Shown here in pieces: positions 1 through 64,000 of a DNA stretch of 64,000 nt (position 1 is its first letter; every line of letters begins with the position of its first letter). This DNA comes from Dioscorea cayenensis subsp. rotundata (taxonomy: Eukaryota > Streptophyta > Magnoliopsida > Dioscoreales > Dioscoreaceae). The translations under genes were made by a program, and so were the position numbers. Location of the stretch: assembly GCF_009730915.1 (NCBI RefSeq), contig NC_052479.1:868001-932000 (forward strand). Reading direction: 5' to 3'. The notes under the pieces are model-generated. The model was given only the letters and a program-made list of their open reading frames with translations. It ran no database searches and was not told the DNA's origin.

Positions 1-2775
1 ATATAATTTTTGTAGCTTAATTCTTAACGATAAATTTTCAATCACAAAAAATAGAGATTTTCCCTTGCTATATAGCCTATGAAAATTTTCCCAAATTTCA
101 ATGACAAAATTGAAGTTGATGTTTATACAAATTTAAAGTTTTGTTATATATTTTTCATGAATGAGATATTTTTGTAATATATAATTTTGTAGGTAAATTT
201 TAATGATAAATTTTCAATAACAAAAGTAAAAGATTTCCCCTTATTATAGCCTATCAAAATTTTGCCAAATTTCGATGACAAATTTTAAATTGAAAGGTAA
301 AAAAATTTAAAGTTTTGTTTTCTAGAAAAGACAAACAATTTGCAATTTCTAATTTTTTACGCGATCAAAAATTTTTATTTTTATTAAAAAATCTATTTTT
401 TTGTTACATGTTTTTTTCGGTGTGAGATTTTTGTAATGTATAATTTTTTTAGGTTAATTTTTATTGATAAATTTTCATTCGCAGAAGTTAGAGATTTTCC
501 ATTATTATAGCTCATGAATATTTTCCAAATTTCGATGGCAAAATTGAAGGTTACATTTATACAAATTTAAAGTTTTGTTATATATTTTTTCAAAATGAGA
601 GATTTTTTCAATATATAATTTTTGTTGATTAAATTTTAATAATAAATTTTCAATCACAAAAGTTAGCGATCTTCCCTTACTATAGCTTATAAAAATTTTC
701 CCAAATTTCGATCAAAAAATTGAAGTTGACATGTATAAAAATTTAAAGTTCTGTTTTCTCATTAATATAAACTATTTGCAATTTCAATTTTTTTAGTATA
801 TATTTATTGAGAATTTGTGATTTTTGTAATATGTAATTTTTGTAGATTAATTTTCAATGATAAATTTTCAATCACAAAAGTTAGAGATTTTCATTTACTA
901 TAGCCTATGAAAATTTGCCCAAATTTCAATGACAAAATTGAAGTTGATGTTTATGCAAATTTAAAGTTTAGTTATATACTTTTTAAGAATCAGAGATTTT
1001 TGTAATATATAATTTTTGGAGGTTAATTTCTAATCATAAATTTTTAATCACAAAAGTTAGATATTTTCTCTTACTATAACCAATGAAAATTTCCCTAAAT
1101 TTTGTTCAGAAGATTTAAGTTGACAGGAATAAAAATTTACAGTTTTTTCCTTAAAAAAATAACTATTTGCAATTTCTAAGTTTTTACGCAATCAAAATTT
1201 TTTATTTTTATTTAAAAATATATTTTTTTGTTATATGTTTTTTCGACTGTGAGATTTTTGTAATATATTATTTTCGTAGGTTAATTTTTATTGATAAATT
1301 TTCATTCACAAAACTTAGAGATTTTCATTTACTATAGCCTATGAAAACTTTCCCAAATTTCGATTACAAAACTGAATTTGACACGTATAAAAATTTAACG
1401 TTTTGTTTTCTCATTAATATAAACTATTTGCAATTTCTATTTTTACACGATAAAAAGTTAATATTTCCAATTAAAAATCTATTTTTTTAGTAAATTTTTT
1501 TTGAGAATGTGAGATTTTTGTAATATATAATTTTTGTAGTGTAATTCTTAACGATAAATTTTCAATCACAAAAGTTAGAGATTTTCCCTTGCTATATAGT
1601 CTATGAAAATTTTCCCAAATTTCATTGACGAAATTGAAGTTGATGTTTATACAAATTTAAAGTTTGGTTATATATTTTTCAAGAATGAGATATTTTTGTA
1701 ATTTATAATTTTAATAGGTTAATTTTAATGATAAATTTTCAATAACAAGAGTAAAAGATTTCCCCTTACTAGAACCTATGAAAATTTTGCAAAATTTCGA
1801 TGACAAAATTTAAGTTGAAAGGTATAAAAATTTAAAGTTTTGTTTTCTAAAAAGATAAACAATTTTCAATTTCTAATTTTTTACACGATCAAAATTTTTA
1901 TTTCTATTTAAAAATCTTTTTTTTTGTTATATGTTTTTTCGGATGTGAGATTTTTTTAGGTTAATTTTTATTTATAAATTTTTAATCACAAAAGTTAGAG
2001 ATTTTCCATTATTATAATCTATGAACATATGCCGAAATTTCGATGACAAAATTGAAGTTGATAGTTATACAAATTTAAGTTTTGTTATATATTTTTTTAG
2101 AATGAGAAAGTTTTTTCAATATATAATTTTTGTTGGTTAAATTTTAATAATAAATTTTCAATCACAAAAGTTAGAGATCTTCCCTTATTATAGCTTATAA
2201 AAACTTTCTCAAATTTCGATTACAAAATTGAAGTTGACATGTATAAAAATTTAAAGTTTTGTTTTCTCGTTAATATAAACTATTTGCAATTTTTATTTTT
2301 TTTACACAATAAAAAGTTAATATTTTCATTTAAAAATCTATTTTTTTAGTATATATTTATTGAGAATTTGAGATTTTTTAAATATATAATTTTTGTAGAT
2401 TGATTTTTAATGATAAATTTTCAATCACAAAAAGTTAGGTATTTTACCTTGCTATAGCCTATGAAATTTTTTTTTCAAATTTCAATAACAAAATTAAAGT
2501 TGATGTTTATACAAATTGAAAGTTTTGTTATATATTTTTCAAGAATGAGATATTTTTGTAATATATAATTTTTGTAGGTTAATTTTAATGATAAATTTTC
2601 AATAACAAAAGTAAAAAATTTCAACTTATTAGAATCTATCAAAATTTCGCTAAATTTCGATAACAAAATTTAAGTTTAAAGGTATAAAAATTTAAAGTTT
2701 TGTTTTCTAAAAAGATAAACAATTTGCAATTTCCAATTTTTTACACGATCAAAAATTTTTATTTTTATTTAAAAA
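1..2775 (+). repeat. AT-rich satellite array with dimeric and higher-order periodicity
   Basis: A shared core (GATAAATTTTCAATCACAAA, with variants) recurs near 29, 206, 466, 640, 859, 1034, 1290, 1550, 1730, 1970, 2150, 2410 and 2590. Spacings alternate between about 175-180 bp and about 220-260 bp, so the basic unit is a short/long dimer near 435 bp. The copies at 29-240 and 1550-1770 are more alike than neighbours are, which gives a higher-order period near 1.5 kb. There is no coding potential; ORFs here are low-complexity AT. The array enters from outside the window. It could be pericentromeric or subtelomeric satellite, or a local tandem array; the sequence does not decide. Confidence 0.9.
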
Positions 2776-2789
2776 ATCTGTAGTTTTGT

Positions 2790-4511
2790 TGTTGAAAATT
2801 TGTCATTAAAATTAACCTACAAAAGTGTTATATTACAAAAATAATTCTTGAAAAAGAGCTGTAACAAACTCCCGAGGCTAACAGGCATCGGCACCAGCCT
2901 GACCGTGGTGAGACTGGAGTGGCAGGCAAAAACTCTGGCTTTGTGGCTATCATTAAAAATCAATCTACAAAAAGAAACCCTATATTTAAAAAATCTCAAG
3001 TCTCAATAAATATAACAAAAAATGAATTTTAGTGAGCATTGATGTTAGTAAGGGTGCCAGATCAGTTGCTCGGTGACAGGAGACAGGCACAGGACACATG
3101 CAGTGTCAGCTTCAGTTTATGATCGAGGGGCGGTTTGTGAGCTATGACAGGGGAGGATCTGGCTTTGGGTTGATGATGGTGACCAGGCGCGCTCGTTGGG
3201 CTGGGCTTGAGCAGGCTTGGGGTTGCAGCGGCATCGACTCGATTTTGATGTCGAGGCCTAAACTCATCATGGATATGATGGAAGATCTGACTTTATTGAT
3301 TGGAACTATGGTAGGTGTTTCCGTCTCACGTCAGGCTGTTTCTTTTTAAATGAAATAAGGGCCTGATCAGATATGGAATGGAATTGATTATCTTTAGTGA
3401 ACAGGTTGTGCTGACAGACACGATCGTCGAGAACTGCTGGGTACCATGGGTTCTGGTGAGGGAATCTTTGCCCGGAGCCAGTGAGGGTATCGTTAAGGTG
3501 ACAGTGGGCCCATGATTACAAGGCATTGTGAAATGTGACAGGCTGGGGCTGGGCGCGGCTCGGCTCGAACTGGGTCAGTGAGGCAGGGAAAATTTTCGCC
3601 AGACAGCAAGGGAAAATCTCTGGCTTTGTGAAAAGAACCCCATCGTTAGGCTCACTACAAAAATGCTGTTACAAAAATCTCACGTTCTCAAAGAACCCCG
3701 CTAAAAAGCATAGTTTTTCGGTGGAGGAAATGTTTATCGTGTAAATAGAAATTACTGAAATAGTATCGAGGAAAACAAACGTTGGGGTATGCGTCAGGGT
3801 CGGTTTTGTCGGAGACTGGGAGGCTATGGTGCGTGAGGTCTGAGTTCAATGGTTGTCGGCCAAAGATTGAACCTGCAGCTGTTACAAAATCTCACGGTCA
3901 GGCTGCTGTTTTCAAGGCTCTTTGTTGCAAATAAAGAAATAAGGTGCAGGTTAACGCTGGGGAATGCAAATGGTCACAGGGAAAAGACTGTGAGTCCCAT
4001 TCATGACTCCGGCTGGGCTGAACAGAGGTGGGGAGGGCCTGGGTGGATGTGGAGGGAGAGGAAATGTCTGGCAGTGATTAAGAGACATGGGTCCAGCTTC
4101 CAAATATGCTCATTACAAAATCTCGATTCTTTAAAAATATAACTAAACTTTAAATTCATAACATCAACTCGACGTCGTTGATTCAGACGGGTGCGGGCTA
4201 TAGTGATCTGGCACGGCCAGTTGATTGTCGTTGAGGCGTAATCTGCAAGGCCATGTTACACAGGTCTGGAGTTCTCGATGAAATGCTAAGGGTGGTGCAG
4301 GCTCGGACCCAGCAGTGGGAGGCAGAACCATGCATCGGCCTCGGGCACGATCGAGGCGGGGCGCCAGGCAGGAGATCATGGCTGGTGTTGTGGGGCTGAT
4401 CGGCAAGGCCCGCGAAAAATCTCGTTTGAAATATGAAACTTGTATCGTGTAACCTTCGGACTGCCATCCGGGGGGCCCCGGAGAAAATATTCATGACTAT
4501 AACGCCTGTTG
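2790..4511 (-). repeat. Inverted, G/C-shifted copy of the satellite (fold-back arm)
   Basis: Read as reverse complement, this stretch follows the satellite at about 2607 back to about 505 in order. 2790-2806 pairs with 2591-2607. 3010-3050 pairs with the block just upstream of 2350. 4449-4494 pairs specifically with 514-555, the only monomer having both GAAGGTTAC and ATGGCAAAA. Between well-kept anchors the plus strand shows many A or T positions replaced by G or C, mostly A to G. The arm is about 380 bp shorter than its partner. The ORFs here are by-products of the G/C shift. It abuts the assembly gap, and an assembly or read artefact is the leading explanation. Confidence 0.85.
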
Positions 4512-5511
4512 NNNNNNNNNNNNNNNNNNNNNNNNNNNNNNNNNNNNNNNNNNNNNNNNNNNNNNNNNNNNNNNNNNNNNNNNNNNNNNNNNNNNNNNNN
4601 NNNNNNNNNNNNNNNNNNNNNNNNNNNNNNNNNNNNNNNNNNNNNNNNNNNNNNNNNNNNNNNNNNNNNNNNNNNNNNNNNNNNNNNNNNNNNNNNNNNN
4701 NNNNNNNNNNNNNNNNNNNNNNNNNNNNNNNNNNNNNNNNNNNNNNNNNNNNNNNNNNNNNNNNNNNNNNNNNNNNNNNNNNNNNNNNNNNNNNNNNNNN
4801 NNNNNNNNNNNNNNNNNNNNNNNNNNNNNNNNNNNNNNNNNNNNNNNNNNNNNNNNNNNNNNNNNNNNNNNNNNNNNNNNNNNNNNNNNNNNNNNNNNNN
4901 NNNNNNNNNNNNNNNNNNNNNNNNNNNNNNNNNNNNNNNNNNNNNNNNNNNNNNNNNNNNNNNNNNNNNNNNNNNNNNNNNNNNNNNNNNNNNNNNNNNN
5001 NNNNNNNNNNNNNNNNNNNNNNNNNNNNNNNNNNNNNNNNNNNNNNNNNNNNNNNNNNNNNNNNNNNNNNNNNNNNNNNNNNNNNNNNNNNNNNNNNNNN
5101 NNNNNNNNNNNNNNNNNNNNNNNNNNNNNNNNNNNNNNNNNNNNNNNNNNNNNNNNNNNNNNNNNNNNNNNNNNNNNNNNNNNNNNNNNNNNNNNNNNNN
5201 NNNNNNNNNNNNNNNNNNNNNNNNNNNNNNNNNNNNNNNNNNNNNNNNNNNNNNNNNNNNNNNNNNNNNNNNNNNNNNNNNNNNNNNNNNNNNNNNNNNN
5301 NNNNNNNNNNNNNNNNNNNNNNNNNNNNNNNNNNNNNNNNNNNNNNNNNNNNNNNNNNNNNNNNNNNNNNNNNNNNNNNNNNNNNNNNNNNNNNNNNNNN
5401 NNNNNNNNNNNNNNNNNNNNNNNNNNNNNNNNNNNNNNNNNNNNNNNNNNNNNNNNNNNNNNNNNNNNNNNNNNNNNNNNNNNNNNNNNNNNNNNNNNNN
5501 NNNNNNNNNNN
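4512..5511. other. Assembly gap, exactly 1000 N
   Basis: An unbroken run of 1000 N. A round length like this is a placeholder for a gap of unknown size, so distances across it mean nothing. Any long ORF spanning it is an artefact. Confidence 0.99.
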
Positions 5512-5660
5512 CAAGATGAGGAGGAAGGAAGAGATATGTTATTTGGGTTTTGGATTTTTGGATGAGGAGGAAAGGAGGAGGTGGTGGAATCCGCATCCAC
5601 TGGGTGCAGAGAGAGAGAAGGAAAGGGAAGAGAGAGAAGAGGGATAAAGAGAAGAGGGTG
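5512..5660 (-). other. Possible 5' end of a minus-strand gene cut by the gap
   Basis: On the minus strand a CT-rich leader (about 5605-5660), like a plant 5' UTR, runs into an open frame that continues to the gap edge. The ATG at 5596 opens a Pro-rich frame. Another frame, rich in Ser and Pro (DADSTTSSFPPHPKIQ), is also open but has no ATG. Neither matches a family I recognise. Promoter-like elements lie upstream near 6200-6400. The case rests on composition only, and the region may simply be untranscribed. Confidence 0.25.
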
Positions 5661-5746
5661 AGGAGGGGCTATCTATCTTTCTCCTATCTTTTTTGTTGGT
5701 AGGTGACTTTAATATTATATGGAAGGGTGGTAGGGTTACCTGCTGC

Positions 5747-5793
5747 ACTGCTGCTGCTGCTGTGCTGATAGATAGATAGATGGTAGATAGATA
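5747..5793. repeat. Adjacent CTG and GATA microsatellites
   Basis: A short run of CTG triplets (about 5747-5765) is followed directly by GATA tetranucleotides (about 5767-5793). No coding frame uses them. Confidence 0.85.
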
Positions 5794-6214
5794 GAAGTGG
5801 ATGGGAGGGTTTCGTTGACTTCTGGCTTCTTTGGGTTTTATTGTAATTTCAAGCTATACTGTAATGTGTAAGGAGAGAGAGGAGAGCTAGTTATTTGGTG
5901 GATGGCTGCTTGTACTTGAAGGAAATCTCTGGAAAAGGTAGGTTTAGATAGATAGATGCACATAAAACCCTAATTTGTTATTCTCCTTATGTTTTGGTGA
6001 GGAATGTTGAAGAAGCACTTGGTGGTAATGTTGGACTCTTATTTCACGTTTTTATATTCTAGTAGATTTATCGTTGTTAGCCTGGCTTTTTATTTTTTTA
6101 TTTTTATTTTAATTTTAATTTGGTAGAAGTGCTTAGGGTGGTTTGTGTGAGAAAGGATTCAGGGCGTGGGACCCATCTTGTCAAATCACATTGTACAGGG
6201 CTGTCCCTGTGGCT

Positions 6215-6385
6215 GATGGGCCCGCCAACTGCCAGATTTGCCAAGTATGTTGATCAGGCTCAGAAGGGAGGGAAGGGACAATGGGCCCGGCCCAAAAGTT
6301 ACTCATTATTATAGACGGTCAAGATGTGTTCATCATCTGTCTGATATGATTGCTGGATGGACGGTGGATCCTCAGCCACGTGCAT
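6215..6385 (-). promoter_or_regulatory. Promoter-like cluster: GGGCCC/GGCCCA site II motifs and a G-box
   Basis: GGGCCC occurs at 6218-6223, TGGGCCCGGCCCA at 6282-6294 and CACGTG at 6377-6382. Site II (TGGGCC/GGCCCA) and G-box motifs are known plant proximal promoter elements. Their position fits the upstream region of the putative minus-strand gene cut by the gap. The direction is inferred. Nothing else is recognisable between 5800 and 6650. Confidence 0.35.
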
Positions 6386-6649
6386 TTATGTCCTACCTAA
6401 AGGTTCCCCAGGCACATGGATAGCTTGAGATGAGAGACTTCAAAATAAAATATCATTGTTCTCTGGAAATATTAAATAAAAATTTAAAAAAAAAAAAGGA
6501 AAAACATGAAATCGTAGCAAAACAAAATGCATGGCCTAAACTGATTTAGAAAGGCCATGACAGGATTCCTAAATGATAGTAAATAATAAAAACCCTGCGT
6601 GGGATAAGTATTAGAGATTTGAGGAAATAATATTAAGAACTATTTAGTC

Positions 6650-9600
6650 CAGCCTCTTCCAATCTGGGATAGCACCACCAGCACCTTGGCCTGAAGGGAC
6701 CATCCTCATCCCATTCCTCCGGCCATGTCAGCACCCAGCACCTTGGTACATCTTTTGCTATAATGCGGGTTGCAGGTTCCCTCTAGTTCCACCTTCATCT
6801 TACATCACATCGACTCATCAGCTGGCAGGCTGGTTGCTGTCCATTGGATAGCCCGTCGATGCTTTGTCCTCGATTTTCTTCTTGTCAACTTTTCATCAAA
6901 GTTTGGGGCGATCTTGCTCATCGCCAGTTGTATTTCACTTCTTAGGCGTAATTTCCAATGCGTTCTTCGACTGGGCACTTCTTCTTGTATCCCTCATCTC
7001 TTCAGGTTTGTACTTCCTCCATCCCCTGGAACCGCATCTTTTCAGTCTCCTCCTTTTAGGCCCTACCCTTATCATTGGTAATGGTGATCTGTTCTTTGTG
7101 TGGTCCTCCTCAGCCAGATGCGACCAGTTCGTGGCATCAATGCTTGAAACAGGCACACAGTCTGGGGCGCACCTCCTCTTGGAGCTAGTGGGATGCCAAG
7201 CTCAAATTTGCACCAGAAGATTGTTGTCTCTGGGTCTCGATCCTTTCACCTCATGGGCTGGATGGGGACCTGGGCGTTGTGGGTAGGTAGAAGACCCTGC
7301 TCCTTTGCCCAGGTACAAGAGACCGTGGTGTTCTTGGGTCAACACAGTCACTTGCTTCCCACCTCCAGCAGTTTCAGACCAGCCAGAGTGAGAGGGTGCT
7401 CAAGCGGGGTAGTCCTGCACCTTTTATTTCCCTCCACCCGCTCAAATGGCAGCCTAGACATGGCACCATAGGCAACTTAGAAACCTTCATCAGGTTGGTG
7501 CTGCCCACTGGTTCTTTTCCATTGAGAGAGTCCTGCAACAGCACAGACTTTAGGAGATCCTAGTAGACCACCAGCCCAGCACAGCAGCCAGGACAGTGCT
7601 CGCATCATCTTGGCATCCTCAGAGCACTTCTCCACTGGCTCCATGCTTCCTGAACAAGTCACATATTGGGACCTCCAGACAGCCTGGCCACTTGGTGATG
7701 GTGGTGTGAAATCAATTCCCTCATAGGAGATCAATCTCAGTAGGTAGTCTGTGCGGTGGATGAGGAATTCCTCTTGGCCCTCTAGGAAGTTATGACCTCT
7801 AAGGCTCTAGGGGTTTGCCACTGAAATTATCTTTCTTGCTTCCTCTTGAACTCCTGGACAAAATAGTTCACCATTCTATTTGTCAAAGAATCCTCTTAGA
7901 GATGGTGTCTCCATGGCCTTCACTCCAGAAATGCCCTCCTCAATGGCAGGGAGACATCAAGTACCACCACCGGGTCAAAGGAGTAGGAACATTTCACTTC
8001 ACACTGCTAGAAGACTTCTTATCAAGACCATGGCAATGCAGCAGCAGTTGCGGCTCATTGTTACGTGCATAACATTGGGACAACAATGGCACCCAGCATC
8101 CTTAGTTGCCTGGCGCTGGGAGTCCCATTCAGAGTAATAAGACAGTGACAACGGCATTTCTTGACGGATTGTTCCCAAGGTGCCTCAGCAATCTCTCTCC
8201 ATTTCAATGGCGGAGTTATAGAGGAGATCTCTTGGCTGCAAACTGTATCCTCCATATGACTACTGTAATCATGGGCTTATCACCCAGTCCAGAATAGCAG
8301 ATGGCCCAGAGCTTGATATCACACTTTGGGCAAACATCACTGAAACGCCGCCAATCAATCGCTTAGCATCTGGAAGGTATAAAAGATGAGTATGAGATGT
8401 TAACGCATTTTCAGCCTATCACAAAATCATTAGCAGTTAAAAGAAAATGAAAACCAAAATGTCCTGGTGATTTGATGGACAAGCTGACAACAGCCAAAGG
8501 AATTAGTCTACGATTAACACTACAGAAATATTCTAGGCGACAATTATAGAATCTATTATCAGTGAATACATTAATACTAGTCTTCTCGTACAATTATCAA
8601 TAGTATTCACCCACATGGTAAAACATAGACCAATCCAACCATCATCTATAAAATGCAATGGGCTAGGAACCAAAAGACTTTTAGTATTACCTGGATAGGA
8701 TATTTATAGTTGGATAAATCACAGCAATGCAGGACCGGCAGCATACTGCAAGCAAGCTTATTCATATTACAGCTATACTTAGGAGTCTATTGTAAGCAAA
8801 CCTTCAAGGGACTGGACTGCTACAATGCTCCAATGATGTTTGCTTATATAAAAGGCAAGGAAGAGATTGACTCAAATCAAAATAAGCATAGAAACTACTG
8901 ATACAGGAATCAAAGCCCACACAGTTAAAACATGCAACAAAGGTATTGGCAACCTGGAGGTTTCAAGGGATACAAATTACCATTTCGGATCAGTTGCCTT
9001 TTCCGTGCTTGGTTTAGATAAGAAGAAAACTATCTCCATTCATAAAACCAAATGGGCAAGTAAGAGGGTTCAACCATCGACTACACTATTATCAACATCA
9101 ACTAAAGAAATAACAATTTTACAAAATATACATGAGCATCAAGAAATGATACACAGTGAGATAACATTAAATCAGAACTCAGCACAAAATTGCCTACACC
9201 ATAAAAAGGACAATAAAATTTACATGAAATCCAGGAGAATACTAAAAGAAAAGAGTTAAATTTGAAGCCCTTTAGAATTCCGGCAGCAGGAAGACTAAAC
9301 AAATATTGGCATTCATGCGAGGCACCAAATCCCTATCCGGATTTAGAGACGAAACCTGTTTGTGATGCCTACATAGAAATACTTCCAGCTAACACAACTT
9401 ATATCAAAGATTAGATTACCAGAAAAGCATTATCATCTAGCCAAAATCAAAGCAACATCAAATTGAAAATTCTTATGCGTTTAAGGAGTATTTCAGCATG
9501 AATATACGGCTATCACCAGTTCCACCAATATGGCTAACAACTTCCAACAAACCACTGTGAAATAATAACAACAATAAATCAAGCACACATAGAGTGCATG

Positions 9601-10189
9601 CAAAATCATTTTGTGCATTCAGATTTAGAAATCCAAATGGCCCACCTTTATTAATCAATTAATTTTCACTAAAAACAAAAGCCTAAACAGTTCTAACGAC
9701 CATTTAAAAAACTACCAATCACCAACAGAATAGAAGCTTTGACACTAATCCAAATTAAGCATCAAGCATTCAAACATGCAAGATAGAAGCAAAATCTTTA
9801 TTGCGATAGAGCATCCCTAGATCCAATACAGCTACCAACAGCCTCAAAACTATCAAGAAAAGATCCACAGACATTACATACAAAAACAGATCATCAAACT
9901 CAACAACAGGAACACAACAAAGTCTAAAAGAACCTCAAGATCTAAGCAATAACAGATCCCAAACGAGATACTCACCGAAGACCAGTGTTGATAGGGTTCC
10001 TTGAAACTGGTTCTTCGCATCACTATTGAGCCGCTCAAAGTGTCAGTAGAAGGCGACGCTAGGACAGTGTGGTGCGGTTCCCTAGTCATTGGCGATGACA
10101 GTCTCAACGCGATCGTGCACCCAGACACCCGACACCAAATGCGGCTGGTGCAGGAATCAATGCCGATAGCTGGTCACTTCCTTGGCCAT
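6650..10189 (-). pseudogene. Degenerate cytosolic HSC70 pseudogene with its intron retained
   Basis: Colinear on the minus strand with the intact HSC70 at 53165-55889. Exon 1 is 9976-10189 and still begins ATGGCCAAGG. Exon 2 is 6650-8369 and still begins at the codon for the DAKRLIGRR block. The conserved intron (8370-9975) keeps GTGAG and AG ends, so this is a DNA-level duplicate, not a processed copy. Exon 1 has frameshifts, and a TAG replaces the Gln codon after the IAND motif. Exon 2 has many stops and indels but remains alignable from the ATPase domain to the region of the [11 protein letters not shown] tail. A TATA-like element lies at about 10289-10296. No functional product is expected. 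Confidence 0.9.
8370..9975 (-). other. Intron of the HSC70 pseudogene
   Basis: About 1.6 kb, compared with 754 bp in the intact paralogue. I see no recognisable gene or transposon in it; ORFs up to 130 codons have no family resemblance. The extra length could hide an old insertion, but no terminal repeats were found by eye. Confidence 0.7.
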
Positions 10190-12787
10190 TTTATGAGAAG
10201 GTTGGCGATCAGGAGCTAAGAGATGAGAAGAGAAGCACGGATCCCGCCCGCTGGGGTTTTGAGAGGAGGGAGAGAGACAGACGACAAGTTTATATAGAAG
10301 TTAGGGTTTCTAGAGCTTCTGGGGCCGTAAGATCACCACCTGATTTGAAACCGGCAGTTGATGATGGGCTTATTTTCTATGCGGATGAGTCACATAGGTT
10401 TTTAACTTTTTTTTTTTTGGCGACGTTGCCCTTGATTTGTGTACAGGATTCAGCGTGTCGTGCTTTGAGATTATTACAGCGCCAAAGATGTTTTGCGTGT
10501 TAAATAATTAACAACATTCGATTTCCGGTTAATCAGCTGTTCAAACAAATGATTAATTGATTGTTTTTATTTTAATTGTTTATTTATGAAAGAGGTCGAC
10601 TAACTACTTAGTGGAAGGCTTTTATATCAATGCTTAGACGAATCAGTGGTGATGTAAAAGCGAATGTCACGGTGATTTGGGTTTTAAATTTTAATTATAT
10701 ATATAGCATATATATATTACTATATATAATTAAAGAAATTTAAACTCAAATCATATAATATGAAAATTTAATATTTTATAAAGTTTTGGTATCTCATTTT
10801 AAACTAAATTTATAGTTTGTGGTTTTCCTTGTTATTCAAATGTAAAATAATAAATTGTGATAATTTACAATTCTGAATTCCCTTTAATTTTGTTTTAATT
10901 AAAATCACTAGGATTTAACGAGTCCTATGCAGGGGCTCTGCTAGGGCATGCGTGCACTAATAAAAGGTAAGTTTGATCACCACACACTACTCACCTTTCA
11001 AAACAGAGAATTGTATTCTTTAACCACTTTTAAAATGGGTATTACAAAAGTAACCTAATTTTAAGAAATATATCAAAAAAATTAAAAGGAAAGGACAAAT
11101 GGTAAAATGTACTTCACATTTTAATAACTATTAGGAGTCAATGGCTTTCTCCTTAATTTGCCTTCTACTATATTAGAAAAGTAAATATTTAGAATTATTT
11201 ATTGATTTAGAAAATTAGAGTTTTTATAGGGGTTTATTTACGAAAAAAAAAAAAATCCATAATACAGCTTTTATGGCAACTCTACATGTGACTGGGCCTT
11301 ATAACTCTATCATAGCTTAACTATAAACTATTATATTTTTATTATAAAATTTTTAAGTAATAAAATTAAGAAATATCAAATATTTTTTTAAATCTATTTA
11401 AATATTTTATTAAATAATCAGTTATTTTACTTAAATTAATTTTAACAGCTAGATCCTCAAATACTTGAAAATACTAATAGTTATTTAATGAGATGTCTCC
11501 ATGAATTCAATTTATATAATTATCACCGCTAATTTATATGAGGTAAATAATAAAAAATAAATATAATTTAGATTCAATGAGCGAGGTAATATTCGAGAAC
11601 TTATATTATGAACTTTCAACATGTCTTTGTTTCTGGCTGGAGTCTTTGGATAGTTTAATAAAATATGATGTTATCGACAAGCATCGACGTTTAACTAATA
11701 CGATATGAAACAAAGATGCAAAAACACCAGACGTTACCGTCAAAGATTAGCATCTATTGTCGTATCCGCAATTTAATGTCGAGAGACCAAGATATAGATT
11801 AATGTAGAAATAAAATACAAACATATGGATTTAATACTTAGAAACAAAACATGTATATGAAACAAAGACAATAAGGTTAGAGAAACATGGCAATTTCTAA
11901 TGAATGACCGTTTCAACAACTCTTAGTGAATGTTGTAGCAATTCAAGTAATTTCAAAGAGATAACCAAGAAATTGAGAGCAAAGTCTAGTAAGAATTGAA
12001 ATTTTTTCCAGCCCCAAATAGAGCTCTTCCATTCCACATCATTCGGTTTTCTTTTACTGGCTTTGGAGCCTTTGCAACCGGGATAAACAATGCAGTAGAC
12101 CCTTTCAGGCTGTATTTATCAAACACATCCTGTTTGAACAAATTGTTCCATCAATAGTTGACAACCCATTTTGTAATATATATGCAGAATCACAGCATTA
12201 TCTTCTCAGTAACTTTCCACTGTTTGAACCAGGTAGACAAGACAAAATCATGCTAGAGATACAAAAGTAAAGGAAAGGAAAGCCACCCAACGAACTTGTC
12301 TCAAGTATTGGAAGACAATTGGACATATTTCTCTCACTTTTTGACCAAAGACTCATCAACAACAACAACTTATTAAGGAACAACAGTAATAGCTAATGAT
12401 AATAATGTGATGTTTTAAGCATGAGAGATCTAATAGTTGGGAAGGATGGGAACTAGTGGTATTGCATAGCAGGGAGCTTGAATGGTGTCCTTTGTCTCTA
12501 TTTCCCAATAATAATAGTTATAAAGGAACCATCTTCATCTTTGCTTCCTTCACCATGTTTCTTGAACTCAATGCTTCTTCCATCAATGTTTTTCTGGCCT
12601 TCTCCTCTACATCTTTTAAGAACTTGAACTTTGGAGGAGAGACCTCAAACTAACCAAGTCATCTTGCTTGGAAGTTCAAAGAGAGTTAAGAGGCCATGTT
12701 GGTTGTATTAGTAGAGACAAGGGTTAATGGAGGTAGAAAGGAGGGAGAAGGAGGTTAGGAATGGAGTCTCAACAGGGAAAGCGTACA
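10190..12787. other. AT-rich intergenic region
   Basis: Apart from the pseudogene leader and TATA-like element near 10240-10320, this is AT-rich DNA with simple repeats such as the TATATA cluster near 10696-10730. No gene was recognised. The 12.2-12.7 kb part could be 3' UTR of the weak ORF ending at 12788. Confidence 0.6.
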
Positions 12788-13237
12788 TCACACAAGGGGC
12801 TTCTCCTTTGGGGCCTCTCCTACTCCTCCACACTGGACTTGCCATCCTCCTGACTCCCAGAGTCTCAGCAGTCTCCTCTTGCCCAGTGAGCAAGAACTAG
12901 CCCAGGACCTTGAGATTTGTGAATCTCTGCCAGGAGGCTCCTTGACTCCTAAAACCTTCTTTACTATCAAAGGACTTGAGGGAGGTGGTCTTTTACAAGT
13001 TGGAATGGGATGGAAGTTAGTGACCATGGTTGCCGATACATCATCAACTGCACTGGAATTCATGAGCTTGAGTTGGAGTGCAGAGTGGAGCTCAGTGAGG
13101 GATGGGTCTTTTCCAGCAAAACAAGCGAAGATTTCTTTGCTGGACTTGCATAAGCCGTCAGCTTCACGTCCATTTGACCTCTTCTTCCACCACTTAAGTA
13201 AGTGGAGCTCTGCAGCAGGGGCCAACCCAACAAACAT
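12788..13237 (-). CDS. Hypothetical 149-residue protein
   Basis: An open frame of 149 codons starting MFVGLAPAAELHLLKWWKKR, with a basic patch near residues 15-25 and a Pro-rich segment near residues 80-95. I do not recognise the family, and no membrane segment or catalytic motif is visible. Composition here is more balanced than in the AT-rich flanks, which favours coding. Against it, a 131-codon ORF overlaps on the plus strand (12879-13274) and no splice-supported second exon was found. A TATA-like TATATAAA lies far upstream near 13910 on the minus strand. It may be a gene, an exon or a gene relic. Confidence 0.35.
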   Translation of the reverse strand: MFVGLAPAAELHLLKWWKKRSNGREADGLCKSSKEIFACFAGKDPSLTELHSALQLKLMNSSAVDDVSATMVTNFHPIPTCKRPPPSSPLIVKKVLGVKEPPGRDSQISRSWASSCSLGKRRLLRLWESGGWQVQCGGVGEAPKEKPLV

Positions 13238-15377
13238 CCAAACGCCGACTGGGGCTGATCCCTCGACTGGCTAAGGCTCTCATCTTTTCATCAATCCTTC
13301 AAGAGCAACAACAAAAGGCCACAGAAACTGGCCTTTTCGCGAAGTCAACCATCCCGAGCTACTCGAGCTCCCCAGCAAAGACAACAAAAGAGCCTCACCG
13401 ATCAAAGTTCAGCCTTTCACTGAAACAGCACTCCAGTCACCAGGCTACAGAGTTTAGAAAAGGCAACAGCAACAGCTGAAAGATGCAAAACTTAAAAAAC
13501 AAAGATCAAGAACAAAACAACAGAGACTCTCAACCAGAACTGAAGCAAGGCCCTAAATCCACTGAAAACATACGGACGCTAAAAGACCCGAGCTTTAACA
13601 GAGAACACAAAAGGAAAACAGCATAAACACTTAAGGGCACTCAACCATTTTTTGAAAATTTCTCCAAGCTTTCCACTCGAAAACAAAGAGGAACAAACTG
13701 GATATCATTACGAAATGGGGTTTATTGGGATGATTGTGGTTGGGAAGGTCAGCATGGTTCAAAGTCAACTCACCTTCCGACTGACATCTCAAAGGGGCAG
13801 TTATCCCTTCTTCAGTGCTAAATAAATTTTCTCTTTATCCCATTTTATTCACGCTATTTATTGTGCTTGGAATTATCCATAAGTCCACACTTAAGTAGCA
13901 CCGTTTTTATATATAACGCTCCTATTTTTCAAATTTATAAATAATAAAATTACAAAGAGCTCTATATATTTTCATTCTAATTATGAGTACTGATTTTTCA
14001 ATTTATTTTAATAATCTTTTAATTATCAAAATAATAAAATATTAAAAATAAGCTGTTTCTGATGACGGTGGTGCTAAGCACGACATGGCGCCAGCATAAA
14101 GAAATAAAAAGGTGCACTTAGTCTTCTTTCAAGTGGGGAGAATAAGATAGAAATAATTTTATAAATTTATTTTAATTTTAATATAAATATATTAATTTAA
14201 AAATTAGTAACAACTTGAGGATTTAATAAATTTGGAGTTTATTAGAGAATTAAAAATAGTACTAGGACCGTATTGTATTTTTATTTTCACCAAAAAAGTA
14301 GCTAATATAGTTTTAATGGATATATTAAATATTATTTTAAAATAAAATTACAATTAGGTCAAGTCGAAGGACTATTTCCAGATTTACTTGCCTTACCCCA
14401 ATTTTAATATATACTATTTGAATTTGTTTTCTATTATTCACTAAAATTAGAGTTGATTCCACGAGTTATTGGGTGGAAATTATCTATAACTCCACAATAT
14501 TTTTATATTTAAATATCATTTTAAAATGATAGCCCCAAAATGATATTTAACCAATTCCCTGCAGTTATTGGGTTAGAAATTATCTAACTCCACAATATTT
14601 TTATATTTAAAGATGATATTTAATTGCATATTAAATATCATTTTTAAAAATAAACCTGATGGAGTCAATAAGGACCATTTCAAATTCTAATTTAAAATTT
14701 GTCAATATATATAATATAAAACATTTTCTTTTTATTCCAAAACAAATGATTTTACCAAAAAATAAAATGAACTTGATATAGGACCAATAAAAGCCAAAAA
14801 ACAATAAAATTCAATACTACAATTTGTTAAATAATTCTCAAAATTCCGAATAATTCCAAACAAATTCTCAGTAGTTTGCCTTTATTGTTTCTTTTATCTT
14901 TCAAGAAGATCAGAGACATCCAATCAATCAACAGCTTTGGAATATCCAACGGCTATAAACTACTCAATGACTAAACCAATGGGTCTATGCCACGTGGCGG
15001 ATAAAGCATGTGTGCTTTTCATACCCAGCTTTTTCTCAGCTACGAGGAATTCAGAGCAACAATATAACAGTAGAAATGAGTAGTTCTGAGAATCGATTGA
15101 TGAAAATTTTGTTAATTTAATCAAGTTTTTAACCTTTAATTCTTAATAATTAATTAAAAAAACCAATACAATTTTAATGTTCATGAATAATTATTCATTC
15201 ATAATCATCAATTAAAAGAAAATTAAACAACAAATAACAATCCTCCCAATTACATTTTGCTCCTAAGAAAGCAGCACTTTTGATTAAATCCACCTCAAAT
15301 TAAGTTACTGTTTCATTACACATATAACTCAAAATAATCAAAATTTAAGCTTGAATTTGTGGTCAATATAAAATTAG
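13238..15377. other. AT-rich intergenic region with a short local tandem duplication
   Basis: No gene was recognised. A roughly 110-bp segment around GTTATTGGGT...CCACAATATTTTTATATTT occurs twice in tandem (about 14465-14530 and 14565-14640). A G-box CACGTG lies near 14991. The part next to 13240-13740 may be leader sequence of the hypothetical ORF. Confidence 0.6.
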
Positions 15378-16805
15378 TAGATACCTTCGTGGTTCTTGTA
15401 CCGTAGATTCCAGAGTGTATTGTTGCATCATAACCCTGCAGAGACAAAAGATACGAATAAAAATTATCAGCACAAACGTATACTCGAAATGATTCATGAT
15501 GCTTTACTTTGGAACATATGCAATTCTTGTCATTTGGGATTGTTAGTCCCGTTCATATCTGTTGATAATTTTCCCGAAAGAAATATCTCATCCACAGCTT
15601 CGAGTAGATCGATTCTTGCTTTTATTCGGTCTCCGAGAATTGGTTTCAGCATTTCAGTTGAAAACAAATGCAATGTACTTCCCTTTTACAGACTTTATTG
15701 TGTAAAAATATGAGGCAGGAAAATACATACATGAATGCATCAACATTTGGAAGATAAAACTTTAAAATCATGAACAACTGACATAACTCTGATTTCCTGG
15801 TTGTTTTGCAGCAGAATAATTTTAACAAATGTGAATCATTCCTGTCCTGCACCATAATCCGTTCCATTACTGTCAAACTCCACCTATACATTTTAACAAG
15901 AAGTTATCAAGATCACATGTTCGGTGATATTTCATTATTAAGTTCTTCAATAGAGATGAAAGTCTCGCCTTGCATACAGGTTTATTAAGCATGTAGGGTG
16001 CTACCATGCAAGCGGGACTAAGATGGGTGAAACCCTGCGAACAAGGCGCCTGTGGGAAGCTCTCCCCAAATCGTAAATTAAACGAGAGTAAAAATATGAG
16101 ATCTTTCTTGAAAGCCACTGTGATTCGGCATAGAGCTATTCAAGACCAAATATGAGAGTTAATAATATCAGTTAACTTATTACTTCCATTTAAGAGATGA
16201 TATTCCAAAAATGTAATAAGTAATCATGCTGACCTTCATTCTTTGTACAGTATAATCTCATGTGGAATGCCAATGATGACCAATAAAATCAATGGTATAC
16301 ATCTTCAAATGCCCATATTTCCTACAAAGTTAACGAGTTAGTTTATGTAAAGTTTACATTGTTAAGCATAAAAATGGCTATAAGATTTCAATGTGAGAGA
16401 GATCAGAATACGAGGATGAGCTCTCTACATGATAATTTTTATTAAGATCGCGAGCTCTTCACCATGAGATCGTGGATCAGCTACTCTTAAAGTAATACCT
16501 GCATATAAATGAAGGAATTTTTCTCGCAAGACGGTTTTCAAATGATCCCATCAATGTAGACTTCAAGCTTCAACATCAGTTGCAGGTATTCTGTAAATTT
16601 GATCTAGTTTTTCCAGAATTGAACATTGTTATCTAAAATACGAATACGAAAAATTAAGGAATAGCAAACAAGTAGAGATTAAATTTCTTACTTCTCCCTT
16701 TGTTGTGCACAAGCTACAATCAACAACCATGAAATTCAAATACTTGGTCACATTAGTAATGAATAAGAACGCAAATTAGACCGCCATTGATGATGATGAA
16801 CTTCA
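15378..16805 (-). pseudogene. Rab GDP-dissociation inhibitor pseudogene, N-terminus missing
   Basis: Exon-sized blocks in minus-strand order resemble plant Rab-GDI. About 16690-16800 matches the [13 protein letters not shown]...YNKGK block with in-frame stops. About 16500-16600 matches VYKVPATDVEALK. About 16210-16320 gives KYGHLKMYTIDFIGHHW, as in KYGLxDDTVDFIGHALALH. 15965-16090 gives YMLNKPVCK, as in the GTYMLNKPECK motif. About 15690-15880 corresponds to the HSVQVILPQKQ-GRKSDMYV and KFIAFVSTEAE blocks. About 15545-15680 gives IDLLEAVDEIF, as in IDLLGPVDEIF. 15378-15430 resembles YDATTHFETT. Stops and frameshifts are common and exons for the first ~90 residues are absent. GDI recycles prenylated Rab GTPases from membranes; this copy cannot encode one. 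Confidence 0.8.
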
Positions 16806-19029
16806 AATTCAGTAAATATCCAGTAAAATTGTAGAACATTAAAATTAAAATCCAAAAACTAACATTCAGATATAATTCATAATTGCTCCTGAAAACTCCT
16901 TAGAAATCTGTTTTTGGTCCTTACTTCTCAAATATAAAAAATGGTATTAATTTTTGGCTATAAACTATGGGAAAATATTCATTTTGATCACAATTATTTT
17001 CACTTATGTCTGTAAAAAAATTGTAAATATGTTGACCTTGATCATCTACATATACAATTATATCACAACTGATTTAAAAACTAAAGCCACCAACATGACT
17101 TGTCTTCTTCCAATTTTCATTAAAAGAAAAACTTTTTTCTTTTTCAACCAAATCCATAATAATTGTCATTTCTCATTGATTTAAATGGCCCCAAATTTAA
17201 AAAGCGTTCATAGTAGCTAGATATGGATTAGTATTTAAAAGTTATGATCCATGCATGAACAATATTAAATAGTATTAAACAGTAACATATAATAATTATA
17301 TTAATTATATACAATATGTATATAAATAATAGTTATTGAATCATAATTCAACAACTGCAAACAAACATCATGATAAATAATACAACTGCTTATGTACCTA
17401 GATGATTTAGACTTAGATATCGATCATGATGTGTCTTGCTACACAATAGGAATTGATGTTGCTTTATTCACTCATTTTAATGGATTTAGTTAAGAAATGT
17501 TTCAATAACTTTACTAAAAGATGCATGGTTGCCACCTATTTTGGATCTTTTTTAGTATTAATTTCCAAATATTAAAATATACTCCATATATATATATATA
17601 TATATATATGGAGTTATGGTGCTTGCCGCCTTTCTCAAAAAAAAGAAAGAAAAAAAACTAATCAGCTTATACATAGGGTGTTTGGTTTCAAGGCTTGGAA
17701 CAAGAATAACATCTCAACGAGTCTAAATTTTGGAAGATTGTGATTTTTGAATGATCAAATGACAGTTTTACCCTTAAAATAAAAGCATGTGAGAGAATGA
17801 GGGTTTCTCTCCTCTTCATTGATGTGGCTTCTCAAACTTAAATATTTATTAGTAATAATTAAAATTTTTAAAAGCAATTATTATTTAGTAAAACTTATTA
17901 TCATCTCTGTATATATACTTAAATATTTATATATATTAAAAAATATACCGATAACATTATTTATTTACGTAAGAGTGATAAGAGTTATTTTATCAATTTT
18001 TTTTTTACTTTTTCAATTCCTATTGAGCTATCCTCTTTTTTTTTTTGTCATTCCTTTTCCACTCATTTTAATATTTTATGATTAAGAAAAGTTTAATTAA
18101 ATCAGTTAGTAAACATGTATATATATATTGCATGGACCAATTTTTCAAAATTATAAAAAAATAAAACCAATTTACCAATTCAATAATTCTTTAAAATTGT
18201 AGAAAAACTTAATATATTTTATGGTTTTTTTTATGAATAACGGTTAATTAGATATGTAATGAATTTTTTAATGAAGTTGAATAAATCATAATTTCATTAA
18301 TAAAAATTATAACACAGCAAAAGTAGCGTAAAGAAGAAGGAAAAGAAATTGGGATAAATCATTAAGAGATCGGTATTCTTACAAAATAAAATAAGTTTTA
18401 TTAACTAACTTAAAATAATTCCATTAATTACTTATAAAATAATAATTAAATATTATTTAAAATTATCTTAACATTTAAACAAAAATTAAAAATACTATAA
18501 ATTTAAGAAAAAAATAAAAATTTAAATTTATTATCTTCATATAACCAAAGTTTCAAATTCAATTTTTAACTAAATATAATAATAATAATAATATCAGTTT
18601 TGATCCCGAATCAACGAGCCAACCGTTCATGCCAGTGGTTCCCAAGGAAAAAATGGGGTTGAAAATGATAGGCAATTAATTTTTCTCAAATATTTTGTCT
18701 TAAGGGCATTAGTGTAATTACACAAGAATTTTAACGTCTTCGTTTTCTCCATTACTTTGCTAATAGGGGTGAAAAATAAATAAAAAAGAAAAAGAGACCC
18801 GAGTAACTAATTTCGATACTTTAGGGGATTAAATAGGATTATCCAAAACTTCAGGGGATTTTTGAGGTATTTTCCAATAAATTAATTTATACAATTTAAT
18901 TATATATTTTCTTTTTCTTAAAAGGTAATAATTCATAAAAATTAATTATAGATACCCTCAATTTTTACTAATATAATTACATCACAACTCCACATACTAA
19001 TTTTATTCTTATTATATATAGTTTTTGTA
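16806..19029. other. AT-rich intergenic region with simple repeats
   Basis: No gene was recognised. A (TA)n core flanked by inverted ACTCCATA/TATGGAGT lies at about 17580-17616. A phrase typical of MITE ends (GGGTGTTTGGTTT, about 17678) has no visible partner end. The 18.75-18.9 kb stretch has the AGGGGATT phrases common in dispersed plant repeats, but no element could be delimited. Confidence 0.6.
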
Positions 19030-22000
19030 TTTTTTTAGGAAGAAGAGAGAGCGACGCGCGCGAGAGAGAGAGAGAGAGAGAGAGAAACGAGAGAGGAACA
19101 AGAGGGCTCGAGCTCGTTTCTCCGTTCAACAGAGTGCTTCCGCCGCCGGTGTGGTTAGCACGGCGTTCTCCACCTGAGCCTTGATCTCATCGTCACGTAC
19201 GTTCCCCTGCCGCTGCTCCTCTTTCGACGCCGGCGATTCTTTTTCTAATGTGGAGTATGTTTACCTCGATATCTTATCTCGCTCTTTTTGGGATCTCGCT
19301 TATCAGATTTTGCCTCAGATCTGGTTCATTTTGCTATGCTTTTTCATCTGATTCTTTTGATACTAGTCTTATGTTAATTGATCGGTGAGCTGATGGAATT
19401 ATTGATGTAAATCCTTGTTGAAGCTTAGATTGTTGATGATGTCTGTGTTTTTAAGTTGTTGTGAAGGATTTAGGTTTTTGTTTAGGATCTGGTTTGCAGA
19501 TCGTGAAAAATTTGAGGCGATCTGTTCATTTTTAGTTTGATTTGGATTGGATCATAGATATGTTGATTATTTACTTGGAATTCATGTGATTTTTTTTCTC
19601 TATTTGTACTGTAGATCAAAAACTTCTCCCATGGTGATTTGTAAAGCTTTGTATTCATACATTGAATTCTTTGTTTAGATGAAATATAGTTATGAATTCA
19701 TCCTCAAATTGAGTTGAATGTTGACTCAATTCACCAAAAATAAAGTAGAAAACATGATGTTTAAGTTATCAGTTAGCACGACATGAAAATAATTGACTGA
19801 TTAGACTTTGTAAAATGTTCTTCTTCCAAACTAGAACAAAGATGATTAAGTGTGTGAAAGATGTTGCATGCACTTGTCTGAAGGGCCATTTTTCTTAAAA
19901 CAGAATAATAGCTTGTTTATCGTAATGCTTCTGCAGCAACAGTTGACAGATTACAAACAACGGACTTAAGATTTTGTGATCTGCATAACAAACCCTTGCT
20001 AGATTGAGAGGGGCTCTTTCTCCAGTTTTTGTCACTTCTTTATTTGTTTTCTTTCTATTACTGATTGAGAAAAACTATGTATGATAACTACAAAAAGATT
20101 GCTGATAAATTTACCCACAAGGCCTTTGAAGAGATGTCAGCCCTTTTAAATTATTTAAGAATGTGGGGGATTGAGAAAAATAAGGATCTCTATTCTCAGG
20201 TGAGAGACTATGCCATGTCTGCAGACTCTGCGCCTTTTCCTTTATGGTGCATTATTCCTTGAAAATTTTCTTTTAGAAGTTTGGACAGCAATCTTCATTT
20301 TACAATCAAGTACCATGTCCTTGTTATATTCTTATATAAATCCAAATGATGTGTAGCAGGGTATGTGGTCATCTATTTATATTCCCAGGCAGAAGAATGT
20401 TTGTTGTGTTAACGTCAACCTGAAGTTAGCTTGTGTTTGTGTCAGCATGAGTGTGACAATGCCATCTCAAATTTTCCCCAAGTTTCGGTCCTGATTTTGC
20501 TTGGTGTTACTTTGTTAGAAAATCTACCTTTTTAAAGGTTTGATAACTGGTTATGGGAATAAAGACTTGCCTTTCCTTCTCCTTTTCCCTTTTAGCATGA
20601 TTTTGCAGTTCGGATTTGCAAGATGATTAGTATGCTTTGTTTTTCTATAAAACGCGATAATGATGATATTATTGGGCCATTATCTTTTGTATTATCATTT
20701 AATTTTACCATATTGCTATAAGCTATGAGTGCCTCTAGACAAAATTTGAGTTTGTGAATAAATAACCTATTTGAGATTGAGCTTTATGGGCATTGGATTA
20801 ATATATCTTGCATTTGCTTAGCGGATTAGTTGAGATCTAAATTCATTGGAATAAAATAAAATCATTTTAATTGTTCTTCAAAGATATCAAATTATATGCT
20901 TGATTCTATTCCAATGTTTTTGTGTTTGAGTGATTAAATTTTGCTAATAAGCTCTTAGAAAATGCTATATCTGGTTGTACACACCATTAGCAAGAAGCAT
21001 TGGCGCCTCAATAACACTAGTGTATGGTATTTCATGATTGAGAAGCTATTTATCACTTTTTCTTAAAATTTAGAATAAATCTTTATCTATATCAAGCAAT
21101 TTCACAACCATAGGGATACTGAATGGATATGCTTTTCCCCTGTAAAATTATTTTAAAACCTAAATAAGTTCATTAAAAACAAATGTTTTTATTTTTAAAT
21201 ACTTAATCTCAAGCTGACTGTTCATAATAATAATAAAAATCTCCAAGCTGAGACAACTTTTTTGTTTTGCTAAAATGTTTGATTTCAACTTTCTTTCTTT
21301 CTTTAAATAGCTTATTGCTTTTGGAAGTTTTTCGGGAGTTGTGACAATATTTAAGTCATTAGCATAGATAACAACTATAATAGGCACATAGCCCTTTTAT
21401 AAGGTAAATTAGTAAAACTGGGTTATTTTATATTTTTCTTTCAAAAGATATTCATTGAGGTGATTTTATCACATATGCTGAGATTGTTTTAGGGGTGGTA
21501 ACCAGGTGGGGCGGGACAGGGACGGGAGAGGCCCAGACCTGGTTATGTATTAAGTCTTGAATGCCATTTATTGTGCTTTATGCCATCTATTTGCACGTCT
21601 TTATTTGTGCCTATGATAGAACATTCTCTCTGTTCAACTGAAACATAGGAATTGGGTATGACAGAATCTGAAAAATTCTAGATTTTAGCATTATATATTG
21701 ATTGTTGATTAGAAGCTTTAATTGTGTTTCCTAATAACATCTTAACTTGAAAATCCACTGATCTTGGGTCAAAGAGTTCATTACTCAATGCAGAGAGAGT
21801 AAAGGTGTGTTCTTCATAATTTTTGGGTTCTTTACGTCTATAGTATCATGTTCCATATTTCTATAATTTTCTTTTTCCCATATTTTTGTTCTTTCTTTGC
21901 TCTACTTTCTCTTTTTATTCTATATTTGTTTATCGTGAAAGATCTGACTAAGTCCTAATTAGCCATGTTCCTATGAACGAATAAAATTTGTGAGATATCT

Positions 22001-23319
22001 ATTCATATATGGTCATAGCCCTTATAACTTTTCAGTCATGACCCCAAATTGTAGATTTTTAATTAGGAATTTGGTGAGTTAAACAGTCATGAAGTACAAC
22101 TCACCTTTCTCCATGGAAAATTTACACGGATAATCAGTGGTAAGTTATATCTTTGGCCAAATCTAACATAAAAATGCGTATGTACAGCCACACTTACTTA
22201 AATAAGGACCAAATACTAAGTAAACAAAACACAGTTATATATACTCGTACTTTTGTTTTTCAAAGAGAATGCTCCCTATTTTTAGATCTGCAAGAAGTCT
22301 GAAAATAAACTAGATGTGCTCTCACATTTTCGGAATTTCTTTTTACAGAAATCTTACTCTCCGAATGCACATTTAGGTCAGCCTTGCATTGGAAAAGATA
22401 TTTCCTCATTCTTCGGTTGATATCCGAAATTTCAAGTTTTGATCTTTCTGTTGTCATTAAATTGATTTGCTCTAAGTTTACTCACAACTTTCTGAAGAAT
22501 TTTTACAACCTGCCACAACTCTGATATGGTCTGTGAAAACCATATCAGTATGCTTGTCTGTTCAAAAGGTGGAGGTGGGCTGCTGCAAAGAAATGCATGG
22601 AAATTGTTGCGGGTTATGCAAAACAAATTTGAAGTCTGTTGAATCATTCACGTGAAACGTATCAGACAATTGTTGCTATGGTTTATTTTCCTTATAACTT
22701 AAAAATAACTTAATTACAGGCAGAACTTGTTCCTCTGTTAGACCCAAGCTTAACTGAACAATATGAATATGCAAGTGAGTATGATCTCAAATGCCTTATT
22801 GTCATAACTGAAGCTGGTCTATCTCAAACAGGTCTAGTAAGGTATTAATTTCTTTCATCCTTTAGGAATGATTTATGTTATTTTTTCCCCACTGCTAGAT
22901 GATATTGTCTTCAAACAAATGATATAATTCACAGTTTCCGGAGATTGCGAAGGTGTTTGTCTCATTTGCTTTCTATATACTTTGTGGGGCCTGCATTTAA
23001 TTGTTTTAAATCGGGTGGACAGCTTTTCTGACATACTTACAAAGATGGAGAAAACCAGAGATTGTAGTGGCGTTCTTATTGAAGTTGTAATTTATTATCA
23101 TTTTATTTGAACTATTTAGAAGCTTATTTATTATATTTCCAGCTTGCAGCTACATTAATATCTGTGTTTGAGGTACTTTGTGAACAATCCACAAGTTATC
23201 ATGTGCAGGTTCATCATCTTGAGCTGAAGAAGGAATGGGAGGTTGATAGGAACCAGCTTGTCAAATTTTTGACAGAAGCAATATCTACACAGTTCCGGAA
23301 TCTTCCAAATTGGAATTGA
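19030..23319 (+). CDS. Exons of an unrecognised plant gene, possibly a decayed copy
   Basis: A GC-rich purine/CT leader with a GA microsatellite (19030-19250) looks like a 5' UTR and is followed by intron-like DNA. Three credible coding exons follow. About 20070-20199 contains ATG at 20077, encodes MYDNYKKIADKFTHKAFEEM and further residues, and ends CAG|GTGAGA. 22720-22774 encodes AELVPLLDPSLTEQYEYA and ends A|GTGAGT. About 23143-23319 encodes an acidic/basic helical segment (HHLELKKEWEVDRNQLVKF) and ends in TGA. The second and third exons do not join in phase, so an exon is missing or the copy is defective. I cannot name the family. TOPLESS-like exons follow on the same strand. Confidence 0.4.
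21140..21390 (-). mobile_element. Ty1/copia reverse-transcriptase fragment
   Basis: The minus-strand frame ending at 21160 includes VVIYANDLNIVTTPEKLPKA, a degenerate form of the copia RT active-site region (YVDDLNI-GTPEEL), then SYLKKE and a KQKSCLSLEI stretch resembling KTKFCLGLQIE. The active-site YVDD has become YAND. No LTRs or other pol domains are visible. It lies inside a presumed intron of the surrounding unrecognised gene. Confidence 0.65.
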
Positions 23320-23465
23320 TCAGATCCATATTTCTTAGGTATGAATCTGAAATCTATTTGTTATTTGGATTAGTTAAGAGCTTGTGTAATGGAATCATAT
23401 CTGTGTCCGTCCATTTGATTGATATTTGTGTGACATACAAAATTTCTGACCTTATTATAATAAAG

Positions 23466-24005
23466 GCCACTGCTAGTGTTGCTCCCCAACAATGGCAACC
23501 AAACAGTGGTCCTGTTATGACCAATGATGTTTCAGATACAAACCCTGAAGAAGCAGTTCCTTGCATAGCTTTTTCAAAGAATGGTTCTTATGTGATGCCT
23601 GCTTGTGGAGGGAAGGTCTCTTTGTTCAACATGATGACTTTCAAGGTAAGCTCCTATTAAAAATACTAAATGAAATTTCATGTGATCATTGTCTTTGCAG
23701 GTGATGACAACTTTCATGCTGCCACTCCCTGCTTCAACTTATTTAGCCTTCCATCTACTGGACAATAACATCATCACTATTGGAATGGAGGATTCTACAA
23801 TCCGCATTTATAATGTTTGGGTGGATGAGTTAATATTCATCCGAGAGGATGACTTTTTTATTTTTGAAACCTTAATTCATGTTAATTGGTTCTTTCCATT
23901 CTCTTGTAGGTGAAAACAAAAATGATTGGTCATCTGAAGCGTATAACTGGCTTAGCTTTCAAAAATAATCTTATCATTTTAGTATCTTTTGGTGCTGATG
24001 CTCAG
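23466..24005 (+). pseudogene. TOPLESS/TPR corepressor WD40 exons (gene fragment)
   Basis: Three consecutive exon-like blocks match the WD40 region of plant TOPLESS-related corepressors. 23466-23645 encodes TNDVSDTNPEEAVPC and KVSLFNMMTFK. 23701-23829 encodes MTTFMLPLPAS and GMEDSTIRIYNV. 23910-24005 encodes GHLKRITGLAF and SFGADAQ. Reading frames are open, but the donor after the second block reads GAG|TTAATA instead of GT. TOPLESS proteins are about 1100 residues with N-terminal LisH/CTLH domains; neither those nor the rest of the propeller is present. The block stops just before the F-box duplication begins near 24195. It is a truncated duplicate, perhaps captured by a mobile element. Confidence 0.75.
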
Positions 24006-24194
24006 GTATGAAGCAAGTTACTTTGTTATCATTTCTTTCTATTGTCTTTACCTTAGAAATTCTGCTGTTGTGCCCCACAGTTTCTAATTAGTAACATGCA
24101 TGTTTTGTGTCAGAAATTTGTGCCTATATCCAGCAAGTATTTTATATTGTAATTTTTTACAATAGCCATGCACATAACAAATTATTTATTTTTT

Positions 24195-27100
24195 ACAATA
24201 AATATTTGTGCTTTAAATTTCACAAAACAATAAAGTAGTATAGTAAACTATATTGACAACAATATCACAAGAACATCATCAAATAATTTCCTCATATCAA
24301 TATTTATCTACTTAAAGAAAAGTGTAAAATATAATCAAGCTTGAAGAGTTTGATAAAGGATACATGTTCTCCTTCCAATAAAGGAAAAAAATCAAATTAA
24401 AATAATAGTTTATAAAGAAATAAAGTCTACTATATACATTTGATAGACAACTTTATGTTTTTTTTACATTTAAATAAGTCTAAAGCTACCAAGGATTAAC
24501 ATCTATGAATATTGGTCTTTTTATTTGGTGGTAAATGTTGTTTAGAGGTAATGATGTGATGCTTTTGTCCTTTATGTTGTAAGTGCCTGAATCACTATAT
24601 TTATACTTGTAGCTTGGATACATAAAGTCATCACTGAAATAAATAATATCATTTTTTGTCTTATCCATCATAGTTGTTGTAATTGACATCGCATGATTAG
24701 AACCCACATGATCATTTATAGCTTTTAACTCAATGAATTGATTTTTCTTGATCACGCTTAAATGCTTTGAAAGCGCTCTGCATACGAAAAGAATCCATCG
24801 AACCTTTGCTATTCGGGTCATTGCATGATCAACATCATCCCGTTTGCCTCAATGGGGTCAGTCCACCTATAAATAAATAATAGATCTCCCAAAAAATCTA
24901 CCATGTATCATTTCTTCTAAATAGCCATTATATGGAGTGACTTCTCTTAACATGTTATTCACCAAAATTCAACTAGACACACTTGATTATGTGCTCCAAT
25001 AACATAAAATGCTCCATTATACCATATGATGTCTTCAAGATAAAAATCGCTATCTATCCACGAGTCCATATTGAATCACACGGTCTCCAAAAATGCTAAT
25101 TTGAAGAATACCAGTAAATAGTAATCACAATATAGTCGAGTCTTCGAAGGATCATGGATACTTTTGCTTTATAAATAAGTTGATCACGTTTTTCTTCGGG
25201 CTTTTCATCATAAAGGTTTCATAATATTCTCGGGGCCCGATCATCGGAAGCATCAAAAAGCGATAAAGGTAACTTGACACGAGGCTTTAGAAAAGAGTTC
25301 AACAAATTTATATTGAGATCAGGTCTATTGTAATTAACCAACCATATGAAGAACCAGCACAATGTCTCATTGTAACTTTCGGGTGTTTCTATTTGATAAA
25401 TTTTGTCCTCTGATGGGTTGTAGAATCTTGGAGAATCAACGTCGAAAGAATAAGCAAACCAAGGAAACATTTGTTTTGAGGGGTAATATCTCTCATTTGC
25501 CACTTCAAACCAGATGTGAGACAGCGCAACTAAAGCGAGACATAATCGAAAATGAGAGAAAGCTTTGTTGTCTCTTGCAAAATGTCCTCGGAAGATTTCC
25601 ATAATCGGCCATAACTCCTGTGACTTATAGATAAATAAATAAATAAATAAAATAAAATAAAATAAAATTATGTGATGCTCCTCCCATGATTTCATAAAGA
25701 CATTGATTTTAATTTTGTTTATTGAATACTATTAGATCTAGGACATGGATACCTTATATCTGTTTAATACAACTGGTTTATTCGATTTAGATGTTGTTTT
25801 TTTACATTTAATTTGGATTTTCTTTTAACATTTGATATTTGTACTTCGTTTTATAATTTATACGGTTTACTTGTAAAGATAGAATAATTGCAATCAAACT
25901 GCCCTTTGTGTCCAACCCAACGGCCTGTGATAGCCCAAGACAAAATGGTCCCCGTCTTCAATTATAAAATCATATATATTGATATCTTTTGTAATGATGA
26001 AAAAATTTTAAAATAAAATAAAATAACATAAAGGCAAGTGTGCATTTAGAAAAACATATATAATCAATAGAACATATAACCATGAAAAAAAATAAAAATA
26101 ATCAAATCACCCAAAACCAGATAATTTCGTTCAAATTTTTTTAGCAAAAGAGAGATTGTAAGAGGGTAAAAATCTTGGGAGCTCACCGAACTATGGTTAT
26201 GATAACTAATTTGGTCATGTTAAAATTAAATTTTTGTTTATTTTAAATTTTAGTAATTGATCAAGTTTTTTTAGGTGTCGAGTGATATGGGTAACATGCC
26301 ATAGTGCCAATGCCCTAATCTCCAATAAAATAGAAATATTGGGATGAAAAAGATACAAATCTAAAAAATAAAAATTTCAAAATAAAAAAATTAGGGATTA
26401 AAAAATAATAGAGGGAAAAAAAGATTATGGCGTTACCACAAGAGAGAAACTCTTGCAATAAAAGTGAATGGGGACGAAGGTGTGGCAATAGAGCCTGAGT
26501 TTTGAAGAGAAGGTGGTTCTCGTCAGATTAAAACTTTATAAATAAGTTGAAATTTTAGTAGGAAATATGAATCATATGTTATATGGAGGAAATTAAATAT
26601 ATAAATAATAATGAGATGATTATACTGTGTATAGGTATTGATTTTAAAAAAGAAAAAGAAAAAGTGGTGTTGTGCATGGAAACCTCATACCAACAATTTA
26701 AATAAATAAATAAATATATAAAATAATGTTCTCCTCTTGAAAATGCATCACTGCTGGTGATGTCTTTTTTATTCGTTTAGATCAGAATTATCCCCTTGTT
26801 ATAAATAAATAAATAAATCCAACGCCTGGTGAGACTTTAGGGCGAGAGAAATTTTTTAATACTATTACAGTATCAAGATACCATGAATTATGTGTTAGCA
26901 GTAAAAAAAAATAATATAATAATATAGTAATAAAAAAAATAAATAGAGAAACATACCTTTACTCGATGGAACAAAAAGTGATTTAGTCAAGTGAGTTGAG
27001 ACAGGAGACGCAGGTGTGCTTTTATTATATTTTTATTATTTAATCCTAATCAAACTCTAATTATAATCAAATTAAAATTAAATTTTTAATAAATATGTTC

Positions 27101-27870
27101 TATTATATCTTATCTTAATCCAACTCTAATCAAATCCTAGCCGTAATAGAATTTCAATTCACCCAATATGACTTAGTTTTTAAAAGTTTTATTAATATTA
27201 TACATTTAGTTTAAATTTAAGATTATTTTATAAAACTCTTTATTCGTTCATGTAAATTTCCTTGATTTTCTTAATTTTTTATTTATATATATTTTTTTTA
27301 GGAAGATAACCTGATAATTTAATTAGTTTAATGTTGAATCCTCTAGATTTTAATAATTGTTGGTAATATATATATATATATATATATTTTAAATAACTTC
27401 ATCTCTATGTTACATAAGTAAAATATTTATTTTTTATGAAAAATTAAAAACATTTACTAAATAAAATAAAATTTGATTATTATTATCATATGCAAAAAGT
27501 ATTGGTTTATAATTATGAAGGTTTAGTAAAAAGTATTTGTTTACTGTGAAAATAATTCTTGAATTTTTGCAGGCTTAACATGAAACTATTAAATATTTTT
27601 TCTTAAAAAGAGATATTATTAAATTGTTAAAAAAAAAAAATATTCTCACTTAAATAACTTGAAGTTTGCATCAAACGTGGGAAATACATATATATGAGAA
27701 GTTGATGAAAATGCACGCTAGCTTTCTCAGTGCCATTGATCGCCATTAATGGATGGAGGTACTCGGTGGTGAAGACGAAGAAGGAGAGTGCTTCAGTTTT
27801 AAATTTTAATTAGATACCTGAAGAAGGGGTATTTTGGTAATTTCAATATAATTGAAGAGTTATTTAAAAA
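24195..27870. repeat. Segmental duplication, copy A
   Basis: Nearly colinear with 33970-38600, from the sequence downstream of the F-box gene through its promoter side into AT-rich DNA ending near AATTTCAATATAATTGAA. Differences are point changes, small indels, and one large insertion found only in copy B (35501-36507). It carries the decayed F-box copy at 24486-25614. The remaining sequence (25.7-27.87 kb) holds no recognised gene. Confidence 0.9.
24486..25614 (-). pseudogene. F-box/DUF295 pseudogene (copy A)
   Basis: Colinear with the intact gene at 34258-35397. The start ATG is kept, but a G is lost at LPRD (CCGAGGACA for CCGAGGGACA), shifting frame within the F-box. Further indels break the frame, leaving two readable pieces: one around HIWFEVANERYYP and NPSEDKIYQIETPE, and one at the C-terminus around NDIIYFSDDFMYPSYKYK. 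A complete F-box protein cannot be made from this copy. Confidence 0.9.
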
Positions 27871-28096
27871 AGTGAAAATCATACTCAAAACACACTTCAT
27901 TACTTGGTTTCTCCAATACAAGTCATTAGTTCTTTTATGTCTACATTGATGGCCAAGATTAAACTAATCCTGGGTCCCAATTCCTTACAAACCAATGCAA
28001 CAGTTCAGATGTAGTGACTTGTAATGACCCCCTTAAGATGTTCCAGCAGATCAACTTCGGCCAATATCCACCTCATTAAGTACCTCTTGACTCAGA

Positions 28097-28104
28097 TATA
28101 AATA
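28097..28104 (+). promoter_or_regulatory. TATA box of the C2H2 zinc-finger gene
   Basis: TATAAATA followed about 30-40 bp downstream by a CT-rich, A/C-rich leader (28130-28290), typical of a plant 5' UTR. It precedes the intact zinc-finger coding exon by about 1.3 kb, so the gene would have a 5' UTR intron. Inferred from composition. Confidence 0.45.
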
Positions 28105-28293
28105 CCTCTAATTCATCCAAAACTTCTCTGTTTTCATTAATTCCCCAATATCAATAGAACCTCAGCAACACCCAACTCCTTCACAGCAACTCTCTCACAA
28201 CCTCATTTCTATATCAACACTTCTATATCAGCATTTCTACTTCTCCATATCAGGACCTTTGTGCTTTCTTCTTCTCTTCTAGTGGAGAAAAGG

Positions 28294-29370
28294 TTCTTGA
28301 TTCAAAATTTTCATTATTTCCCTGTTTATTTCTACATTTTCTCATTGATTATGGCATTACATTTATTTTTACTGATGAGTTATGTTGTAGTACTTATATC
28401 CTCTTGATGCCTCTTGTTTCTGCTAGTTTCTTGTTCTTCTTGATGCCATTGTTTCTTGTTCTTCTTGATGGCATTGCATTGCATTGCATTGCATTGCTTT
28501 GATCTGGAGTGTGCTATTATGTTTCTTGTTATTTCTGCTAATTTTTTGATTCGAGAAACTTCAAAAACATTGCTTTGCTTTGAATGAAACCCCTGATTTT
28601 TAGTTTCTGTATCAACATGGATGACACTCCTCTAGCATCCTTATGAAAGGTGTAGTCAAAAGCTTCATCCATTTAACATTTTACTTACACTTGATGTCTT
28701 TCTCTGGAAATATTTTATCTGCAAACAGGGAAAAGTTTAATCCCATAAGAAGTTCAAAAACACTAGTTCTCACTTATTTAGTATGACCCCCTAACTTTTT
28801 GGTTAAGTGAACTCTGTGGTTATAGATTGATTTTCTTGATTCAAAAAATTCATTATTTCCCTGTTTATTTCTACATTTTCTCATTGATTATGGCATTACA
28901 TTTATTTTTACTGATGAGTTATGTTGTAGTACTTATATCCTCTTGATGCCTTTTGTTTCTGCTAGTTTCTTGTTCTTCTTGATGGCATTGTTTCTTGTTC
29001 TTCTTGATGGCATGGCATTGCATTGCATTGCTTTGATCTGGAGTGTGCTATTATGTTTCTTGTTATTTCTGCTAATTTTCTTGATTCGAGAAACTTCAAA
29101 AACATTGTTTTGCTTTGAATGAAACCCCTGATTTTTAGTTTCTGTATCAACATGGATGACACTCCTCTAGCATCCTTATGAAAGGTGTAGTCAAAAGCTT
29201 CATCCATTTAACATTTTACTTACACTTGATGTTTTTCTCTGGAAATATTTTATCTGCAAACAGGGAAAAGTTTAATCCCATAAGAAGTTCTAAAACACTA
29301 GTTCTCACTTATTTAGTATAAACCCCTAACTTTTTGGTTAAGTGAACTCTGTGGTTATCAGAATTGCTTT
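28294..29370 (+). repeat. Two tandem copies of a ~539-bp unit
   Basis: 28294-28832 and 28833-about 29365 are near-identical, running from TTCTTGATTC to AACTCTGTGGTTAT. They differ by a few substitutions and by the number of GCATT repeats near 28480 and 29015. The unit sits in the presumed 5' intron of the zinc-finger gene. A ~165-bp piece (about 28588-28740) also occurs inside VPS2 intron 2 at about 48993-49155. Confidence 0.9.
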
Positions 29371-29445
29371 TCTTATCATGTATGTTTCTTTATGTCTTAC
29401 ATTTTCTTAGGTTTCTTCACTTTCAATTTTTTTCTCTTAGGAATC

Positions 29446-30008
29446 ATGGCAAGAGGAAAGAGAGGGAGGAGGGGAAGAAGAAATGTTAATGAAAATCTGT
29501 TGATTAGCTGCCCCAGGGTATATAACCCTTACCAGGAAAGATGGATCAGAGCTTGGTGTTATCTATGTGACACAAAATTCAAAGATGTAAAGGGTCTCAC
29601 CTCACATCGAACCGCTATACATTCAAAATATACTTTTTTCTGTGTTAAGTGTAATCAGAGTTTTGAAACTGAAGCCTCAGCCCAAGATCATATCCTTGAG
29701 GTTTGTTTTTTTGTTTTTTTTTGTTTTTTTTTTTGTATTAACTTATATTTATAATATGCATTAAATTCTTTAAATTTTCTTTTATCCCAGGTGCCACAGG
29801 ACAGAGTGAATGTATTTAGGGAGATTGGGTTACTACCTTGATCTATGACCAGTTTTTAGCCTCTGAGGTTTGTTTTTTTTGTTTATTAACTTATATTTAT
29901 AATATGCATTAAACTCTTTAATTTTTCTTTTTATCTCAGGTGCCACAGGAAAGAGTGGATGAATTTAGGGAGATTGGGTTAGTACTTGGACCAGTTTTTA
30001 TCCTCTGA
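29446..30008 (+). CDS. Small C2H2 zinc-finger protein with duplicated last exon
   Basis: Coding exon 29446-29700 starts MARGKRGRRGRRNVNENLL, a basic N-terminus suggesting nuclear location. A complete finger spans residues 38-59 (C38, C41, H54, H59; C-x2-C-x12-H-x4-H). A second half-finger has C66, C69 and H82 but no second His. The exon ends GAG|GTTTGT. The downstream intron plus exon is present twice. Exon 29791-29841 ends REIGLLP (101 residues in all); exon 29940-30008 ends GLVLGPVFIL (107 residues). Both have AG acceptors and keep frame. The family is not named; nucleic-acid binding is inferred from the finger. Decayed relatives lie near 39.4, 41.0 and 42.0 kb. Confidence 0.6.
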
Positions 30009-30289
30009 AAGACAGCAGAAAATACTGTCAAATTCTGATCATATGCTTTGTCTTCTTCATTGTTGTTGCTGTTCTCTCTTTGAGTACTATGAAACTTCAG
30101 ATTCCTAATTGAATGTCTAAATACTGTCTTGTGAATTGATCTCTGCAAAAGAAGGTTAACTGTTCCTAGATAAATATGTTGTTACAAAGATGCTATTATG
30201 TTTTACTGCTTAATACTGCCTGATTGTGTTTTGAATGTGTTTAATCATGTTTGAGAATTCAAATGATGTGCTAATTAGTACTAAAGTAA

Positions 30290-30900
30290 TCATCCTGACG
30301 TTTATTCTTTTTACAGTATCCATTTACAGGCTCATCCAAGTGCTTATATCATCATTGTGCAATGCCAATGCGTGATCTGTTGACAAACTGAACCTACTAT
30401 CAGACATACAAAGGAACAACTGAAAAAGAAAAATAAACTTAAAACAGTGGGAAAATGGGGAGAAAGGTCTCTCAATTCATTCATCCATGCTTAACTGAAT
30501 ATGTATATATAACAATGTTACAGCTCTTATATAAAATACAAATACGAGAAATAAACGTTAACAAGATTAGATTAGATTAGATTGATTTTGTACTTTTCCT
30601 TTGTTGTACAAAATGCTACCATCAACAGCCTTGAAATTCAAGTACTTGAACACATTAGCATGAATAAGAACCCGAACCAGAGTGCCATTTGCCATCATGA
30701 ACTACAAATTCAGTAAAAAAAAATCAATAAAATTGCAGAAAAAAAGCAAATTCCAAACTTTGAAAATTTTATCTTTTAATTCACCTTTGGAATCATATCA
30801 ACATTGTATTCCTTGCTATTGCCTTAGCTCTCTGGAGGCTTAATTATCGTCACCTTTGAATCTTTTTCCAAAGCTGTTTTGCATCATAGATAGATCATTG
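30290..30900 (-). pseudogene. Rab-GDI gene fragment (middle exons)
   Basis: About 30545-30700 encodes [20 protein letters not shown] and on to YNKGK, almost unchanged from Rab-GDI. About 30785-30895 encodes KRFKGDDN and then goes out of frame around the NVDMIPK block. 30300-30390 encodes DHALALHNDD, as in GHALALHTDD, with a stop soon after. The exon carrying VYKVPATDVEALK, present in the other copies, was not found. Exons 1-2 are not adjacent; the closest upstream pair on this strand is at 39.8-40.1 kb. Confidence 0.8.
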
Positions 30901-31312
30901 CCAGCAATTTAAGTATGTATATATATATATATAATTCTTTATATTTGTACCTAGCTAGGGAATGGGTTGGCATCGTATTAGTAGTTTGTGTGATGTGAAA
31001 GGATTAGCAATAATCATCAGGAGATATATTGTAGTCTCTACCTCATCTGATAAAACAACAATTGAAAGCATCGTCGCAGCACAACATAGTTTGACAAGTG
31101 TGCATGATATGGTCAAGAATACGAACATCACTAATCACTATACTGAAGATTCGATCATCAATACTTGAATCCCGGTATTCGATTTGAATTAATACTTATA
31201 TCTGTTTCATCATCGACAAAAAATTAATTAATGGGCAAATTATTTCTGCCGATTGATACCTTGATTATCTATCATCAGTAAATGACTTCCATTTGTTCAA
31301 TATGCATGCAAA
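30900..31312. other. Spacer, nothing recognised
   Basis: AT-rich with a TATATA run near 30918-30932. The 68-codon ORF beginning at 30962 resembles no family I know. Confidence 0.5.
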
Positions 31313-31567
31313 ATGAAGCAAGCAAACCAGGTGATGTTGGCCTTGACTGCATTGGCCATGATATTAGTGGTGATCCCATTTAAGTTCATACTAATGCTTT
31401 CAGTGATCACCACCTTCACGGCGACGTTGAACTCCGGGAAATCTACGTCAAGCTTGCAAGCCCAAGGTCAAGGTCACCGGCGGCTTCGGGAGTGGTAGGA
31501 GTCTATTCCTATTGTTCCGGTTCAAACCATTAACACTTTTGAACCTGTGCAATATGAATTTGGATAA
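31313..31567 (+). pseudogene. C-terminal exon fragment resembling plant DUF639 proteins, with a nonsense codon
   Basis: An ATG at 31313 opens a hydrophobic segment (ALTALAMILVVIPFKFILML), followed by RRLREW and TAG at 31496-31498. The same frame then continues ESIPIVPVQTINTFEPVQYE to TAA at 31565-31567. The pattern of membrane segment, then RR-REWW, then SIP-PV is what I recall of the C-terminus of plant DUF639 proteins; there a second Trp (TGG) would stand where TAG occurs. The family assignment is from memory and moderate. Upstream exons were not seen. Confidence 0.4.
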
Positions 31568-32039
31568 TCATTGTAAGGTTAGGAATTGTGTTAAACAGGT
31601 CTGAGACTTCGCATGTATTTTACTTGTTATGTACTCATACACGTTCATCACTCAATTTGAGCATACCCTTTTATTTGTATGTATACTTTGTTGTAGCTCT
31701 CAGTAGTCAATTCTAAACGAAATTGCTATCATCCATTTAAAAAAAAAAAAAAGTTTATTATTTTTTAAATCAGTATAGTTTATTTTACTTTAATCAAGCT
31801 CACCTAGGTAAATGGTAGTGGAAAATCTACTCAGGCCAAAATAGTTGTTGGTCAAAAATAATTCACTCCAACTACTTACCCAATGGTTCTCCAGAATCAT
31901 TATTTCATTCATTGCCCAAAAAAAAAGAAAAATCTATTTTGTGGGCGGGAATCACTCCGATCATACCATCTTTCCGTCTTTGCACCTCTGTCGTCATAAA
32001 AAATGGAGATTCTACTTTGCTTTGGCATCATAACTGGCT

Positions 32040-33165
32040 AGAAGGATGAGCTCCTAAAAACATTTGGCCTAACCTCTTTTATGACTGTAATTTTTCCTGT
32101 GGATTATAGTCAAACAATTCACTCAAGGCCTGTCTCCTCAGGAAACTTTTCGTTCGCACTTCCACTCCCTTAGAAAGCTTGTCTTTTTTCTCTTCTATTC
32201 CATAATGCTCTAACAAGATTTAAAGATATGGAATTTGGAGACTTCCAGAGCCTTCTGAGTTCACTCTTTTTATAAATTTTTAATTGATGGGGGCCTTCGA
32301 AGTGCGTTGTACCCTCAATTTTGGATAACTGAGTGCACTAATAAAATTTACTTTTTATGCTAGCTAGCAAGTGAGGACAAAATTCTTACTCTAGTTAACC
32401 TAGCTAAAAAAAGTTGCAATTTCTAAAATGCGACGGATACCTATATTTTATGTCACAAAGACTCCAAGTCAGTAAATCATCTCTTCCTCCAGTGTGAAGT
32501 TTCTGAAAGAATATGGGCGTTCTTTGAACAAACCCTAAATACACACCCACATTCATATCTTATTTCGGAAATCTGGACTTCCTGGATCTTATCCCTAAAC
32601 GATCAACAACAAGTCTTGTGGGGTCTAATTTCTAAAGCCATTTGTTGGATTATTTGGCTCAAAAGAAATAATCGCTTGTTTAACTCTCTCTCTTCCACAA
32701 TGTTTCCTTTATATTATTGCTAAAATTATTCATTTGCTTCTTGCTTGGATTTCTGCAGCACAAGATCCTCTCCATTAACATTTACCTTCGAATTCAGTGC
32801 AAACACTCAAGCACTCTCTAGACTTCTTGAATACACGATCAGTTGAGAACAACTCCGCCTCGTCATCCTCGATTCGTGAGTGATCCAACCATTGTTTCAC
32901 CTTCCCATGTTAGCTGGTGAAAAGACATTTGACATCTTCTGGTGATCTTCGTCTTGCCCAGTTGTAGTGTTATTTTCTATTTGTTGTTGTTCTATTTGCT
33001 TATTTGTCTGTAATCAAGTTTTTGGTGTTTCATCACTTTTGGTGATGATCGCCTAACTTATCTGTCTGTTGTTTTTTCTTTATTGTTTCAATCGTTGTTG
33101 TCTTTCATGTACTTATTCATTTTGTTTAATAAGTTAGTGGTTTATCTATTTTAATTAAAAAAAAA
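32040..33165 (+). mobile_element. LINE remnant: RT zinc-binding domain and A-tailed 3' end
   Basis: Interrupted frames give FLIDGGLRSALYPQFW, then KILTLVNLAKK, then a cysteine-bearing SVNHLFLQCEVSERIWAFF and a WIIWLKRNNRLF tail. This order is the zf-RVT domain at the C-terminus of plant non-LTR retrotransposon ORF2. Several stops are present. The element ends in a short A run at about 33157-33165. The reverse transcriptase and endonuclease domains are missing, so this is a 5'-truncated, inactive copy. Confidence 0.75.
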
Positions 33166-33403
33166 TTGGTACAGGAAAGTTGAAGAGAATGTTTGCAGAG
33201 AAAGATGGTTAGTTGCCCTTAAAGACATTGAAAGAATGTTTGCAGATTTTGTTATATATCTCTTAGCAACCTCAATCCTCAGATTAGCCCAACTCTCCCA
33301 GAAATATTTCTATGGTGACTTGATTATTGGTTTTGAGAAATTTAAAGATGTTATTTGTTATTGATATTTTTCCTAATTAAAAAGAATATTAGTCATTATA
33401 TAT

Positions 33404-33442
<39 letters not shown>

Positions 33443-33682
33443 TCTTTGCAGATTTTGTTATATGTAATTTCCCCAGCTAGAAAGGTGCATGTGCGTGTCT
33501 AATATAAAGATAATGAAAAACAAATGTTTTAAGTAAAAGATTAATAATAATTAAGTTTGACCGAATAATGTAAGAAATTAAATAAGTAATATATTTATAA
33601 ATCAACAAATTCTCAGGGAAGGATGGGGGTTAAGATGTGAATTTAATACATTAAATTAAAAACTATTAAGGGCTCTAATTCA

Positions 33683-33700
33683 CGCGCACACACACACACA

Positions 33701-33770
<70 letters not shown>

Positions 33771-33775
33771 AAAAG

Positions 33776-33840
<65 letters not shown>
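33683..33840. repeat. Compound CA/CT microsatellite
   Basis: Alternating CA and CT dinucleotide tracts, with the block CACACACACACTCAAAAAGA repeated near its centre and end. The 87-codon Cys/Val/Glu/Arg ORF across it is an artefact of the repeat. Confidence 0.95.
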
Positions 33841-34257
33841 AAAAAGATTTTGTAATTGTCCGTAAATCCGTGGTACATTTATACATATCATGTCGTTGCA
33901 AGTCAATTTTTTTAATGTTATATTAAAAATAATCTTAACTTAACTTTTGTCTTAATTACAAGCATTAATAATAATTATTTGTGTTTTAAGTTTCACAAAA
34001 CAATAAAATAGTAAAATATATAGACAACAATATCACAAGAACATCATCAAATAATTTTCTCATATCAATATTTATCTAATTAAAGAAAAGTGTAAAATAT
34101 AATCAAGCTTGAAGATTTGATAAAGGATACATGTTCTCCTTCCAATAAAGGAAAAAAATAAAATCAAATTAAAATAATAGTTTATAAAGAAATAAAGTCT
34201 ACTATATACATTTGATAGACAACTTTATGTTTTTTTTACATTTAAATTAGTCTAAAG

Positions 34258-35397
34258 CTACCAAGGATTAATATCTATGAATATTGGTCTTTTTATTTGG
34301 TGGTAAATGTTGTTTAGAGGTAATGATGTGATGCTTTTGTCCTTTATGTTGTAAGTGCCTGAATCACTATATTTATACTTGTAGCTCGGATCCATAAAGT
34401 CATCACTGAAATAAATAATATCATTTTTTGTCTTATCCATCATAGTTGTTGTTGTAATTGACATCGCATGATTAGAACCCAAAAAAAAAACATGATCATT
34501 TATGCTTTTTAACTCAATGAATTGATTTTTTTCTTGATCACGCTTAAATACTTTGAAACGCTCTGTACGAAAAGAATCCATCGAACCTTTGCTATTCGGG
34601 TCATTGCCTTGATCAACATCATCCTTTGCCTCAATGGAGTCAGTCCACCTATAAATAAATAATAGATCTCCCAAAAAATCTACCATGTATTTTTTCATTT
34701 CTTCTAAATAGCCATTATATGGAGTGACTTCTCTTAACATGTTATTCACACCAAATTCAACTAGACACACTTGATTATGTGCTCCAATAACATAAAATGC
34801 TCCATTATACCATATGATGTCTTCAAGATAAAAATCGCTATCTATCACAGTCCATATTGAATCACCTGGTCTCCAAAATGCTAATTTGAAGAATGCAAAG
34901 TAAATGGCAATCACAATATAGTCAGAAGTCTTCGAAGGATCCGCGGATAACACTGCTTTATAAATAAGTTCATCACGTTTTTCTTCGGGCTTTTTCATCA
35001 TAAAGGTTTCATAATATTCTCCAGGCCAATCATCAGAAGCATCAAAAGGCAGTAAAGGTAACTTGACCTGAGCTTTAGAAAAAGGATTCAACAAATTTAT
35101 ATTGAGATCCAGGTCTATTGTAATTAACCAACCATGTGAAGAACCAGCACAATGTCTCATGTGTAACTCAGGTGTTTCTATTTGATAAATTTTATCCTCT
35201 GACGGGTTGTAGAATCTTGGAGAATCAACATCAAAGAATAGCAACCAAGGAAGCTGTTTTTGAGGAGGGTAATATCTCTCATTTGCCACTTCAAACCAAT
35301 GTGAACAAACAACGCTAAACCGAACATAATCCGAAAATGAGAGAAACTTTGTTATCTCTTGCAAAATGTCCCTCGGAAGATTTCCATAATCTGCCAT
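34258..35397 (-). CDS. F-box protein with C-terminal DUF295 region
   Basis: A single-exon ORF of 379 residues. The F-box is at about residues 5-45 (LPRDILQEITKFLSFSDYVR...VCSHWFEVANE). The rest fits the F-box/DUF295 family of plants, including NPSEDKIYQIETPE near residue 65 and the C-terminal NDIIYFSDDF signature near residue 335. F-box proteins act as substrate adaptors of SCF ubiquitin ligases by binding SKP1; the DUF295 part would recognise the substrate, which is unknown. The start MADYGNLP is at the usual distance from the F-box. A hAT element begins 104 bp upstream of the ATG in this copy only, so expression may differ from the ancestral state. The paralogue at 24486-25614 is broken. 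Confidence 0.85.
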   Translation of the reverse strand: MADYGNLPRDILQEITKFLSFSDYVRFSVVCSHWFEVANERYYPPQKQLPWLLFFDVDSPRFYNPSEDKIYQIETPELHMRHCAGSSHGWLITIDLDLNINLLNPFSKAQVKLPLLPFDASDDWPGEYYETFMMKKPEEKRDELIYKAVLSADPSKTSDYIVIAIYFAFFKLAFWRPGDSIWTVIDSDFYLEDIIWYNGAFYVIGAHNQVCLVEFGVNNMLREVTPYNGYLEEMKKYMVDFLGDLLFIYRWTDSIEAKDDVDQGNDPNSKGSMDSFRTERFKVFKRDQEKNQFIELKSINDHVFFLGSNHAMSITTTTMMDKTKNDIIYFSDDFMDPSYKYKYSDSGTYNIKDKSITSLPLNNIYHQIKRPIFIDINPW

Positions 35398-35500
35398 AAC
35401 TCCTGTGCTTTAGATAAATAAATAAATAAAATAAAATAAAATAAAATTATGTGATGCTCCTCCCATGATTTCATAAAGACATTGATTTTAATTTTGTTTA

Positions 35501-36507
35501 TAGGGATGGCAACGGGTAGGGTATGGGTAGGGTATGTCAAAACCCTTACCCTGCACTGTAACCCCTACCCCATACCCGTACCCTTACCCGTACCCTTGCG
35601 GGTAAAAAAATCATACCCTTACCCTTACCCTGCAGGTACTGGGTATACCATGCAGGTACCCGCTTTCACCCGTTGTTCAAATTATCGAATTAAATTTAAA
35701 TAATAATAAAAAAAATTAATTATACATCATATTACAATCTTTAAACACATCCATAAATTCAAAATTACAAGTTGATATATATTTGCTTATCTTAAATTAT
35801 ATAATCACATAAAAATGACGTCTATTTAGGACTCAATGGTAACTCTACCTTTTGTTTTGTTCATGTTTAACCATCTTGGTTTTTGTTTAAATTTTTTTCA
35901 TATATCTACTATTTATATTTTATATAGCTTCAAATTTTATAAATATCTAGTAATATTTTGAATATAAAAAACATTATAAGTAATTCTCATAAGTTATATC
36001 CAATTGATTTTTTATTAGTATCTTATTTTTCATGATGTTCTTATAATTTTTATATTTGTTTATTTTTTAATTTAATTATGATTCTTAATATATATCTAAA
36101 TTTCAATTTTGATAATATTATCAAATATAAATATAGAAATTAAATAAAATTTAAAATAATATATTAAGAGAAAATTTGAAGTATTATTTTCAAATTAATC
36201 ACTATGAAAATAGATATTGAGTAAATTGTGAGTAAATGTTTAGTTTTATAAAAAAATTATATATATATATATATATATATATGAGAGGGTAAGGAATGCA
36301 GTGCGGGTTTTTACCCGTGCACCTCTTCAACAGGTAAGGGTAAGGGATGCAGGGTAGGGGTAGGGGCATACCCTTACCCGACCGCATCTGCTCAAAAAAC
36401 TAACGGGTAGTACCCAGTGCCGTGCAGATGCCGGTCAAGAGGGTAATACCCTCTTTGACCGGGATGCGGTCTAATCTGCGTCAGTGAGGGTACAAGTGCC
36501 ATCTCTA
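35501..36507. mobile_element. Non-autonomous hAT-type element, 1007 bp, with 8-bp target duplication
   Basis: The ends are TAGGGATGGCAAC and, read inward from the right, TAGAGATGGCAC, an imperfect terminal inverted repeat of the type seen in plant hAT elements. It is flanked by TTTGTTTA at 35493-35500 and 36508-36515. Copy A has a single TTTGTTTA at 25714-25721 with no insert, so the empty site is present in the same window. Many GGGTA/TACCC motifs crowd both subterminal regions, as is usual for hAT transposase binding sites. There is no transposase ORF; the inside is AT-rich. Confidence 0.93.
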
Positions 36508-38636
36508 TTTGTTTATTGAATACTATTAGATCTAGGACATGGATACCTTATATCTGTTTAATACAACTGGTTTATTCAATTTAGATGTTTTTTACATTTA
36601 ATTTGGATTTTCTTTAACATTTGATATTTGTACTTCGTTTTATAATTTATACGGTTTACTTATAAAGATAGAATAATTGCAATCAAACTGCCCTTTGTGT
36701 CCAACCCAACGGCCTGTGATAGCCCAAGACAAAATGGTCCACGTATTCAATTATAAAATCATATATATTGATATCTTTTGTAATGATGAAAAAATTTTAA
36801 AATAAAATAAAATAAAATAAAATAACATAAAGACAAGTGTGCATTTAGAAAAACATATATAATCAATAGAACATATAACCATGAAAAAAAATAAAAATAA
36901 TCAAATCACCCAAAACCAGATAATTTCGTTCAAATTTTTTTAGCAAAAGAGAGATTGTAAGAGGGTAAAAATCTTGGGAGCTCACCGAACTATGGTTATG
37001 ATAACTAATTTGGTCATGTTAAAATTAAATTTTTGTTTATTTTAATTTTTAGTAATTGATCAAGTTTTTTTAGGTGTCGAGTGATATGGGGAACATGCCA
37101 TAGTGCCAATTCCCTAATCTCCAATAAAATAGAAATATTGGGATGAAAAAGATACAAATCTAAAAAATAAAAATTTCAAAATAAAAAAAATTAGGGATTA
37201 AAAAATAATAGAGGGAAAAAAAAGATTATGGTGTTACCACAAGAGAGAAACTCTTGCAATAAAAGTGAATGGGGACGAAGGTGTGGCAATAGAGCCTGAG
37301 TTTTGAAGAGAAGGTGGTCCTAGTTAGATTAAAACTTTATAAATAGGTTGAAATTTTAGTAGGAAATATGCATTATATGTTATATGGAGGAAATTAAATA
37401 TATAAATAAGAATGAGATGATTATACTGTGTATAGGTATTGCTTTTAAAAAAGAAAAAGAAAAAGTGGTGTTGTGCATGGAAACCTCAGACCAACAATTT
37501 AAATAAATAAATATATATATAAAATAATGTTCTCCTCTTGAAAATGCATCACTGCTGGTGATGTCTTTCTTATTCGTTTAGATCAAAATTATCCCTTTAT
37601 TATAAATAAATAAATAAAATCGCACGCCTGGTGAGACTTTAGGGCGAGAGAAATTTTTTAATACTATTACAGTATCAAGATACCATGAATTATGATTTTT
37701 TTTGTTAGCAGTAAAAAGAATAATATAATAATATAGTAATAAAAAAAATAAATAGAGAAACATACCTTTACTCGATGGAACAAAAATTTATTTAGTCAAG
37801 TGAGTTGAGACAGGAGACGTAGGTGTGCTTTTATTATATTTTTATTATTTAATTCTAATCAAACTCTAATTATAATCAAATTAAAATTAAATTTTTAATA
37901 AATATGTTCTATTATATCTTATCTTAATCCAACTCTAATCAAATCCTAGCCGTAATAGAATTTCAATTCACCCAATATGACTTAGTTTTTAAAAGTTTTA
38001 TTAATATTATACATTTAGTTTAAATTTAAGATTATTTTATAAAACTCTTTATTCGTTCATGTAAATTTCCTTGATTTTCTTAATTTTTTATTTATATATT
38101 TTTTTTAGGAAGATAACCTGATAATTTAATTAGTTTAATGTTGAATCCTCTAGATTTTAATAATTGTTGGTAATATATATATAATAAATTCATCTCTATG
38201 TTACATAAGTAAAATATTTATTTTTTATGAAAAATTAAAAACATTTACTAAATAAAATAAAATTTGATTATTATTATCACGTGCAAAAAGTATTAGTTTA
38301 TAATTTTGGAGGGTTTAATGAAAAGTATTTATTTACTGTGGAAATAATTCTTTAATTTTTGCTGGCTTAACATGAAACTATTAAATTTTTTTTTTCTTAA
38401 ACAGAGATATTATTAAATTGTTAAATTTTTTTTTTTATTCTCACTTAAATAACTTAAAGTTTGCATCAAACGTGGAAAATATATATAGATGAGAAGTTGA
38501 TAAAAATGCCCGCTAGAAGGAGAGAGTTTCAGTTTTAATTAGATACCTGAAGAAGGGGTATGCTGGTAATTTCAATATAATTGAAAAGTTATTTAACCCC
38601 AGTTGGTTATTGTTGTTAGAATGGGAGGTTGAAGGA

Positions 38637-38667
<31 letters not shown>

Positions 38668-39189
38668 TTTCTTATAGAAAGACGACAAGCACCCGAAATC
38701 AAGGATATGCACGTGTGGGGAGTAAGGCTCAATGCCAACCCACGTTCCTTCATCTTACATAGAGCATGAGGTTCGATCTGGAGTTCTTTCCGAAACGAAC
38801 GCCCTACGCAAAGGATCCGATGCCAATTGACCCAAAAGCTGTTGGTGGTTGAATCCATTTTGGTCCGGGGATTCCTGAATGGGGTCGAAAGAGTGAAAAG
38901 ACATAAATTGCCCTTATCTGATACTGCAGTTTGAGAAGGGAGGTGAGGGTAAGATCGTTCGGCAGCAGAGAATTCAGACAGAAACTTATATTAACTGAAG
39001 ATTGAATGGAAGAAGAGCGACAAGATTGGAAACTCCATTAAGGTTCTTGGAACTTAATGCTTTCTTCTTCTCTTCTAGTGGAGAACAAGGTTTGTTGTTC
39101 ATTAATTGTGCTGATGTTGCTCTAGTTTCTTTTATGTAATTTATTGTTGAACTTGTATAGAATTGATTTTCTTGATTGAGTTTTGTGTT

Positions 39190-39480
39190 TGAACTCAGGT
39201 TCTTGGCTTGGCTTCTCATCTGCTAGAGAAGTTTGTAAGAAGTTTTTGGATCATATATTTCCATGTTTATTTCTACAATTTCTCATTGAATTTTATGGCA
39301 TTACATTTATTTTTACTGATGAAACCCCTGACTTTCATGTGCTGTATCCTTCTCTTTTTATTTAATTTTCTCTTAGGAAACATGGCAAGAGATGGGGGAT
39401 ACGTTAATGAGGAACAAGCAAATCATTGTTCAATGAAATATAACAGTCCACAAAGAGAATGAAATATAACAGTCCACAAA
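39190..39480 (+). pseudogene. Truncated zinc-finger gene copy
   Basis: Matches the 28.3-29.5 kb region up to the start exon (acceptor, then ATGGCAAGAG at about 39383), but reads MARDGGYVNEEQANHCSMKY and stops before any zinc finger. A short direct repeat (GAATGAAATATAACAGTCC) replaces the remainder. Confidence 0.75.
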
Positions 39481-39804
39481 GACAAAACCATCTTTTTTTC
39501 AATTGCAATCTAAAGGATTTGATTATGTGCAGTATATTTAGAATTGTTAGTTTGTTTAGTTTTAAGCAGAAATGCACATATATATATTTGGATTAATTTG
39601 TTGTCTTTTTTCCAATAGTTCAGTTATTCAGGAGTTACTTTCATGTTGATTGTTTCTTTGTTCCATGCCTTTATAAAATGTGTTATTCATTACCTGCTGT
39701 TTTGGTCAAAAAATTTTCCCTCACTATAAAAATGCAGGTTAAGCATCTTTGATGCCATGGTTGGGTATTTTGCCTGAATCAAAATTCATCCAATTTGTCC
39801 TGAG

Positions 39805-40089
39805 TTACAGGTATTGAGTAATGATCTAATGAGTTGAAAAAGGATCTGATTGAGATTGAGTGATATCGATTCCCCGCCATAATAATCATTTCAATCCATA
39901 TGAAGTACCTAAATCAAATTAAACAAAACAAGTTATTGGACAAAAGAGATCAATTGAAAATAGTTAAAAAGAAAAAATAGTGAGAAAAAAGAAGGGACTT
40001 TGAAGCCATGGACAGAGAGAAGATCACTAAGAATGCATTCCTTGAGGCCTGTTCCAAGAACAACAACATCGATCATACTCTTCATCCAA
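39805..40089 (-). pseudogene. Rab-GDI exons 1-2 fragment
   Basis: About 39990-40089 corresponds to GDI exon 1 ([19 protein letters not shown]), but the start ATG is changed to TTG and extra bases follow DEEYD. About 39835-39910 corresponds to VLHMDRNDYYGGESTSLNLN, with a stop in place of Arg. It lies 3357 bp from the equivalent exons at 43.4 kb, and the promoter-side sequence (40190-40480) is shared too. It may be the detached 5' end of the fragment at 30.3-30.9 kb. Confidence 0.8.
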
Positions 40090-40999
40090 TGGAAAATGGA
40101 AACAAAGAATGAGTTTTGGGAGAATGAGAAGAGAGAAAACGAGAGGAATAATGAAAATGAATATGGAAAGATAAAGCGAGGAATGAGAGCTGGTCTTTTG
40201 GCGGGTAATGGCTCAAATCCCGATCCAGTTAGTTAATAACGGCTAGGACACGTGGCACATGCCATGGGACTTTCTCACCTTGCCTTGGGATCAGTACTAG
40301 GAATATTATATAGATATATATATATATATATAAATATATTACAATGTTTTTATAATAACTGAAAAAATATTTATTTTAAACCCTGAATTTCAAATTTATT
40401 AAATTTATTTTTGAATGAAATTTTAATTAATTTAAAATTTAAAATAATTAACTAGCCATGCAAATCAACAAGAAAGAATCAAAGGAAGTTTATATTGATT
40501 AAAAGGTGATTGAGTCAAGTGAGGTGAGACGGGAGACACAAGTGTGCTTTTATTATTATTTAATCCTAATCAAACTGTAATTATAATCAAATTAAAATTA
40601 AATTTTTAATAAATAATTTTATTATTATTTTTTATCTTAATCCAACTCTAATCAAATCCTAGCGGTAATTGAATTTGAATTCACCCAGTATGACTTAGTT
40701 TTAAAAAAGTTTTATTGACAAAATACATTTTAGTATAAATTTAAGATTATTTTATAAATTTTTTTATTTATTCATTTAAGTTTCATTAATTTTCTTAATA
40801 TTTTATTATTTATAGATAATTTTTTATGAAGATAATCTAATAATTTAGTTTAATGTTGATGTAGTTTTTATTTGATAATTTTTATTTGTTCTTGGTATTG
40901 CTCTCCAAGAGGTTCTTTTTTTCTTGATGTAGTTGTTCTTATGTATGTTTTTTGTCTACTATGATATTGATCTATAGGAGATTTTAAAAAAAATTAAAA

Positions 41000-41135
41000 T
41001 ACTACATTAATGAAGAACAAGAGATTCACTGTCCCAAGAAATATAACCTTCCCTAAAAGAGTAGATCCATGTATGGTGCGCATTATGTGATAAAGAGTTC
41101 AATAATGAAGTTGCTTTTGTCAAAATCAAAAATGT
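41000..41135 (+). pseudogene. Zinc-finger gene fragment
   Basis: Encodes NEEQEIHCPKKYNLP, which aligns with NENLLISCPRVYNPYQ of the intact zinc-finger protein, then frameshifted remains of the RAWCYLCDTKFKD finger. No start exon or second exon is near. Confidence 0.65.
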
Positions 41136-41406
41136 TTCAAATGACTATATAGTTTTTGTTAAGATAAATTTTTAAAGTCACAAGAATTTGATTTTTATAA
41201 GTTTATAACCTTCAATTTCCTCCATTATGTCAATGAATTAATTTTGTTTGAGTTGAATTCAATTTTCATAATAATTTTGCTTTGTTTAACATTTAAAATA
41301 TATAAAGTCAAAGTGAGAGCTAAAAGACAAGAAGAACAAAAAAAAAATAGTGAAAAACAAACAAGAAGAACAAATAGAATGAAACCATGCACTCAAATGT
41401 TTATTC

Positions 41407-41741
41407 AATATTGTCAAAATGGCCATAGAGTCATTTTATATGTCAAAATGACCATAGGACTATCACATCAATGCCCAATCAGTATTGACCTGGCTTTTTA
41501 AATTATAGTTTTTTTATTTTAGCCCTTTATCTTTTTTATAAAATTGGGTTAAAAAAACCATAAATAAACTATTTAATAATTATAAAAGAGATTAAAGGCT
41601 AAAATAAAAAAATCTGTAATTAAAAAAATAAATAAAACCCAGTCAGCGGTCTAGCCAGCACATATGTGCTGACTGACATTGATGTAATTGCCCTAGGCCA
41701 TTTTGACAAATAAAATGGTCTAGGACCATTTTGACAATATT
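41407..41741. mobile_element. MITE-like element with long inverted repeats
   Basis: The left arm starting AATATTGTCAAAATGG and the right arm ending CCATTTTGACAATATT are inverted repeats extending, with mismatches, for roughly 80-110 bp each (ATCACATCAATG against its complement near 41675). There is no coding capacity. The outermost AATATT may be a 6-bp target duplication or part of the palindrome, so the superfamily is unclear. Confidence 0.65.
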
Positions 41742-41954
41742 AAATAAAAAAAAGAATTAACATGGAAAAAGCCCATTTAAAAACCAAAAAACGATGTATT
41801 GGTTCATACAATACTTATTTGTGTTCATGAATTACACATTATGCCATGAGCCTTTGTTGGATGTGCTATTTATTAAAATTATAAATTTTAAAAAAGAACC
41901 TTTTGGAGAGCAATACCAAAAACAATCCGACAAACCTCATGGCATAATCTCATG

Positions 41955-42130
41955 GCATAATGAAGAACAAGAGATTCACTATCCCAGGAAATAAATATAA
42001 GCTTCCCCAAAAGACTAGATCCATGTATGGTGTGCATTATGAGATAAAAAGTTCAACAATGAAGTTACTTTTATCGCTTATAGGGATGCCCTGTGTTTTC
42101 ACCTGCACGAAATGTTGTGGTTCAATGTTT
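41955..42130 (+). pseudogene. Zinc-finger gene fragment
   Basis: A second local copy of the NEEQEIH...PRK block, followed by remains of the finger region, with CVFTCTKCCGSMF in one frame matching TFFCVKCNQSF of the intact gene. Several frameshifts and stops. Confidence 0.65.
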
Positions 42131-42389
42131 AGAGAGTAGAGAAAAATAAATAAATATCTTTAAATCATAAATTATGCAGAAAAAATTTTACCAAAAACTT
42201 TCCTGAACCATTTTTATTAAAAAAAAAATAGTACAAGTAAGTTGAAGAGAATGTTTGCAGAGAAAGGTGGTGGTGTAAATATATATACGGCGATCTTTCT
42301 TGAAACCGCGCTAATGATCCGGCATAGAGCTATTCTAAACCAAATATGAGAGTTACTGGTTAACTTACCATTTCATAAATGATGTGCCT

Positions 42390-43446
42390 AAAGTACTAAG
42401 TAATAATCCTGGCCTTCATTCTTTTTACAATATTGATTGCAGGCTCATCCAAGTACTTATTAACAATGTGCAATGCCAATGCGTGACCCGTAAAATTCAA
42501 TCGTATCATCTTCGAGGCTGAATTTCCTGTAAAATTGTGTTTGTTTATGTAAAAATTGCATTGTTTAGCATAAAAATGGCTTGAGATTAAGGAAATACGA
42601 GATGAGTTCTCTAGCAGTAATTTTATTAAGATCAAGTACTTCATGAGATTTCTGATCATTGTCTTCATAATCCTTCACATAAACGAAGAATTTTCTCACT
42701 CGACGCTTTTCAAATAATCCCATCAATGTAGACTTCAAAGCTTCAACATCAGTGGCGGGGACTTTGTATATCTTTTCAAGTTTTCAGAAATTGAACACTC
42801 TTATCTAAAATACAAATACGAAAAACTAAGCAATTACCGAGATTGAATTTCGTACTTTTCCTTTGTTGTACACAAAGCTACCATCAACAACCTTGAAATT
42901 CAAGTACTTGGTCACATTATTATGAATAAGAACTTGAACTAGAGTGCCATTCGCCATCATGAACTACAAATTCAGTAAAAAAATCAATAAATTTGCAGAA
43001 ATAAGCCAAAATCCAAACTTTGAAGATGTTATCTTTTAATTCACCTTTGGAATCATGTCAACATTGTATTCCTTGCTATTGCCTAAGCTCTCTGGAGGCT
43101 TAATTTTCGTCACCTTTGAATCTTTTCCAAAGCTATTTTACATCATGATACATCAATAAACAACAGAGTTTTTGTCTTTTAATGATCCAATGTGTTGAAA
43201 AAGGACTTGATTGAGATTGAGCGATGTCGATTCCAGGCCATAATAATCATTTCTATCCGTATGAAGTACCTAAATCAAATTAAGAAAAAAACAAGCTATT
43301 GGGCAAAAGAGATCAATTGAAAAAGTTGAAAGGAAAAATAGTGAGAAAAAGGAAAAGACTTTGAAGCCATGAACAGAGAGAATGCCACTGAGAATGCATT
43401 CCTTGAGGCATGTTCCAAGGACAACAACATCATACTCTTCATCCAT
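42390..43446 (-). pseudogene. Rab-GDI copy, exons 1-6, truncated
   Basis: Exon 1 (43360-43446) encodes [20 protein letters not shown] and 9 more residues; the nucleotide-fold Gly is Cys here. Exon 2 (first base 43269) encodes VLHTDRNDYYGLESTSLNLN. Exon 3 (about 43040-43135) reads LWKRFKGDEN, then shifts frame before the SKEYNVDMIPK block. Exon 4 (about 42855-42965) keeps [20 protein letters not shown] intact. Exon 5 (about 42610-42775) keeps VPATDVEALKSTLMGLFEKR intact. Exon 6 shows GHALALHIVNKYLDEPA after another frame change. Everything past roughly residue 250 of about 445 is missing. It is the best-kept of the four GDI copies here but still cannot make a full GDI. Confidence 0.85.
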
Positions 43447-44390
43447 TTGGAAAATGGAAACAAAGAATGAATATTGAGAAAATGAGAAGAGAGAAAACGA
43501 GAGGAATAATGAGAATGAATATGGAAAGATAAAGAGAGGAATGTGAGCTGGTCTTTTGGCGGGTAATGGCTCAATCCCGGTCCAATTCGTTAATAACGGT
43601 TAAGACACGTGGCACATGCCATGGGACTTTCTCACATTGCCTTGGGATCATAACTATAAATTTTATATTATATATATATTAAAAAAATTATAATAACTGA
43701 AAAAATATTTATTTTATACCCTAAATTTCAAATTTATTGGCTTTAGTTTTGCATAATTTTTTAACTAATTTTAAATTTAAAATAATTAACTAGCCATGCA
43801 ATCAACAAGAAAGAATCAAAAGAAGCATTTTTTTTTAGTCCTCGTACTAATCACTAATGTGGTGTTGTTGTTGTTTTTTTTTTTATGGATCAAAAGATTT
43901 AAAACTAACAAGCAGAGATAATTCACAATTAGTCTTAATTAAAAGCTAATTTAAATGTTTGTTTTGGTCCTTATACTTAAGAAAATATCAGATCTTAGTC
44001 TATAAACTATAAGAAAATATTCATTGTGATCATAATTACAATCACTAGTGTTTCTAAAAAATTGAGAATATGATCACTCTAATCCTCGAAATATACAAAT
44101 GTATATTCATTTTAATCCTCTACAATATACCACAAGTGAATTAAAAATTTAAATAACTTATTAAACAGACGAACTATCACGCGATCAACAATGTGACACA
44201 AAATGAATAAAATAAACATTTGAGCATGTTTAGCAATTGATTATGATATAATAATTATGTGCATTAATTTTAATCATAACAAATGAAGGCATCTTTTGAG
44301 GGACAAGACCAAGAACAAGAAGACATACATGATGAGCACGCCACCTTCATGTGTCTTCTCTTGCATTAATCCCCTGACTTAAATTTTTGC
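43447..44390. other. Duplicated GDI upstream sequence and AT-rich spacer
   Basis: 43447-43830 repeats 40090-40490, including a CACGTGGCAC G-box context near 43605. Beyond 43830 it is AT-rich with no recognised gene. Confidence 0.6.
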
Positions 44391-45185
44391 CATGCATGTG
44401 TTTGATGTTCTTCCATGCATGTTAACTTTGATTGACACTGACTAACATACTATGTCAAACATTGCCATCATGCAAAAAGGATATATAATTACTTTTTTTA
44501 ATACTATTCCTCATATATAATACATATATATATATATATATATTCATGAATATAATTTAAACTACATAAAGACTCAACTATTTTAGATTAAAACTTTTGT
44601 CACAACTTATATAACATTAAAAAAAAAGCAAAAAACCCTAAACACAAAAACCAAGTGGCTAGCTTTCGATCACCTTATAATTTCTTGGTTCAAAGCATGC
44701 ATGCGTGCATGCAACCAAGGAGTAACTCCAAGCATGACTACACTTATTACTCCAACTCGAGCCCACCAAAACATAAACACACAGTCAAGAAAACCATGCA
44801 TCAATGTCTGAGCCTTTCTTTCTCTCTCAAACTTTCAAACTCTTTCTTCCCAAAAACTCCCCAACACCTCTCCCTCTTTCATAAAGCCAACATAACTAAC
44901 CCATGCATGCATGCATGCCTTGCATGGGGATTGGCAAAGCTAGTGATATATCTATATCTATATATATATATCTATGTATATATCTATATATATATACTAT
45001 ATATCACCGTTCCTTCTCCCACTCAAAGCATAAGCATGACTGGGTGTTAAAAAGGAGCTCCACTTCCCAAAGAAGTCATCTCTATCTCCTAAGTTTTGGT
45101 TATGTGTCAAAGAGCCTATTAAGCTATGAGAAGACCTACTGTTTTGGCCCTGACTACCATGCACAAACATGCCCTTTTCCATGCA
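44391..45185 (+). promoter_or_regulatory. Cluster of RY motifs (CATGCA) upstream of the WOX gene
   Basis: CATGCA or CATGCATG occurs at 44391, 44414, 44696, 44708, 44795, 44902-44917 (four overlapping) and 45180. CATGCATG is the known RY element bound by B3 factors of the FUS3/LEC2/ABI3 type in seeds. The cluster lies about 0.9-1.7 kb before the homeobox gene. A regulatory role is inferred. No gene was recognised between 44.4 and 46.0 kb. Confidence 0.4.
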
Positions 45186-46020
45186 ATATATCTCCTCTCT
45201 CGTACCATTTCCTTTTGTTTTCTTTCTATTTAATGGTCCTTTGGATTCCCACAATCTATCTTTTGATTCATTTATTGTTTCCTTGCTTTCTCTCCATTTA
45301 ATCACCATCTATCAAGTCTACCAAACTTTTATATATAAAATGCTTGGGGCTGTTGACTCGAAATAATAAAAACTTTGTAAATTGTGTTTCTCTTGTATTT
45401 ATGTTAATCATGCTTATTCAATTTATTTGTTTATTTATTATGGGTTTGAGATTTGTAATGGAAAAACTTTCGAAATAGTGCTTTTATTTTAAATATGTTG
45501 ATAATCATGTATTGCATCGTATTGACAAATGACAAATATATGAAATCTGAAATGAGATTTTACTCCATACGAGAATAAATATATATATATTTATTTATAA
45601 CTATTTATTAGTAGTATATTATAATTAATCTTTTATGAGATTCATAAACGTACTTTTTATATCTAATCTTGTTGCATGCCAAATACGACTCATTTATTAA
45701 TTGTTTAAGTACATACATTATTTTATTTAATTTTATTCTTTTTTTTTTAAAGAAGAAAAGAGAAAAGAAGGACAGTGTTATCCATTTGAAGGAGTTGAAG
45801 AGAGCGAAGTGCATGAGAACATCAATGAATCACAATATCACTTATTCCCGAGGAGTTGAAAAGTCCAAACAGTCCTCAAAGTCCATGCAAATCCCAACAA
45901 GGTTAATTTGGTAATTTCAACTCACACTCCTCATTCACCACCACCACCACCACCCAGCCACCTTCAGCCGCTACTCTCCATGTTTTTCAGAGCTCTCTCC
46001 ATTCCCCAACACCAACACTC

Positions 46021-46803
46021 ATGTCAAACCCTAACACTAACCCTAACCCTAATTCCCATCCATGCATCTATATATCCCCACCAACCATGCACTTCTTCCT
46101 CTCCAACCACCTCTGCCACGTCCCAATGGAAGTAGAAGATCAAGAACCTGATCACAAGGTCATCACTAGTAGTCCTCCCTCTTCATCTCCATCTCCATCT
46201 CCATCTTCATCTTCATCAAGATGGAACCCTACAAAGGAACAAATAACCATTCTTGAAGGCCTATACAAGCAAGGCATTAGAACACCAACTGCAGAACAAA
46301 TACAACAAATCACATCAAGGTTGAAGCAATATGGCTGCATTGAGGGCAAGAATGTCTTTTACTGGTTCCAAAACCACAAAGCCAGACAAAGACAAAAGCA
46401 AAGACAAGAAACCTTTGCTTACTTCACCACCCTCCTTCATCCTCCTCCTCCTCCTCCTCCATACAACACTGGTATACTATTTTCTCAATCCATCTTAATT
46501 ATATATATATCTTATATATATATATGCACTTATAATTATTTTTCAGCTTATTTACAAGGTCATCATCATCATCATCATCATCATCAAGTTGGTAGTATTG
46601 GTTTCTATGAACAACCATTGCATCAGTGCCAAAACTCAATGTGTTCAAGTGGAAATGTGAGGATGGAGATGAAGAAAGCAGCTGCCATTAATGGATTCAG
46701 TGCTGCTTCTGATCATTACCAAACTCTTGAGTTGTTTCCATTGCATCCAACTGGAATTCTTGAAGACAAATGTGCAAGTTCTAATGAGAGTTTGGGTGAT
46801 TGA
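46021..46803 (+). CDS. WUSCHEL-related homeobox protein, WOX2-like
   Basis: Exons 46021-46471 and 46547-46803 join ACT G|CT to give 235 residues. The homeodomain (about residues 66-130 from this start) has [20 protein letters not shown] and [27 protein letters not shown] and the RQRQKQ end are most like WOX2. The C-terminus carries the WUS-box-like [14 protein letters not shown]2 directs apical cell fate in the early embryo as a nuclear transcription factor. There are Ser/Pro, Pro (7) and His (8) runs. The start is uncertain: in-frame ATGs occur at 46021, 46087 and 46126, and the first overlaps a telo-box-like AAACCCTAA (46026-46034), so the third (MEVEDQEP) may be the real one. The 75-bp intron is in frame and stop-free. 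Confidence 0.85.
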
Positions 46804-47579
46804 GATGAAGTGATTGGTTGTGAGAATATGACTTTGTTTAACTTCTTTGGCTCTCAAAGGTTGTGCTGAAAGTATGAAGTGAGATCTTTCTTTTTCTTTT
46901 TCTTTTGTTTTTTGTTTTGGTCTTTGTTCTTTTTTGTGTGTTTTTTTGTTGTCAACTTTTGAGTAACATTACTGAGTAAAGAAAGATGGTGGCTTTTTTT
47001 ATCTTTTTTTTTTAGTGAATTTTGGCAATTTTAGATTTTTATAAGATTAATATCAATATATCTTTATATATAAAAAGTTGAAAAAATTGAAATTATCCCA
47101 TACGTGCTTAAAATAGTTTTAAGATTAATCATGGTTTATTGCATTTAATTATTGAATTATTTTATCAAAGAATCTTTTCTCTTTATTTAATTATTTTGAA
47201 ATTTTTATTATCTCTATAATCTTTACTATGTGGGATGTATAGTTCAGTAATTATGAAAGTAATATAATTTTTAAATATGTTTTTATATTACAAATTATTA
47301 TAACGTAAAACTATTTTAGAAAATCATGTCAAAAGTAAATATATAGTATTTTTTTAATATTAAATGGAAAAGAATAATTAATTAAACTCTAAAAATATTT
47401 TTAAAAAAAGAAATAAAAAAGAAAGGGTATAATCGTAATTTTGAAAGAAATAGTTTCGCGGAATGCGATTCGCCGAAGCTTTCCCAAGTATTCCACCAGA
47501 TCGCTTCGATTTGTTGATCTGAAGTTCTAAACCCCAAAAGGCGAAATCTTTGGACTTCTCCGATCCAAATTTGGTGGAA

Positions 47580-50126
47580 ATGAGCTTTCCTTTTTGGCAA
47601 GCGGAAATCCCCCGCAGGTTTCTATTCAGTTTTGTTGGAATTTTGATGTCTTTTTCGCTATTTTTTTTGGTCCGGAATTGAGTTTTGTTGTTTATGGATT
47701 CATGATTTTGGTTTTTTTGAATGGTTTTAGTGATTATTCTATTGCTTACTTGATAAATATTTTGATTTTGGACTGAGAATTCATTGGTTCATGAGTTGGA
47801 TAGCTACTGGTCTTGCTATTGATTTTTCCAATGATTAGGGTTTCTTAATTTGTGGTTTATTGGATGCTGTAGAGGTTTGATTCCTGTGTATTTTATTAGA
47901 AAAGATCGGATTTTGGTGAGAATTCATTGGTTGATGAATTACAGAGGTCCATTGTCTATGGTTTCATGCTCTTTTTTTTTTCTTTGTTTCTTTGAATGTT
48001 TAAGTTTAGGTGAAAATTTTGATTTTTCTTGAAAGAATTCATTGATTCATCATTGCAGATTAATAAGGAAATTCAATTCTTAGGATTAGCTGATTTTGTG
48101 TATGTTTTAGAGGTTCGAGTCTTGTGTACCTGATTAAAAAGAAGGATTTTGGTTTGAGGATTGATTGGCTGATGAATAGCAAAGCTACTTCCAGACCATA
48201 AGCTCCTGACAGGACACAGATTTTTCTTCTATTGATCTTCAGTTCTCACTTCTCAGTGTTTCATTATCAACTTTACCGCGTGTTTACTTTTTTTTTCTGG
48301 TATAGCTGTGGGTGTGAGAATTAATTGGATTATGGATTGTAGAGCTATTGCGGGAGAATAAGCGAATGTTGGATCGATCAATAAGGGATATAGAGAGGGA
48401 GAGGCAGGGTCTTCAAACACAGGAGAAGAAGCTCATTGCGGAGATTAAGAAAACAGCCAAGCAAGGCCAAATGGTATGCCCTTTTACCGTACTCTTGTTG
48501 TGTTGTTTTGAGGAATATTGTTATCTTGACTTTTGCTTGATTTTTTATTGAAAGTTGCTTGTTTTGAGCCATGCTCTTCTCCTTTTTTGATTCAAGGTTG
48601 TGCAAGTTTAGATCATAATTTAAATTTAAATGTTTGAGAAAAGTTTTAAGACTGCAAAAGACAGTGATTTAAATCCAGTGAATGGTGGAACAGAATTTAT
48701 GGTTCTTTGTAGTGTAGGAATTGGTATATGTGATTTACTTTGTTAACTTAAAAGGTATATCATGCTTTCTCTAATTTTGGTCCAGTGATGAATCTCATAT
48801 TTTTCCATTTGTGCATTAATAGAATGCTTTAGATAATTAGTTGTTTCCTTATTTCTCTGATAGAATATAAAGCTTTTGCTTTAAATGAAAAGAACTCCAC
48901 AATGGAAAATTAGTTTATTTGTGCTACTTAGTGATCAGAAATGTTAACTCTACAAATTAATGTAATGTTAACAGAGAGAAAATTACATGTACTCCCTTGA
49001 TTTTTAGATGCTGTATCAACATTGATGACACTCTGTTAGTATCCTTATGAGAGGTGTAGTCAAAAAGCTTCATCCATTTAACTTTTTACGAACACCATTA
49101 TGTTTTATCTCTGGAAAAATTTTATCTGCAAACAGGGAAAAGTTTAATCTTTTTATGTGCTTGTTTATATCAGTTGAGAAACTTACACTTTTATCATGAC
49201 AGGGAGCTGTAAAAGTTATGGCCAAAGACTTGATTCGTACGAGGCATCAGATCACCAAGTTTTATGCTCTCAAATCACAACTGCAAGGTGTATCTCTCCG
49301 AATTCAGGTAACCCTTTTTTTTCCCTTCATCATGTTCTTTAATGTAAAAGGTTTTGGTTAATAGACTAATAGTCAAAATTTTTCATAATTAAACTCGAGC
49401 AAATTTAACCGCGGATGTGAATGAAGTTTGAATTCAGATGATATCTTTTACTGGCAAATACATAAGATCTTCATATGTGCTTATTAAATGATATGGAGAA
49501 ACAAAGAGTCCATAAACATATTGTTTTCGGTTACTTCAACAATGTTACCGTGATGCTTGTTGAGCACCAAACGAATCATACTGATGAAATATGTGAAAAT
49601 CATAGGTTTTTGCTGCATCGATCTTAACTTGTTTTCTGTCTTATCTTTTCTACTTGCAGACACTGAAATCAACTCAAGCAATGGGCGAGGCCATGAAAGG
49701 TGTCACCAAGGCAATGGGACAAATGAACAGGCAGATGAACCTCCCTGCACTGCAGAAGATCATGCAAGAGTTTGAGCGGCAAAACGAAAAGATGGAGATG
49801 GTCAGTGAAGTGATGGGAGATGCCATAGATGACGCATTGGAAGGAGATGAAGAAGAAGAAGAAACTGAAGAACTTGTGAACCAAGTCCTTGATGAAATCG
49901 GGATCGATATTAACTCAGAGGTAATTCTCGACTTTCCACTTGTTCCTCACTCTGTAAAAAACTAAACTGAGATTTCTTGTTTCTGCAGCTCGTTAAGGCG
50001 CCTTCAACTGCAGTGGCGACAGCTGAATCTACTAGCAAGGTTCCTCAAGCAGAAGCAACCGGGACCAGTGACAGTGGAATCGATGATGATTTACAGGCGA
50101 GATTAGACAATCTGAGAAAAATGTAA
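47580..50126 (+). CDS. VPS2: ESCRT-III subunit VPS2/CHMP2-like, with a 1-nt frameshift in exon 1
   Basis: Exons 47580-47617, 48343-48473, 49203-49307, 49660-49920 and 49989-50126, all with GT/AG ends. They encode ELLRENKRMLDRSIRDIERE, then KVMAKDLIRTRHQI, QAMGEAMKGVTKAMGQMNRQ, and the acidic EGDEEEEETEEL. The C-terminus has a MIM1 motif (LQARLDNLRKM) that would bind the VPS4 MIT domain. VPS2 caps ESCRT-III polymers for multivesicular body sorting and membrane scission. Exons total 673 nt, one more than a multiple of three. Exon 1 as given reads MSFPFWQAEIPR, whereas the frame matching exon 2 gives FGKRKSPAE, the usual VPS2 N-terminus. One extra base in CCTTTTT (about 47589-47595) explains this. 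Without it the protein is 223 residues, close to the family's ~225. Confidence 0.9.
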
Positions 50127-50479
50127 AACTTGACAATGAACATATGATTAAAAAACATATTCAAACTCTTTTACTACTTCCCATTGTACTGAAACTAATC
50201 TTTATGGTTTGATAGAATAAAATGATGCTTGTTCTTGTTTTTGTATAATCTATCAAAGCAGCTGTAAATTTCAAAATTCAATTTGAACAAAATTGACAGG
50301 GACTATATATATATATATCATCTTGTTCCTGTTTTTGCATGTACTACAGCATGTTTTCTTTCATTCATTCATGAGCTCATAGATAAAGAACAAGATCTCA
50401 ATCCTCAAAACATAGAACAATAAAGAACTAAAAAACAGAACAAAGGAAAAGAGAGGACAAAAAAATTATGTCAACATGT

Positions 50480-51200
50480 GCCAATCTTTCCTTCATGAAC
50501 TCATGAATCAAGAACAGGATCTTCATTCTCAACACAAACTTTAAGCATCTGAAACATAGAAAAAAGGTCCATGAACTCATAAACAAAGAACAAGGTCACA
50601 ACGCTCGAACATTAAATGCAAAAATAAAAATCAAATCTTTCTATTCCATCAAGAACTCATAAACAAAGAAAAAAAAATCATGAGTTTCAACAGAGAAAAC
50701 ATTAAAGAAGAGAAACAGAAAATTATATCAACAATTTGAAAAATAAAAATCAAATCTTTCTTCCCTCCATGAACTCTGGAGCATCATCATCATCATCATC
50801 AACATAAGAAGAAAAAAAAAATGATATCAACAATTGAAAAATAAAAATCAAATCTTTCTTTCCTTCATGAACTCATAAACAGAGAAAAAGATCATAAGTT
50901 TCAAAAGATCAAACATCAAAGTAGAGAAACAGAAAAATTATATCAACAACTTAAAAAATAAAAATCAAATCTTTCTCCCCTCCATAAACTCATGAATCAT
51001 CATCAACAACAACAACATAAGAAAAAAACATAAAATGATATCATCAATCCAAAAACAAAAATCAAATCTTTCTTGCCTCCATAAACTCATATATCATCAT
51101 CATCAACAACAACAACATAAGAAGAAAAAAATAAAAATGATATCCACAATTGAAAACCAAAAATCAAATCTTTCCTTCCTCCATAAACTCAAGAATCATC
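50480..51200. repeat. Degenerate ~100-bp tandem repeats between VPS2 and the RING gene
   Basis: The phrase AAATCAAATCTTTCT recurs about every 94-119 bp (near 50629, 50746, 50846, 50965, 51059 and 51163), each time followed by CTCCATGAACTCATAAAC-like sequence and ATCATCATC or CAACAACAA runs. It lies in the shared 3' flanks of two convergent genes. No ORF. Confidence 0.8.
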
Positions 51201-51253
51201 ATCCTCATCAATAACAACAAGAACATAACAAAAAACAACAATTAATCTTATCC

Positions 51254-51757
51254 TTAAAAACCTTCTTCTTCTTCTTCTCCTCTCCTATCCAGCCATGGAG
51301 CAGTGACAGTCCGGCACATAGGACAACTATAATGAGATTGAAGCCACAAATCAATACAAGCAACATGAAAACAATGCTTACACTCCGGCAACAATCTCAC
51401 TGCCTCACCGGCCTTGAACTCAGACAAGCAAACAGCGCAAGTGTTGTTATCTCCGTCGCCTTCTTTCCCATACTTTCGAGCTGGAGGTGTAAGCTGAGCT
51501 GATGTTAGGTCGATGCTGCTGGCCGCTTCAACATCGTTTGGCCGGTGAGGAGGGCCGCCACCGGCGTGGCGAGGGCGGCAGAAGGTGATAATGACGCAAT
51601 GGTAGACGGCGAGGACGACGGCGGCCGACATCACGCCGAAGAGAGCTACGAAGATTGGGGAAAGGAAGCCGGTGGAGTGGCCCATCTCCATTGGAGAGAT
51701 CAACCATGCTCTCTCTGTTTTTCCTCTATTTCTTTTTTTTCTTAATAACCCCTTCAA
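51254..51757 (-). CDS. ATL-type RING-H2 E3 ubiquitin ligase
   Basis: An intronless ORF of 167 residues. One transmembrane segment lies at about residues 31-58 ([20 protein letters not shown] and on). The RING-H2 finger at residues 107-148 has ligands C107, C110, C126, H128, H131, C134, C145 and C148, and the W-x2-S-x3-CPMC ending typical of ATL proteins. The order TM, linker, RING-H2 defines the family; members are membrane-anchored E3 ligases in stress and hormone responses. The first ATG gives [10 protein letters not shown]; a later one at residue 23 (MEMGHSTGF), directly before the membrane segment, is also plausible. The gene is convergent with VPS2. The substrate is unknown. Confidence 0.9.
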
Positions 51758-51775
51758 AAATTTGAAATTCCGTAC

Positions 51776-51821
<46 letters not shown>

Positions 51822-51976
51822 TATAAATATTTGAAAGAATAAAAATTTCAAACATATATATTTACTATTTAGTTCATGTTATTATATATATATATATAAT
51901 ATTTATTTATTTTTAAATATATATGTGTATATTGAAAGAGGGATTTTTTGAAATGTGAAATTGAGATGCCATGTTG

Positions 51977-52011
<35 letters not shown>

Positions 52012-53164
52012 AAAAAAACCCTTGTGATTCTTTGTTGAGATTTTTTTTAAGTACTTCATCCGTTTCATATTAAAAGTCATATTTAGAAATTTTTTTTTCA
52101 AATTATTTATTATTTTTATAAGTTCTATAAGTATTAAATATATTATTTCTAATTTTACCTTTTTTTAAAAAAAAAAGCTGTGCAAAAATATTTTTTTCAT
52201 AATTTTTTATTAAATTTTAAGATTTTTAATGACTGAATATTTACTATACAAAGCTCAGATGTAACAATTAACATGAAATGGAGGGAATATATGTATTTTA
52301 GTTGAGTGAATTTTAGGGGGGTATGTGAAAAAAAGGTCTGGCTTTGGGTTTATGTCTTAGTTGGTATCTATGAGGGATTTGGTTTTATCCGGCCGGCTGT
52401 TATTATCTTTTTTTTTCATATATAAATATTTTTATTTTAATGTTTGTGTTCTTGTAATTGTCTTTCGTTAATGAATATAATGTTCTTTTCTTTAAAAAAA
52501 AATTAATCTTTTTGTCTCTGCGTTGCAGCTTGCAAGCTTTATTTTAAATAATCACTTATCTAATTTCCTTTATTTCCTTTTAAGATAAATAATTTGCTGT
52601 TTAAAAGCTTTTCTCCAGCTTGCAGCACCTTGGCATTGACCAACATGGACCTTATTTAAAGATATTTTATTAAAAAATATATTTAATAGTTTGATCCATT
52701 TAAATTTAAATTTACCTAACTAAAGCTTTATATATATATATATATTTAAAAAAAAATTGTTGGGATATACATCTTGTTTCAATTTTTTTTTCTAGTCAAA
52801 TTAATGCTGGCCAAGGAATATATGATATTATTTTCTTGTTTTACAGCTTCTTGGAGGCAATTTTCGCTTCATTTCCTTTGTTTATTAATTAATTAATTTT
52901 TTATTTAAAACAATTTTTATCCTACCTTAAACATCACTTAAAAAAGCACACGGTGAAAAACAAAAAACACAAAAAAGAAAAGAAAATGAAGTTATTATAG
53001 ACTCCCAAATATAAAATAGACCACTGTAAAAAGAGTCACAATTTACTAAAAAAACCCAACCACATAGAAAATAAAAAAAAAAGTCTACTAAAATAGTTAT
53101 ATGCCAGAAAGACTAAAAACATGAACAAAAACCAACCAAAATAAACCTTCACATCTTTGCCAAC
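51758..53164. other. AT-rich intergenic region with AT microsatellites
   Basis: Long (AT)n tracts lie at about 51781-51820 and 51980-52007. The 52.9-53.16 kb part is likely 3' UTR of HSC70. No other gene was recognised. Confidence 0.7.
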
Positions 53165-55889
53165 TTAATCAACTTCCTCAATCTTTGGCCCAGCACCAGA
53201 ACCAGAACCAGAACCAGCAGCAGCAGCAGCAGAAGGCATGTCTTCATCCACGCCTCCGGCACCACCCATTCCAGCACCTTCACCCTGATACATCTTAGCA
53301 ATGATTGGATTGCAAATGTTCTCCAACTCCTTCATTTTGTCCTCAAACTCCTCTGCCTCTCCCAGCTGGTTGCCATCCAACCATTGAATTGCTTCATCAA
53401 TGGCATCCTCAATCTTCTTCTTGTCTGCAGGGGCAAGCTTTGATGCAATCTTCTCATCCTTAATTGTGTTCCTCATGTTGTAAGCATAGTTCTCTAATGA
53501 GTTCTTTGCTTCAACTTTCTTTTTGTGTTCTTCATCCTCAGACTTGTACTTCTCTGCCTCTTGCACCATCTTTTCGATTTCCTCTTTGCTTAGTCTTCCC
53601 TTGTCATTGGTGATGGTGATCTTGTTCTTCTGTCCAGTGGTTTTGTCTTCTGCAGAGACGTTGAGGATGCCGTTGGCATCGATGTCAAAGCAGACGGTGA
53701 TCTGAGGAACTCCTCTGGGAGCTGGAGGGATGCCGGAAAGCTCGAATTTGCCGAGAAGATTGTTGTCTCTGGTCCTGGTTCTTTCTCCTTCATAGACCTG
53801 GATCAAAACACCAGGCTGGTTATCTGAGTAGGTGGAGAATACCTGTTCTTTCTTTGTGGGGATGGTTGTGTTCCTTGGAATCAAAACAGTCATCACACCA
53901 CCAGCAGTTTCAAGACCAAGAGAAAGAGGTGTGACATCCAACAGTAACAAGTCCTGAACTTTCTCATTGCCTTCACCACTTAAGATTGCAGCTTGAACTG
54001 CAGCACCATAAGCAACAGCTTCATCAGGGTTGATGCTTTTGCAGAGTTCTTTTCCATTGAAGAAATCTTGCAATAGTTGCTGAACTTTGGGAATTCTAGT
54101 TGAGCCACCGACTAACACAACATCATGGACTGAGCTCTTGTCCATCTTTGCGTCTCTTAAACACTTCTCCACTGGTTCCATGCACTTCCTGAATAAATCC
54201 ATGTTGAGTTCTTCAAACCGGGCTCGGGTAATTGTTGTGTAAAAATCAATCCCTTCATAGAGAGAATCAATTTCTATGGTGGTTTGTGCTGTGGAAGAGA
54301 GGGTTCTCTTCGCTCTTTCGCATGCTGTTCTAAGTCTCCTGAGAGCCCTTGGGTTGCCACTGATGTCCTTCTTGTTCTTTCTCTTAAACTCTTGCACAAA
54401 ATGATTCACCATTCTGTTGTCAAAATCTTCTCCGCCAAGGTGAGTGTCACCAGCCGTTGCCTTCACCTCAAAGATACCTTCTTCAATGGTGAGCAAAGAG
54501 ACATCGAATGTACCACCACCAAGATCAAAAATAAGGACATTCTTCTCGCCTGAGCTAGTGGCCTTCTTGTCAAGACCATAAGCAATGGCTGCAGCCGTAG
54601 GCTCATTAATAATTCTCATGACATTTAGGCCAGCTATGACACCAGCATCCTTTGTAGCCTGACGCTGTGAGTCATTAAAGTAGGCAGGGACTGTAACCAC
54701 AGCGTTCTTGATGCTGGTGCCGAGATAAGCCTCAGCAATCTCCTTCATCTTGATGAGGACCATTGATGAAATCTCCTCTGCAGCAAATTGCTTTTCTTCA
54801 CCCTTGTGAAGTACTACAATCATTGGCTTGTCACCAGGGCCAGGAATCACCTTGAATGGCCAGAGCTTCATGTCACTCTGAACAGAGGGATCAGTGTATC
54901 TTCTACCAATCAATCGCTTTGCATCTGAATACCAGAAAACATCAACCATAACAAAATCATTAGTAAATTCTTTCACCTATGTTTCAACAAAGGCTAAATC
55001 TAATTAACATCCGAAAGTACAACATTAGCCGCAACAAAATCAAATGCATTTAGATCATTCCATTGAATGAACAACCAAAAATGATAACCAATGTCGAAGC
55101 AGATGAACAATAACAACAATTACCAGGAATAATATATACATAATTAACAACATTCAAAGACATTTAAGTTGATAAGCATGTTTGAAATTTTCTAGTATCA
55201 GGATAACAAATGTAAATAACATAATTGTCAGTCATCAAATAAAAAAAAATCATCTTTCGCAAATTGGGAGATAGTTCATATGAGAATCCAGATTTACAAA
55301 ATTTCCAATCTTTTATTAAATGAACTTTTTACCTCCTTTATCAATGAGTATATATACCTACGAACTGAATCAATATCTATTTCCACCGATGGGAAAAAAT
55401 TACCACAATAAAAGACCCAATTCAATCCTCATCCATTTGAATATCATTAAATTCCAACAATTTCACATCATTCAAACCAACAATAAAAACCACACTAACA
55501 ACTAAGAAAATAGAACAGCATAAACCCTAAAAAGTCACAATCAAATATAAGAATTAAGACTTAATAAAAAAAGCATCTAAAATAACAAATAGTAAAAATA
55601 ATAAGATCAAGCAATGATACAATCAAGAGCACCACATCAGAGATTAAAAAAAACTCAATTCCAGAGCAGAGGACTCACCGAAGACAGTGTTAGTAGGGTT
55701 CATCGCGACCTGATTCTTCGCAGCATCGCCGATGAGTCGCTCGGTGTCGGTGAAAGCAACATAGGACGGAGTAGTGCGGTTGCCCTGATCATTGGCGATG
55801 ATCTCCACCCGATCATGCTGCCATACGCCGACGCACGAGTACGTCGTCCCGAGATCGATTCCGATCGCCGGACCTTCGCCTTTCGCCAT
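53165..55889 (-). CDS. HSC70: Cytosolic HSC70/HSP70 chaperone
   Basis: Exon 1 55679-55889 and exon 2 53165-54924, joined as TTC G|AT GCA (F-D-A-K), encode 656 residues. ATP-dependent folding chaperone of cytosol and nucleus. HSP70 signatures: IDLGTTYS at residues 11-18, [14 protein letters not shown], and [17 protein letters not shown]. The ATPase domain covers about residues 1-385, then the substrate-binding domain and lid, a [11 protein letters not shown] tail and the terminal EEVD that binds TPR co-chaperones and marks cytosolic members. There is no signal or transit peptide. The 754-bp intron interrupts codon Asp72, the position known for plant and animal HSC70 genes. A perfect heat-shock element and TATA box lie upstream. 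An old duplicate is the pseudogene at 6650-10189. Confidence 0.98.
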
Positions 55890-55992
55890 GGAAATTCAGC
55901 AAACAAATAGATCGGAAACCAAAAGAAATTCAAACGAAAAACCAAACCTTTCGATGAAGTCTCAATGAAATCATTGGAAAACGATGAAGTCC

Positions 55993-56025
55993 ATATATAT
56001 AAGGTTTTGGCTTTCCGGAATCTTC
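55993..56025 (-). promoter_or_regulatory. HSC70 core promoter: perfect heat-shock element and TATA box
   Basis: TTCCGGAATCTTC at 56013-56025 is TTC-nn-GAA-nn-TTC, three perfect alternating HSE units. About 11 bp closer to the gene lies TTATATATAT (55993-56002, minus strand). HSF trimers bind this arrangement, so heat induction is expected. The divergent SEC14-like gene starts transcription near 56.77 kb, so the element could serve both genes. Confidence 0.8.
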
Positions 56026-57357
56026 GAATGGGCGAATGTGGACCGTTGGATTGATTTGATCGGACGGTGATGTGTGACTTCGTTTCCCTCCAGAGGGTTC
56101 CTGCTCTCTCTGGTGCTTTCTAGAATGCACTAGCTAAGCGGTTGCTTTGCTTGCGGTTTCCACGTGGCATCGTCTCATTGGCTGCCCTCTTGGGTTAATA
56201 TAGTTTTGGGCTGGGCCTTTGTGGGCCGGCTTGGGCTTACCTTTTTTTAAACTATATTATTTTTTTAAATATTTTTTTATTTGTCAGAAACTCAATTTCT
56301 CGATCTTTTATGTGAGGATGATAAAAAAATTAAAATTATGATATTACCATTTTTTTTAAAGAAGAATATTATTTTTAATATCAATGTATGTGCGAAAGCT
56401 TTTAATTATAATTAGTGATAATAAAAAAAAATAATCATTTAACTTTAAAATTAAAATTTTAATGGCAGGTTATTATCTATGATAATATTTTTTTCCAAAG
56501 ATAATTTATTAAATATATTTAATTAAGTATTATAATTTAGAGAAAAATATCTGATGGTAGAGCCCTAGCAAGCCCAGGATTTTCAAGCCTAGCCCAACTG
56601 GCCCAAAGCCCGAAACAAGTAACTATAAGCCCATTACAGAAGGTCAGTTGGGTAGGTAGCCAAAATACGCACGTGCGCAGCCCGGGTTTGGACACGTGCG
56701 AATACTACGATTCAATCCTTTTCCTTTGAAAGCGCGGACCTTTCTCGTTCGCACGCGAAATCTTCGAAGCTCTGCTGAGATTCTTCGTACCCTGATTCAT
56801 TTTTTTTCCCGATTCCGTGTTTTTCTCTTGATCCGTGGTCAGTGGACGATGTCGGTATTGTGATCCATCGTCTTTGATAAGGTATTCCGTCGAAACCCTA
56901 GTTCGGGAACCGCTGGATCTTGAATTCTTTGAATTATGGGTTTTTTTTTATTATTTATTGATTTTGGTTAAGAATATTTATATTTTTGTGTGATTTTTAC
57001 GCTTTTTCGTTTTTTTGTTTTTGAGTTCTTGTGGATTTTGAAATGTTCTTGTTGAATTGAATGAAAAATGGAAATGGACGATGTGAATGGGAAACTGGAA
57101 ACAATATCGAAATTTTCTCTCATGCTCGCTAGCGTGGGTGTGATCTTTGAATCAGAATAAAGATGATACCTTTTGATGGATATTTGTAGTTTTAGTAGTA
57201 ATTGGTGAAAATTGATGTTGTGCGAGATAGGTGATGCTGTATTCAAACATGTATGGGAGTTGTGAAAATAGAAGCAATACAAAGATATTCTCCAAGCATA
57301 TGGCTTCTTGAATTTTGTTTTTTGTACAAAGTTTATGATCTATTTAAAATATTAATG

Positions 57358-57685
57358 AATTGCCTCTTGTATTGCTTAAAGAAATACAGAGATCTCTTGA
57401 TCTACAATTATTGATAAGTTCTTTGTTTATATTAATTTGAATTGGCCCTTGTATTGCTTAAAGAAATACAGAGATATCTTGATCTGAAATTACTGATAAA
57501 TTCTTTGTTTATATTAATTTGAATTGCCCCTTATATTGCTTAAAGAAATACAAAAATATCTTGATCTACAATTGCTGATAAATTCTTTTTTTATATTAAT
57601 TTGAATCATCCCTTGTACTGCTTAAAGAAATACAGAGATATCTTGATCTGCAATTGCTGATAAATTCTTTGTTTATGTTTATTTC
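57358..57685. repeat. 82-bp minisatellite, four copies
   Basis: Units start at 57358, 57440, 57522 and 57604, exactly 82 bp apart. Each contains GCTTAAAGAAATAC, ATCTTGATCT and GATAAATTCTTT with few differences. The array fills the 3' end of the 5' UTR intron of the SEC14-like gene, up to its acceptor near 57687. Confidence 0.95.
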
Positions 57686-57839
57686 AGGCTAATTAAACTC
57701 AAGAGAGCATCAAATGGTTTGAGACTTGATATTATGAAAGTCTATATATGATCCAGTGTTAGACTTCTTATCTTCAGCTGGTGGTGCATCTGACATTGGA
57801 GGGTTTTCTTTCTTTGGATTCAAGAGACATACAATAATT

Positions 57840-60800
57840 ATGTCTGGATCAAGTGATAAATTTCAGACTCAGAGCATGGCTCCAAACAAAAGCATGCCTA
57901 CAAAAGGAATCACTGCATCTAGCAGGGGAACCATTTTGCCCAAGGCCTTTAATCACATTGCACCTTTGAAATCATTAAGATTAGGGCAAGGGCCCAGTAG
58001 TGAGGTTGTCTGGTTTTTAATAAAAGTTGCAGCTCTGGAAGGCATTCGAAGGCTCTCTACACCAAGGTTTCCATTTGTATGGAGAGCAGTTCAGGCAGTA
58101 CAATTTCTTTGCTATCCACCACTCAAGTGGATACAGAGATGGGCACCTTTTAAGATATTGGTACATGGTGCACAGGTTTGTCCAAACTCTTTCAGTTCAA
58201 TTCTGCATGGACTTCGTATGGGTTTATGGTGATCTTATTATGCTTTATGTGTCTTCTTAACAATTGGCAATGATAAAAAAAGTTCATAGCAATCTGATGT
58301 CTGGTTAAATAGATTATTTCATTTTTATTAATGCTGTATGAATCTACTGTGTTGTTTCTATGTCATGTCTTTAGAGTTATATTTGTATGCTACCCTTAGA
58401 GAACTATATTTCCCCTCTATATTTGTGTACAACATACCGATTTGAATTTGTGTAAGATTGAGTTCTTTACTGATATGGATACATGAGCCTTAATATAACC
58501 CTAAGCACATTTGACTTCAATTGGTTCAGAGTGGAGCAACAGTTGTCTAATGACTCTCATCAAATGTATCAAAGAGCTAATACTTTACGACAAATTTCAC
58601 CATCCTAGATTTTTTATTCACATCAGAAGGTGTATTCACATGTTGGTGAAAGTGGTTACATGTTTGTAATAGCATTGATTCCATCATGTGCCGGGGGATT
58701 TCATTTCCTTTTTAATGGATGTTGTATGGTATTTTTTTAGAGTGCTTTGTTGGCTTGCCAATAGATTTTAACTATTGATATTCGAGATGTCATGTTAGGA
58801 GCACATCTTGTAGTCATATGAAGTCATATGTTCAGGAACTTATTACCCCTTATGATCTTTACATTATCAACTTATGAAATTATTTTATTTGGCAATTCTA
58901 ATTTGATTGTTGTCCATAATTATGCCTTTACATCCACTATCTGTTAATGGAAAAAATTTGTTCAGTAACCATAATATACTTATTATGATGGTTGGAGTTG
59001 CAACAATCTGTTTTTCCATTTACTTTTATACTTGGTTCTATTTCTTTTCAATTTTTCCTTATTTGGTGCTTGGTGATATTCAATTTTGGCAGAAACTTTG
59101 CCGGCCATTATTGTTTCTTTCTGTTACATCGGCCTTGTCAGAGCTTTCTGAGAGTGATTATAGAACAAACAATGCAGTGGATGACTCGCCAACAGAATCT
59201 GAATCTACTGAGGAACCATCAACTATTGATATTGGGTAGGTAAAGTATGATATTTGAAAATCATCCCATGAGTTGTTCTTAGGCTTTAATTACTGCTGAG
59301 GATGTTGTGTATGTTATAGCCGTAACTGTTTCAAAAATTGACATATTCTTGCATGTGAGACATTGTATAAAAAAAAATTTCACAATATTAGATAATGGTG
59401 GAGTATATATATACCCTTAAAGATTACAAAAACCTCATTTACTATGTTTGACCTCAAATATTCTGCAAGTGAAAAATATATGGATATTCTTTGGTCAGTG
59501 TCCTATCAACTTTTTTACTTCTGGAAATTCTTATCTTCACAGGTTGAATCTGTTATCCATCATAACTATTTTTATGTTTTTCCAAGTAAATTCCATACAG
59601 AATCATTTTTTTTAATATATCTTTTGAAATTGTGGATTCCAGGAACTCTGATGAACCCCTTGAGGACATGACTTCTGAAAATTGGTCAATTCAACTTCGA
59701 GTAGAGTTGGCAAAGGATGGAATCACTTTGCCTGAAAGGTGAATTTCTTTTCATTTGTTATCTATGACTCACCTTATTATGTTTATACTTGAGTGGTAAA
59801 TTTAATTTTATCATATGGATATCATTCTTCTTTATTTATGCCATTTGGTGTTTATTTTGAATTATAATAACCTTTTCTGGAATACATGAGCTAGATGATA
59901 ATTTTATCCAGGATTAATCAGGATGAGCTTCAAAGGTTCTATACTGCAGCAAATGGGTATTTTCCATGTTTACTTGCATCAATCAAGAAGACCATTAGGT
60001 GGAGGGAAACATACAGTTTGCTTTCAACGAAAGAATTGGAACCATGGTCACATTTGGTCTTTTGGCATGGTTTTGATATGATGCATCGACCATGCCTTGT
60101 CATTCGCCTTGGACTTGCATGCTCTAGTTTATTGCCTCAGGATAGACCACGGTTTGCTCAAGCTGTTGGTATGGTTTCCTTCATCTTATCTGCCTTCTTT
60201 TTTCTTGGTCATTTCAACATATCATGTGCCACCAACCAATAAACGCTTAATTGTTTCATTATCTATCACACATCTTTGTCGGTCTTGACATTAGTATATT
60301 AGTGACCACAATTTGCTTTGTTAACTTCATACTTCTATTTTTCCTGCAGTGTCTCAACTTGACCATGGGATTCTTGATCTGGTCAATATAGAAGATCCAC
60401 GAATCACTGTCTTGATGGATTGCGAAGGACTATCACCGCTTAGATTTCCTATGAATATGATGAGATCCTGTTCAACTCTAGTACAAGATCATTTTCCAAA
60501 TCGCCTCGCGACTTTATTTCTTCTACGACTTCCTCCTGTTGTCCGAGTTGTAGCACAAACTTTTATTCAAGTAAATTATCACTTTTATCTCATTCTCTAC
60601 CATAGTTCCTCAGAAATGCAAGTCTAGAACAGAACAAATGATGAGCTTGCTGTTCTTTACTTTTCCAGGTTTTAAAACCACCAACTCGACAGAAACTACG
60701 CATCGAGGGAGAAGGCTACCTGAAAGCTCTTTCCGAGTACCTTCAACAAGCAGTTCCGGCATTTCTTGGTGGAAGCTGCATGTGTCCACATTGCCGAATC

Positions 60801-61031
60801 CTTCTTGGTGAAATTAAACAGGAAAGAAGAGAAAGCAGAAGAGCTGATCTCCTCCGGGACACCCCTGACGGTGAAGTAGGGCTTCTTTCGCATCCCATTC
60901 CAGAGCTTCGATCGAACGGCAACTTCGAGCATATCCTCCGGGTGGGAATAGTCGCATTCCTTATAGTTTGGATCTTCATAGCTTTTCTTGCAGGGATGAA
61001 TGATCCTGACTCCCTCTCATATCTTCCTTAA
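57840..61031 (+). CDS. SEC14/CRAL-TRIO domain protein with C-terminal membrane anchor
   Basis: Exons 57840-58175, 59093-59235, 59643-59738, 59912-60168, 60350-60570 and 60669-61031 join in phase to 471 residues. The start is MSGSSDKFQTQSM. The CRAL-TRIO N-lobe is around residues 191-223 (YFPCLLASIKKTIRWRE), and the lipid-binding core follows (HGFDMMHRPCLVIRLGLA, then DPRITVLMDCEGLS and FPNRLATLFLL) to about residue 350. A CxC-x2-C cluster (GGSCMCPHC) follows near residue 390. A single membrane segment lies at about residues 440-460 (VGIVAFLIVWIFIAFLAGM), near the end. The family moves or presents phosphoinositides and phosphatidylcholine; this form would be tail-anchored. A 5' UTR intron is likely (about 56881-57687). 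The ligand is unknown. Confidence 0.88.
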
Positions 61032-62150
61032 TGAACCAACAACAGCCTTGAAATGTCGAAAAATTCTTCTACTGATGCTTCTGGCATTTTCATGGCTTTT
61101 GCAATGTTGTGATGAATGCAAATCTGTATACTAGTATTAATTCTTAGTCATCAGAATAAGTATTGCTTGCAATATTTGCTTTCTTGTTAATTTTGGGCGG
61201 ATTCCTCAATAGGAGATTCTATTGATGTTTTTTGCAGCTATAAATTGGGTCAGCAACTATCAGTAAATAAGTGCATTTTGACAGATCTCTAATTAGTAAA
61301 TAATTAAAAGATAAAAAATAATTTTAACTACAAGGGTTAAATATATTTCTTGGTAAAGACACCCAAGCCAATACCATAAATCTCACTTGGAATTTAATGG
61401 TAAGAAAATAAAAAATACAACTAAAATGTTAAAATTTTAGACAAGTGACCCAATAACCCATTGTTCATGTATAAATTTTCACAAATAATAAAAATCATTA
61501 TTTATATAACTTGATAAAGTTTATATGTATTTATATGCACTTTATAAATCATTGTTATTTCTTTATATATAACTGACCAAAAAATTATATATATGTGAAC
61601 CAACTATTTTTTTTTTTCTCTGCTATCCATCTTGATTGAGAGATAAACATATTATATTAAAAAATTTAAATTAATATTTAATATAAATAGTATACAATGA
61701 ACCTACAATCTTCTGGAAACTACAGACATTTTAAATCTGCAAACGTTCATGGGGCATTCAATGCCCTCCCAATCAATGTCCATAAAGACAAAACTAAACA
61801 AATAAAAAAAGACTATAGGTAAAGTTAGGGGTTTATAAACTTTATAGAGAGAATGGTATGGGGACAAATCTAGGGAAGCAACAACATCCAATAGACTCAT
61901 GGATATTGGTATATTTTGAATCTATAGATGTCTTCGAAAGACTTGGGCTCGAACTAATATATAAATAAAAACTAATATGTCGTACACATTATGGTGTTAT
62001 TAACTTTGAGATAAAAATATATAAGTAAAAATGAATGTTCTGTGCTCCACATGTGAGGTTTATGTACAGTATTACTGACTTTGTGATGTGATAATGCTGT
62101 ACAAGTAATTATCCCAAAATATTTCTTTTTACAGGGACATAAATGAAAAT
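61032..62150. other. AT-rich intergenic region
   Basis: 3' flank of the SEC14-like gene, then AT-rich DNA. No further gene recognised. Confidence 0.7.
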
Positions 62151-62154
62151 TTGC

Positions 62155-62330
62155 AGGCCCATTTAACTTGAGCCCATTTGAGCCCATGGCCACATATGGG
62201 ACCCGCCACCAGCACTGGCCCCATTTGTTCATTTCTTCCATCTTTTTCCATCGCAGCCGCTTCGCTTCGAGCTTGACTCATGCTTATCTCTCTTGCTTGA
62301 CCACCATCAGCGATCTCCATCTCTCTTGAA
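62155..62330 (+). promoter_or_regulatory. Promoter and leader exon of the 5-oxoprolinase gene
   Basis: Repeated GCCCATTT/GCCCATG motifs (62157-62195) precede a leader that ends GAAG|GTAACC near 62330. The matching acceptor is TTTCAG at about 63202, 20 bp before the coding ATG, giving a ~870-bp 5' UTR intron. Inferred from splice signals. Confidence 0.55.
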
Positions 62331-63221
62331 GGTAACCAGTTCGATCATTACTCATTGTTTTCTTCTAATGATTCTTCTATTTCGATTGTTTTCATTGATC
62401 TCATGCACTGTGCTTTTGTTGTTTGATTTAGATGAGAGTTTAGGAGTCGATAGATAAGTGTTTTTGGAACTTTTATTGTGAAATTCCTTGATTTTCGGAG
62501 TTGAAGTAGTATTGGAATGATTCTAGGATGTGTTTTTCCAATTACGTTTTACTGCTTTATGATGAATGATTTTTCTTTTTTTTCTTTTTTGGAGAATATT
62601 CAGGAGATGAATAGTTGAAGTGATTCCATGTGTTTTCTTTCCGTAGTTTTCAACGAGTTCTTTTGATACATATATATGTAAATATCAATTGTTAAGTGAA
62701 AGAAAGTAAAAAAATTTCATCTTTATGGCATCATGTTTTATGTGAATAAAATGAAGTTTCTTCTTTATAGTGCATCCTTTTTATGTGAAAAGAGTAAATA
62801 TTTCATCTTTATAGCATCCTTTTCTTTGGGTGAAGAAAGTAAAAATTTCATCTTTATTAGCAGAAGAGGAAGAGATTTAGCCCCTTCTGTTCTTCCTATG
62901 TTCAATCCTTATGCATTTTTACTTTGCTAGACTAAGCCATGTTGATAAGCATAGTGGCTGTTCTAGCTTTTGTTTTTGTGTGTGTGTGTGTGTTGATGTT
63001 CAAGTCAACATAAAAAAATTTAGGGTTCTTATAGATTCAATTGGTTATAATTTTTTTCTTTCAACCACTTCTACAATGATAATATGGTAAAACACTCTGT
63101 CTCTAATATGGCTTGTCCACATTTGTTTATTTCATGGCAAAGCTCTAAAGATGAGCCTTTTTTTTTTTTGGCTAGCAGAGTTCTAATTAAGATTGATTTC
63201 AGGAAAAGAAAGGGCATTGGA

Positions 63222-64000
63222 ATGGGGAGTATCAAGGAGGAAAAGTTTAGGTTTTGTATCGATAGAGGAGGAACTTTCACAGATATTTATGCTGAAGTCC
63301 CTGGTCAGTCAGATTGCCGTGTGATGAAACTCTTGTCAGTGGATCCAGCGAATTATGAAGATGCTCCGGTGGAAGGGATTCGAAGAATTCTAGAAGAATG
63401 CAGTGGTCAGAAGATCCCTCGATCTTCTAAGATCCCCACGGACAAGATTGAATGGATTCGCATGGGTACCACAGTTGCCACCAATGCTCTCCTTGAGAGG
63501 AAAGGTGAGAGAATTGCTCTTTGTGTGACTCAGGGGCTTCAGAGATTTGCTTCTAATCGGAAACCAAGCTCGCCCGAATATCTTTGATCTTACTGTTGCA
63601 AAACCTTCAAATCTATATGAGGAGGTTATAGAGGTTGATGAGAGGATTGAGCTTGTTCTTGATAAGGAAACTGAGTCATCTTCTTTGGTGGAAGGGATAT
63701 CTGGGGAGTTTATCAGGGATGGCAAGGCCACTCGACAAAGAAGCATTAAAGCCTTTACTCAAAGGTTTGCTTGATAAAGGGATAAGTTGTTTGGCCGTTG
63801 TTCTGATGCATTCTTACACTTACCCTCACCATGAGATCTTGGTTGAGGAGCTTGCTTTGGGTATGGGCTTTAGGCATGTGTCTCTATCATCAGCTTTGAC
63901 TCCAATGGTTCGTGCTGTGCCTCGTGGTCTAACAGCTAGTGTAGATGCATACCTGACACCAGTCATTAAGGAATATTTATCAGGGTTTATGTCCAAATTT
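63222..64000 (+). CDS. OXP1: 5-oxoprolinase (ATP-hydrolysing), N-terminal part; two apparent frameshifts
   Basis: The ATG at 63222 opens [20 protein letters not shown], with the hydantoinase/oxoprolinase N-terminal motif [10 protein letters not shown], then [20 protein letters not shown] and [18 protein letters not shown]. The enzyme converts 5-oxoproline to glutamate with ATP in cytosolic glutathione turnover. Plant forms are about 1260 residues, so only the first fifth is in the window. The frame shifts at GGGG 63533-63536 ([14 protein letters not shown] lies in the next frame) and again at GGG 63716-63718 ([16 protein letters not shown] follows in a third frame). Then it stays open to the window edge through [16 protein letters not shown]. 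One extra G at each site explains both. Conservation either side argues for sequence errors rather than a dead gene. Confidence 0.9.

Follow-up and report, generated by a model that had tools for sequence, protein, structure and literature searches.

The DNA analysed here (the window) comprises 64,000 nucleotides of Dioscorea cayenensis subsp. rotundata (NC_052479.1, positions 868,001 to 932,000) and opens with an AT-rich satellite array on the plus strand at 1–2776, which Tandem Repeats Finder resolves into units of about 175 bp and of 394–441 bp, with a GC content of about 20%. Within this array local alignment delimits a well-read plus-strand segment at 505–2617 (arm 1), followed by an unpaired spacer, the turn, of about 150–160 bases (2618–2776, as bounded by the ends of the local alignment), and then by a sequence in minus-strand orientation (arm 2) that runs back along the array. 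The reverse complement of 2777–4502 pairs with 505–2617 in the local alignment. The start of arm 2 (2777–2843) is almost clean, as judged from an ungapped inverted repeat (2551–2621 with 2773–2843, 87% complementary, 151 bases in between) and from the error in blocks, and its remainder (2844–4502, minus strand) retraces about 2550 to 505 as reverse complement, with patchy miscalls and many deletions. Arm 2 stops nine bases before a placeholder gap: the final nine contig bases (4503–4511) lie outside the local alignment and are succeeded by a run of 1000 N at 4512–5511. A preliminary description had correctly placed the end of the stretch at this placeholder gap and had paired the piece just before it with a far monomer, whose position the local alignment gives as about 505–556. 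It had also put the net loss of arm 2 at about 380 bp, in agreement with the 18% now obtained (377 bases from arm lengths of 2113 and 1736, or 387 when the limits of the local alignment are used); the loop it reported is likewise present, but is smaller than the 180 bp or so that it had suggested.

Beyond the gap the window holds an F-box/KIB1-4 beta-propeller gene at 34258–35397 and, at a distance of about 10 kb and in the same orientation, two open frames (24486–24821 and 25219–25695) that by eye appear to be pieces of a close, broken copy. An open frame with a homeodomain resembling the plant WOX type lies at 46021–46803. Small tandem arrays are seen at 50615–51203 and 57349–57684, with units of 214 bp (2.2 copies), 102 bp (2.9 copies) and 82 bp (4.1 copies).

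The retracing of arm 1 by arm 2 is colinear, i.e., it respects the individual monomers rather than merely the satellite family. When 200-bp segments of arm 2 were given free choice of position within 1–2776, the colinear place was taken by 16/16, and by 14/16 when only purine/pyrimidine letters were used; with 120-bp segments the corresponding figures were 20/27 and 18/27. All 45 of the 14-mers common to both arms are represented at the colinear place, as are 32/32 of those unique in the array, with same-strand and reversed controls giving 0; the same test with 10-mers places 43/55 colinearly. With a pair-HMM fitted to it, the colinear pairing attains a log-odds of 399.5 nats over a composition null; refits to five rotated registers attain 23.7–128.8 nats, and three strand decoys and four shuffles lie at −7.0 to +1.7 nats. 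Thus, another register of the array for arm 2 (24–129 versus 399.5 nats) is ruled out. Furthermore, for each of the four arm-2 blocks that have matches in the genome, the best non-self match among those listed is the colinear place on the same contig. The colinear fold-back proposed at the outset is borne out by the segments, the unique 14-mers and the log-odds alike; it had been made to depend on whether an alignment prefers the colinear pairing, and this pairing is preferred over all the rotated registers.

The differences between the arms run largely in one direction. In plus-strand orientation, read from arm 1 to arm 2, changes from A/T to G/C (W>S) are found at 407/1309 aligned positions and the reverse (S>W) at 9/370. 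Changes were counted under three treatments, namely, a neutral alignment, a fitted alignment and a soft HMM. The neutral alignment gives 466 mismatches in 1679 aligned positions, with A>G at 194, A>C at 44 and A>T at 19, followed by T>G at 99, T>C at 70 and T>A at 17, while C is kept at 184/199 and G at 161/171 positions; deletions amount to 434 bases and insertions to 57. The fitted alignment raises A>G to 292, with 46% of A kept, 31% converted to G and 22% deleted. The soft HMM yields 223 A>G, 40 T>C, 25 T>G and 23 T>A, together with 694 deletions against 317 insertions. The dominance of A>G, the mostly intact C and G and the excess of deletions hold in both the neutral alignment and the soft HMM; the preference of T for C or for G varies with the alignment. 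An iterated best-path re-estimation turned nearly all changes into transitions and was judged partly self-reinforcing, and for this reason the neutral table and the soft HMM were relied upon. The tabulation of substitution types between the arms, which had been suggested as a check, thus returns A>G as the most frequent change with C and G mostly kept. The direction claimed earlier, from A/T to G/C and mainly A to G, stands with 194–292 such changes; its extent had been overstated, in that 46% of A is retained in the fitted alignment.

These changes are also unevenly spread along the arm. The variance of error among 60-base blocks is 0.0174, as compared to a maximum of 0.0098 in 2000 shuffles, and the A>G state remains correlated up to a distance of about 40 bases. 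The loss of quality starts close to the junction: the error in the first three 60-base blocks past the turn is 0.12, 0.32 and 0.60, and in the later blocks it ranges over 0.15–0.67.

Other copies of the satellite in the same genome furnish a measure of what natural divergence in this family looks like. Six of them (L002, L003 and L005–L008) were put through the same procedure as arm 2, leaving out L001, which is the window's own copy, and L004, which overlaps L003. They show per-base W>S rates of 0.046–0.066 and S>W rates of 0.133–0.216, a bias opposite to that of arm 2, for which the respective values are 0.311 and 0.024. Arm 1 resembles other copies of the family at 87–91%, copies of the family differing by 9–13%, and the longer matches elsewhere in the genome stand at 78–89%. 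The differences between the arms are therefore unlike the divergence between family copies, which argues against a natural inverted array. The longer copies are situated towards the ends of the two sequences on which they occur (C9, at 0.02 and 0.87 of 31.1 Mb; C18, at 0.07–0.39 and 23.55 of 24.3 Mb), which fits a subterminal satellite.

A search of the 584-Mb assembly with arm 2, in which the best candidates only were scored, listed 79 matches. Self excepted, all of these fall in arm positions 1–95, 173–255, 811–991 and 1337–1394, blocks that are mostly clean; among the matches listed, the G/C-rich parts of the arm have no relative elsewhere in the assembly, and no second reading of the junction appears. 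Foreign or coding DNA as the source of the G/C-rich part was also considered and is rejected in view of the colinear alignment of this stretch with the satellite; in keeping with this, the plasmid collection holds no match to arm 2, no Rfam family reaches its gathering score within the window, and the 97-codon open frame contained in arm 2 (3849–4142) has no match in Pfam.

These patterns point to an assembly artefact, with a probability of about 0.85: a fold-back read from a nanopore, of which the returning half was wrongly called and then escaped polishing at the contig end. As biology, arm 2 is most likely not a real feature. The earlier suggestion, that a chimeric long read folded back and that its poorly called arm came to lie at the contig end, accordingly gains support from the colinearity, the one-way change, the deletion excess, the lack of a genome match among those listed and the position beside the gap. 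A nanopore platform, the physics at the pore and support by a single read are what we infer from them. A single read would have proceeded through the satellite in plus-strand direction up to about 2776 and then doubled back along the complementary strand. Its return would reflect either the passage of the molecule's opposite strand through the pore directly after the first or a snapping back of the molecule on itself. The part already past the pore would then pair with arm 2 during its reading and pull it, such that the strand moves too fast and the current is offset, with bases being skipped by the basecaller and many A, together with some T, being called as G or C; the current offset may thus be the cause of the A>G shift. 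The assembler would have kept this read as the tail of the contig, where the tail, not being overlain by other reads, was never corrected, and the 1000-N gap would have been placed after it. The almost clean first 60 bases would be as expected if pulling sets in only after the junction has cleared the pore. The turn of about 155 unpaired bases fits the artefact without being accounted for in detail, and this counts against it, as does the failure of an adapter search to find one at the turn.

Several elements of this scenario have been described for nanopore reads. At inverted duplicates, PMC7229812 reports a normal first arm and, from near the junction, a rise in current and a speeding up of the strand, with a second arm in which calls are missing or wrong and whose length consistently falls short of that of the first; its authors propose that pairing beyond the pore pulls the strand after the junction has passed. 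The present case is alike in its normal arm 1, in failing from near the junction, in its missed and wrong calls and in its shorter arm 2. In a plant, inverted T-DNA arrays likewise showed low quality in their second part, with misassembled contigs (PMC8348815). The present case is unlike both in resting on the assembled sequence alone, whereas the former drew on raw current and reads from inverted duplications already known, as against a satellite without a known inversion here, and reads in the opposite direction resolved the arrays in the latter. The examples of second-arm failure given in PMC7229812 and PMC8348815 are, moreover, largely real inversions, which counts against the artefact. 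Fold-back artefact reads have been defined with a 200-bp limit at the turn (PMC12870357), and the return on the opposite strand after about 150–160 bp falls within it; the two example reads shown there are described as nearly perfectly palindromic, unlike arm 2, which is strongly miscalled and lies inside an assembly. On the whole, the nanopore reports would predict the features seen here, namely, a clean first arm, a short lag, one-way changes in patches and a net loss of 18%.

The A>G direction of miscalls in such arms was not found in the literature searched, including the available portion of PMC7229812. A parallel might be struck with telomeric repeats, where nanopore sequencing miscalls CCCTAA as CCCTGG, the current profiles of the two being similar (PMC9414165). 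Both cases share the CTAA to CTGG change and a strand-specific A>G, unlike in that the telomeric miscalls concern simple repeats in normal reads, as against a single fold-back arm with large deletions. In arm 2, CTAAC becomes CTGGC in 5/7 copies, whereas AA becomes GG in 73–78/514, which fits the artefact; of the remaining CTAA sites only 1/7 reads CTGG, which counts against it.

The alternative that survives best, itself unlikely, is that the inversion is real and only its letters are wrong, i.e., that the satellite underwent a very young inverted duplication, with arms of 2.1 kb and a spacer of about 155 bp, whose second arm was misread by nanopore and at which the contig broke. It draws on the same reports, in that the published second-arm failure is described at real inverted duplications (PMC7229812) and has given rise to misassemblies in a plant (PMC8348815), and also on the contig ending exactly at arm 2 and on an inverted satellite adjoining a gap on C18. 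Such a palindrome would have to possess almost identical arms, since even the miscalled arm retains 92–94% of the aligned C and G under the neutral alignment, though copies of the family differ by 9–13%; further, its junction lacks a second reading in the assembly and, among the matches listed, the arm occurs nowhere but beside this gap. The fold-back read and the misread young palindrome are not fully separable from the sequence by itself.

A technical chimera of another kind, whether a PacBio read in which an adapter escaped recognition or a product of whole-genome amplification, is very improbable. Such palindromes have reportedly been observed, and the PacBio adapter does score weakly at the turn, a score equalled by 13/200 shuffles; a chimera alone, however, would give neither the one-way A>G shift nor a deletion excess confined to one arm, and raw PacBio errors are rich in insertions. 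The adapter search spanned 12 comparisons: no ONT adapters were found at the turn, an approximate rapid-kit-like sequence scored weakly at the contig end (equalled by 8/200 shuffles), and the other scores were no better than most shuffles. Finally, a real, freshly formed palindrome with one arm altered processively and with strand bias, by A>G (and T>C) conversion accompanied by deletions, is scarcely credible: the one-way, clustered change, mainly A>G on one strand, is what a processive enzyme might leave, but an 18% net loss of bases would have to occur simultaneously, clean patches adjoin wrecked ones, the changed arm is without a relative among the genome matches listed, natural copies are biased oppositely per base and the arm stops at the contig end.

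The preferred reading, a fold-back read with a miscalled return arm, bears on the use of such assemblies, as arm 2 could pass for ordinary G/C-richer plant DNA and enter surveys of genes, repeats and inversions. By the same token, a one-way, A>G-rich, C/G-sparing and deletion-rich retrace provides a fingerprint in the sequence that can be sought at contig ends without recourse to reads. A scan of this type, with a fold-back aligner tolerant of W>S changes (463 for the window as control versus 43 for a decoy), was applied to the starts of 30 other contigs and to 8 contig ends, and the edges of N gaps were examined in the window and on C18. No other G/C-shifted terminal tail was detected at these 30 starts and 8 ends, which counts against the artefact.

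Two further loci are suggestive, but neither held up as a clean second instance. The unplaced contig C46 (L037, 2614 bp) contains a fold-back of a dispersed repeat, 73–756 with 783–1421 and 26 bases between the arms, which shows 21 A>G, 9 G>A, 4 T>C and 3 C>T changes with 60 deletions and 15 insertions, deletions and A>G being the more numerous in the right arm. It is internal to the contig rather than terminal, and it may be a natural inverted pair, because, at the sites where the arms differ, a comparison with five other copies of the repeat favours the left arm 73 times and the right one 49 times. On C18, the region 231000–238500 (L047, 1203–6859) presents a 1000-N gap, followed by a satellite arm that is inverted, noisy and rich in deletions and, further on, by a normal array. 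The outer six 250-base blocks of this arm have 321 deletions as against 62 insertions, and its colinear log-odds is 258 versus at most 132.5 for rotated registers; 20/21 unique 16-mers, but only 21/33 unique 14-mers and 6/21 200-bp segments, are colinear, and its spectrum of changes is mixed. It is suggestive only of the same type of artefact at another gap edge, and is not counted as a second case. Short palindromes were also observed at the starts of L021 and L025 in the scan of contig starts.
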